DNA from: Liolophura sinensis
Lineage: Eukaryota > Mollusca > Polyplacophora > Chitonida > Chitonidae
Length of the DNA stretch: 64,000 nucleotides
Direction: 5' to 3'
NCBI RefSeq assembly: GCF_032854445.1
Contig: NC_088301.1
Coordinates: 6,866,044-6,930,043 of the forward strand
The notes below the pieces were generated by a model. It was given only the letters and a program-made list of their open reading frames with translations. It did not search any database and was not told where the DNA came from. The translations under genes were made by a program, and so were the position numbers. The first letter of the stretch is position 1. Each line of letters opens with the position of its first letter. Below, in pieces: positions 1 through 64,000 of the stretch.

Positions 1-438
1 AGATGTTTAGCCAGGAAAATAATATTTTAAACTGTATACACCAGCTGTCAATATACATGCAGATATAAAATAACTGAGTACATTTGAAGCTGATTCACAT
101 TTCTTGCATGAAATTGGATTTTCAGATCAAAATTTGGTGTCAAATTATCTGCAGTGTTTATTACCCACATATTACCCATTTTTAGCTCGCTTTACAAAGT
201 AAGAAGAGATATTGTGAGAGGGGGGAACCCCTGAACTCCCTAATTCTTCAGAACACCTTAACCTCAAAGCATTGAAGGCCCCACTTGTTTTCCAGCAGTA
301 TGGTATACATATACACATGTACATCACATGGGTAAAATGCATTAGTAACTTGCCAAAGGTCAGTGTTTGTTCATTCAGCATAAACAATCAATCAATCATC
401 AGTCAGTACACCATTTAATCTCCTATTATTTATTAAAG

Positions 439-537
439 GGTGGTAAACTGTGTCCAAGCTGTAAGAAGCCAGTAAGACGACGTCAAATGAGAAGACTTCA
501 TTATCCCTCCGGACCCGGTCTAGATACAGTCAGTTAA
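439..537 (+). CDS. Possible terminal exon of an unidentified gene entering from the left
   Basis: After an AG at 437-438, preceded by a moderately T-rich stretch, an open frame runs to TAA at 535-537. It encodes about 33 residues beginning GGKLCPSCKKPVRRRQ and ending in DTVS. The CPSC pair followed by a basic run looks like half of a zinc ribbon or a basic tail, which is unlike the low-complexity translations around it. An AATAAA at 682-687 follows the stop at a sensible distance for a polyadenylation signal. Earlier exons would lie left of the window, so the gene cannot be identified. It may be a chance open frame. Confidence 0.35.
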   Translation, partial: GGKLCPSCKKPVRRRQMRRLHYPSGPGLDTVS

Positions 538-740
538 ATTTTTGTACAATAGCAGATTTTTACAAATTTTAATAATTACGTATTTAATGTGAAAAAAATG
601 TTCCTGCATTTTTATACATTTGTACAGAAAAAGTTTTTGATGTGATTTTTTTTTACAAACTCTTTTTACGAAAAATAATAAAATAAAGTGAAATACGGGT
701 AAACAGTGTGTTCTTACTTCTACTTTGTTCATTGTTGGTG

Positions 741-1090
741 GATGTGGGTGCTTGGGGCGTAACGTCGTACTTAAAAATTTTTCAGTCATATGATGACAAA
801 GGAAGCCTTAGAGTGCATGTAATGTGCGTCCTTGTCGCAGGACGGATTTCCACCGCTCTTATCTAGTGCTGCTTCACTGAGACACTTTACCGAATGCAAG
901 TAAGCCACCCCGCTCGAGCCATTATACTGATACAGGTCAACCAGTCGTTGCACTATCCCCCTCATGCTAAACGCCAAGCAAGGAAGCTACAAGTTCCTGT
1001 CTTAAGGTCTTAGGTGTGACTTGACCCAGGATTGACCCTGGATCTAATGCTCCCGAAGCGTACGCTCTACCAACTATGCTATCAGGGACG
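741..1090 (-). mobile_element. tRNA-derived SINE, family B (copy 1)
   Basis: The same roughly 300-bp sequence recurs at 38612-38942 and 53957-54250. Read on the minus strand it starts with a tRNA-like head: an A-box-like stretch 'TAGCATAGTTGGTAGAGC' near 1075-1058 and a B-box-like 'GGTCAATCC' near 1040. It ends in a CACTCACTC-like tail. This copy has diverged and its tail is short. Confidence 0.75.
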
Positions 1091-3160
1091 GTCATTATGA
1101 TGGGAGGAAACGTGGGGAAGTTCGCATAACGGCATAGTGGTGTTAAAATTCCACCACTCTGTGAAATTCACCAGTTAATGTACATGTATGTGTCCTCTTC
1201 AGCGTACATCATGTCATGTGATCTACTTAGTGACTAATCAAAACAGTGTATTAAGTTCAAATTTATTTAAAGGAGTCTTCAACTCAGTCACATCTGAAGG
1301 ACAGCTAAACGATCTTTATGTTTTTTGTAGAAGTCTGGAGATCTGTGGGGATGACGGAGAGGAGACTAGCTGGCAATGGTTTTCTTCCTTTGAGAACTTC
1401 CTAACAAGTACTGATGTTGCAATGATTTCCAATCCCATACACTTCTTTTTGCCCCCCATCATGCTTCATGCTTCAGTGTTGTGTTGACTACATATGTAAG
1501 GCTTCAAATGTACTTAAGCAATTAACCCAATGAGCATGTTGATTTGATTTGGATACAGGTAACAAAGGCAGAAGAAAAAAAAAACATGAATTGTCATATC
1601 AACCTGCGGTGCCCTAATATCCTGATTATTTGTGGAGGTTCTTCAAAATGGGGTGTTACCACCAGACCACTCTGTGACACTCTCTGGAATCGTCGACACT
1701 CGGTCAGATAATGATGGACCACCTTGAGATTACGATCCCCATGCTCCTCACCTAATTGCCTACTCAACAAACTACTGCTGTTACCCAGGCCTCAGTGCCG
1801 CAGTACCTTGCGATCAGAGGCAAACTTTGCAGTCAGGATGAATGGAAAAAGTATCTGACGGCCAATATCCAGCTGACTGATGATGTTACGTGCCCAAGAT
1901 ATAACCTTAAGTTTTGACTTAAAGCCAGAGGAAAAATCACAGTAAAAACAAACAGAACTGAACTGACAGCCACTTTGCTGGGAGTTTCACAGAGCCTTGT
2001 TGTGTGTAGTAAGCAGACAGAGAACACTTAAATTTATCCTAGCCCATTCATCAACTTATTGTGTTCACAATTTTGGACTGATGAGTGTGTTATACCTCCT
2101 TTGTCTGAATTTAAACTCACAAAACTGGGTATGGAACCCAACATACAGTTGAACTTGCGATATAAAATATAGTTGACCTTAGCACCACAGCATGAGCATT
2201 GTAGATACTCTGCAAATAATAACTGTCAACATCAAGCACCATCCTTGTTTTCTGGTGGAACCCTGCCCTGGTCAACACTCCACCACATTTTCCCCACTCA
2301 CTGCCATGTGGACAAAGAAGCTTTACAGGCCAAAAATTAACTGCCATCCACAAAAACAGTCACTGACTGAAGTACCTGTCAACTTCGTTTCGGGCTGAAG
2401 ATGCTATACTTGGAGAAGGTGGTGTATGCCACAGTTTGTTCAAGACATCAGAACGGAACTCAATTTTGTTGGTCTGGGGGTTCCCCCTGAAAAAGGCGTT
2501 GGATATCTGCTAATGGTCCTTTTTTGGCAGCGTAGATTTCCAGTCTTGATACAAGAGGGGTTCATTTGATGTAAACAGTAAGTCAGAAATTTAAAGGAAT
2601 CCTAATTAATTAAAGTAGGAATTAAGATCATCTCTCGAGAACTTCACATTTATGGCAAAAATCAAATATTCTTCAATCCTTAAATCACTCAACAGATCAA
2701 CATTTTGACAGAAATCACAGTTAAACCTTATGAACTATAATTTACAGCTGAACAGAATAAAACAATTTAGACAAGGAAATAAGTCTTTGATTTACAGGCT
2801 TCTTGAATTATTTATCAAACTAAAGGGAAGTCAAAAAAATATACTAAATTTAGGAGAAAATTTAGTTCACTTGGTTTTCAAAAAAGTATTTTATAAACCA
2901 CAGGTTACCACACGCCCATCTACATGTATATATACGGACAGACCCTGAATACCATGTAAACACAACGCATTGTTCCATTCTTAAGCACTTTGATATGCTA
3001 AGTTCTGCCAAACTTACGACACCTGTCGTTCACATACATATTGTGCAACTACATTTAAGTTTCATGAGAATAAATGGACAGACAGCAACAAGGAAATGGA
3101 TGCAGAGCAGACAAGAAGCTTTAGTGAGAGACAAAATACATGAAGAGAAGTTTGACAAGT

Positions 3161-3199
<39 letters not shown>

Positions 3200-3598
3200 T
3201 GGACTCGAGTCCCACAGGAAAAAAGCAAAGGTGGTCATACAGAGCCTCAAGCTGAAATAAAACATCAGTACTTACCTCAAGTCAGCCTATTAATATCATA
3301 AAACAATTCCATGTACCGGTACAATAAAACATCTACCAAAATACAAATTTTGAAGTACACTAACACCTAAAATCTGGGGAAAAATTAGAATCTTTTAGAA
3401 ATCATTTTCGCATTTATTAGACACAATATTATAAACACAAATACATATATCAGTCACCCAATGTATAATAATTTGGGGCAGTTGTAATGACTTCTAAAGA
3501 TGTAATGACTTCTAAAGCTGTCTCTTTTTTTCAACAAAGTTTAGGTGATTTAGGGTATTCTATTTAACTTCATATCAGTGCACATCAAATTCATAAAA
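1091..3598. other. Intergenic region, no supported gene
   Basis: No exon with both good splice signals and protein-like content was found here. The short open frames have no recognisable motif. It holds an AT dinucleotide run at about 3162-3197. An AATAAA on the minus strand (complement of 3413-3418) probably belongs to the gene ending at 3599. Confidence 0.4.
3162..3197. repeat. (TA)n microsatellite
   Basis: An uninterrupted run of about 18 TA dinucleotides, read directly. It creates the spurious repeated Tyr-Ile translations on the minus strand. Confidence 0.95.
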
Positions 3599-5579
3599 TT
3601 AAGACATATTTTGTTCATATAAAAAATGCTTTCTAGGGAATTTAAAACGTAAAAATATTCGTCCTTCACAAACTGAATATTTTACACAATAATGACCTAA
3701 AACTTCCGAAGATACTTCAGTAGCCTCTAACATTTCAGCCGATTCAATCTGTTCCAGAACCGAAACCAGGTCTTGATCTTCCTGTGCTGAAGTACCTGTG
3801 CAAGAAAGAAGCAAACATGTCATGTTTATCTGCACCAGGCATACAATTCTGTAATATATGTGACGTTCACTTGACTTGTTTCATTCTTTACCACAAAGAT
3901 GTGCATTTTAACACCCAAATACTCAAGTGGAATATGTGTCACATCCACAGATATTATTATTTCTAGTTCGCGTACAAGCCAGCTAATACGCATATGAGTG
4001 TTTAAATAAATACTTACCTAGTGTAATTTCTTGAGCAATCAGAGGTGACTGAGACGATGGAATGTCTGTGAATGAAAAACATATGTTAACTGTATAGATA
4101 AAAACAAAATACAAAACAAAAATTAATATTTCACACATCTTCTTTTCATACGAATCTATGATGATGTCAGTGAGGCACCGTATTATAATTGTGAGTTATC
4201 TCCGCTGATCATCCCAACTTTTTTAGCTTCTCATCACTGTGTGGTATTAAGGTTTCCAGTTATAGTTGTTAGCGGTCAATTTCCATTGATTTATCAGCAG
4301 TACTCATTTTGGTTTCACCTTAGGTGGGGGAAAAAGTGTCTTGGCCTTCTGCACAAGGGTCCCGGTTGACAGTTGTCGCTCTGTAGTGACAAAGGCCTTC
4401 AAGTGAGAGGTGCTTGATGTGCAGTTTTCTTCAATTTTCTTTTGAATAATGGTGCGTCCCTCCTTAAACATTTGCATGTAGCCCTATAAAATACAATTTT
4501 CATCTGACAGTAAATGTCACTGAAACGACGTCAAGTTCAAAATGATCTGTACAAAAATTTGTGTAGACCGTCTGCTTGTGTGGGCATGTCCGATTTCGAG
4601 AATTCCACTTTGTTAGTTACTTAGAAGGTGGAGGAATCTTCCAACCTATAAATCACTACCTGCCTTGTGCAAGTCCATTTCAGATCCTGTATACATTTTA
4701 GTGGGTTTGATTGATTGATTGAAGTTTAACATCATACTGCTCTTTGCTGAGCAGTAGACAGGTTTTGTTTGCCTTCATGCTTGATGATTTGTTCAACAAA
4801 CCACCCACGATATCCACGGACATTCTCCAAAAGCCACTGGAAACACCTTCCCCTATATTTCCTACACTGGAGGATGTACTCACCTAGCAGTTCATAATAC
4901 ACTCAATAGGTTGAATCAACATACATTATGTTAACTTTCAATGGATGTTATTTTCAAATTGTAAATTTGATTTGATTGATTGGAGTCCTACATGTATTGC
5001 AGAACTTCCAATGACACGTACATGTATATTTGAATAATCGGTTTTATTATCGCAAGAAAAACTAAATAATTATGACCATCACCTGGCTGCTGATGGACCT
5101 TCCAACTTAAGAACAAATTCAGCTGATGCTGATCAAGGTTGGCAGCTCTTGGAGGATATTTTGACAAGGAATACAGAAATAACAATGACCAAATTAAGTT
5201 CTACACAAACACTTAATACATGTATCTAAAATTCAAGAAGTAAGTGTACTTGTTACGTGCAGGAAGGTATTAACCTTAACCCTACCCTAAAAATAGCCCA
5301 ACTGATGAATACTATTGACCTAATCAGAGACCTACCAAGTACATCTTTTTCGTCAGTTAAATCGCCTTGTCTGGCAGCGACCCTTTCCCTGGCCTCTTTG
5401 TTTACAACTGCAGCGGTAAGCGGCGGTGGCCCCTTTGGGTGTTTGGCTGCTGCAAGCCTCCCTTCCACATAATCACTGAGGAGAAGTTCGCCTGTTTCGC
5501 TCTTTCGAAATTTGTGATATAAGGCAATCCCAAAAATATGATATTTCACGGAACCTGGATTAGGACGAACATTAAATTG
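3599..5579 (-). CDS. Unrecognised spliced gene, 3' part
   Basis: Four exons are well supported on the minus strand. Exon a is 5579-5336: acceptor TTTATCGCAG, donor GTAGGT, starting QFNVRPNPGSVKYHIFG. Exon c is about 4490-4335: acceptor TTTTATAG, donor GTGAAA, starting GYMQMFKEGRTIIQKK. Exon d is 4048-4018, with donor GTAAGT. Exon e is 3795-3599: acceptor TTGCACAG, ending at a TAA. Phases of c, d and e agree if d uses the CTCAG acceptor at 4048. A short exon between a and c is needed; the stretch about 5131-5080 fits (starts near AANLDQHQL). The protein is hydrophilic with an acidic C-terminal part and no membrane segment or known motif that I recognise. The 5' exons were not found. A minus-strand AATAAA lies about 185 bp past the stop. 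I cannot assign a function. Confidence 0.6.
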
Positions 5580-7634
5580 CTGCGATAAACCAAAATAACC
5601 AACCAGGATAACACAGTTGCACAGAATTGAATAGGGGCACAGGTTAAGCCTATTATATGTTGACATTAACAGTATCAGTATCTTATAACTATCCATATGC
5701 AGGGGCCACATAGCCCTGGTTTTGGTTTGAGCCAGCAAAGTCAAAGGAATATTGCAGCACAGATATGGTGCGTATAACTTAACCAAGGAACACTTATACA
5801 GAGTTTACATGGACCATGGTTGCTGAATACCACATCAGCTGAGAGGACATTCTTGATGGGCTGCTGGTAAGAAGAAACGGGCTACCATTTTACCAGATGT
5901 CAGGGCCATTAAAAAGCCATACGGGTTTAGACTGGTTAGTAGAAGCAGTATCTTCTCATGGGAGACTCAGGCCAGCCTGTTAATATGTCCAGACAACCTG
6001 AACCTGTGAGTGATTCACTCAGAGATAGCTTGAGAAATGCATGTACATGTAGTATGTTTTGTAAAATCTCAAAGTATCCCCAGGACAGAAAGTCAGCCTA
6101 TGTCCAGATACATTAAATCAGAATGTGCAATTAATTTGTATAACATATGACAAAAAGCTAATTTAACAAAGTAGTAAAATAAAATGAATTGTGTTTTCTA
6201 TTTAAACAACCTGATAATCCATGGAACTTGTGAACAAACTGAATTACAAACTGACAGTAAGACAAATCTCACGGGGCAGTATAAATAAATAAAATTAATT
6301 TAATTAAAATCGTTAAAATTCAAACAGAAATTTATGTTTTATAATTCCATATAAGCACTTAAAAATTTTAACAGTGACTGCCATACTTATTTGCAGTAGG
6401 CTACACTTTTAACTGTAAAACTGTTTGAAAAACACACTCTGATAATGAAGATTGGCTGTTCTCTATAAATGCTCGGGTGAGTCGAGGTTTCGACGGCCAA
6501 TGGAAATCACATAACCACAATTGAATGACCAATGGAAACCACAGAACCACGAATTGACGGACCAATCGGAGCAATAGAACCACGATATTGACAACAAATC
6601 AAAACCTGAGAACCAGAATTAAAACACCAATCAAAACTTCAGAACCACGATTTGCCATCCAATGAAAACCACGAAACCACAAATTAGATCTGGGTTAGTA
6701 ATTCAGATCACTGGGGTAGGGTAAGTAACATGGCGAAACAGAAAGTAATCGTCAATAGACGTGTATACACGAAAGCAGAGATTCGATTAATCGTTGAGTC
6801 TTAGTTTACAGCTACAGTTTGTGAGTATGCAAGCATTCAGACGGTTAATGCAAGATCGGTGTTCTCCCGAAACCTTGGAATGTCACTGCTGTTGACTATA
6901 GGCATGACCCCATTTTATCCTCTATGCTATGTAAAGTATAGGGACAAAGACCCCTGTTTTTCGGGAAGAATGTAATTCTGTGTATTTTAGGGTGTAGAGT
7001 CTTTGGTGTAGTCGTTTTTTGGTGTACAGGTGCATGCTTGGTATCAAAATTATGGAAACTGTCTAAGCTTTGGGCAGTTATGAGTTTTAATGATGAAAGT
7101 GTGAAATTCTGGGGGATAGGACACAAGGAGGCAGGTGGTGATGAGGCTGCGAGTGACGTCCCCTTGGCGTTGCCAGGCACCCCTTCCAGCTGCCAGCATG
7201 TAAAGGTCCAGATTTTGACTCAATCTATGTCAAGATTTTTATGGTTTCTTTCTCACAGGCTGGGCCAGGTATGCAGCAAAGCTGACTAGCCACGGAATGT
7301 TTGGGACTGCTACAGCGCTGAACGTCAGCATTGTCTATTATGGAAAATTAATGAGGTCTTTGGCCATAGCATGTCGTTGGTGTTGTTGTCCTTTACACCC
7401 TCTGTAATGCACAACGCTGGGTGGGTGAGTGAGTGATTGGGGTTTAACGCCATAGGACTACTCATTTGGGGGAGGTATATATTTTATAAAGCAAATATCC
7501 ACTTCACTGATGTCACCCGCTCGAACGACCAGCCAGTTTAAGATGGGGTTAGATGGAAGAAATTCCAGTGGCATTTGATCTTTTGGATATGATTGCATTG
7601 ATCAGTAAGTTAACGGAAAAAAATAAAAACAATG
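5580..7634. other. Intergenic region with CCAAT-rich degenerate repeats
   Basis: It may hold 5' exons of the minus-strand gene ending at 3599, but none could be fixed. At 6480-6680 a degenerate repeat of about 33-38 bp carries five CCAAT pentamers with the pattern GACCAATGGAAACCACAGAA. A 24-codon open frame starts at ATG 6730 (MAKQKVIVNRRVY) and is too short to call. Confidence 0.4.
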
Positions 7635-7725
7635 TGCCCCGGGTGAGGATCGAACTCACGACCTTCAGATCGCTCTTGTACATGTGATTATGAGACTGAC
7701 GCGCTGCCTACTGCGCTACCGAGGC
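7635..7725 (-). tRNA. tRNA-Met(CAU), elongator, with an 18-nt intron
   Basis: Read on the minus strand, the body starts GCCTCGGTAGCGCAGTAGGC and ends with a T-arm (GTGAG, TTCGATC, CTCAC) and an acceptor 3' strand CCGGGGC plus discriminator A. The acceptor stem pairs with one U-G wobble, the D-stem is GCGC/GCGC, and the anticodon loop is CTCATAA with anticodon CAT. An extra 18 nt sits at the usual intron position after nucleotide 37; removing it gives a normal 73-nt elongator tRNA-Met. The 3' flank holds T5 and T7 runs suited to Pol III termination. Intron-bearing tRNA-Met is uncommon in animals. A SINE origin is unlikely because all arms pair. Confidence 0.9.
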
Positions 7726-8810
7726 CCCTGAAGAAATACGGCAAAATTGTGTATATATTAAAAACGAAAGAAATTGACGCTGACCGTTTATTCAAAAGTT
7801 AATCGATAGAGTTTATTATTAAAATGATATCGTTAAATTTCAATCCAGCTTTCTCTGAAACTTAGTGAGTAAGGTCCATCAATTTCCTTCCACGCTGAGA
7901 CGAGAGGCAGACAGACCAGCATTGAGCATGTCAATTACGTGCCGCTTACACCGCTGAAAACAACCACAAGGCATATAACTGTTTTTACACACGCATATTA
8001 GCGTTGGTATGTATGTCTCATGTATTTAGCTTCATAATTTGGTTAATGATGTGCCATCGACTGAGATCTGAGCGATGTTTTCCTGCGTGTAAGATGGGGC
8101 GAAGACCATGCTAGGAGGATCGGCCTAAAAGCCGGTCTGAGCGAGGATCTGCCGGTCAGAGATCAGCTGGTCTGCATATTCTGGCAAAACGGCGATCACA
8201 TAAAACCTGTTATTGATTTTCTCTATTCAGCGGTATATGATTGTCAAGATTAAAGCTGTTTTTACTGAGTTATGATGTCACTGCCATCTTCATTTAATCA
8301 AGCTATCCATGTTCATCCCATCTTGCTTCAGCCGAAAGCCCTGGTACGGCCTAAAAGCCGGTCTGAAATGCGGTGTGAGCATTCATAGCATTTACAAATT
8401 ATACAAAAGTTTTACCTGGGATTAAGATAGACGGGTATTTTAATCTCAGATTTAATCAAGCTATCGATCCATGTCCAGAATCATCTTCTTTGATTTAGTA
8501 GTGAACTATATTAACTGTTCAAACATTATGAATGCTTTACCATAACGCAGTATCAACCTTGTCAAACGCATGCACTCTACGTACATATATATATAAAGGC
8601 CTACATATAAGGGACTTCATTTATAAACACATGTATGAGTGACGTAGGCCTACGTACCATACCATAGGCCCAGATAGACTGATGGGCTCGAAGTAAGAAA
8701 TATGAATAGATGTGCATGTATAGTCTTTTCTTTCATCTTTATCTTTGTAGAACTATATATTTTATTTATTATATTGGTGTTTAACTTGGTACTAATTTTT
8801 TTTTTTACAG
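7726..8810. other. Intergenic region, nothing supported
   Basis: AT-rich sequence. A short direct repeat of 'CGGCCTAAAAGCCGGTCTGA' occurs near 8121 and 8347. No gene or SINE was recognised. Confidence 0.4.
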
Positions 8811-9038
8811 CGGTTACGGTTATGGTTGAAGGGCATTAACCTGGACAAGAAAAGATCGCCTTTCGCCAGCTATCCGACAAACCTTAATTCTGACCTATGG
8901 CTACTTGCATATTCATGCAGTCAAAGAACTGGGGTAGATTCCCAGTACCTTACACATTTACTGTGTGAAACTACTACAGATGTGGTCTATTCGGATGGAA
9001 AACTACTGTGGCATGGCCACTTAAATATTGCGGGCTAA
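8811..9038 (+). other. Candidate exon of unknown reading frame
   Basis: A strong acceptor (long T tract then ACAG at 8807-8810) precedes CGGTTACGGTTATGGTTGA. In one frame this reads GYGYG then a stop, which would be a short Gly-Tyr tail. In another frame it stays open for 75 codons (RLRLWLKGINLDKKRSP...) to a TAA ending at about 9038. No partner exon was found, so this may be a transcribed non-coding exon or chance. Confidence 0.25.
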
Positions 9039-9214
9039 CCGAATTGAAAACAGAACTTTATTGTGAACTGAACAACACAGCACAAGTGATTGTGTTGTTT
9101 GGAGATTATCTATACTTAGAGGTGGAAGTAACTAACAATTAAGTCAGCGTTTTGAGCCAACAAAGTGTTTTGCTGTCCACTTTGCATCGACCGTTCTTGT
9201 TTTTCCTCCTCGCA

Positions 9215-9400
9215 CTGCGTTGTTTTCTTTAAAATAATGCGTTGTTTTCTTTAAAATTAATGCGTTGGTTTTCCTTCTCACATTGTGTTGTTTTTCTTTT
9301 TCTCCTCTTAATGTAGTTGTATTTCCTCGTCATATATTGCGTTGCATTTCCTCGTCATACATTGCGTTATATTTCCTCGTTATATATTGCGTTGATTTTC
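9215..9400 (+). repeat. Degenerate tandem repeat, about 30 bp
   Basis: Successive copies of a unit like TTGCGTTGTATTTCCTCGTCATATA are visible, with the best three between 9310 and 9400. Confidence 0.7.
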
Positions 9401-10198
9401 GTCTTGAAAGTGATGGTCTTACCTTCACGTCCAGTACCTTGTTTATGGTGCGAGGGCCGCCCACGTTATTTGTGACATTGGAAAGTGCGTCTTATGCGTA
9501 CCCTATATACTGGTACGGAGACAGAAACAACGAATTTTTCTCTGGTCCCAGTTAACATTATCCACTTCTTGGGAAAATACATCTCGTTATGCAGATCCAG
9601 TCAACCAATCTCTATTATCGTAAATAAATGGGCTGTTTTCACTGATTGGAACGTCCTAACTGCGCACCAACGTCTGCGAAGCGTACCCTCTTGATCACAA
9701 GAGCAAAGTTTCAGGCGCAGAATTTGCGTCATATAGACCTATACTCAGAGAGTGTCGTGGGAAACGAAAGATTGCTTGCACCACGATTGAAGAATAAACC
9801 CAGGCTAAACAAGCTTAGTTGGTTTTTTCGTATAGTACACATATTAGGTTGCGTGGTTTATCAGTACCGATCTGTCCATGAATATCTCTCGCTTGATGTT
9901 TGTTGCCGTTTCATCTTGCTTAATGTAACCAATACCTGCTCCAGTTAATTAATTATTTGATTATGGGGAATTAAGGTAAAATGTAATCTGCGGAACCTAT
10001 AAAAGACTTACTTACGGGCATTAATTCTAAATAACTGCACGGAAGTCCATCTTATAGACTTTATTTTCAAAGACAGCACCTGGCTAATGTTTATGTCCAC
10101 TGAAAGACTACCATTCAAATTATCTTAAACTGGCATTAAATATTTTTTAGATTTTTTTCAACCCAGTAAAAGTTTAGTGAAACTTCGTCTTGTCACAG

Positions 10199-10318
10199 CC
10201 TCAGCGCTTCTACATTATCGACCCAAGGTGGCATTACGGTTACTCTAGTTCTTACTCTGACTCTATCGTCGAAGGTGTTTTCCGTATCATAGTCAAAGCA
10301 GTATCCTATGGCAGATAA
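10199..10318 (+). other. Candidate terminal exon, unidentified
   Basis: Following the acceptor CTTGTCACAG, a 39-codon open frame contains RFYIIDPRWHYGYSSSYSDS and ends at TAA 10316-10318. The complementary strand is also open here. No partner exon was found, so this is weak. Confidence 0.2.
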
Positions 10319-10594
10319 AGTTGCGGACTTCGGCGATGAAGGTCCCAGTGATAAACAGCTTTTTCGGAAATTGGACTTACTGGAAGGATATTCCTTCCAC
10401 TGCTTGAAGTGTTGACATAGTAAACTCTGTTCTATCATTTACAGTTGAAGTAGCCTGCAGATGCACGGCCGGGGTATTCTTGGTTCAGGTCCTAGCCCTT
10501 GGAGAGGTTGTGCTGGTGATTTTGAACCCTGTTAAATGTTTACAAAATTACATCAGGATTGTTGTACAACTAGATTCATGCTCAATTCTGAAAC

Positions 10595-10712
10595 AAATGG
10601 AAATATTTATTTATTTACTTATTTGATTGGTGTTTTACGCCGTACTCAAGAATATTTCACTTATACGATAGCGGCCAGCATTATGGTGGGTGGAAGCCGG
10701 ACGGAGGAGGGC
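10595..10712 (-). mobile_element. MetaSINE-like element, 3' portion
   Basis: Contains the repeated core 'GATTGGTGTTTTACGCCGTA' through 'CAGCATTATGGTGGGTGGAA', preceded by ATTT repeats. The element's tail lies at low coordinates, so it is on the minus strand. The tRNA head is missing. Confidence 0.85.
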
Positions 10713-11984
10713 ATAGTGACGAGTTGGAGAAACAGAATAATTTCTATTGTTCAGAGAATGACAAAACATAAAATGGTTTCAATCAGAAATTTTTTATTCA
10801 GACTTAAATTTAGATTATCTGGTGACAGATGACGTTTTAATGGGTTTCTACTTGTGTAAACATGGTGCCCAATTCATTGGCCACGTCGGTTTCGGTTTAC
10901 AAGAGGCGTCTGTGGTGTCAAAACCTTGGTTGCTTGAAGTTGGAGGTTTTGCATGTCGGTAAATGCTATACATTTACTGGATTAAGAATGCAGATAGTGC
11001 TACACCTGTAAGTGACAGGCAGATTCCACAAAGCTATTTTTGACTTTAGTCAAGTTTGAAACATGATTCTAATTAAGAGTTATTTTTGTAGCATTGAAAT
11101 TTGGACTCCATCATCAATGCTGCCCTAAAAAATTGTATCACAATGTAAACTTCAATTCTAAGAAATTTAGAAAAAAATATACAAAATAATTTATTTTTCC
11201 CATAAACCTTATTCCTGGTGAGCGCTAAAATGAACGACAAAAACTGTATTTGTATAATCTGAACAGCGTGTCTAAATTGGCCTAAGGTCTGTTGGGGAGA
11301 TAAATGCGATTTAGGCCGAGACGTTATGCCGCTGTCTGACATAATGTGATACGGTTGTTGAATATTACACGGCTTGTAAATCAACTAATTTTACATGTTG
11401 GTCCCTAAATGATACACACCTATCCCACAACACTGTGTGAAATGGCCCTTCGGCTGCACGTAACTAAATCGTTATAAACGATCTGATGTTTTGTGCAGTT
11501 CCGTGTCATCGTATGTCACTTCATGGAGAAAATGGGTAAAGGCTACGTCACAGCTTAGACCGCGCAATCTGATAGTGACGTGTTTGATTGGATAAAATTT
11601 TCAAGGTGTCTACCTTGATTCACACCAGTATTGTGCAGTATTGTCATTTTGTTCTACATGTTATTCGGTGAAATCTCATTAAAATAATAAAGCATGATAC
11701 TTTTTACATAGCTTGAGAATCCTGCTTTCGATTGAAATATGTTTTAGCCAGGTACTGTCTTGTCCTTTAATTAATCAGTGTATATTCTTAGCTATATGCC
11801 ACTCTGAATCCAAGAGGAAATTCGGGGGCCCCAGCCTTGTATGAAAGGTTGGCGTAAGAAAGACTAACAAACCTCTAATAAAGCTCTTGCGTGCGTGAGT
11901 TCGTTGAACGAAATAGGTTAACATACATGTAGTTGAAATCACAAATATCCTTACCTCCAGAGAGTTTTTTCCTCGTGTCAGTTG

Positions 11985-12058
11985 ATTTATTTTAATGTAT
12001 GATTGGTGTTTTACTCCGTACTCAGGAACATTTCATTTATACGACGGTGGCTTTGTCA
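11985..12058 (-). mobile_element. MetaSINE-like fragment
   Basis: About 70 bp matching the tail-side core (GATTGGTGTTTTACTCCGTA ... TTATACGACGG). It is truncated. Confidence 0.7.
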
Positions 12059-13023
12059 GTTGACCATGTGTATTAGTTATGACCTTATTCTATGTAAGAA
12101 CGATATTTTGTGCGATTTTTAAATTTTAACTGCATTTTGTTTATTTTATCTGGTTTTAAAGTGTCTGATTTATTCTGATCTTGGATGTTATCAATCTCAA
12201 GTCGAAAGACAACTAGGCGTTTCCAAGTTTTGAGATGTTTCTCCACGACTGAAATACATGTGTTGCCATTATGGCGTTAAATCTTAATCAAGCATGTATT
12301 CATGCCATTCTAATTCGCAGAGAAATATAAGCTTATGTCGAAATGTTCACTATATTTATTAGTGATGAAAATACATTGTCTGCAATATAAAACCTCGCGT
12401 CATGGTGTTTCTGGTTAATTGTTCAGGACAATTACAGGTAAATCAATACCTTGTCTGATAAAAGGCCAGCGGCACAGCTAGCCCACCTGGCGTTGTGTTT
12501 AATCATGGTGCGTAACGCAATGAGGGTAACCCTGTACGCCATACAGATGTACGTGATTGAACCATGAGACATTATAGTTGGCCACTGCATGGGTCTTCGA
12601 ACGCCATATTGGTTAGAGGGTTTCTATGTATACAAACGGACCATCACAGTACATAGCCTATGCATCAAACACCTGTGTAGGACGAGACCTCTTTGGTGTC
12701 TGGATATAGAGGTAAGCTATTATCGATCATTTCTAAGAGGCTGTTCAGAGGCATAAATTTAGTTTTTTTAAAAAATATTTAAAGAATTAGACCTTCTAAA
12801 TCGAATGCACATGGAGAATATTGGAATAAGATATCACCCCAACGACGAACTCCTTTCATGCAGCTAAACGTGCAGTTTAACTAATGATGACTTGTGAGAA
12901 AGTTGGTCAGTAACTTGCCAAATGTCGATGGTCCACTCCTGGCACTCCGGTTTCTTCCACTTTTAAACAACACTCAAATAAATAAGTAAATAATATCAAA
13001 TAAATATCTGGATTTTCGCTGTT

Positions 13024-13225
13024 CGCGTTGCAGCCGAGCTTGGTGACAGCACGGAGGTAGACTATCTATACACGGTCACAGGTTCGAATCCAGCATACCG
13101 CACGCTGGGCTGCAGCTGAGGAGGTTTTTTAGGTTACTGGCTATACTAGTGGTTTACTTCGGACACTCCGGTTTCCTCCTACCATAATCCTGACTGCCAT
13201 TTCTCAAGTATTAGTCGGTTCAAAT
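13024..13225 (+). mobile_element. Degenerate tRNA-derived SINE (family D-like)
   Basis: A tRNA-like head (B box 'GGTTCGAATCC' near 13081) is followed by the shared body 'GGACACTCCGGTTTCCTCCT' and a Meta-like 'CATAATCCTGACTGCCAT'. The A-box side is degraded. Confidence 0.6.
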
Positions 13226-13254
13226 AAAATATATGACGGATAAAGATTGTATGA

Positions 13255-13900
13255 TCGTATACAGGCACCACAGTATACAAAGAAAGCTAATGGCACGTCC
13301 CTATAAGTCAGCTAGTAGCCTAGAGTTGTCCTACGGTATACAAACACAATTAATGATACGTTCCTATTAGTCGGCTTGCGTCATGATCTTGCCTTACAGT
13401 ATACTGACACAATTAATGACACGTTCCTATTAGTCAGCTTGTAGCCTAGGAATGACACGTTCATAAATCGGCTTGCGTCATGATCTTGCCTTACAGTATA
13501 CTGACACAATTAATGACACGTTCCTATTAGTCAGCTTGTAGCCTAGGAATGAGACGTTCGTAAGTCGGCTTGCGTCATGATCTTGCCTTACAGTATACTG
13601 ACACAATTAATGACACGTTCCTATTAGTCAGCTTGTATAGAATAAAGTTGCCCCATACTATACAAACATTATTAATGACAAGTTCCTATAAGTCAGTTTG
13701 CAGTCTAGAGTTGCCTTACAGTACACAAACACAACTAATTGGACGTTCCTATAAGTCAGCTTGTCCCACACTATACAAACACAATTAATGACACGTTTCT
13801 ATAAACCAGCTTGTGTCCAAAAGTTGTCTTACAGTATTCACATTTATACGAGTATGGCACCTTCCTATAAGCCAGCTTGTAACCTAGAGCTATCTCACAA
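13255..13900 (+). repeat. Complex tandem repeat, about 60-bp and 118-bp units
   Basis: The motif 'ACACAATTAATGACACGTTC' followed by 'CTATTAGTCAGCTTGTAGCC' recurs about ten times. Longer composite units, with 'GGCTTGCGTCATGATCTTGC', repeat three times in the middle (13375-13600), giving a higher-order structure. It encodes nothing recognisable. Confidence 0.85.
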
Positions 13901-13946
13901 TACACATGCCACACGACTTAGAATACAACATTATTGATCTCTCTTC

Positions 13947-14067
13947 TATGGAAGCCGGATAAGGCTTCATTTTACCACCGTGCTATCGGCGGGCGATGGC
14001 ACAATGATGTGAACCGATGGCACAATGGCACGAAGCAACGGTACGATGCTAGCATCCGGCTTCCATA
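13947..14067. mobile_element. Small foldback/MITE element, copy 1
   Basis: Ends in inverted TATGGAAGCCGGAT / ATCCGGCTTCCATA, 121 bp overall. A second element with the same termini is at 25925-26064. The outermost TA could be the duplicated target site. It has no coding capacity. Confidence 0.75.
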
Positions 14068-15494
14068 TTCCCCCTGCATAGGGTATGGCATGTTAGCTCT
14101 CGAGAAAGTCGAGCTGCACATATAGTCTGTACCTGCATGAGGCCGTGACATTAGGTGCTTTACTTCCATTTGGATATGTGTGATTACTTTCATTTAAAAT
14201 GTAGCCTTTATACATATTTCAAGACGTTGTGCCTACTAAATCAAATATTGACGTGGTTAAGACCTTACCGACAAACCTTTCACAATATCGACCTTCTTGA
14301 GGAAATCACATACTGGCGAAATGGGGTTCTCCCTTTCTCTACAGAGGAAGCAAAATCTTATGACTTGGATTCCTATATCAGAAATCTGCATATCTGTATT
14401 CGCCATATACCATTGTTTACACTAGGCATAGCACAAGAATAAAAATCTCAAAACGAAAATACTCTACACATATGAAACGACGAGTTTAGACACTATCATA
14501 GTTTTTACTGCTGTTCAGTAAAGATTCAGTCAGAATGTCAGTAGAGTACAAAAGTTCTACATGTATTAGTCCGTATCGGTACCATTATTGTTTCATATAC
14601 ATTCATTAATACAGATTTAGAAAGAATTTTATTGGTGCATGTCTCGTGTGGTAGCGCGCTGGGCTGCCGCTCTGGGGGGATCTGAGAACAGTTCCTGCTG
14701 TGACCCACAACCTAAGCCTCCAAGCATTACACCTGTAATACATTAGAACGTTTGATTAGTCATTTTTACAATCTCCTAAATCAAAAACCATTATGACCGA
14801 CAACGCACTCAGTGCTTTACCTGTTAGCACAGATCCCTATGTAGAGCCATGTTAGGTCAAAATGACCCCCTATCCTCTACTCGGATTGTACATGTAGGTC
14901 TATATACTCTTCCTTTACTGGGTTTAGATTTAACCGTCCATACTTATTGGCTGCCGTGTTTCAGATTTTCTGACCTCTAACTAGCTGCTGGCGGGCTCCC
15001 CTTATCCCTGAACAGAGCAATGAGTTGCTGTGGGTATAACACTGTCACTCCCGTGAAGGTGGGTTAAAAAGATCTAAATACCTGATGTACATTTTATTTT
15101 ACAATAGCGGTGGATTGCTTTTCAGTCGCTAGACACACGAAGAGCGAGTTCAAAACCGCGACCTTGGGCAGTGACTTGGTTCATTCCTCCGCTTTCACTC
15201 TTTGCATTGCCTTGTTACCAACAAGCCGCCAATGACGATTTGTGGCCTTTTGCGCAGTCTAAAATTTGTATTCTACCAAACTTGAATAATTGCTGTATAT
15301 GTCATTGCGTCACACGTATGTAGGAAAGTTCGTTTTTAACTTGCCAAAGGTTTGTAGTTTACCTCGGGCACACCTGTTTCCTACACCCTTAAAACTGAAA
15401 TCAATCGTATAAGTTAACAATGTTTCAACGTGACGTTAAACCACAATCAGTCAAAATTAATGTGGTAGTTGGCAAGAAACACTGCTTCCCCATA

Positions 15495-15727
15495 TTATAT
15501 TTATTTTATTATTTTTATGGTATACTTAAGAATATTTCACTTATGCGATATCAGCCAGCGTTATTGTGAGAGGAAAACGGACAGAGCCTGGGGGAAACCC
15601 ACAATCATCCACAGGTTGCTGACAGATCTTCCTACCTAAGACCGAAGAGGAAGTCCGCACGAATTGAATTCACAACCACAGCATTGGTTAGGAGCTCCTG
15701 CGCCAGTGTGCTGCGGAGCCCTCGGCT
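15495..15727 (-). mobile_element. MetaSINE-like element, near full length
   Basis: Runs from the AT-rich tail through 'AAGAATATTTCACTTATGCG', 'GGGGGAAACCCACAATCATC' and 'CAGGTTGCTGACAGATCTTC' to a degraded tRNA-like head near 15670-15727. The body matches the other copies at 16195 and 54256. Confidence 0.85.
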
Positions 15728-16052
15728 ATGGAGTTCGCACCCATGCAATAATATCATATATGAACATACATGTGTATACAGTATTTACAAGCTGTTAACA
15801 TCATGTACCCACCCATGTCGCTAGATATACTATATACTAGTAGTAGTGTCAAAACTGGAAGAAGCGTTATAATAGGCATGTTGATTTCTAACATAATGTT
15901 TCGAAAATAATGGTTACTAGTATTTAGAGACCAGCTTGAACAGACCGAATTAGCCTGAAAGCACAGTGTAGGAAGCATCATGTGTATATGTGGGGGACTA
16001 AAGCTGGTCAGATAATATAACATTTAATCATTGTCTTTGTTTTGTTTCCCAG

Positions 16053-19000
16053 TCTGATAATTCCAACGAAGAGCACAAAGATTTTGAAGGGCCACTCAAA
16101 AACCGCTACTGTCGCGATATTATATTTCTGCTGCTCTTTGTTGCATATCTTGGATTTATGGTAAGTGCCTGGTGGGACCTATAACAGATCGATTTATTTT
16201 ATTTATTTGATTTGTGTTTCACTTATAAGACGGCGGCCAGCATTATCGTGGAAGGAAACCGAGTAGAGCCCAGGGAAAACCCACGACCATCGGCAGGCTG
16301 CTGAAAGACTTTCCCACGTACAGCCGGAAATGAACCCAGCATGAGCTGGGCTTGAACTCACAGCGACCGCATTGGTGGGAAGCTCCTGGGTCATTGTACC
16401 GCGCTGGCAGATCAATTTATTATTATGTTCTCGATGAAAGCAGTTATGAGTTCATGAAGGAACAGAAATATTGAAAATATGTATAACCAACAGCCACTTT
16501 TGCATTCATGGGCTATTGGCTGTATTGAAAGAAAATAAGAAAAGAAAGAAAAAATGTACATCAGAAACAGCTTTTATATACTGCTTCTGTGAGATGGGTC
16601 TTGTTATAGGGGCTGTCAGACAATTTGTCTATACGGTCACACAAGTATTCTGTTACTTACATCGAATGAATGAATATATATGGCTTTACCGTTTCATATA
16701 TAATATCGCAGCCATATCGTCGCGATACACACATGGAATAGTCCAATGCATTTGTTTAGCCCCAGGCAGTACATGTCAGTGTGACAATTAAGGTCATGGA
16801 GTAATATGTACCGTGGATATTTAACCCAGTAATTGAGTGTACTTGTTCAGACACAAATCTCTGTGACTAAAGTCCCTGCCATTTGTGGAAATGAACTGTG
16901 CCGTGTTTCTGTTCAGATTTACACCACTGCCGTGGCGCTTCACAAAGGAGACGCCTTCCGGATTGTCTACGGGGTCGACAGCTGGGGAAACACGTGCGAC
17001 CGACCAAATGCCGTCATAGATGGCGCCAGGTATTCAGGACGAGATATGACTGGTCTGAAGTAAGTGTACCCCAATTCCTCGACCTTCACATACGATTTTG
17101 GAGGTAATTGTATCAGTCTACATTATTATTCACTTTAAGACAATTTCAGAAAAAATAATATGAAAATATGACCAAATTTATCAGATATTATTATTTCCTT
17201 GATATATTTTTGTCTGTATATACTCTTTACTTGTTTCAGATATTCATTTTACTTCAATCCAGCGATATTCAGTGGAAGTGGCAAGTCAGTCGTGATATGT
17301 ACTAACGCGTGTCCGGAAGTTAACATCACCAGCGTCGCCGATCTGCAAACGCTCGCCAACCAGGGTACAAAACTCTGCCGATATGACGTGGCCGTCAGTG
17401 CTTACCACAACGGACAGTCAGACGGTCTTGGCTCTTGTCCAAAACTACCATTGGAAGAAACGTAAGGTTGTATCAATGGTAGTGGATATTTATGGGAATT
17501 CTGAAATTTTGGGAACCATTTGGTACGAGCTACAATACAGATGGCAGGTGTAAGGATCTAGGTTAGACAGATTAAAGATTTCGTGGCTGATTATGCTCGG
17601 CCAATGACTGTATTTTGTATAGCATCTTTTCTTTCCTCACCAAACCAAAAGTTTTAAAATCTTTAACACTCCCCATTCATTTAAACTACTGAGAAACAAA
17701 TATAAAAAACATGATTTTTTGCTTTCCCGACCAAAACCAAACCAAGTGCATTTAAAGTCTTTTTAGCATTCCCAAGTCACTTATCAAAAGCACTTATGAC
17801 GCTTCGATCACTTCCAAACGAAACAAACTAAACAATGCCAGACCACACCAAAATCATTTAGAATTTTCGTGAAAGGAAACACGATCTGGACCATTGGTAC
17901 ACATAAGTTTTTAAAGATTATGGACGATGATAGACTTACTCATGACGTTTTAAGACAAGCATTTTCTTCTTGTCTGATTTCCTACTGACTATCAGGTTTC
18001 TTGCAGATAATGCCAGGTTGTCATGTTCCTTCTAGACAGTGTCTGATGTTTTGCCATGTTTCTTGTACGCATATCTGTTTTTTTTTCTGTTTACTCCCAT
18101 TTCTTCTAGACACTGCCTGCATTCCTTTTCAGCCTTCGGTCTGATGTTTCCTGTTAACACGAAACATGTTATTTGGTGTGCAAAAGTATTTCACGGCTTA
18201 ATGGAAATTTAATAATTCATCCGTTTTATGCATATAATGACTTTCTCACTCAGAGGGGAGGTTCTCCGGCGGTGTGTACCCAAGTCAAATGCTGATGCGT
18301 TGAACTCTATAAGCCAGTCCCTGACCAGTCTACTCAACACTATTGACACCAACTTCGCTGAGGTAAGCCCATTTCCTTGTCGCCTGTATAAATGGTAGAT
18401 CTGATACAGTTTACAAATCAAATGAGGATTTTCTGTCTTAATTTGTACACCTCTGAGTTAGTACTGATTAAATTATCAAAGACTTGCCCAAAAAGTATTT
18501 TTCCAGTTCCCGGCTGTGTTGTTTGTTACACTCCAACAATGCCAGAATGTATTCTGTTATTATAACACAACATTCTGTCACATTCAACATAATATCCTGT
18601 TAATCTAATAGAATCTTTACCTTGAATTAATAGAATATGTGTGTTACATTTAACAGAAAAATCTGCTACAATAGCTGATACATTTTAGCGTCACTCATGC
18701 AGGTGTCAACGGACGCAAGGAGCACCGATAGCAATGTGTAGCTCCATGTTTAAATTGCAAGGTGGATTAATGGGCTGTATCTTGGTACAACAAATAGTTT
18801 CTAGGTAAACTTCCCCAAAGCTATTTGACTTTCTTTCAGATTTTTAACCGTGTTTGTCTTCGGAACATTTTGAAACCAGATAAATTACATGAAACAATCT
18901 CTGACAAACTCCCTTATTACAATTTTAATTGTAATACATTTTCAGGCTTTCACAATTATGTGAAAGTACTTTGGAAAATATGGTCTAATTAGCCCATCTA

Positions 19001-22000
19001 AGAAATTTACAATTGTGCCATATCTGGGTTTGGAAAAAAGTAATATCCACAATGGAACGTTTTTTTCTTTCACCCCAAACTGCATCTTTGTGAGATCTAA
19101 GCATGTAATTATATACTATGTAACTAGACATGTAATACAGAAAATTTGATATCATACACAGACGACCTTATGATATTATGAAATATGACCTGTTAAGCCT
19201 ACCTAACAGTTTGAACACTTTTTATCTGCACTTTTTCTTTTTCGGAAGGCCTAAGTAAAAACATTCTTAAAAAATTGGTACGGTCTTACATTGTCCTTCT
19301 GATGACACTTCTTTTTTTTCCCACCCTTTAATGTGGTGGCGGGTATGGGTTTTTTTGATACACGTAGATTTACTTTGGAAAGTTTTTAAAATTAAATTTG
19401 TGTTTTCAGAAATGTGTGAACGACCTGGAAAGAACCTGGAGAGAGATAATCTACTTGTGTTTGATTGCCTTCGGTAAGAGTGCATCTGTATGTAAAGGCA
19501 AGCGTGCATCTGTATGTAAAGGCAAATGTGCATCTGTATGTAAGGGTAATTGTGCATCTGTAGGTAAAGGTAAGTGTGCATCTGTATGTAAAAGTAAGTG
19601 TGCATCTGTATGTAAAAGTAAGTGTGTATCTGTATGTAAAGGTAAGTGTGCATCTGTATGTTAAGGTAAGTGTGCATCTGTATGTAAAGGTAAGTGTGCA
19701 TCAGTATGTAAAGGTATGTGTGCATCTGTATGTAAAGGTAAGTGTGCATCTGTATGTAAAGGTAAGCGTGCATCTGTATGTAAAGGTAAGTGTGCATCTG
19801 TATGTAAAGGTAAGCGTGCATCTGTATGTAAAGGTAAGTGTTCATCTGTATGTAAAGATAAGTGTGCATCTGTATGTAAAGTTAAGCGTGCACCTGTATG
19901 TAAAGGTAAGTGTTCATCTGTATGTAAAGGTAAGTGTGCATCTGTAGGTAAAGGTAAATGTGCATCTGTATGTAAAGGTAAGTGTTCATCTGTATGTAAA
20001 GATAAGTGTGCATCTGTATGTTAAGATAAGTGTGCATCTGTATGTAAAGGTAAGTGTGCATCAGTATGTTAAGGTAAGTGTGCATCTGTATGTAAATGTA
20101 AGCGTGTATCTGTATGTAAAGGTAAGTGTTCATCTGTATGTAAAGGTAAGTGTGCATCAGTAAGTAAAGGTAAGTGTGCATCAGTAAGTAAAGGTAAGTG
20201 TGCATCTGTATGTAAAGGTAAGTGTGCATCTGTATGTAAAGGTAAGTGGGTATCTGTATGTAAAGGTAAATGTGAATCTGTATGTAAAGGTGAGCGTGCA
20301 TCTGTATGTAAAGGTAAGTGTTCATCTGTATGTAAAGGTAAATGTGCATCTGTATGCTAAGGTAAGTGTATGTACAGAATTCCTCTATAAGATATCTCAG
20401 GATACCCTCATTTATCACATAAAATAATGCTTATGTACAGTGTGACCTGTCAGAAATGTTTGGGAACTATTTTGGATGGGGGTCTGCAAAGAGTTGTTCA
20501 GTATGAAATTCACAGTAGACAACAATGGAGTAAAATGAGATAAAAAGCTTTATGAGCTTAGAAAGTTCCCGAACGAAAGAGATATAACTTAAACCTCCGG
20601 AACACGGCGATACTGGTGCTCGACAAAGTATAATGTCAAGTTGCCTAACATTTTTGAAAAGTCACAAGATAAAACAAGCCAACACTTGGTTTATCTTTAG
20701 AGACAAAAATGTTCGATCTCATACCTCCCCTATTTATCGTTTTCTCTTCCTCAATCACTGTAAATAGCATGGCCGATCAAAAATGCTGGCACCTTTCCCG
20801 CCATTCAGCCTTACAACAATGATCATCGCTGGCCCATACAGAAGCCTATTTGTGTCACGGTAGAAAAACAATTTGGGAGTAAAAAAGTCGACAATTTCGG
20901 GGATTTGAATTCGCGGCTCTTGATTTTAAATCTAGCTTTCTGTCACATGAGCGTGGGCGAATTTTCTTTTTACAACGCTGGATTTAGACTCAAGAGATGC
21001 GAGTTCAAATCCCCGATGTTACCAGCATCGTATATCCTCCAACCATTAAATGATGAGACAACATATTTCAGTCGCAAACAATACATGCAAAATGGCTTAG
21101 AGTCATCATACTTTATTTTTCAAAGTGATTTCACTGAATTAGATGTGAAATATAATGACCGTATATCGAACAAATAGGTTTTGCGAATCGAGATGGTCTT
21201 AAAACATTATGCCATTCACACACGTTACGCTGCGTAGTCTTTACTCTTTGTCTACATGAAAGGGCAGTTGGTGGTATTAATCTAGTACCTCAGATATCAT
21301 TGTAACATCGTTTAAAACTATTTAGACTACAACTCGTGCTGTTCAAACTTCTGAATCGATAAGTCAAACCTAGATCCGTCATGTTTTATATTTCAACCTC
21401 TGGCAACGCAATACGGAAAATATGTCCCACGTTAAAGACCGTGGTTAATAGCTAATATAAGAAGATGCTTTAGTACAAAGACTATCGCCCATATCCCGAT
21501 ATGTCTTGACTTTCGTTGTTTCGTAAATACATGTATCTTTATCAAGCCTGTATATCACGAGAATGCGTCTAGGGTGGAACTATCTATGTCTGAAGGTTCC
21601 AACAGACAATGTGATATTCAACATTCTTTGTCATTTGCCTGAGCAAATTATAATAATTCTCAAATGCTCCTCACTTTCTTAAATTAAAAAAAAGTCTTCA
21701 TTTTTCGTTTTGAAATGCCTTCAAATTTCTTCAAATATATATCGCTATACAAGATATTAAACTGAATCTAATTCGAGTTTATTTTTGGGTTTTTTTTTTG
21801 TTTGTTTGTTTGTTTATTTCCTCGCTATTAGTAACTTTGGATTTAAAAAAGCCCGTATTCCTGTACCCAGCTACATGATTTTCTGTTCACTGAGAGGAAA
21901 AAACTATGAAAGTAGCAAAAAGATGCCCATAATAACACATCCAAAATTCTCCACAGGCCTGGCCCTGGCTATGTTGATCTTTCTCCGGTTTTTCGCTGGA

Positions 22001-25000
22001 GTCATCATCTGGATAATGGTTATTGCTTTGGGTCTGGGATGTCTTATTGCCACAATATTTTGTTGGTAAGTATATAGTACAGGAATTTATTTATTTATTT
22101 ACTTGATAAGTGTTTACGCAGCACTCAAGAATGTTCCTCTTATACGACGGCGGCCAGCGTTATGGGTGGGTGGAAACCGGGCAGAGCCTAGGGGAAACCC
22201 ACGACCATCCGCAAGTTGCTGGTAGACCTACCAACGTACGCCCGGAGAGTGTACATCATATTTAAGAATATGTCACTGATATGCGACGGCCAGCAAACTT
22301 ATGAATAAGGGTAACGGATAGAAACGATAGGAAACCACGCTACCCCTAGTCCACAGGAAATTACCCTTCGAGTGGAAACCTCCCCACTCGATTGGAAACC
22401 ACCTCAGCCGACTGCAAACCACTCCAGTCCTTAACAAACTATCTCAGCCTTGAAAAAAACATCCGAGATATACCTGATGTGACGTAATGTTGCATACAAA
22501 CCAAAGGGGACTTAGCAGTCCACAAAGGCCAGTAGTGCTCTGTATGAACCCCTGGCATGCATGCTAATACATTTGACAAGTGTTTGTAAAACAGCGTTAT
22601 TTTACCCTAGGGAAGAGAAGTCCGTATTGCCCCCGGTAAACAGAAACTTGTCAAACAGGTCCACGATAGCCGCCGTCTTTTATTATTGTTAGAAAGTGTA
22701 AAGCCCCCTTTACACTTAGACGAATGTTTTGCCGAACCGTTACGAGCTGACGTCATAATGTAATGGTGTTTGCATTCGTGGTCTTTCGTATTGATTCGTG
22801 AGCGTTCGTAATGAAGTAGTGTTCCATTTTTCATGTTGGCTACAATTTACAATTACAAGTTTGAAAATTTCGTAACTGAATGTAAGTTCGTAATGATTCG
22901 TAAGTATTCGTAAAAGCTTCAGAAATATTTGCAAACCGTTGGTTGCATAAAGGTAACGTCATCATTCAGGGGCCGGTTTCATGAAGCTTACTTACCTACG
23001 TTTGCCCTTAAATACCATGACAACGTATGTTATAGAGATATAAAGTGCACTTATCCAAGAGCTACTTATTACAAAGTATGCTTCATGAAAAAGAATTGTG
23101 AAGCTTTCATTAGTAACCACATCTGAATAATTCCAAGCTCAACAGGCTATCAGGCATTACTGTATGCAAAAACCAGTCGTCCAGTAGGCTTTCAAACATT
23201 ATTGTATGGAATAATCAGTTTTTCAGTGGGTTTTTAGACATGACTGCATGCAATAACCAGTCGTTCAATGGGCTTTCAGGTACACCTACGCCGTGCTTAA
23301 TGCGTCAGTGAATGCCAAAACGTCCCCAACAACCGCGGAACAAGACGAAGTTCGGAACTGGTTGATTGGGGCTATTTGTGCCACAATCATCGCCGTAAGT
23401 GTAGTTACTGTATTTATAACCTACTGCGTTTTGTAGAGCTTATTTGCAAATACGCTGTATACCTCTGTAAATAAAACTAATTTAGTCTTAACCATGATGT
23501 AACCTACATTGTCACAAGCAAGTATTAAAATGTCAGCTTCTCCGTGGCCTAGCGGTTAGCGTTTTAGTATAGCACAATGACTCACCAGTGCGATCGTTGA
23601 GGGTTCAAGATAAGCTCGTCTTGGCTTCCTCTCCGGTCGAACGTGGGAAGGTATGTGAACAATCTGTGGATGGTCGTGGGTTTTCCATGGGCTCTGCCTG
23701 GTTTCATCCTGCCATAATGCTGGCTGCCGTCGTGTAAGTGAAATATGTTTGAGTCCATCGTAAAACACCAATGAAATAAATAAATAAATAACCTGCCAGG
23801 TAATAAATTGCTCAACTATAGTTATATGGAATAATCCAGGTGAGTGTGATGTCTTGTTTCATCTTTGGCAGGCTATCATACTGTTGGTGTTGCTCGTATT
23901 ACGGTCCAGAATTGCTCTGGTGAGTACACGTAACATGTGTGTGAAGACAGGTGTTGGCAGTTAGCGGTTAACTATTCGCAGTTCCAGAAGAGGAGCAGTT
24001 CTTAATTTTCTCACAAGCATTTTGATTTATCAAATATTTTGACATTTATCAAATATTCCACACACACTCTATAATTCCCGACGCCCAAGGAAACAAAGTT
24101 ATAAGCTACTATATAAATGACGACTGTATGGGAACAACATTACACTAATTACCCGTATGGAGTTATTGATATTTGCACCTTGTATTTTTCCGTCTTGATT
24201 TCTTGACTGATTTGTTCCAGGTTGTTCAGCTTTTTAAGGAAGCCGGAAAGGCGATCGGTAGTGTGCCCTTCATACTGGCGCAGCCCATCTGGGTAAATAT
24301 TTATTTATTTTTATTTCACTGGTGTTTAACGCCGTACTCATGGATATTTCACTTATACCACGGCGGCCAGTATTATCGTTGGGGGGAATATCTGTGTACG
24401 TCAGTCGCTGATAAAACCAAGTACCCAAGCCACAACATTTTGTATTTGAACTACTCGTTTCAATGTTAAACGCAGACATGCTACGTTTCATAACTTTTGG
24501 AGATGTATGAAATTTAGAGTAGCAGCACGTGTAAGCCAGTCCATAAAAAGTAATTCCAAGATTGTTGTGAGCGTACGAACAGGATAAATGCGTTTCAACT
24601 CTACTTCATATTAGATTAGTTTAATTTTTTGTTTTGTTTTCGTTTTGAGAATTCGAAATGAACGTGTACCATTTTTCTTTCAATCTAAACTGTTCTAGTT
24701 TCAGTTTCAAGAGTTTTCAGTTATATAAATCAGTGTAAGTTTCCAGAAGAGTTCTGAAGCTTAATTAACTATCAGTGGGGTTAAACCAATGGGGAACATG
24801 GCCCAGCTAAGGCAGGCAGTGCTGTTTTACATGTATTTTGTTATTTTCTGTAAAAACTGTGTCCTCGACGCAAAAAAACGCCCAGAGACTAAGTATGATA
24901 CGTTTTACACAGGCTGGAACCGACTAGTTTAGGTCGGAGATGTTCCCCAAAGTTGAAAGCAAATTTTTTCTTTCTTTCTTTTTTACTTTCTTTTCATTTT

Positions 25001-28000
25001 TTCTTATTTTGCAACATCAGTTATTCATTTGTTTCTCTTTCAGACTCTTATCATCTTATCCGGAACAGTAGCTGGCCTAATCTTCGTCTTCATGTACATT
25101 GAAACAGCCAGTAAGTTGATTCCGGCATTTTGCAATGCCAGCTAAGTAATGTCTCAAGGTTAAATTGCATATTTGTCCGTGAACCCCTTTATGGCTTTAT
25201 ATTAAGAATAAGAAATAAATCCCAGTGGCGATAGTTTATTTTCCAGTGATGTCAGTCTGTAATTTACCTTACAGCAAATGCCTGAAGAGTCACCCCACAG
25301 ACTGACAATCGCTGTCAGAACTGGTGTTTGTGACTGTGATCGCCTGAAATGTTTTTTTTTCTTCACTGTTTGAATACCATATGATGTACGGGCCTGTGAT
25401 TGCTTGAAACTATGGTGCCTTTTGTCACTGTGTGGATACCACATTGTATGGGTACCTGTAATTGCCTGAAATCATCACGTTTTACCACGTTTTAACGTGG
25501 CATACTTGCCTTTAATCGATAGAAATCACGTTTTGTCACAGCTTGGAAACCACATTGTATATACTTGAATGTTGTACCTTGGACTCATGGTGTTCATCTA
25601 CAACAGATGGCTTTTCTCCATGACTTGTACCAGCCATAATTTGTTTTTTTGTCGCTCTGTTCACAGGTACGCCAACGGTTGATGACACAAATGGCCACGT
25701 GACTTTCACGCCAAACACTGACATGCAGGTAGATTGTGCATCTTGTATGTCAACGGATATGGCCGTGCTTTCTCTTACTCTAAATCATTGTCCAAAATAA
25801 ATTTCAAGTCACCATTGCTTATTTCTGGGATACCACCTGCATGGTCCTGAAGCAAAACACCAATACATAGGAAAATATTGAAAAAATAAATGAAACATCG
25901 AAATCAAGAAACAAGAGTGGAGACTATGGAAGCCGGATGAGGACATCTCGCCCCTTGCCTCGCGGGTCGCGGGTTGTGGTATAAGAACGGTACCATTCGC
26001 GCGCTATTTGCACCATCCTCGTGCCGCGGCCTGCGGGGCGAGATGTCCTCATTCGGCTTCCATAAGAGCCACAATAGATATGAAAATACAAGAATTGCGG
26101 CTCAACAGAAATGGGGATGAAAGCATGGTGTGAAAATAAGACCACAAAAGATGAGGAACAATAGAGATACACTGTAAGGACACAAGCGTGATAATATAAA
26201 TGCGAACTCACAAGCTGTGGGTCAACCTCTGCATCAGGAGAGCACATGAAACCCTAGTAATTCATTCATTCTCACCGGAACACCATGTCGAAGACACGAA
26301 GCTCAGTCACGCTATACCAACAGACATCTGATTATACTGATATCGGACTGATCAGTACTTGACCTATTCCTCGTATGCTAAACGCCAAGCGGTGTAGCAC
26401 TAAGACTATCAGTTTTAAAGCCCAAGACCGCTTCGATGGCGTAATGCTTAGAGCGTCTGCCTCGAAGTACCAAGACCTGGGATCTAACCCGGCCGGTTCT
26501 TACCAAACACTTTACAAATGATACTTGTTGCTGCCATGTTGGGCGCTCAGCACTGAAATGGCTAGAGCAAGGGAAGAGGACTGGTTGGCCCGGTGTCAGT
26601 ATAATGACGGCAGCATTTTGGCGGCATGGTCTCACTTTGCTATACAAGAAGACATAGCACACGTGCACACACCTAATGACTCGCTCGCGAAGTAGACGCA
26701 CTCTATCCGTGCAATCCAACCGATGCACATTTTGAGACAATTCACGTACTAATGTATCGAAACATTTTACTTTGTGATCTTAATGAAAAGGCCAGGCTTG
26801 CTTTTACTCCTAGGTTTACAGGTGGTTTTTCATCTTGGGCATACTGTGGATTACAGAGTTCATCGTCGCCAGTCAAGAGGTCGTCATCGCCAGCTCGGTA
26901 GCCATCTGGTTTTTCACTAGGTAAAAATACAGATCATCCAATACTTTCATCATCCCAGGGAAATTATAGTTAAATTATATTAATTATATTAAACTCTTAC
27001 ATATGCCCACCAATGGATAAAATTTTGAAAGCTTATTCTGCGTTGTTGTAGTGGAATTTCAGATAGGTTTGAGCACCCATCTTCTAATATGTTGTTTTGG
27101 GCTTTAGCCACAATAGTTTTGTAGAAAGCTGATTCTATAAGCCAGATTACTCTCTTCCTGCAGAGACAAGTCCACTCTGAGGACGCCGATCTTGACGTCA
27201 ATTTACCGCCTTATCAGGTAAGTGCCTGTATGTTACATTCAATTAAACCTTAGTGTATATTTAACTTTTGATTAGGACTAATTTGAATAATAAATCATTG
27301 TTTACGACGCGACGGCGATGTTTCGTTGTTACAGAACCTATAGGCCCCTATATTCCTTTATATGCCTGTCTATCGCTATGTGACCTGTGACGTGGGCGTA
27401 TTCTTCTGCCTCCTTTGTTCTGGAAACCTTGATGACAAGAAGTTATCCAGCGGCCATCTTTGGTCACGCGAAGGAAAGTTTGCCACTAACTTGCCAATGG
27501 TTTCCTCCACGCATAAAACTGATCACCATTAAATATGTGAAAATCCTTTGCATTTTACACAACAATGAAATAAACAAGTAAATTTTTACGGATTGTCGGT
27601 ATATCGCCATATATAAGAAAAGTCGCAATGCATATTTTATTTCAGCAATATGTATGGTTTTTGTCAAATGAAACCCACTAAACTGGCCGCCATCGTATAA
27701 TTGAAGAATCCCTGAATATATGTCTCTAAACAGACCGTCTAGCTCTCTGTCAAAGTAGACGCTGTTGCTCCTGAGGCCACGTTATGAAAAAGAAGGAAAA
27801 AGTGGTTGAAACGCGTATATACACCATTTCTCTTCAGATATCACCTTGGCTCCGTGGCGATCGGTTCTCTTATCATTGCTCTCGTCAAGTTCGCCCGCTT
27901 GATCCTTTCGTACATCGAGGGGAAGTAAGTACAGTAGTAAATAGTGCATAATGATTCTGTACATGGGTAATTTCCTCGGATTGTTATAAAATAGCACACC

Positions 28001-31000
28001 TTTAATAATTAGAAAGGAAGAAATCTGCGTAGGTCTGGCCTTTGATTATCTCTACAACTGCTCATCCGACGGACTTCACAACTACCCGATTCATTACTAA
28101 GAATGCACGGATGCGCAGTATCAGTTATTTTTAAATAACCGTGCGGATCGCGTGCGCATAAGAGGCAATGATGATGTCAAAAACGAACACTGAACTGGTA
28201 TAAATAATATTTATATTAGACTCAGTTCTTCAAAAGTTAAATCTGGTATATGAACTTTATAACATAAAAATCACATGTTTAGATGAAAGATTGTGAAAGG
28301 TTAGTGGTAAATGTAGTCTTCAATATTTTTTTTTTTCGATTTCTCTTTAAAAAGAAAATGACACGTGAAAATACTCTTGTATGGTGGTGATTTGAGACCA
28401 CCTCTTAGGACATATTGTCTTTGCCTAATAATGTTATAAATAAGGATTTAGCGCAAGTTTAATAAATATTTTTGCGCTAGAATTTTGTCTTTTCAGCTAA
28501 CAAATGTGTTTAGACTGGACTTTGATCGTGTTAATATTCTTATTTTTTCCATAAACATTATCATAATTCTGCATGAGTTTAGTCATGCATCACATCATTA
28601 TTTAGAACATGCGTGCATATGCCATATCTACCAAGAAATGGTCCCAAATACCCACCACACAAAAGTATTTTCAAATACCCTTGTTTCCAAAGAGAAAAAA
28701 AATCCAACAAATTCTGTAGTCTATGTTTGCAAATAAGTTTTCATGCTCTTTCGTCTGATTCTGACATCATTTTTATGCTGCCTTAAGCCTGCCTTAACAT
28801 CTAACACATTTTCAACAAATGGCCCCAGATTACAAAATACTTCAATAAATGCTTACGTCTTGTTAACTTTTAAACGTCAAGTATATTTAAGTGAATCCAG
28901 AAAAAAACTTTTTAGTTTTTTATTCACTTATATTTCGTGAACAGGATACGTGGCAAAGTGGGGTGTGTTGCAGTATTCTGTCTGAAATGCTTGCGGTGCT
29001 GTCTGTGGTGTTTTGAGAAGGCCCTGAAATTTCTGAACAGAAATGCTTACATTGTTATGGGTGAGTAACCCGTCGCTCATGTACTAAGCTATACCCTGGT
29101 GCGGACCGTGGTTATAGAGGCGCTTACCCTGCAATCGCCAGGACACGCGAGTGTCGGATTTCTGGGACAGGGAATGTGTTGATTCCTCTGGTGTCAGTGC
29201 TCGTGGGACTTTGCTGATAATCAGCTGTCGACGACGCTCGTGGGGCCGGTTGTACCGTCTAACCTTTGTTTAAGGCCACTTGCCTTCCACTAATACAGTA
29301 TGCATGTATCTGTACGTTGCTTATGGGAAAGTATGTCAGTAACTTGCCAAGGCTCGGTGGCAAGGCACTTTGATTTATATAGTTCACCCCTGAATCTGAC
29401 GGCCATGATATAAGTTTCCGTTGATAAAACACTCCCCACACTCAAACAATTAGTCTGTTAATTTTAACAGAGTGTGTTGTCAGAGTCATCCTAGAATGTA
29501 TTGTGTTAAATATAACACACGTATTCTATTAATTCAACATACTGATTCTGTTAGACTAACACGACATTTTGTTGAATATGACGCAGTAAAATATTACAAT
29601 AACAGAATGCATTCTAGCATCTCAGAATTTTCTGTTAAAATTAACAGATTAATTTTTTGAGTGCAGAAATATCAGCAAATTTCAGTTCTAGTGTTCAAAC
29701 GATCAGACATGTAACACCGCATGTTTATACCTGGTCTAGTGGTTAAAACGTTTGCCTTTTGATCACTAGTGCATACGAGGTGTGGGTTCAAACTAGGTTT
29801 TGAACAGGGGACTTTTTTTAATTCGCTGCGCTCACTGCTTATGATACCTTCATCGTTTGCATTTGGGTACGTCACACGTGAGAAAGCTTGTCAGTAACTT
29901 GCCAAAGGTCATTAGTTTACCATGGGCGCTCCAGTTTTCTTCATAATAAAACTGGCCGCCATAGTATAGGCCTAGATGAAACTTTTTGAGTATGATGTCA
30001 TCAGATAAATAGACAGGTGTATCTTCTTTCATTCAGCTATCCACGGCTACAGCTTTTGTAAATCCGCAAGGCGGGCGTTTAGCATAATAGTCTCCAACGC
30101 TTTACGGATGGTGGCCATAAACTGTGTGGGAGACTTCGTCCTGTTCCTGGGGAAGGTGGGCACAGTGGCAGCCGTGGCCTGTGTCGGTATTGAACTGTTC
30201 AAGGTAATCGAGCCGAAGATCTCATTGATCTATCTCATTAATATTATAATATATTATACACATATACAGATTTTGTGTTACTGGGTCTACAATGTACCTT
30301 TCATTAAACTGGGGTTATGATTAGATTCCTTTCATATTAAAGCCTGTTTATGAAATTTTGTTAAGTTTTTTGTACATGCCTATACAATGAAATTAAACCA
30401 GAACAAAATAGCTGTGAACTTCCACAATTTATTCTCTGTACCTCACTCTTGGAGCCCGATTTCAGATCCAAATGTTTCTCCGCCAAACGGACCCATCTAT
30501 TTCTCTGTTTTAGTGCTGTACAATGTTGAACATTCTTGTGACTATCTGAATGCTACGGAATATCGAGTGTCGACTTTTGATATTTCTGTACCTAGCTGTG
30601 GGAATCTATTCGAAGTTGAATGTCGACTTTTGAAATTTCTGCACCTAACTATTGAAATCTAGTGAAAAGTTTAATGTCGACTTTTAATATTTGTGTACCC
30701 AGCTATGGGAATCTATTGAAAGTTGAATGTCGACATCTGATATTTCTGTACCTAACTATTGAAATCTAGTGAAAAGTTGAATGTCGACTTTTGATATTTC
30801 TGTTCCTACTGAAATGCTACAAGGTTTGTTAAATGTCATCCTATAACAGTTCATAACTCTCCAAAGCGTCTCTGATGTCAATTCTGATATTACGTGTATC
30901 TACATTCTTTTCCCTCAACAATATAATGGAGAAACACAACATGCATGACTCTGTTACATGTACATAACAGTAACACATGTGCATGACAGTAACACATGTA

Positions 31001-32912
31001 CATACCAGTAACATACGTACATAACAGTAACACATGTACATAACAGTAACACACATGTACATAATAGTAACACACATGTACATAATAGTAACACACATGT
31101 ACATAACAGTAACACACATGTACATGACAGTAACACACATGCACATGACACTAACACATGTACATACCAGTAACATATGTACATACCAGTAACATATGTA
31201 CATAACAGTAACACACATGTACATAACAGTAACACACATGTACATGACACTAACACATGTACATACCAGTAACATATGTACATACCAGTAACATATGTAC
31301 ATAACAGTAACACACATGTACATAACAGTAACACACATGTACATGACACTAACACATGTACATACCAGTAACATATGTACATACCAGTAACATATGTACA
31401 TGACAGTAACACATGTACATAACAGTAACACATGTGCATAACAGTAACATTTGGCGTTTCCTTTTATTTGGCAGTCACGAACAGACATCAACTATATCTG
31501 GTTGCCGATCACCATGTCTTGTATTTTTGCTTATTTCATCGCTGGATGTTTCCTAGATGTTTATGAGGTATGGTACAACAACTACCTTTATAACAAAGCC
31601 CTTAAGATTAAGTTTACCCATAGTGCATGCACAATAACTAGTTTCATAACCAAGCCCTTAAGATTAGTTTAGCCTATAGTGCTTATGCACAATAGCTAGG
31701 TGGTTTCCTCCGATGGTTTCTATGTTCATTGTGCTATATAACCAGGTATCTTCACAGGTTCGGTACCAGAGGAAATTAACTGAACTATAAAGGACTGAAA
31801 ATCTTGGACTCAAAATCCATTTCAACATCTGCTTTGGCTATAAGCTATATAAACTTCACTGATTATTTTGCTTACAGATGGCTATCGACACTGTATTTGT
31901 GTGTTTTGCTGAAGATTGCGAAATGAACAACGGCGTGACCAGACCCTACTTTATGAGTGTTGGACTTATGGTACGTTTAGTAGTCGACACACCACGTGTG
32001 ACTGGTTCTCGCAGACATGCAGTTCAGCTCGTGCTCGAGACGCAAATACCCACGTGTCTAAGATGTTAACATCAGAAACTTGCTGTGATTTTTTAAAAAA
32101 TTTTCCATGATTTTCCATGATTTCCTCACCATAAAGTCTACATTGCCTGTGTAGACTGCCAGATCATTGCCTGTGTAGATTGCCAGATCATTGCTTGTGT
32201 AACTGTCAGATCATTGTCTGTATAAACTGCCAGATCATTGCCTATTTAAACTGCCAGATCATTGCTTGTGTAAACTGCCAGATCATTGCTTATGTAGGTG
32301 ACCAGATCATTGCTTGTGTAGATTGTCAGATCATTGCCTGTGAAGGTTGCTAAATCATTGCCTGTGTAAATTGCCAGAGCATTGCTTGTGCCAGAGCATT
32401 GCATTGCTTCCACATCGTTGAGTTTGTAACAGTTATTCACAACAGTTTACCACGCGAAAATTGCTATATACCGGTACCTTTTTTTTATTTATAATAAGAC
32501 AAAAGTGAAAATTAGCATTTATGTTCGATTATAGGTTCAGAAATAACACAAGTACATACTAAGTCTGACTTCATAATCTTGGCGACTGATCAGTGTTGCA
32601 GGACAGCGAGTTGAAGCCTTCGTAGAATGCTGTTACAGAAGTCTGTGTATATTGGCAAATAGACGTTACACTTATTTATTTATTTTTTTTGTTTTTTTTT
32701 TTTAGGCCAGCATTATGGTGGACATCGGACGAAATGTGTCACAGTGCCTGTTATTCAATTGTTATATATCTTTTCTCATGGTAACTTATTTGAAATATTT
32801 TTTCGTAATGTTTATATACTCTGACAAAACTTCGTGATTTCTTTTTCAGAGATTTGTGGAAAACAGCCGACAAGCGATTGCGATAGCTGAAAGAAGGGAG
32901 CACAAGTCCTAA
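16053..32912 (+). CDS. SLC44A1: Choline transporter-like protein 1 (SLC44A1/CTL1 type), lacks first exon
   Basis: Nineteen exons with GT-AG borders and unbroken phase: 16053-16160, 16917-17059, 17240-17461, 18254-18362, 19410-19473, 21957-22065, 23280-23394, 23872-23919, 24221-24292, 25044-25110, 25667-25728, 26814-26920, 27164-27217, 27838-27924, 28945-29060, 30037-30203, 31475-31567, 31878-31970 and 32850-32912 (TAA). Together they encode 632 residues; human CTL1 is about 657. Family landmarks, from memory: VYGVDSWGNTC after the first membrane helix, YHLGSVAIGSLIIALVK, FLNRNAYIVMAIHGYSFC, INCVGDFVLFLGKV, and the C-terminal RPYFMSVGLMRFVENSRQ, closest to CTL1. N-glycosylation sequons occur in predicted outer loops (NIT, NAS). 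The family transports choline and ethanolamine across plasma and mitochondrial membranes, with about ten helices. The start exon, probably a short MGC-type exon, is missing. A distal AATAAA is at 34092-34097. Confidence 0.95.
16195..16412 (-). mobile_element. MetaSINE-like element in SLC44A1 intron
   Basis: Starts with TTTATTTATTTGA, has the core 'GGCGGCCAGCATTATCGTGG' and 'CCACGACCATCGGCAGGCTG', and ends with the tRNA-like head (B box in 'CTTGAACTCACAGC', reversed). Near full length, minus orientation. Confidence 0.9.
18530..18665 (-). mobile_element. Palindromic non-autonomous element, family P copy 1
   Basis: The sequence 'CCAGAATGTATTCTGTTATT' through 'GAATTAATAGAATATGTGTG' is the reverse complement, with substitutions, of 29480-29625. 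It is AT-rich, non-coding and truncated compared with copy 2. Confidence 0.65.
19474..20370 (+). repeat. 24-bp minisatellite starting at an SLC44A1 splice donor
   Basis: About 37 head-to-tail copies of a 24-bp unit, GGTAAGTGTGCATCTGTATG plus TAAA, start directly at the donor of the exon ending at 19473. The unit is a multiple of three, so several frames stay open on both strands (for example ASVCKGKC, HLYVKVSV and, on the minus strand, YLYIQMHT). None of these is a gene. Each unit contains a donor-like GGTAAGT. Confidence 0.97.
22085..22245 (-). mobile_element. MetaSINE-like element, head missing
   Basis: ATTT repeats, then 'AGTGTTTACGCAGCACTCAA', 'CGACGGCGGCCAGCGTTATG' and 'CACGACCATCCGCAAGTTGC'. 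Lies in an SLC44A1 intron. Confidence 0.85.
23538..23791 (+). mobile_element. Full-length MetaSINE-like element, plus orientation
   Basis: A tRNA-like head with A box 'TGGCCTAGCGG' and B box 'GGGTTCAAGA' is followed by the shared body (GTGGATGGTCGTGGGTTTTC, ATAATGCTGGCTGCCGTCGT) and the tail CACCAATGAAATAAATAAAT. This copy shows the element polarity most clearly. Confidence 0.9.
24296..24400 (-). mobile_element. MetaSINE-like fragment
   Basis: The tail-side core only: ATTTATTT, 'TGGTGTTTAACGCCGTACTC', 'GGCGGCCAGTATTATCGTTG'. It lies just downstream of the SLC44A1 exon ending at 24292, so the insertion is within a few bases of the splice donor. Confidence 0.85.
25925..26064. mobile_element. 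Foldback/MITE element, copy 2, GC-rich core
   Basis: Inverted arms of about 30 bp run inward from TATGGAAGCCGGATGAGGAC to a CGCCCC edge, with one mismatch near the outer part. The 140-bp element sits in an AT-rich intron but is strongly GC-rich inside. It shares termini with 13947-14067, while the inner arms differ. Confidence 0.8.
26345..26740 (+). mobile_element. tRNA-derived SINE-like sequence, family C
   Basis: A tRNA-like head 'GGCGTAATGCTTAGAGCGTC' with B-box-like 'GACCTGGGATCTAACCC' near 26470 is followed by a body sharing 'GCGCTCAGCACTGAAATGGC' (reversed) with the sequence at 53745-53955. Segment 26360-26410 also resembles family B. Its edges are uncertain. Confidence 0.55.
29450..29655. 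mobile_element. Palindromic non-autonomous element, family P copy 2
   Basis: Termini ATTAGTCTGTTAATTTTAAC and its near inverted copy TGTTAAAATTAACAGATTAA bound about 200 bp of AT-rich non-coding DNA. Inner sequence matches 18530-18665 in the opposite orientation. Confidence 0.75.
29727..29990 (+). mobile_element. tRNA-derived SINE, family D
   Basis: Head with A box 'TGGTCTAGTGGTTAAAAC' and B box 'GGGTTCAAAC', then the shared body 'GTCAGTAACTTGCCAAAGGT' and 'AAAACTGGCCGCCATAGTAT'. It ends 47 bp before the SLC44A1 exon at 30037. Confidence 0.8.
30540..30815 (+). repeat. Tandem repeat, about 54-60-bp unit, five copies
   Basis: Copies of 'TTGAATGTCGACTTTTGATA' followed by TTTCTGTACCTA and a variable GAAATCTA segment. 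It lies in an SLC44A1 intron. Confidence 0.85.
30950..31450 (+). repeat. 20-21-bp minisatellite ending beside an SLC44A1 acceptor
   Basis: Roughly 24 copies of ACACATGTACATAACAGTA, with 20- and 21-bp variants and higher-order blocks, end about 25 bp before the exon at 31475. The minus-strand MYMCVTV-type translations come from the repeat. Confidence 0.95.
32135..32415 (+). repeat. About 24-bp minisatellite
   Basis: About eleven copies of GTGTAGACTGCCAGATCATT plus GCCT, in the last SLC44A1 intron. Confidence 0.9.
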
Positions 32913-35281
32913 TTATGAGTTCATATTCGTATCATGCATGTATACATGTATAAATGTACAGGACAGCTTTTAGATGAAAGAGAGCTACGTATAATTACAT
33001 GTAAATGTCTATATTTTTTAAAATATGAAATCATTTTTATGCTGTGCTGACGGTTTTGTAATAATAGAAAAATGAGCATGTGTTGACACTATAGTGACAT
33101 TATGCAACAACTTAACGTAAAGTTTAACGTACAGTAAAAATATAAGTGTTTGTCTCAAATGAAAGGCAATAGAGAATGATGTCCATGCCGAAAGACTTTT
33201 TGGTTACATTTTTTCTTACATTCCACAAACACAGTTGTTTTCTAGGAGATGGGCTAATTCTTCAGGCGTATTTTCCAAAGCTTTTCACATTTTTTCCAGC
33301 GCCTAGAAAATCCATTAAAACTAACTAGGGTGATCCCGATACATTAACCAGAGATGGTTTCACAGAAAATAGCTACCTCCAGAATAAATACATGGGAATA
33401 GTTTTGAAAACAGTTTTGTCGGCGCCGCACTGACTTTGTTACATGTACAAAACCTTTATATATGCATGCGAACAATCATTGCTGTGACTGCATGTACATA
33501 ACCTGATAGTCTGCCCTATCTGCAAATCTGACTCTTTCACATTCAAACAGAACATCTCAATGCTTGTAATACTTCACATATAGTGGGCTTATAGCACATA
33601 TTTAGGTCTGATACTGTAAACTTCACCTAACCTTGTGCGGACTCAATTGACTTAGGCTCTGGTTAAAGTTCACATGCAAGCATGCAGTAGGCCTAATATT
33701 TCATTTTATGCGATGATAACATTTATTCATCCATGTATACTATTTTACTATCATACATATTCACTATTTTTATAAGTTTCATATTTACATCTGTGTAGTG
33801 TGTGAAAATATCTGTGATATGAAAAAGTATGAGATAACAATGAAATCGTTGCGTTAATACTTGTTTTCTTAAAATATATGATCATTATTTTTATATTTTT
33901 ATACATTTTTGGACAGTTTAATTTTATTAAAGTTGTCAGACATATATGCTTACAAAGGGTAAGATATGTCCCGGCTATGTTTTAGTTTGTGATGTAAAAA
34001 AACCAAGCCAAATCTTTTATGAAAATATAATGTTTTTATTATTTTAAAAATCAAACTGTGAGAGATTTTATACTTATGGATGACTGTGATTAATAAAAAT
34101 TCAATAACATGTTGTTTTTTCTTTCTTCAATAAATGAGTTAACGCCTGTGTTTATCACATATACCCTCGCATATCGTGGGTGTTGAGAGTTGTGTTTTAT
34201 AATATCTACTCCATACCAACTCAGGAAACAGACTTCATTTCTCGTCGAAATTGGTCCGTAATCGAGAACGGATATACGAACCGGTACACGAGGCTTGGTC
34301 AAACATTATACCCGGATTGCATGTGCATAGCTCAAATCATGGTAAAAGCAGAAACCGGTGCAGGAAATCATGTAGTTAGCATTTGTGAACTAAGTGTATG
34401 TCATTTAAAAATCGGAGTTGAGTAGAATTTTAGTGTGATTTATACCGGTACTATTTAGGCCCCTACATCCTGTTATATTTGTCACAAATGGACCAGATCA
34501 AAGAGCAGGGCTGTAAGGCGAGTGATTCGGTTCCTAAAAATGACTTTAAGTGACTTCAAAAATTGAAATGACATTGGTAATGATGATTAGCTGCTGCAGA
34601 GGACTATATTTCGAAGACGATTTCAATTTGCATGAAATGTTTTCTAATAAAATGCTTTATGAGCCAGCACAGGTAATGCTTGATCAAACCTCGTGGTGCT
34701 ATATAGGTTTAAGGTGTATAGGCCCAACTAGGCCGGTGGCAGACAAAGCTACATATTATAGTAGTGATTAATCAGTGCCGCATACTCAAGAAGTTTTCGG
34801 TGCAGGCAAACCGGTACTGTTTGATTCTTACGACCATAGTATTTACAATAGAAAAGTTCTTGAGTATGCCGATGAGGAGCAAATAAATAAATAAATAAAT
34901 AAAATTATGATGTTTTACTGTGAGGTGTATATGCTATATATAACAAAAATGAACGAACACAGAGCAATCTTTCTTTCAAAATAAAAGATGTTAAATAAAT
35001 AGCTAGTTCATCAGTATATCTACGCTGTATTGGTGCTGGTAAGAGGCATGGGAAATTACCAGGCTCGAAACTGCGTTGTAAATGGTCAGTATATTATAGC
35101 TGGAGTTGTCTCCCCGTTTATCCTTCTTCTCACAAGAGGCGCTGATTATGTCTTTCAGCTGTTTTCCGAATTTCAACATGAGATGCAAAACTTGCCAGAA
35201 GTAGTCTTTTCCTTCTTGTTCAGTCAGTGAGACAGGTAGTGGAGGGACAATTACTAATTTTACCCTGATCAGCAGAGAAAA
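32913..35281. other. SLC44A1 3' UTR and intergenic region
   Basis: The first 1.2 kb, to the AATAAA at 34092-34097, is probably 3' untranslated sequence. The rest is AT-rich, with an ATAA tetranucleotide run near 34880-34905, and should hold the DNAJC21 promoter. No further gene was found. Confidence 0.5.
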
Positions 35282-38200
35282 ATGGCAACGAAAATGAAAT
35301 GTCATTATGAAATCTTAGGAGTGCCACGAGATGCGTCAGCCGACGACTTGAAGAAGTCGTATCGAAAACTGGCCCTTCAGTGGCATCCAGGTATAAACAA
35401 AATGTTACTATATATGTTCTCTTTGTGATACCAAGTCAGGTCGGCTTTTTGGCCAGGCCTGAAATCTAGATCCAAATCAGCCAATCATACATTCATATTA
35501 CTTAATATGATTAGAACATGGGACATCATGGAATAAGGCTTGCTGTGTTTGGATATTGTTACTTTTCTGTGTTTGGATATTGTTACTTTTGTGTGTTTAG
35601 ATATTGATACTTTTCTGTGTTTCGATATTGTTACTTTTTACTTTTCTGTGTTATGTTCACTTCCATTAAAAAGTTTAGTATTCATAATTCTACAGTGATA
35701 TCATATCTGCTGTAGGGTATTTTAAACTTCTGACATTCATCGTAACGTTGATTTCATCACCACCTCTAAAAAAAAACATGACTTAGGTTTCTAACTCTTA
35801 TCTCTTCCCACAAAGATTTCTAACTCTCATCTCTTCCCACAAAGATTTCTAACTCTCATCTCTTCCCACAAAGATTTCTAGCTCTCATCTCTTCCCACTC
35901 ATGGCAATCTAATTCACTTCCTCCGCTCATTTCTACGTAATATATTTTGAGCCTTGTGGTCACATTGGCTGCTAGAACTTTGGCGAATGAACTACTTGTG
36001 GGTTTGAAATGAAATTGATTTTTGGCATTGAAATCCTCCCGAAGACTATTATATTTCCATTGCCGTCAGTAAGCACAATTTAATCTCCATAATTCAACTC
36101 AGAATGGCGTAAAAACGAACTTGTATTTTAGTGCAGGTAAGTTTGAGGGCACTCAGTGCGGACTCCAGTGAGATCGGTTTCATACAGTGCTGAGTGGAAA
36201 ATCTGCGACAAATCTTTTGAGAGGCGGAGATGGACTCAGTGTTATGAAAAATGTGAGAGTATTAAGGTAGCACATTGAGTCCAACTACATGCAGACGGAT
36301 TAAGGTTTATGTAACCACAACTGCTGCGGTGCTTTTGAGCTGGTCTAAAAGACCGGAATAACAGGCTAGACAGGTACAAAGACTGCATTTTAGAGACCAT
36401 GACATAGAAACTACTCCTTGGCCATCTATCAAGGTAACAGATTTAAGAGCACATTAGGTGACCCTTCACTATACCTGTTCTGTCTTTAGGCTGGCCTAAT
36501 GGTTGTTGAACTGACTTATGAAGTACTGTCATAAAATGTTCAAAACTGGAAAGTAAACTTCACACCTTTTTGTTTACCCCTGGTCTCTACAACTGGGTCC
36601 CGCATTATGCAGAAACACATGTGGGTTTTAATATTTGTTAGGACTCTGTAAGAAATATCCCCACCACATTTCCTCACCTGAAAAGGCCACCATGGTGTTA
36701 GCTTCACAATTGAAAATGTGTGTGTGTGTTTTGTTGTTTTTGCCGTTGGTGCATACGGCAATGTAAGCAGAAGTTGATTGTGGAAATGACAACATGGTGG
36801 TGAGTGGTCTGTTCATGTGAGCGAGTGAGAGATATTTTATTCCTAGACATATTAGTGAGCTACATCAGCGATGTGGGAAAACTATTAGTAAGGAGTGTGC
36901 CTCGTTCGTAGTTCTACATATTACACGGGGAATCCAGCTGTAGTGATGCATGAGCTAAGTGCATAAGGACAAATCAACTTCAAGCATTGAACCATGTGAC
37001 ATTTGCGATGACAGTACATATGTTAGTTCAGTATAAAAAATTGGAGCTGTTATGTAAGCGTAATATTTCAAAAACCTTCCTATCATGTGACAATTTGTCT
37101 GTCATTATTTATAGCTTTGATCCTCTGACATAATTTTGCACTGAAATCAACACATTAAAACTGCATGATATGTCTTCAATGATAATATGTCATAGTGATT
37201 ATTTCCAATTGTTCAACTTTCCAGACAAGAACCCAGATCGTGTGGATGAGGTCACTAAACATTTCCTATTGATACAGCAAGCATATGATGTTCTAAGTGA
37301 TCCTCAAGAAAGGGCATGGTATGACAAACACAGGGAAGCCATTTTAAGGGGAGGTAACCACATCAGTTTGGACTTCTATTAGATCTCTTACTTTTGCATT
37401 ACTGTAATTCTTTAACCTTTTTGCATGTTTTCGTGGTGTTTATTTAAGCATATTGTGAAGACATTAGTCTGTGTAGACTGGGAAACGTATACTTTTTGTG
37501 AAGCCCTGAAATTGGCTTATCACACCAGTGTAGTTTAGTTTTCAAAATCATATTAAATCTTATAAAATATCTATAAATTGCACTAAAAGTTGCTCTTTCA
37601 TATGCAGAAAGGTTGGGGAAATAGTATTATTATATGTAGCAGTACATGGTCTGCCCTAAATGACCTAAAATGTCATCCATCAAGTTAGTCAGGGCAGACT
37701 AACTTGCTCATTTTCCAGATTCTGAGAGCTCTGTTCATATTACAAAGGTTTTATTGAAAGGTAGGATTATATCCTACTGGGTAAATATGTTTCAGCACTA
37801 AAAGCAATATTCTACATTATATTTGCTTCCAGAAATGCAATTTTTGGTCAGAATTTTAGGTCATATAGGGTATTATCTGTTACAAATTTTTCCTTGTGGC
37901 AGCCATAAAATTGACTGCCATCCTGTAAGTAAAAATACTGCAGTTTGGTATTTGACAACAATCAAATGAACATTAGTAAAAAAAACTTCTCCAGTATGAT
38001 GTCAAACAACAATCAGTCAACCAGTCTAGCTGTGTTGTACTGGCAGATCATCAGTCATTCAATAAGTCATTCAGTGTAACTGTCATGTATTGGCAAATCA
38101 TAAGTCAGTGGCTCACTCAGTGTAACTGTTATATATTGACAGATCACCAATCAATCACTCACCCATTCAGTGTAACTGTTATATATTGACAGATCACCAA

Positions 38201-41200
38201 TCAATCACCCATTCAGTGTAACTGTTATATATTGACAGATCACCAATCAATCACTCACTCAGTGTAACTGTTATATATTGACAGATCACCAATCAATCAC
38301 TCACCCATTCAGTGTAACTGTTATATATTGACAGATCACCAATCACTCACCCATTCAGTGTAACTGTTATATATTGACAGATCACCAATCAATCACCCAT
38401 TCAGTGTAACTGTTATATATTGACAGATCACCAATCAATCACTCACTCAGTGTAACTGTTATATATTGACAGATCACCAATCAATCACTCACTCAGTGTA
38501 ACTGTTACATATTGACAGATCACCAATCAATCAATCACTCACTCAGTGTATTTTTGTATATTGACAGATCACCATTCACTCACCCATTCAGTGTAACTGT
38601 TATATATTGAGTGAGTGAGTGCTTGAGTGCTTGGGGTTTAATGTCGTACTCAACAATTTTTCAGTCATATGACGACGAAGGAATCATTAGGGTGCATGTA
38701 CGTGTAATGTGCCTCCTTGTTGCAGGACGGATTTCCACCGCTCTTTTATTTAGTGCTGCTTCACTGAGACGACTTACCAAAGGCAAGTAAGCCGCCCGCC
38801 CGAGCCATTTTACTGATACGGGTCAACCAGTCGTTGCACTATCCCCTTCATGCTGAACGCCAAGCGAGGAAGTTACAACTTCTTCTTTTAAAGTCTTAGG
38901 TGTGACTCGATCAAGGATTGATCCTGGATCTACCGAAATGGACGTTATATATTGACAGATCACCAATCAATCAATCACCCATTCAGTGTAAATGTTATAT
39001 ATTGACAGATCACCAATCAATCAATCACCCATTCATTATACCTGTTATATATTGACAGATCACCAATCAATCAATCACCCATTCAGTGTAACTGTTGTAT
39101 ATTGACAGATCACCAATCACTCACTCATTCAGTGTAACTGTTATATATTGACAGATCACCAATCAATCAATCACTCACTCAGTGTAACTGTTGTACATTG
39201 ACAGATCACCATTCAATCACCCATTCACTGTAACTGTTATATATTGACAGATCACCAATCAATCAATCACCCATTCACTGTAACTGTTATATATTAACAG
39301 ATCACCAATCAATCAATCACCCATTCATTGTAACTGTTATGTATTGACAGATCACCAATCAATCACTCATTCAGTGTAACTGTTATATATTGACAGATCA
39401 CCAGTCAATCACCCATTCAGTGTAACTGTTATATATTGACAGATCACCAATCAATCAATCACCCATTCACTGTAACTGTTATATATTGACAGATCACCAA
39501 TCAATCACCCATTCACTGTAACTGTTATATATTGACAGATCACCAATTAATCAATCACCCACTCAGTGTAACTGTTGTATATTGACAGATCACCATTCAA
39601 TCACCCATTCAGTGTAACTGTTGTATATTGACAGATCACCATTCAATCAATCACCCATTCACTGTAACTGTTATATATTGACAGATCACCAATCAGTCAC
39701 TCATTCAGTGTAACTGTTATGTATTGACAGATCACCAATTAATCAATCACTCACTCAGTGTAACTGTTGTATATTGACAGATCACCATTCAATGACCCAT
39801 TCAGTGTAACTGTTATATATTGACAGATCACCATTCAATCAATTACCCATTCACTGTAACTGTTATATATTGACAGATCACCAATCAGTCACTCATTCAG
39901 TGTAACTGTTATATATTGACAGATCACCAATCAGTCACTCATTCAGTGTAACTGTTATATATTGACAGATCACCAATCAATCAATCACCCATTCATTGTA
40001 CCTGTTATATATTGACAGATCACCAATCAATCAATCACCCATTCAGTGTAACTGTTATATATTGACAGATCACCAATCAATCAATCACTCATTCAGTGTA
40101 ACTGTTATATATTGACAGATCACCAATCAATCACCCATTCAGTGTAACTGTTATATATTGACATCACCAATCAATCACTCATTCAGTGTAACTGTTATAT
40201 ATTGACAGATCACCAATCAGTCACTCATTCAGTGTAACTGTTATATATTGACAGATCACCAATCAATCAATCACCCATTCATTGTACCTGTTATATATTG
40301 ACATCACCAATCAATCAATCACCCATTCAGTGTAACTGTTATATATTGACAGATCACCAATCAATCAATCACTCATTCAGTGTAACTGTTATATATTGAC
40401 AGATCACCAATCAATCACTCATTCAGTGTAACTGTTATATATTGACAGATCACCAATCAATCAATTGAATCAACCTATTCAGTGTAACTGTGTTTTATTG
40501 GGCAGGTCATGGCCGAGGAGATCAGTACACTGATGACAGCCTGGATGTGTTCCAGTATTTCAACACTCCTGCTATACAGGTTATGGGGATAATGAACAGG
40601 TACTTCACGGGCATTATTCTGTGCAGACTGATCAACGTATATCTTTGTAAAGCCTTGAAATTGATCAAACCAATCAAAGTAAAGAGGTGCATAAACAGCA
40701 CTGAAAGTTGCTCTTTCAGATGTGACCGAAGAGGCTGATCTGGAGGATGCCTTTAAGTTTAACAGAAATGACAGTAAAATGAAATTAAAGAAATTTGAGT
40801 TGTAATACCTGGAAAGAGATTTTTCTTCACAATATAAAGTGTAAAGAAAGTAATCAAATGAGTTGTCTTGAAGTAGCTATTTCCAGTCTTACACCTGGTT
40901 TCTGCTCTGTCTGATCACAATGTTATTTCTTACTGTTTGCCAGGGTTTCTACAGTGTGTAGAAAGGTTTTCCAGCAAATAGCTGAGGAAGATTATGTCTT
41001 TATGGAGGATAGAGAAGACTTTGAAATGCCACATTTTGGGGATTCAACAAGTTCATATGAAGAGGTATGAATTGGTTAATCATTTCTAGTTACAGTGAAG
41101 ATTTGATTTCTTTCTAATTTCATTTGGTAGACTACTTCATTCAGACAGAGCCCTCTGGCTCAGATGGTTAAGGTCCTTGCTCATTTCAGCTGTCAGGCCC

Positions 41201-44200
41201 TTGAGGTTGTTTGTTCAAACTCATCTCTGGTTTTGTTGTGGCTTTAAATGGGGAAGTAGGTCAGGGACCTGCCAAAGGCTAGTGGTTTAATTTGGGTATT
41301 CAGGTTTCCCAAACCCACTAGCCTTACTGCCATCATGTTAGTAAAGCAGTCCTTGGGTAGATCATTAAAAAACAGTTAAGTAAATAAATGATTTATTTCA
41401 TTTATAAACGAAGGTTAACGTAAAGCTGTGTCAGATTCAGTATATGTTAAGAAAGGTAATACTAGCTTGAACGATTTACTAAATAAATAAATATACATTG
41501 TAGCAATGGTCCTAATAATTAGTCTTATATGTGGTAGGTATTCTGATTTATCACTTAAACATTGTGGTGCACAGTTTTGAGATCGTAAACAGTATCAGTA
41601 AGTATCAGCTTGAAAACTACAGTGGAGGCCTTTAATGAAAGTTCTTGACAGAAGCAGAGGATATGTTAGATTAGCTGATGTCTGTGTTTACAGGTTGTAG
41701 GGCCATTCTATGCATACTGGGAGAGTTTTTACACTGCTAAGTCGTATGTGTGGGTGGAGAAGTATGACACACGGGAAGCACCAGAAAGGCGCGTTCGCAG
41801 GCTGATGGAGGCAGAAAACAAGAAGTTAAGAGATGCAGCCAGGAAGGAGAGGAGTGAGGAAGTCAGGGTATGCCTAGTCACCATTGTGATACATTACTGT
41901 GATGTTTTGTCACTACGGTGTCTTGTCACTACTATATATGTCTTGTCACTACTACATATTGTAAATATTTATGTTGATTATGTGTCACTGCAATCCTGTA
42001 TGTTTTATCTGTAAATGTATGGTGATTATTATAGCTGCGTAACGTTCATTGCATGCCTCGCTATGTTTGTAAATATACAAACGCTTGGTGTGTTGTTTGT
42101 TGTCAGTTCCGGAAGTGCCACTCGCGCTTGGTCTGCATGCTCAAAGTCAAAAAATGATGTATGCACCCCCAAGTAGTTCACATTAAGAACTGTACTGTTT
42201 TTGGTAGATGGCTTGGGCGCAGCAGATTGGGAGTACATGTATCAAAAACATTGTAATTGGTTTTAATGGCTAGAAGGTAAGATTGGCCCCATGGGGAACA
42301 TTCCAAAATTCCTATCATAGCGTAATGTCTCCTCAATGCTCTGACTTGTCGTGTAATGTCTGGTCAATACTCTGTCTCATCCCTGTAATGTCTCGATACT
42401 CTGTCTAGTCATGATAATGTCTTGTCCCTACTGTGTCTCTTCACTGCAGTGTCCTCATTACTCTGTCTAGTTATGATAATGTCTTGTCACTGCTGTGTCT
42501 CTTCACTGTAATGTCTCAATACTCTGTCTAGTCTTGATAATGTCTTGTCACTACTGTGTCTCATCCCTGTAATGTCTCAGTACTCTGTCTAATCATGATA
42601 ATGTCTTGTCACTACTGTGTCTCTTTACTGTAATGTCTCAATACTCTGTCTAGTCTTGATAATGTCTTGTCACTACTGTGTCTCATCCCTGTAATGTCTC
42701 AGTACTCTGTCTAGTCATGATAATGTCTTGTCACTACTGTGTCTCTTCACTGTAATGTCTCAATACTCTATCTAGTCATGATAATGTCTTGTCACTACTG
42801 TGTCTCTTCACTGTAATGTTTCAGTACTCTCTCTTCTGATGGTAATATTTTGTCACTGTATTTTCTCATGACTACTGTTTATTGAGAGACTAAAAGAGTT
42901 GGCATTGACCCATTGCTTGGTTTATCATTTCTCAAGATTACACCATGCAGGTAGTTCCTGGCCCAGTAACCTTGTGTTGACAGGGTAACATTTTGATGAT
43001 TGTAGACAAAATAAACAAAACGTTTGAACAACTTTAGTAGGTTTACTGTAGTGCTTTGCATACACAGATACAACTTGCTAATACATGTACCTATTAACAA
43101 AAAGCTAAGGTAAGAGTTGCTGCACAATTCCAGATCTATCCTTTAAAATCTTAAAAGTTTGTTGACAGTATGACTGCAACATGTGTTTCAGGCCTTGGTA
43201 GCATTTGTCAGGAAACGTGACAGAAGAGTTCAGGCATACAGGGTAAGTGACCAGGGATCATACATTCACAAGTGTTTATTCTGAGCTCTGTGGATCCACT
43301 TTGTTTTATATAGCAGTTTTCTCTTTTGTAAAGCAAAATTCGTTGGGAAGAAGACACTCAGCTCCCAACCACAAAGCATACAAGTTTGATTAATTTCTTA
43401 TCAGAAAAAATGCCTCAGAGGTAGAATTTTAAAACCTTTGTGTAAATTGCATTTTACCTACCTAACTTTAGGTGAGATGCAGTATGTTCCTAGGGCCATT
43501 GTGGTAATTAGTGGTTGAAGGTTTGCACAGTGTATCGTTATTTGAGATCATTAGCCTGAAAATGACATCATTGATAATGTGTTGCAAGACAATGTTGGTA
43601 AAAACCAGGGTTCATGCCTGGTTACTATGTCATATGAGTCACAATCTGGTGCACAGCAGTTTAAAGTGTGGTGTGTGAACAGCAAAATTTAATTAGCTTC
43701 TGAACATCAAACATGTTTACCATGGATGTAACTTGGTTGTGCAAATCAGATAACAAACAAAAATGGCACCTTCTCATGCTGCCCAGAAGGAACTCATGTA
43801 AATAAGCATGACTTAATTTTGGGATATCGCTATTGTCTGACATGCAGGTCTGCAAGTCACACATGGGAAAGCTTGTCAGTCTTGTGAAAGGTTGGTGGTG
43901 TTACCTTGGCACTTTTATCGCCAGTGTAGGAATGTAAAAATATGTATACCATTAGATGACAGTCGGATAAATGAGAAAAATTACATATATACAGTGTATA
44001 TTAATTAAATTTTTAATGATTTGACTAAAACCAATGAATTATGATAAAACTGGGTTTTGTTTATGATTCATTCCACAGAAAAAACTAGAAGAGCGCGCTG
44101 TTGAAATAAGTCGTAAAAATGCTGAAAGACGAGAAAGAGCAGTGAAAGAGAGGTTGAAGTAAGTAAAGCTAACAGTTAAGAGGTTTTGTACAATCTGTTC

Positions 44201-47200
44201 ATAGGCTGTTGATATATAAGGCTTTTCATCTTGTCAAAATTTATAGCCCTACAAATGTTGGGGAGATGTCTGTAAGGTATATAGCAAGAGTTGTTTTTGT
44301 CGCTGGGTAGCACTGGACAATGTTGTGTGTAAAGGAAGCCTTTAATAATTGTTTTCTTTTTGGACATTGAGCTAATTTAATACATCGCCACATTATGGCT
44401 TAACAAATGTGAACCACAATGGTGAAATGAACAGTAAGATGCTCTCCTTGACTGCTGTACTGTGTAATCCACTCTGTTTGACACAGACTGTTTGAAAACT
44501 ATGAGGAAGCTGATTGGTCGTCAATGTCCGGCCTGGAGGAAGAGATGCAAAGGTTAGAAGCCAATCTGTCAGAGCAGTTTGGTGACAAACAGAATCAGTC
44601 AGGTATCAAGCGTCAAGAAATTATTCCATTGACCAGATACAATTTTATTTACCCTTTAACGTTTTCATCCACTGAAAGATACAAACTTCATGAAACTGTG
44701 CAAATTATTTCTCTACACCCCTTAGTACTCTCAGAATGTTTCAAAGTGTTGGCTGCAGAGGTGCCTGAGAAGGTTGAAGAATTAGGGTAGTCCCCATTGA
44801 TTCGATTTGATTGATTTTTTTTTTTTTTTGATTGGTGTTTTACGCCATACTCAAGAATATTTCACTTATACGACGGCGGCCAGCATTATGGTGGGTGGAA
44901 ACCGGGCAGAGCCCGGCAGAAACCCACGACCATCCGCAGGTTGCTGGCAGACCTTCCCACGTACGGCCGGAGAGGAAGCCAGCATGAGATTCGATTTGAA
45001 GCAGATTTTTTGTTGACACACTGTTTTCCATTGGTGGATTGACGCGGACACACTGGATTCATGTCAATGAAACCTTGTCTTGCCCACAATGTTCACATAG
45101 ACATGCATCATAACCGAATTGAACTTCTCAAACAGTGAACATGTGTGAATTGAAATCAAGAGCATCTAATTTGTGACTGAATCTGGTGATTCTGTAATTG
45201 TATTCAGTGCCAGTGGTTGATTGTTTTGTTTTGGTGTGTCAACAAAATAACTGTCTATATTTAGGACCTCGCTGGCCTTTTGGCCAACAACTCTGATTAA
45301 GCTTTAACTCAGGAGGTTTGTCATATGACTGACCAGGTTCCTCCGTCAGATGTCATGACTGCTTTGATATGAGTGAGATGTTCTCAATTAAACAGCATTC
45401 AAATAAACATATAAAACTACTACGTACCTCAGGTACTACTTCATACCTGACATGTACTTTTCATGGTGTTGTAATTCACAGTGACTAAGTTAAATACTTT
45501 GTGTGATTCTGAGGGCTTTGTTGATCTTAAAACAGTGTTCAGTGGTTTGTTTGGAAGGCACATGTAGGATCATATCCTATTGGAAAAACAGGTTTCAGTA
45601 CCAAAAGAAATACAATTAGGACAATTATTTGACTTAAAAATGGCTTTAAGTCATTTACTATATATTTTTCTAACTATAACTTGCGTGAGCAATTCAGAGT
45701 GTAGAGTGTACACGTAGTGGCATGGTCGAGTCAAGGTCACACTCTTCTAGGGTAAGTTCCATTCGTCGATCTTACCTCCACTGGGTGTCAGATTCAGTGA
45801 CCACCGGAGGACACAGTGTGACGCTCAATATTTTGGAAGTTGCGTGTCTCTCGATGGAGGCAGTGGTGTCACTGATCTTGGCCACAGGGAAGTGAATGAA
45901 ACAGACCTCTGGACCAGATGGAACATGTTCTTCCTCATTCATTGGAATGATACACCGTGGGACACCAAATCATGTGTGCCATCATCTACTTCTCTACCTC
46001 ACCACCTCCCTCCCAAAATGAAAAAACAAAAAACACACAGCATTTCTCACTTTCCATCGTAATTTTGACACTTCTTTCTCCACGGTCAATTTGAGAATTA
46101 ATATGCCTTTTGGGTAATTATTTTCTCTTACCAGGTAGTGATGAACAAGATCTTGAGGAAGAGGAAATATTTGATGATCTGTTTTGTGTGGCATGCAATA
46201 AATCCTTTAAAAGTGACAGAGCGTAAGTTGACACTACTTGTGGATTGTTTTCAGATGGTGTTTAAGAACTTAAGGTCATCTTTCACATTTATTGGATGTA
46301 CATTATTTAATATCCTTTTAAATCTTGTATAACATGGACTGAGTTGTCCACAAATATAAAAGTAGAGAAATTTCTCAACACATTGTTTTTAATAAAGGAC
46401 ATTACACTTTGATAAATATATTACCCATAGTATACAACAGAACAAGAGATTTGATATTTATATGGATTGATCTTTCAGTTTTGCAAATCATGAGCGATCT
46501 AAGAAACACAAAGACAATGTGTTACTGTTAAGATCAGAGATGGAGGAGGAGGAAGAGGAGATAACTGCTGATGACAAGATGAGAGATGATGGAGTTGCCA
46601 TGGAGATGATGGAGGAAGTACTGACAGAAAACAAGCAAAAGTAAGCTCTTTAATTTCTTTATAAAGAAGTCACATGTGTTCCTTGTTAGCTCATTTGGCT
46701 GGTGTTCTACTCCAAACACTCCAGAGTCATTAAACATCAACAAGGTACCGTAAATACAAAAAAAAATAAACAAGAAATAAAAGAACATTTCAGGTCTTGG
46801 GCCTTGCCAAAACTACATTGCTTATATAAAATGAAATCCTCTGTACAGAAACGTTTCATGTGGTAAATTTTAATAGTGATCATTAGAAATTCCTCTCAGA
46901 AAATCATCCAGGCATTCCCTGTAAATGAATTTCATGACCGCAGGTATTCCTTTCAGATTATCAAAGAGACAGAAGAAGAGAAGAAAAGAGAGGGCACAGC
47001 AGGTGAGTAATGGAAAAGATGATCTGCTGTCCCTCTGTCGTACAATACATTATAGTTTAAAGCTTGGGTCACATTACAACATGTTCTAGTTTAATCCAAT
47101 CTTGTTTCAAGCTTAGGTTACACTGTAAGAAATTTTAGTTTAATCCATTCTAGTTTCAAGCTTACATGTATGTCGCACTACAAAATGTTTTTGTTTAATC

Positions 47201-49957
47201 CAGTCTAGCTTGTTCAAGCTAAGGTCCAAACTGTGACAAGTTTCAGTTAATCCAAGCTAGTTTTAAACTCAAGTCATACAGCAAAATGTTTATTCCAATC
47301 TAAGTTCACATAAGTCACACAACAGCAAACCGAAATGAGCCCGTCTTGTTTTTTCAACTTATTAATTCAGACTTTGGAACATTGTTAGAAAATTAATGTG
47401 TTTGATGCAGACTTGACATCGGATTGTGTGTTTGCAGCTCTGGGGGACCATCAGCATGTTAAAGACGAAATTGGGATTGTAAGGGATGAGTCTAATAGTG
47501 AAACTCACTGAATTTTTGTTTTCATTGACATGACTTTAAAAATGTGATGCTCTTTGCTAGGCTAATGAAGACTGTGATGGGTCAGAGGTTAAGGATGATG
47601 AAGGGGAGGACCAATAATTCATCCAGGACACCCACAATAGAAGTTAGGTAAGGGTTTGTCTAGATGATACCCACGTGACAGTGATTGTAGTTTTATGGTA
47701 GAAAAGTTAATGTATTTTATAGGTAGAAACTTTAATGGCTTTTTTAGGTAGAAACCTTAATGGCTTTTTGGGTAGAAAAGTTAATGACTTTTTTTGATAG
47801 AATAGTTGATGAAATATCTTTGGCATTTCTGTTTGACAGTGATCAACCAGGTGACCAGGTGACTGCTGCCACTGAACAGGTACGATAATTAATCATCACA
47901 AGTGATCTTTGTATTAAAGTTTGTTTACCAAGGATTCATACAAATACGATTGCTTACTAAAATGCCTTTTTTTCTTAACTTGACTTTTTGCCATATTTTA
48001 TTACCAGTAACCTTTTTACAGATATACAGTGTATTCTGTTTCACATGTTGCATTTCTGTCACAGAGCTGTAGCTGCTTGAACTACTCATAACTGTACTTA
48101 TTTCACGATATAGTCCATCACTAAATAAAAAGGCAAACAAACCATTGCCCCACATATTGGAGCGTAAACTTACAGCCATTTCAAAATTTCCAATATTGAA
48201 AATTTCTGTCTTGAAAGTATACATTAGTGAGTTTACTCTGTTGCATAGTCAGGTTATCAGAAAAAACTTCCCACCTATATATGTATACGGTAGTAAGAAT
48301 GGATGTCTATGAATCCCTGGCTCACATCGTGCACAAAGTAGAGTGGACCTACATGTACATGTATTTCAATTGCTGATGTTGTCCAACAGCCCTGACCAGT
48401 AACATTGTCCCCTATTTTAAGTGAAATTTGTGTTTTAATGACCAATCAAATATAAAACTGTCTAATAAAGCTCTGTGTCTTGGGCATTACTTAGTGAAAT
48501 TAATTTTAGGGTGTATGAAGCTGGTTAAGCCAGATTAAGTCAAGCATCTGGTGAGACATAGTGGTTTCTGTTACATTCTGCTGGATTGCATCCAAGAAAT
48601 AAAATTGAAACCTGTGGTCTTATAACCAAAATTTATTATTATGTATTTAAGTCTGTATAAATTATATTCTAACCAAGAAAACTGGTATGAGTGATATCAA
48701 TCCAGATGTTTTTTTGCAGGTTAAACAGAATGGTGGACCAGCATTGGAAGAAGTGTTCTCAGATCAGAGTGAGTGTACCACTGAGCCAGAGCCCACTCCA
48801 GAAATAGCTCCTTCATCTGCTGATGAAAACAGCAGTGTGTATCTGGAAAAACAAGGAGGCAAGAAGAGTAACAAGACCAGCGACACAAGTACAGAGGTGA
48901 GTGTTGCAAAACTTGAAGGCGGGAGGCGTGACAAGTCCTGGTTCAATATGAACTACCTACCTCAATCATTTTGCATAAGAAAGAGCAATCTTCAGTGCAA
49001 TTTATGCACATTTATTATTAGATTTTGGAGACAAAACTCCATTGGTTGGACGGGCCAATTTCAGGGCTTTAGAAAAAAAATAACTTTATCAGTCTGTACA
49101 AAATAATGCCTTCAGAATAAACTTGAACAAACACCTTGCCAACATGCGAAACGGTCAAAGAGTTGCAGTAGTGACACAGCATAAAGAACCTTCAGCTAGG
49201 GTTGTTTGTTCTCACTTACTCTTAGGTCATCCAATGACTGCTCTTTTCTAGAGGGCCCAAACCCAAGCATGCGTTATCATCATCCAAGTACAAAAATGAC
49301 GCGAAGAGCAGAAATTCTTTTTAAAAGGGACAAACAGCTGGAAATAGGTTTCACTTCGAATCTTTGATGCAGTAAAAGTAGGGGGAGTGCCTACAGTGTA
49401 ATTTACATGATCTGATTTGAGTAAGATTGCATTGTAACATTGTGTGAAATCATGCTGCGGCACACCTCGTCCATCTAATGACATTGTGTGAAATCATGCT
49501 ATGGCACACTTTGTACATCTAATCACATTGTGTGAAATCATGCTATGGCACACCTCGTACATCTAATCACGTTGTGTGAAATCATGCTCCGGCACACCTC
49601 GTACATCTAATGACATTGTGTGAAATCATGCTACGGCACACCTCGTACATCTAGTCACATTGTGTGAAATCATGCTACAGCACACCTAGTACATCTAATC
49701 ACGTTGTGTGAAATCATGCTATGGCACACCTCGTACATCTAATCACATTGTTGTCCTGTTGTTTTTTTTTTCTCTTTCAGAATGTCAAGACACCTCAGAT
49801 CTGCAATGTCTGCCATAAAGAATTCCCTACAAGGAACAAACTGTTCCAGCATGTGAAGGCAGAAGGCCATGCATTACACGTTCCTCCACAGATGGTTAGT
49901 TCAGCAGACAAATCTGGCAGCAAGAAGAAAGGGCGGAGGAAAGGCAAACATATATAG
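35282..49957 (+). CDS. DNAJC21: DnaJ homolog subfamily C member 21, with apparent frame disruptions
   Basis: Exons: 35282-35390, 37225-37353, 40506-40599, 40944-41064, 41694-41867, 43192-43242, 44079-44158, 44487-44602, 46135-46222, 46479-46640, 46957-47002, 47561-47647, 47840-47879, 48720-48896 and 49781-49957 (TAG). The J domain (residues 1-70) has HPD at 35-37. A first C2H2 finger (CVAC...HERSKKH) spans exons 9-10 and a second (CNVC...HVKAEGH) is in the last exon; acidic and KKRRK linkers match the family. Human protein: 531 residues; here about 549. The family (yeast Jjj1) helps recycle 60S export factors with Hsp70. Met5 at 35294 is the start that aligns with human. Oddities: exons 3-4 carry two mutually compensating shifts, and exon 12 has an in-frame TAA at 47615-47617 unless a downstream acceptor (47571) is used. 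Confidence 0.93.
35535..35650 (+). repeat. Short tandem repeat, 23 bp, about four copies
   Basis: Unit TGTGTTTGGATATTGTTACT plus TTT, in DNAJC21 intron 1. Confidence 0.85.
35795..35905 (+). repeat. Short tandem repeat, about 29 bp, four copies
   Basis: Unit TTTCTAACTCTCATCTCTTC plus CCACAAAGA, in DNAJC21 intron 1. Confidence 0.85.
38010..40490 (+). repeat. 42-50-bp minisatellite ending at a DNAJC21 splice acceptor
   Basis: About 45 copies of a unit starting ATCACCAATCAATCA and ending TAACTGTTATATATTGACAG. Length changes come from the number of AATC steps. The array runs to within about 15 bp of the acceptor of exon 3 (40506), and the real acceptor region AGTGTAACTGTGTTTTATTG-GGCAG is itself a diverged unit end. 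A family B SINE interrupts it at 38612-38942. Confidence 0.97.
38612..38942 (-). mobile_element. tRNA-derived SINE, family B (copy 2), inserted in the minisatellite
   Basis: Starts GTGAGTGAGTGCTTGAG and carries 'CAACAATTTTTCAGTCATAT' and 'TGATACGGGTCAACCAGTCG'. Flanked on both sides by GTTATATATTGA, which could be a target-site duplication or simply the array unit. Confidence 0.85.
41148..41392 (+). mobile_element. tRNA-derived SINE, family D
   Basis: Head 'CTGGCTCAGATGGTTAAGG' with B box 'TTGTTCAAACTC', body 'GACCTGCCAAAGGCTAGTGG' and 'CCTTACTGCCATCATGTTAG', and tail AAGTAAATAAATGA. It starts about 84 bp after the DNAJC21 exon ending at 41064. Confidence 0.85.
42340..42880 (+). repeat. About 61-bp tandem repeat in DNAJC21 intron
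   Basis: About eight copies of a unit containing TAATGTCTCAATACTCTGTC, TAGTCATGATAATGTCTTGT and CACTACTGTGTCTCTTCACTG. Confidence 0.9.
44810..44990 (-). mobile_element. MetaSINE-like element, head truncated
   Basis: A T-run, then 'GATTGGTGTTTTACGCCATA', 'GACGGCGGCCAGCATTATGG', 'CCGCAGGTTGCTGGCAGACC' and 'ACGGCCGGAGAGGAAGCCAG'. It stops before the tRNA-like head. Confidence 0.9.
49420..49752 (+). repeat. 44-bp minisatellite beside the last DNAJC21 exon
   Basis: About seven copies of a unit with CACATTGTGTGAAATCATGC and GGCACACCTCGTACATCTAAT. It ends about 30 bp before the acceptor of the exon at 49781, leaving only the polypyrimidine tract between. Confidence 0.95.
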
Positions 49958-51352
49958 TCATGTGACTTATGTGATTACTAAATTAAACAAATTTTAAGTT
50001 TTGAAAGTCTGTGTGTCTTGATCACAATTTATTTACTTATCTGATAGGAGTTTTACACCATAACGAAGAATATGTCACTTATACGATGGCGGCCAGCATT
50101 ATGGTTGGAGGAAAGCCGACAGAGCCAGGGGAAACACAACCATCCGCAGGTCGCTGGCAGACCTTCTCACATACAGCAACTTCACAAAGCAGTACATTGT
50201 TATGTCTATAAATAGTACTGCTACAGTGTTTAGAGAGGTTACACTGGAGGGTTTTGGGCAAAAATCCATATTGGTTCATCAAATCAAATTTTCTGTATTC
50301 GAAAATCTCCAACATGGCCTTTTTTTTCAATAGAGATCTGTGCTTGGTGACATAGGCTGTAATAGCTATTGTAAACTTTGGAAAACCGGCAAGAATCGCA
50401 TCACTGCACTGCACTGGATGACCAACTTGATGCGCCCTCCCTTTGTTTAACTACATGTACTTGTGGTAGTTTTCTTGGTGTTCCTGTTGTTTACTCTACC
50501 AGTCACTCAAGTGTCCTCAACACATGAGATAGAAAGGCATATTCTATAATACAGCTATAAAACACCAATTAATCAAATCTGTCAAATTAACAAGCATGCA
50601 GTTCACAAGATGACACTATTCATGTATTCTGCTGCACTACTGTTTACTTTGAGGCATCATCATGTAGACGACAAAAACAGATATACATATATATATACAC
50701 ACGCAGTCACCACAGCAAACTTTGTATATACATGTACGCAACAATTGTGGAAATGCTGGAAGCACTTGTTAAGGATATTTTGTCGTTTCGTTTAATGGCT
50801 AATTGGTGTTATTAACCAATTAACTTCCATCACCTTTGCACCAGTGGTTCACTCAAAAATAAAATTGCATACATTTCAAAGATTTACTGTGCATGTAGTA
50901 CCTGGAATTCAGATAGAACTAATCTGAAACTGAATCTGTCACTTAAATGCTGATCACAGGTTAATGATAAATTTGCCATGTTTAGTCCTGGTACAAACTC
51001 TCTCCAACCACTATTTGGCCAAGATGCCTGCCAGACTATGGCACAATACAGTCTTCGAGTATAAGCAGCAGCTAGCTAGACCTCTGAGTGCACTGCAACC
51101 TTTGTCCTCTGGCTACTATGCAACCTTTGTCCTTTAACTTTTAGCCATGATGCAACCTTTATCTTCTGACCTCTGATTACATACATGCAGCAACCTTTAT
51201 CCTTTAATCCCTAACTGCACTGCAGTCTTTGCCCTCTGACCTCTGGTAATCATGTAACCTTTGTCTTCTGACTACTCTGTAACTGCTGTCTTCTGACCTT
51301 TTGACTACACTACCCTTTGTCCCCTCCAGTCACCTACTCATAGTAATGATTT
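49958..51352. other. Region between convergent DNAJC21 and MTG1 3' ends
   Basis: A likely ATTAAA polyadenylation signal lies about 25 bp after the DNAJC21 stop. It also holds a MetaSINE-like element at 50026-50190 and repeated CTGCAACCTTTGTCCTCTGAC-like blocks at about 51070-51300. No gene was found. Confidence 0.6.
50026..50190 (-). mobile_element. MetaSINE-like element, head missing
   Basis: 'ATAGGAGTTTTACACCATAA', 'GATGGCGGCCAGCATTATGG' and 'CATCCGCAGGTCGCTGGCAG' match the shared body with substitutions. Confidence 0.85.
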
Positions 51353-54300
51353 TCATCTGCCCTGTGAACTATCCAAGATGTCGTCATCCAGCATTACCAG
51401 TCCAAGTTTTCCCTCTCGAAAGGCTCTCAGCACAATCCCAGCAGCAGCATCAAAATGAGGGCGATACACATAACCTAAAACAACAGGCGAGATGTTCAAG
51501 GTGTAACACTTGGGTGAAACGTTTTAGTCACAGTCAGATGCATCAAACCTTTGTTTACTTGTTAATTTCTTTGATTGAAATTTAATGTCGCTTTCAACAT
51601 CATTTCGGTGACATCACGACAGTGTCTCCTTTGTAATATTCCAAACCAAATGCCAACATATTTATTATAGTGCTGTTTAATGAAGCAACAGGGCCTAGAC
51701 ACGACACGCCACCCAGACACATTATACAGACACCAGGCTGACCAGTACTTGGTCTATTCCTCTTCTCTTCAGTGCACAAGCCAGTACCAAGATTACCAAT
51801 GTTCAAGTCTTAGTGGCACCAAGGACTGTCACCATTTCTAATGCACAGTGACATACTCAACACTACAAGTGGCTTATTCACAGCGTCCAGTTAAAAGTTT
51901 ACAGCACAACATATTAACTGTCCGCATGTGGCAAAATCTTACCTGTTTGACTTCCTGGGGATCGTAATTTGACTGCTTTGTTGTTTTTGAGGGCAACATG
52001 GGCCAGCAATTTCAAAACGTCGTCTGTCGGATCTTCCAGTCCAAAATACTTCACGTAGCTGCAAAATATAGTGTTTATGAATCTGGTAGAATCTTGTCTG
52101 TATGGCATTGTCTGCTTTATACAAGAGATCAGAAAGATGTTTTAAGTGGAACTCATGCCATGGACAGCCAATGAGAGATCACTGATACCACATGTATATG
52201 GTGTTGTTACTTCAAACTTACTTTGTTACACTTTTTTGTCACTCTGGATGCCTGGTTCCATTCCATCCATTCTACATACATATACATGCAGATAATATAA
52301 TACAAATGTATCATTTTGTCAAGTACACAAATACACATTAACCTTACATAAAAAGTGTATGAAAGATAGCAAATTTCTGCTCATACTTCCTTTTGTACTC
52401 TTATATGTACCTACATCTCTCAACAAATGTGTCACCCTTCCCATGAACTGTGTCACTCTCCGTGTCAAACTCCAATCCTATTCACACCAAATTCAAGAAG
52501 TCTCAACGCACCCAGGAGCTGTGTCACATAAACTTGCCCTATTAGCTGTTACCCCCTGTGTCACACCACACCCATCAACTGTGTCACACCATACCTGTCC
52601 CGTTAATTGTGTCACCCCCAACTGTGTCACGTCATGTTCGACAACTGTCATACCACACCAATCAATTGTTATAACACATCCATCCATTGTCACACCCCAT
52701 CCATCAACTGTGGCTCACTCTTGGAATGTCACACCACAACAATCAACTGTGTCACACTATACCCATCAAGTGTTGCCCCACACTCTTGGAATGTCACACC
52801 ACAACAATCAACTATGTCACACTATACCCATCAAGTGTTGCCCCACACTCTTTGAATGTCACACCACCACAATCAATTGTGTCACACTAAACCCATCAAG
52901 TGTCACTCACACTCTTGGAATGTCACACCACACCCATCAACTGTGTCACACTATATCCATCAAGTGTGGCTCATACTCTTGGAATGTCACACCACAACAA
53001 TCAACTGTGTCACACTAAACCCATCAAGTCTGGATCACACTCTTGGAATGTCACACCACAACAATCAACTGAGTCACACTATGCCCATCAGTCTGGCTCA
53101 CACTCTTGGAATGTCACACCACCCCACAATCAATTGTGTCACACTATACCCATCAAGTGTCACTCACACTCTTGGAATGTCACACCACAACAATCAACTG
53201 AGTCACACTATGCCCATCAGTCCGGCTCACACTCTTGGAATGTCACCACAACAATCAACTGTGTCACACTATACCCATCAACTGTGGCCCACACTCTTGG
53301 AATGTCACACCACATCCATCAACTTTGTCACACCACACACAAGAAATCTGTTATGCCAACTGTCTAGTAAATGTGCCACAAAACACCAACAGTGCCAAAA
53401 TCACTGATCATCTGTGCTATATGCCTTTTCCACAGGTGGTATTGACCAGACTCGTACACTTACCTATAGTTTCCCTTTTTGTTCAGAGTGTACAACATGT
53501 AGTCAGCGATACTGTCCACTCCAACTAGATGGTCCTGTAAAGCAGCTGGAAGAACAAAGCTTCATGCTATATTACCACACTAGAAATAACTTAAATATCA
53601 CATTAAGAACCACTTTATAAAAACTATACACAAAAAATATTAAAATTATAAAAAGCTCCACCCTGCTCAAAAAAATGGCCCATACCATAATGTTTGTATG
53701 CAAATATCAGAGTGATGTGTACATATACTGTGTCTTCTTGAGGAAGGGTGAGCCCATGCCACAAAGGAAGTATCATGGCAAAGATACCAGACATGACACC
53801 CCACTCAGTCACATTATACTGACCCCCGGCAAACCAGTCCTATTTCTTTGCTCTAACCACACAGTGCTGAGCGCCATGTGAGGGAACAACAAGTACCATT
53901 TTTAAAGTCTTTGGTATGACCCTATCCTGGCTTTGATCCTTGGCCTCCTGACTTCGAGTGAGTGAGTGCTTAAGGTTTAACGTCGTACTCAACAATTTTT
54001 CAGTCATATGACGACGAAGGAATCCTTAGGGTATATGTAATGTGCCTCCTTGTTGCAGAACGGTTTTCCACCACTCTTTTATCTAGTCCTGCTTCACTGA
54101 GACGACTTACTGAAGACAAGTAAGCCGCCCCGCCTGAGCTATTATACTGATACAGGTCAATCAGTCGTTGCACTATCCCCTTCATGCTAAACACCAAGCA
54201 GGAAAGTTACAACTTCCTCTTTTAAAGTCTTGATTGATCCTGGATCTCCAGACTTCGATTTATTTATTTATTTATTTGATTGGTGTTTTACGCCGTACTA

Positions 54301-54768
54301 AAGAATATTTCACTTATACGACGGCGGCCAGCATTATGGTGGGAGGAAACTGGGCAGAGCCCGGGGGGGGGGGGGGGGGGGGAAACCCACGACCATCCGT
54401 AGGTTGTTGGCAGACCTTCCCACGTACGGCCGGAGAGAAAGCCAGCATGAGCTGGACTTGAACTCACAGCGACCGAATTGGTGAGAGACTCCTGGGTCAT
54501 TACGCTTTGCTAGCGTGCTTACCAACTGAGCCCCGGAGGACCCCACGTAAAATACCATAAAATTTATTAGTATTTCCAAGAATCATATTGACAGGGGGAC
54601 CACTTTTGTGGCCCAATGGTTAGAGTATCTGCATCAAAGTCGGGGAGGGGCCTCCGGGGCTCAGTTGGTAAGCGCGCTAGCACAGCGTAATGACCCGTCG
54701 TATAAGTGAATTATTCTTGAGTATGGCGTAAAACACCAATCAAATAAATAAATAAATTCTGTATTACA

Positions 54769-54818
<50 letters not shown>

Positions 54819-57800
54819 TATATCTAACAACAATTTTCGTAACATGGGAAGACCTGCCAGCAACCCTGTGGATGGTCATGGGCTTTTTCTGGGCACTGTC
54901 CACTTCCCTCCTATCATAATAATGCTGGGTGCCGTCATATAAGTGAAATATGAAATATTCTTGAATACTGAGTAAAACACCAACCAAATAAAAACAATAC
55001 TGCAATTTTTTCCAATAAAAGTAAAAATTCAAAATAACATCATACTTATTTTTTGTGAAATTTCCATATAGATTTAATACATAAATAGTTTCATCACTTA
55101 CCACTGAGTGCTAGCTTCATGCCCACCTCCACATTCTGTACATTTGGGGCCAGGATACCAGGTGTATCATACAGGTACATGGCCGGCTCTTCACACACCT
55201 GAAGTCATGTCAATACACATCATTAACCATATGAACTAGAGCATGGCTGTTTTACTGGGTGCTAACTTCATGCCCACCTCCACATTCTGTACATTGGGGG
55301 CCAGGATACCAGGTGTATCATACAGGTACATTGCCGGATACTCACATACCTGAAGTCATGTCAATACACATCAATAACCATATGAACTAAAGCATGGGTG
55401 TTTTATTGAGTGCTAGCTTCATGCCCACCTCCACATTCTGTACATTGGGGGCCAGGATACCAGGTGTATCATACAGGTACATTGCCGGCTCTTCACACAC
55501 CTGAAGTCATGTCAATACACATCATTAACCATATGAACTAGAGCATGGCTGTTTTACTGGGTGCTAACTTCATGCCCACCTCCACATTCTGTACATTGGG
55601 GGCCAGGATACCAGGTGTATCATACAGGTACATTGCCGGATACTCACATACCTGAAGCCATGTCAATACACATCATTAACCATATGAACTAAAGCATGGG
55701 TGTTTTATTGAGTGCTAGCTTCATGCCCACCTCCACATTCTGTACATTAGGGGCCAGAATACCAGGTGTATCATACAGGTATATGGCCAGCTCCTCACAT
55801 ACCTGAAGTCATGTCAATACACATCATTAACCATATGAACTAAAGCATGGGTGTTTTATTGAGTGCTAACTTCATGCCCACCTCCACATTCTGTACATTA
55901 GGGGACAGAATACCAGGTGTATCATACAGGTATATGGCCAGCTCCTCACATACCTGAAGTCATGTCAATACAGTTATAGGATGTATGTAGAATGCCTCGT
56001 GTGTAATTCTGCTTAATTAAATCTGATAATTTACATCACTATTCTGGAAAAATCCGCCCTTTTACTGATGAAATTCTTACCTTTATTCTTTCCAGAACAC
56101 TCCTGGTTATCCCTGCTATTCCCCCAACTCTGGTTGCTTTTCCTGTCCATAAATACAACGATATCCAGTGTAATTTATCCAGTATATTAACACAGATATT
56201 CCATAAGAGTATAATACACATTTATCCAGTATAGTCCATTGAGTAAAACACAGATATTCAGTATATTCCATCCAATATAACACAGAGATCCCAGTGTATT
56301 CCATCCATCATAACACAGAGATACCCAGTATATTCCATCCATCATAACACAGAGATATCCAGTATATTCCATCGAATAAAACATACAGATACCCAGTGTA
56401 TTCCATACAGTATAACAAACAGATATCCACTATATTTCATCCAATAAAACACAGCGATACCCAGTATATTCCATCCATTATAACACAGTGATACCCAATG
56501 TTTTCCATCTAGTATAACACACAGATATCCAGTATATTCCATCCTGTGAAACACAGAGATACCCAGTATATTCCATCCATCATAACACAGAGATACCCAG
56601 TGTATTCCATCCATCATAACACAGAGATACCCAGTGTATTCCATCCATCATAACACAGAGATACCCAGTGTATTCCATCCATCATAACACAGAGATACCC
56701 AGTGTATTCCATCCATCATAACACAGAGATACCCAGTGTATTCCATCCATCATAACACAGAGATAACCAGTATATTCCATCCATCATAACACAGAGATAT
56801 CCAGTATATTCCATCGAATAAAACACACAGATACCCAGGGTATTCCATACAGTATAACAAACAGATATCCACTATATTTCATCCAATAAAACACAGAGAT
56901 ACCCAGTATATTCCATCCATTATAACACAGTGATACCCAGTGTTTTCCATCTAGTATAACACAGGGATACCCAGTGTATTCTATCCAGTATAACACAGAG
57001 ATACCCAGTATATTCCATCCAGTATAACACACACATACCAAGTATATTCCATCCAGTATAACACACAGATACCCAGTATATTCCATCCAGTACAACACAC
57101 ACATACCAAGTATATTCCACCCTGTACAACACAGAGATACCCAGTATATTCCATCCAGTAAAACACAGAGATACCCAGTATATTCCATCCAGTATAACAG
57201 AGAGATACCCAGTATATTTCATCCAGTATAACACAGATACCCAGTATATTCCATCCAGTATAACACAGATACCCAGTACATTCCATTCAGTATAACACAA
57301 AGATACCCAATATATTCCATCCAGTACAATACAAACATACCCAATATATTCCATCCAGTGCTACACAGAGATACCCAGTATATTCCATCCAATAAAACAC
57401 TAAGATACATAGTACACTCATTCAATAAAAAAGAGATACCCAGTTTATTCCATCCAGTGCAACATACAGATACCCAGCATACTCCATCCAGTATAACACA
57501 GGGATACCCAGTGTATTCTATCCAGTATAACACAGAGATACCCAGTATATTCCATCCAGTATAACACACACATACCAAGTATATTCCATCCAGTATAACA
57601 CACAGATACCCAGTATATTCCATCCAGTACAACACACAGATACCCAGTATATTCCATCCAGTACAACACAAAGATAGCCAGTATATTCCATCCAGTACAA
57701 CACAGATATACATTGTATATTCCATCCAGTATAACACAAAGATACCAAGTATATTCCATCCAGTATAACACACAGATACCCAGTATATTCCATCCAGTAT

Positions 57801-60800
57801 AACACCCAGTATATGCCAAGTAAAGGTAACCAATATAATCCATTCTCCAAAGAAGAAACTGTGAACACACATTCCTCCAAAAAGTTCAAGACCGGCTTCA
57901 AACAAGCCATACACACATGGTTCTCAAAAACATATGCTACCAGCTCCAAAAAACAGGCATGTAGACACGCAGTCCTGATATTGTACATGGGGTACTTACC
58001 CTTCTTGAGGTGAGTCCTCCTGAGGGAATTGATCAGTGATGACTTGCCCACATTTGGTATCCCAATAATCAGCAAGTTATACTCCAGTGACTTGGGAAAT
58101 ATAAAACATACCACTGATTCTTCATATAACATATAATAAGTAACTTCATTTGTGGCAAAAAATGTAGAAAGATTTAAGAGAAACCGAAGTCAACTCGCCA
58201 GCTGGAGTTGTCATCATAGTGTACATGACTTAAAAACTAAAACAGGGTTTTGTACCATTCAGTTTACAGGCTGAACAAAAAAACTTTAACACTGACACTA
58301 CCACCAACACTTCCTTAACATGAAGACTGATAAAAACTTTGCATCACATCATAACTACAAACAGCAGAAAGAAGGCTATGTTTTCATTCCCTGAAAATAA
58401 TCAACATTTTGCGTCCACAATCTGTGCTGTGTTATCAGTGTGTTTCTCTTAATGATTAGCTTCAGCATTTAGATTACTCACTTAAGTGACTCATTTTACC
58501 GGATTCTGAGTGTTCAGCTCATAGTGTTAGTTGTTTGGAGGTTAGCTTGGAAGGTGGGATCAGACTGACAAAACAGTACTCTGATCACTGAGAGGAACAA
58601 CTGAACACCTTTATTTGTCTCTAAAAGGGCAATTCTTGGGACAATTTTCAAGTCCGTTTTCACAGTAATGATGATGTCAATGCTAAGACCAAAGACGGCA
58701 TCCAGGTATTATAATCTTACCTCTTCTCTGTGGTAACGGGACCTAGAGCCAATTAGGTCCTTTATCTTTGGTATCAGCTGAACAGAAAGCAGAAATCATG
58801 TAAATTCAATTAATTTTAGTTATTTTTTCTTATTTTACTAGTTTTATATATTAAATACATTGAAAGTACATATCTTTATCTTTGAAATAAAATCTTTGAA
58901 ATCAACTGAAAGCGTAAGTCATGCACACGTATACAGATTTATTTCTTTTTCTAATCTGACACGTTTTAAATAATCACATATTTAATACGCATTTTACAAG
59001 TTTTTAAAAATGACTAACCTGTACAGAGGATCGGAGCTATTAATAATGCAAAAGTCTGACTACCACCGCAGAGATGACAGCGTGATCTAACTTAGCACAG
59101 AGTTTTCTTCTACCTGACTTTTGTCCTGAATAGAGAAAGTACTGGACACTAACACTGATATCATCCCTGTACAACTTCCATGTATCTGAGAAATGGTTGA
59201 ACATTACAGGGGAAAAGCATGGGTACATGTATATCATTCAATAACAATGTCTGTTTTCTGGGACTGCCTTTCAAGGTACTGTACAATTACTCATCACTAC
59301 TATTGTATTCTGCTCATACTTCACTTAAAATACCCTCTCTCCAACTGAAATCTGCCATATTTCCTCGTTTTAGACTTTGACTGCTGCTGGATCCCCCCAA
59401 TTTTGCAATCACTCATCCTTTAGCTTTTTGTCCATTAGCTTACGAGCAGGACAGCTACAGCACTGTACATATATCTTTGCCATACCTTCTTCTTGACAAC
59501 GGTGTTAGTTTGCTCCTTGCAGTTTGTGTAGACTACTGAGTTAACTCCTTGTTGCTGGAGCAGCTCTTCTACCTTGTCCTGCCGAGTCATATCTGCCAAA
59601 TCCACCTTGTTTAGTACCAGCAGGTGCGGGCGCAGCATCAGCGCATTACGGAAGTTGGGATTACGTCCAGAAAATGGTATCTGATATCCCAATAAAGGAA
59701 AATTATCTGAAGGTTTTTCATACAGCCCACCCCTCACCATAAAGCTGGCCGCCGTCATATAAGTGAAATTTTCTTGGGTAAGGGGGAAAACACCAATCAA
59801 ATAAATAAATAAATACATAACTGAATCCTGCCCATATTTAGTAGATTTCCCCATTCTCACTGCTTGTGGACCTTGTGACAATGCTGATGTGGCAGCTAAT
59901 TCCTCAACCTTTTCACATATGAAAGACTAACTTTCAGTGAGCTTTCTGCTCCTTTTTACTTTGCTTTTGGAGACAAAACTACATTGGCTAGGTTGACCAA
60001 TTTAAAGACTTTACAAAAAGTGTAATTTTATCAATCTGTGCAGAATAATGTTCTAAGAATATACTTGAATAAACACCAAATGTGCAAAAGGTTGAAGAAT
60101 TACAATAAGTAAAAAATTCTTGAGTATGGGATTCTGAAAAAAATAAATTACTGCAGACTATATAGGAATCATATACTTGCGTTGACTGGTATTTAAACAG
60201 AAACAGCAGTGTGTGGAATAAACCACTGGCCACTGGCAAGTAGCTGTCGAGTATTCACTTATGCATGGAATGATCCCAATCACAGCCACGTGTGTATCAT
60301 ACTTATAAAAGGAAAATGTCACAAACTCCATGTAGCAACACTAATACACAACACTCAAACCACTGATTACTACCACCAAGGTCCCAAGCCATCGGAGAGT
60401 AGCACTTTGTGGCAAAAATTTGATGGTGCAACTTCCCAATATGTTATATCTTGACAACATGACCTGTCAACATTTCTTAATATTTACAAGAATAGCTCAA
60501 ATTCTTGCCTTCTAGTAAACATCAGACTGGTACTTGTACTATTTGTAGTGTTAACATGATTCTAAAGTTAAAAACAAATATGTTGCCACCCTCTACACAT
60601 TATAAAATCTTTACTACTGATTTTGCAAAACAATAACACATGCACAGATGAGGGTGATATTTTGTGAAAGGCAATTATTTCAGCTACATGTGTAGATGTA
60701 AGGGTACTGAAGCATGACTTATATAAGACCGGTCAGCCATGAGTTGTCCCACTTTGACCAGCACCAGTTTACCCTAATAATTCAGGACAGATAATATTAG

Positions 60801-63513
60801 CAGTGCTGAAAGCAGAATATTATATTTATTTTCCAGCTTTGTGGAAAAGTAAAGTTTTGAGTATGTTGTTCATTGGATGGATGAACCAAATGAAAAAAAA
60901 AAAAGAAACTAAATATTCCTGCTTCAATTACATGTATATGGGCTAAAAAGAGCAGATCATGTGTCACAAAAGAAAAAGGGTATTCTAAAGTACCCTAAAT
61001 GACCATAAATTTCGTCCATGATTAACTGGTTCATTTTTCCTGATTCTGAGAGTTATATCTATCTTAGAAAGGTGTTTTGAGGTTTGCTTGGAACATGGGA
61101 TGATATTCTACTGGAAAATTGTAAATTTCAGCACTAAAAATAATATATTGTGACATTTACTTGCCTCTAAAAATGTGCTTTTGTGGACGGAATTTTGGGT
61201 CATTTAGGGTAACAGCAAAATTTTGATTGGATTTACCCTGACTGATTTTTTTTAGGTAAGGAATTCCAGTATAAATATTTACCTGTATATATGTTTATTA
61301 ACAATACCAAAGGATACCCGAGCATCATGGACTTCAACAACACAGTCCACATTCTTTAACATCATCTCTATCTGTTTCATACCTGCAATAACAAAACACA
61401 TATCTACTTGTGACGTATGGACAAGCTATAAAGGAATACAGGAACTCAGAATCCAGATGATGATTAGTACTGACTAACATTACTCCAATGATAATCTTCC
61501 GAACAATGTTAATCCAGCATGACTTTAGGTGTCAAAAAACAATGATTTGATTTATTTATTTGATTGGTGTTTTATGCCATACTCAAGAATATTTCACTCA
61601 TACGACGGCGGCCAGCATGATGGTGGGTGGAAACCAAACCCACAACCATCTGCAGGTTGCTGCAAGACCTTCCCACATACGGCCAGACAGGAAGCCAGCA
61701 TGAGCAAAAACAATGATTCTCATACTCTGTTTAGTTTTTATCTAAACATGAATACTAACAGCTAAGTCAAAATATGGCTAAGTAGACCTAACAGTGCTGG
61801 CATGTCATTCTGTTGTAAAAATGAAATATTTAAAGTGCTGTGCACCAGCCTGGAAATGTTGCTCCAACATGGCTAACAAGCTGTTGTTCTGCTAGTTTGT
61901 CAATATCATGCAAAAAGATTCTAACTGGAGGAAGGTAGCATACTATTTGGGTGCATCTGCGCTTGGTTACCATTGTGCTTGGTTACCATGTCATCCTCCT
62001 AAGTAGATGCTGCATAGAAACCAATCTTGTGGTCTGGGTGTGCGTGTCCCCAGCAATGGATGCATGTAGGCTGCATCCTGTCCTGCTTGACCATACCTTC
62101 GCTTCGATGTGATTTTGAAGCTACAATGCAGTCATGCACCCTTGTATTTACTTTTCTTCGAGTAGTTCCAGAATCCTGCCACCTCACACATCAAGCACAA
62201 ATAGTGTGTCTCCTGTAAAAGTACAGACCTCCTCAAATATGCGTGCTACAATTTTGGCGGCCTCACATATATTCCTTAGCAGTCTCCTGACCTCTAAGAT
62301 CATCACCCCATGCGAGGTGCGAGGTGGAAGAACTCTGGCACTAGTAAAAGAAAGTAAATATAAGGATGCATGAATGCACTGTAGTGACCTCAAAATCATA
62401 TTGGAGGATTAAAGATGTCAGGCAGGTCTACTTCCGTGCCAATTTAGGGCTCTTATGTCAGAACTGAGACTTAATTTAAAGGTGGCAATCTTGCTGAATA
62501 ATCGATTGGTACTAACAAAATTTAGACAAAGAGCAAGATGAGAGTCTCAGCCATCCATGTTAAAGACATTAGATCAGGATCCAGTTTTCACTCTCCATTG
62601 AAATCACATAAATCAATTTTAGTTTTTTCCTATATCTCAAAAAGTTACAAAGACAGGCAAAAAATAAAAGCAAATTTGAAATCAGTGGCCTGAAATACAC
62701 CAGAATACATAAAAGAAAATTTAAATTTTAAAGTAAGTTGTGATGTCACAACTTCAACCAACGGCGAGCTTTCACAGTTTTTACCCGAAGTCAAAGATTC
62801 GTTTAACCTTATTGAAGCTAGGATGAGTCTAATTTCAAACCAATCCGTTCAATTGTGCTTGAGATGATGTTTAAACAATTTAGGCCTACTACAAAATCAA
62901 ATATTGACGCCAAACCAGATGGCACGGAAAACAGGAGTAGCAGGACTGGGCCCAGTTTCACAATGCACCCTTAACATTGCATTCACTGAACTACAACACC
63001 AACCAGTGCTGTAGGCATTAAGTTGTCCTTGTAGTTATGAGCTTGTAACGTTAAGAGAGCTTCGTGAAACTGGGACCTGATAACTTCAGGTATAGGGAAA
63101 TTTTACTGCAAAGTTTCAAGTCAATCGGACTACCTGTGTGGACCCTAAATTATGAGTTCCTATGCATGGTATAAAACAATGTGCTGGTAGGAGTTGAGAA
63201 ACAAGGAATTAAGTGTGATCTGCCTCATACAGTGTCACTTTAAAATCCCTTGGTGTAACAAAGGCTAGGCTGTACCGCCGCCTCTAGCTTGCCATTATTC
63301 TAATATGTCCATTTCCAAAACGTCTTCCGAAAAGTGACAAGTTGTTACAAACTTACACTACATTTGATTTAGCCTACTTAGCAAGAAATTGAACTATAAT
63401 TATTACTTCTTGCCTTTGTTCATATGGCCAGGGAACCACTTTGTTACATCTTTGGTACCAAATGTGAATTTTTCTCTGAAAACGGACGACCTCGAAATGA
63501 CGTGTTTGGCCAT
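51353..63513 (-). CDS. MTG1: Mitochondrial ribosome-associated GTPase 1
   Basis: Ten coding exons in transcription order: 63513-63414, 61382-61318, 59680-59486, 58777-58721, 58090-58000, 56142-56081, 55198-55102, 53545-53464, 52058-51943 and 51474-51353 (TGA). They encode 328 residues without frame breaks; human MTG1 is 334. The GTPase motifs are circularly permuted as in the YlqF/YawG family: KWFPGHM near the N-terminus, G4 NKVD at 79-82, G1 GIPNVGKSS at 149-157, G2 region GGIAGIT, and G3 DTPG at 201-204. The C-terminus has FREGKLGLVMLDDD, as in the family. The product assembles the mitochondrial large ribosomal subunit at the inner membrane. ATG 63513 is the first in-frame Met of the exon. 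Intron 1 starts with GC instead of GT. Exon 7 is the last copy of a six-copy array and the only one with a good donor. Confidence 0.95.
51690..51835 (-). mobile_element. Family C SINE fragment (tentative)
   Basis: The stretch 'CAGACACCAGGCTGACCAGT' then 'ACTTGGTCTATTCCTCTTCT' resembles parts of 26345-26390 and 53745-53870. It lies in intergenic/MTG1 intron sequence and has no recognisable head. Confidence 0.4.
52430..53345 (+). repeat. About 60-65-bp tandem repeat in MTG1 intron
   Basis: About thirteen diverged copies of a unit with CCATCAACTGTGTCACACTA and CTCTTGGAATGTCACACCAC. All plus-strand frames stay partly open (CHTIPIKC-type translations), which is a repeat artefact. Confidence 0.93.
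53745..53955 (-). mobile_element. Family C SINE-like fragment
   Basis: Shares 'CATTATACTGACCCCCGGCA', 'TTTGCTCTAACCACACAGTG' and 'CTGAGCGCCATGTGAGGGAA' with the reversed 26520-26620 region. It joins directly to the family B copy at 53957. Confidence 0.5.
53957..54250 (-). mobile_element. tRNA-derived SINE, family B (copy 3)
   Basis: GAGTGAGTGAGTGCTTAAGG, 'CAACAATTTTTCAGTCATAT', 'GATACAGGTCAATCAGTCGT' and a shortened head near 54225-54250 match the copies at 741 and 38612. Confidence 0.85.
54256..54540 (-). mobile_element. Full-length MetaSINE-like element with a G20 tract
   Basis: The complete element: ATTT tail, core 'GACGGCGGCCAGCATTATGG', 'CGGCCGGAGAGAAAGCCAGC', then the reversed tRNA head with 'ACTTGAACTCACAGCGACCG' and 'CTTACCAACTGAGCCCCGGA'. 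A run of 20 G replaces the usual short CCCGGGGGAAA block at 54363-54382. Confidence 0.95.
54649..54757 (+). mobile_element. Internally deleted MetaSINE-like element
   Basis: The head 'GGGGCCTCCGGGGCTCAGTT' with GGTAAGCGCGCTAGCACAGC is joined directly to 'CGTCGTATAAGTGAATTATT' and the CACCAATCAAATAAATAAAT tail. The B box and mid-body are absent. Confidence 0.85.
54768..54812. repeat. (TA)n microsatellite
   Basis: An uninterrupted run of about 22 TA dinucleotides directly after a SINE tail. Confidence 0.95.
54838..54996 (+). mobile_element. MetaSINE-like element, headless, plus orientation
   Basis: Carries 'CATGGGAAGACCTGCCAGCA', 'CTATCATAATAATGCTGGGT', 'GCCGTCATATAAGTGAAATA' and 'TAAAACACCAACCAAATAAA'. 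Confidence 0.8.
55102..55953 (-). repeat. MTG1: Six tandem 151-bp copies of MTG1 exon 7 (switch II exon)
   Basis: Exon starts, each preceded by the same acceptor GACTTCAG (one copy has GGCTTCAG), fall at 55953, 55802, 55651, 55500, 55349 and 55198, exactly 151 bp apart. Each copy encodes an open YLYDTPGIL stretch. Only the last copy (55198-55102) continues into CTCAGTG followed by the donor GTAAGT. The other five run into AATAAAACACC or CAGTAAAACAGCC and then an in-frame TAG. They are therefore exon-like but would be poison or skipped exons. Copies at 55349 and 55651 share private variants (GAGTATCCGGCAATG), indicating two-unit duplications. Confidence 0.95.
56157..57815 (-). repeat. 34-bp minisatellite in MTG1 intron 5
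   Basis: About 48 copies of a unit like ATTCCATCCAGTATAACACA plus GAGATACCCAGTAT (plus strand). Because 34 is not a multiple of three, a reading cycles through three peptides (MEYTGYLCV, ILDGIYWVS, LCYTGWNILG). These long open frames are artefacts. The array ends about 15 bp from the acceptor of the exon at 56142. Confidence 0.95.
59735..59816 (+). mobile_element. MetaSINE-like 3' fragment
   Basis: 'CACCATAAAGCTGGCCGCCG', 'TCATATAAGTGAAATTTTCT' and 'CACCAATCAAATAAATAAAT' lie about 55 bp upstream of the MTG1 exon starting at 59680. Confidence 0.85.
61550..61705 (-). mobile_element. MetaSINE-like element, head missing
   Basis: 'GATTGGTGTTTTATGCCATA', 'CGACGGCGGCCAGCATGATG' and 'CATCTGCAGGTTGCTGCAAG' match the shared body. 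Lies in MTG1 intron 1. Confidence 0.88.
61706..63413 (-). other. 5' part of MTG1 intron 1
   Basis: No exon or mobile element was recognised here. The intron begins with GC at 63413-63412 (AG|GCAAGA) on the minus strand. Confidence 0.5.
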
Positions 63514-63955
63514 GATCTAAAAGGTTTTCAGCGTCCAGTTGACATTTCACTTGTGTTGTTGTAACTTGCAGCGAGTTCGGTGAGGCTTTAAAGTAACCCA
63601 TCAAACCGACGAAATGTAATGGCCTGGCTACAAACTTCTTTAACATTCACATATTTGAAATAGTTTTGTCACGTGAGTGTCACTCATTTCATTTACACGG
63701 GCATTTTGATTTTTCGACGAGTGATGACAAGTCAACGTGTCTATGTCATGGAAGGCGCCATGTTGTTGTTGCCCGGATGTGGAGGTCGCGGAAGTTCACG
63801 TTTGTTGTCAACAGGGGGGCGGGAGAGGAAACTTGAGTTCGGAACTTTCGTTTTCCTGATGTAGATACTGAAATGTCACGGATGCGCGGGTTCCTTGTTA
63901 AGGCTAAATTGCTGAGGATTTCACCAACTTGTGAAAGGCTGGTATAGTCACAAAG
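63514..63955. promoter_or_regulatory. Likely shared (bidirectional) promoter region
   Basis: The 442 bp between the MTG1 start (minus) and a putative plus-strand start at 63956 is richer in GC and CpG than the flanking introns, especially 63710-63880. No TATA box stands out on either strand. This is inferred from head-to-head geometry and composition only. Confidence 0.45.
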
Positions 63956-64000
63956 ATGTCATTCAATCAAAAGCCTAGAAATGTACATGGTGATCAGGGA
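63956..64000 (+). CDS. Possible start of a divergent gene, cut by window end
   Basis: ATG 63956 has a purine at -3 (CAAAG before it) and opens a frame, MSFNQKPRNVHGDQG, that runs to the edge. Only 15 codons are visible, so the product cannot be recognised. Confidence 0.4.
   Translation, partial: MSFNQKPRNVHGDQG

Follow-up and report, generated by a model that had tools for sequence, protein, structure and literature searches.

Six tandem copies of the G3-encoding exon, each opening with a putative dual-specific splice site, in the MTG1 gene of the chiton Liolophura sinensis

Tandem exon duplication is a known phenomenon, and so is the presence of dual-specific splice sites within repeats. 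The human genome contains thousands of unannotated intronic exon copies, some of which are expressed (PMC9013439). Introns that lie within tandem repeats are enriched in dual-specific AGGT sites, and it has been proposed that expansions of such repeats are tolerated since they are spliced out via AGGT (PMC10809524). In recursive splicing full removal is promoted where the ratchet donor exceeds the exon donor in strength, though donor strength alone is not decisive (PMC8605326); in human introns of <1 kb conventional lariats are commoner than recursive ones (PMC10156609). Spliced aligners are prone to report phantom introns between repeats, for which reason reads from such loci call for repeat-aware mapping (PMC10632439). 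The literature collection searched contained no publication on an MTG1 exon duplication. The array which we describe here, in a window of 64,000 nucleotides to which all positions refer, is a new and clean tandem exon duplication in which each unit opens with a site of the dual-specific type.

TRF reports a repeat at 55103-55972 with a period of 151, 5.8 copies, 93% match and 0% indels. On the minus strand (55972-55102) this corresponds to six head-to-tail units of 151 bp, without indels, located inside MTG1, a gene for a GTPase of the mitochondrial ribosome. The six acceptors, which read TTCAG/GTRTGTGA (R being A or G, and the slash marking the junction), lie at 55953, 55802, 55651, 55500, 55349 and 55198, with a spacing of exactly 151. 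Downstream of each, the reading frame encodes VCE-x-x-A-x-YLYDTPGIL-x-PNVQNVEVGMKLA, the G3 motif (DTPG) within YLYDTPGIL being encoded by all six copies. A sequence-only reading of this DNA had described six copies of the G3 exon with an exact 151-bp period and their own acceptors, and the TRF result, the acceptor positions and the shared peptide confirm it. The locus is a tandem exon duplication in the usual sense, that is, at least two homologous exon copies arranged in tandem within one gene.

The 151-bp unit comprises the 3'-terminal 19 nt of the upstream intron, approximately 95 nt of exon and a spacer of some 36-37 nt which replaces the donor. In the direction of transcription (all features are on the minus strand) the array is preceded by a 62-nt MTG1 exon (KATRVGGIAGITRSVLERIK; 56081-56142) ending in phase 0 at the donor AAG/GTAAGA. 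The 5' limit of the array is the 19-nt acceptor-side piece of the intron (TGTATTGACATGACTTCAG; 55954-55972) that is common to all units. Copy 1 (55803-55953) has an exon-like body without an exon-end donor, as have copy 2 (55652-55802), which belongs to the lineage of copy 1, copy 3 (55501-55651), which represents a B lineage (GAGTATCCG, CCCAGTAAAACAG), and copy 4 (55350-55500), whose exon body resembles that of copy 6. Copy 5 (55199-55349) is again of the B lineage and is identical to copy 3 in exon body and spacer. Only copy 6, the functional 97-nt exon (VCEEPAMYLYDTPGILAPNVQNVEVGMKLALS; 55102-55198), which is transcribed last, possesses the exon-end donor GTG/GTAAGT, at exon end 55102. The downstream MTG1 exon (ALQDHLVGVDSIADYMLYTLNKKGNYR; 53465-53545) has the acceptor CTTTGTTCTTCCAG and a phase that fits copy 6. 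Copies 1-5 read through into the spacer and meet an in-frame TAG a few codons beyond the position of the lost donor, as had been claimed for the five upstream copies.

The peptide encoded by the upstream exon, copy 6 and the downstream exon matches solved MTG1 chains with an E value of 1.8e-26, and the YlqF model at 2e-11, which for such a fragment falls under the curated cut-off of the model. Pfam gave no match to the 80-aa MTG1 piece alone; when extended by the P-loop exon the piece matched MMR_HSR1 at 1.4e-13. On the solved-chain and MMR_HSR1 matches the original assignment to MTG1 stands and, related to solved MTG1 and carrying G1 and G3 motifs, the product is a member of the MTG1/YlqF-type GTPases. 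Copy 6 runs from phase 0 to 1, and its frame enters the next exon to give LALS-AALQDHLVG, the counterpart of LALCGTVLDHLVG in the matched MTG1 chains; no other copy fits the reading frame of both adjacent exons. The other MTG1 exons found on the minus strand are intact and in order. With its exon-end donor and its fit to the frames of both neighbours, copy 6 still allows normal MTG1 to be produced. As the exon is 97 nt in length, an mRNA that included it twice in full would be frameshifted.

In every copy the hexamer immediately after the acceptor AG is GTATGT or GTGTGT (AG/GTRTGT). Scored with generic consensus matrices, which are not species-specific, these six AG/GT sites reach 9.8-10.4 as donors, compared to 10.2 for the donor of the upstream exon and 9.6 for that of copy 6, and the six acceptors score alike (4.2-4.9). 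The array possesses the motif part of a dual-specific or ratchet array, namely an AG/GT with a good donor score in each unit. Each copy also contains, 72 nt in, the internal site GAG/GTGGGC, whose score is 9.5 when background is taken into account and, by plain consensus, approximately 2 bits under that of the true donor. The claim of a single working donor is correct for the exon end, but donor-like sites do occur in copies 1-5. Across 448 kb of strand sequence a strong AG/GT follows 64 of 3838 passable acceptors, and most of these 64 lie in tandem arrays; outside arrays such ratchet-like sites occur at a low background rate. Another array elsewhere in the genome, of 5.5 kb and 87-bp units (L025:3978-9522), carries the ratchet-like motif CCCTCAG/GTGTGT in about 40 copies.

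The locus shares with described tandem exon duplications the head-to-tail copies of one exon within a gene; those involve whole exons with intact sites, whereas in MTG1 the exon-end donor is missing from five of the six copies and the array is minisatellite-like with an exact period (PMC9013439). With UBC and VCX3A it has in common an AGGT in each repeat unit, such that AGGT-to-AGGT introns are exact multiples of the unit. Unlike in those genes the unit (151 bp) is not a multiple of 3 and contains a fragment of an exon of a single-copy gene rather than a protein repeat, and its AGGT use is predicted (PMC10809524). Ratchet points and RS-exons offer a further parallel, in that an acceptor is followed by a strong donor recreated at the junction, with the exon-side donor weaker or absent. 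In MTG1, by comparison, the intron is short (882 nt), the several putative ratchet sites are consecutive and of common descent, and the polypyrimidine tract is weak (PMC8605326).

DNA and protein searches of the 609-Mb assembly revealed neither a second site of the G3 exon nor a paralogous MTG1. The spacer occurs nowhere in the genome outside the array, and its resemblance to the two intron flanks is no better than chance (P 0.28 and 0.38). Tandem repeats with a period of ≥10 make up 19.8% of a 160-kb sample drawn from 16 places, and in the 64-kb window they account for 15.8%. Since they are ordinary in this genome, an array which catches the edge of an exon is not surprising. The flanking MTG1 introns contain two minisatellite arrays with periods of 64 and 34 bp (52642-53333 and 56196-57805), that at 56196-57805 stopping about 55 nt short of an exon. 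Two opposed tRNA-like elements (GGGGCTCAGTTGGTAAGC...) with GGTGTTTTACGCC tails, a G run and a nearby (TA)22 tract are found in an MTG1 intron at 54260-54720, and resemble SINE insertions. On the plus strand a 44-bp repeat array (49437-49957) lies just before an exon encoding a C2H2 zinc finger, which resembles the C-terminus of DNAJC21 and in searches matched only generic zinc fingers.

When exon body and spacer are compared, the copies form the lineages {1,2} and {3,5}, to which {4,6} can be added for the exon body. Three sites distinguish copies 1 and 2, and the most divergent upstream copies differ at 13 of 131 compared positions. Alternation of variants, as proposed earlier, is partial; the recent homogenisation proposed with it is supported. 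The identity of copies 3 and 5 and the near-identity of 1 and 2 match expectation for repeated duplication. The simplest history would involve an ancestral array of three units, a 151-bp duplication (1/2) and a 302-bp duplication (3-4/5-6). Amino acid variants between copies are E/Y, P/L, M/I and A/S. Of the differences between copies 7 are synonymous and 6 nonsynonymous, where 9.3 nonsynonymous would be expected (P=0.046). This weak sign of coding constraint counts against the neutral reading preferred below, but it may stem from an earlier spell of a copy in the functional position, or from exchange with that position, and not from use of the extra copies.

We regard the array as probably a tolerated intragenic expansion of a tandem repeat that captured one exon, with ordinary MTG1 still being made; the mature mRNA is likewise expected to carry only copy 6. 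The 151-bp unit would have been multiplied through unequal exchange or slippage, and copies 1-5 would leave as intron, either in a single 882-nt step or in steps of 151 nt via AG/GTRTGT. Splicing from AG/GT to AG/GT would excise exact multiples of 151 nt and leave only copy 6 in a scarless mRNA. Each step would recreate at the joint a good donor, AAG/GTATGT, for the next acceptor, and the stepwise process would end at copy 6. Initial use of copy 1 is plausible, since its acceptor resembles that of copy 6 and no more than 127 nt separate it from the upstream donor. Both routes would yield identical mRNA, and the array is probably neutral. Ratcheting as a substantial route of removal is a tentative suggestion, against which the predominance of conventional removal in short human introns has to be set. 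It is possible, if somewhat doubtful, that this is a self-erasing duplication, in which six near-identical AG/GTRTGT sites let the spliceosome ratchet to the same mRNA at any copy number. The view that the five copies must be skipped or act as poison exons is not established, having overlooked this scarless removal as well as an in-frame cassette of 72 nt. As ratcheting leaves no upstream-acceptor junctions in mature mRNA, their absence from poly(A) RNA would not prove the acceptors inert.

Alternatively, splicing of some transcripts into copies 1-5 might yield a truncated MTG1 and lower output, either through decay after read-through to TAG or through cleavage at AATAAA. The in-frame TAG in each upstream copy is compatible with this, as are the acceptor of copy 1, equal in strength to that of copy 6 and nearest to the upstream donor, and, in copies 1, 2 and 4 (55860, 55709 and 55407), the AATAAA ahead of a GT-rich stretch. 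However, copies 3 and 5 have AGTAAA instead and, with 80 AATAAA on the minus strand of the window, a single ancestral occurrence is unremarkable. We consider such an array of poison or terminal exons unlikely; nothing favours the suggested tuning of MTG1 output, and a regulatory role of the array is not supported. Use of the internal GAG/GTGGGC would instead create 72-nt exons of phase 0-0, so that MTG1 could gain 0-5 additional switch II segments, each 24 aa in length. No copy lacks the site, the 72-nt pieces contain no stop and keep the phase, and the mild synonymous bias points the same way. This outcome is nevertheless quite improbable: the site is weaker than the true donor, normal MTG1 would require that copy 6's own GAG/GTGGGC be ignored, and a repeated switch II would likely break the GTPase.

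Homologous tandem exons with amino acid variants also recall a mutually exclusive cluster that selects among variant switch II exons. In such a cluster every copy has an acceptor and a donor and fits both neighbours in frame; here only copy 6 has a frame-keeping donor into the next exon. Docking/selector RNA structure was considered and rejected, the array folding less stably than shuffles (z +2.5), and selection of this type is hardly credible. Misassembly that expanded one copy would account for the identity of copies 3 and 5 across 144 compared bases (exon body and spacer). Most copies differ, at up to 13 sites and without indels, and the 0.9-kb array sits within a 60-Mb contig; since the copies differ among themselves, an artefact is very unlikely.

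If the proposed ratcheting over AG/GTRTGT is false, the array amounts to a decayed exon duplication of an ordinary kind, in a genome rich in repeats. If it is true, it would explain the harmless persistence and growth of a non-triplet duplication of a core GTPase exon, and the locus would provide a natural test system for dual-specific sites in tandem repeats, with a splice choice that ends at the last copy. Splicing would then neutralise a tandem exon duplication whatever its copy number.
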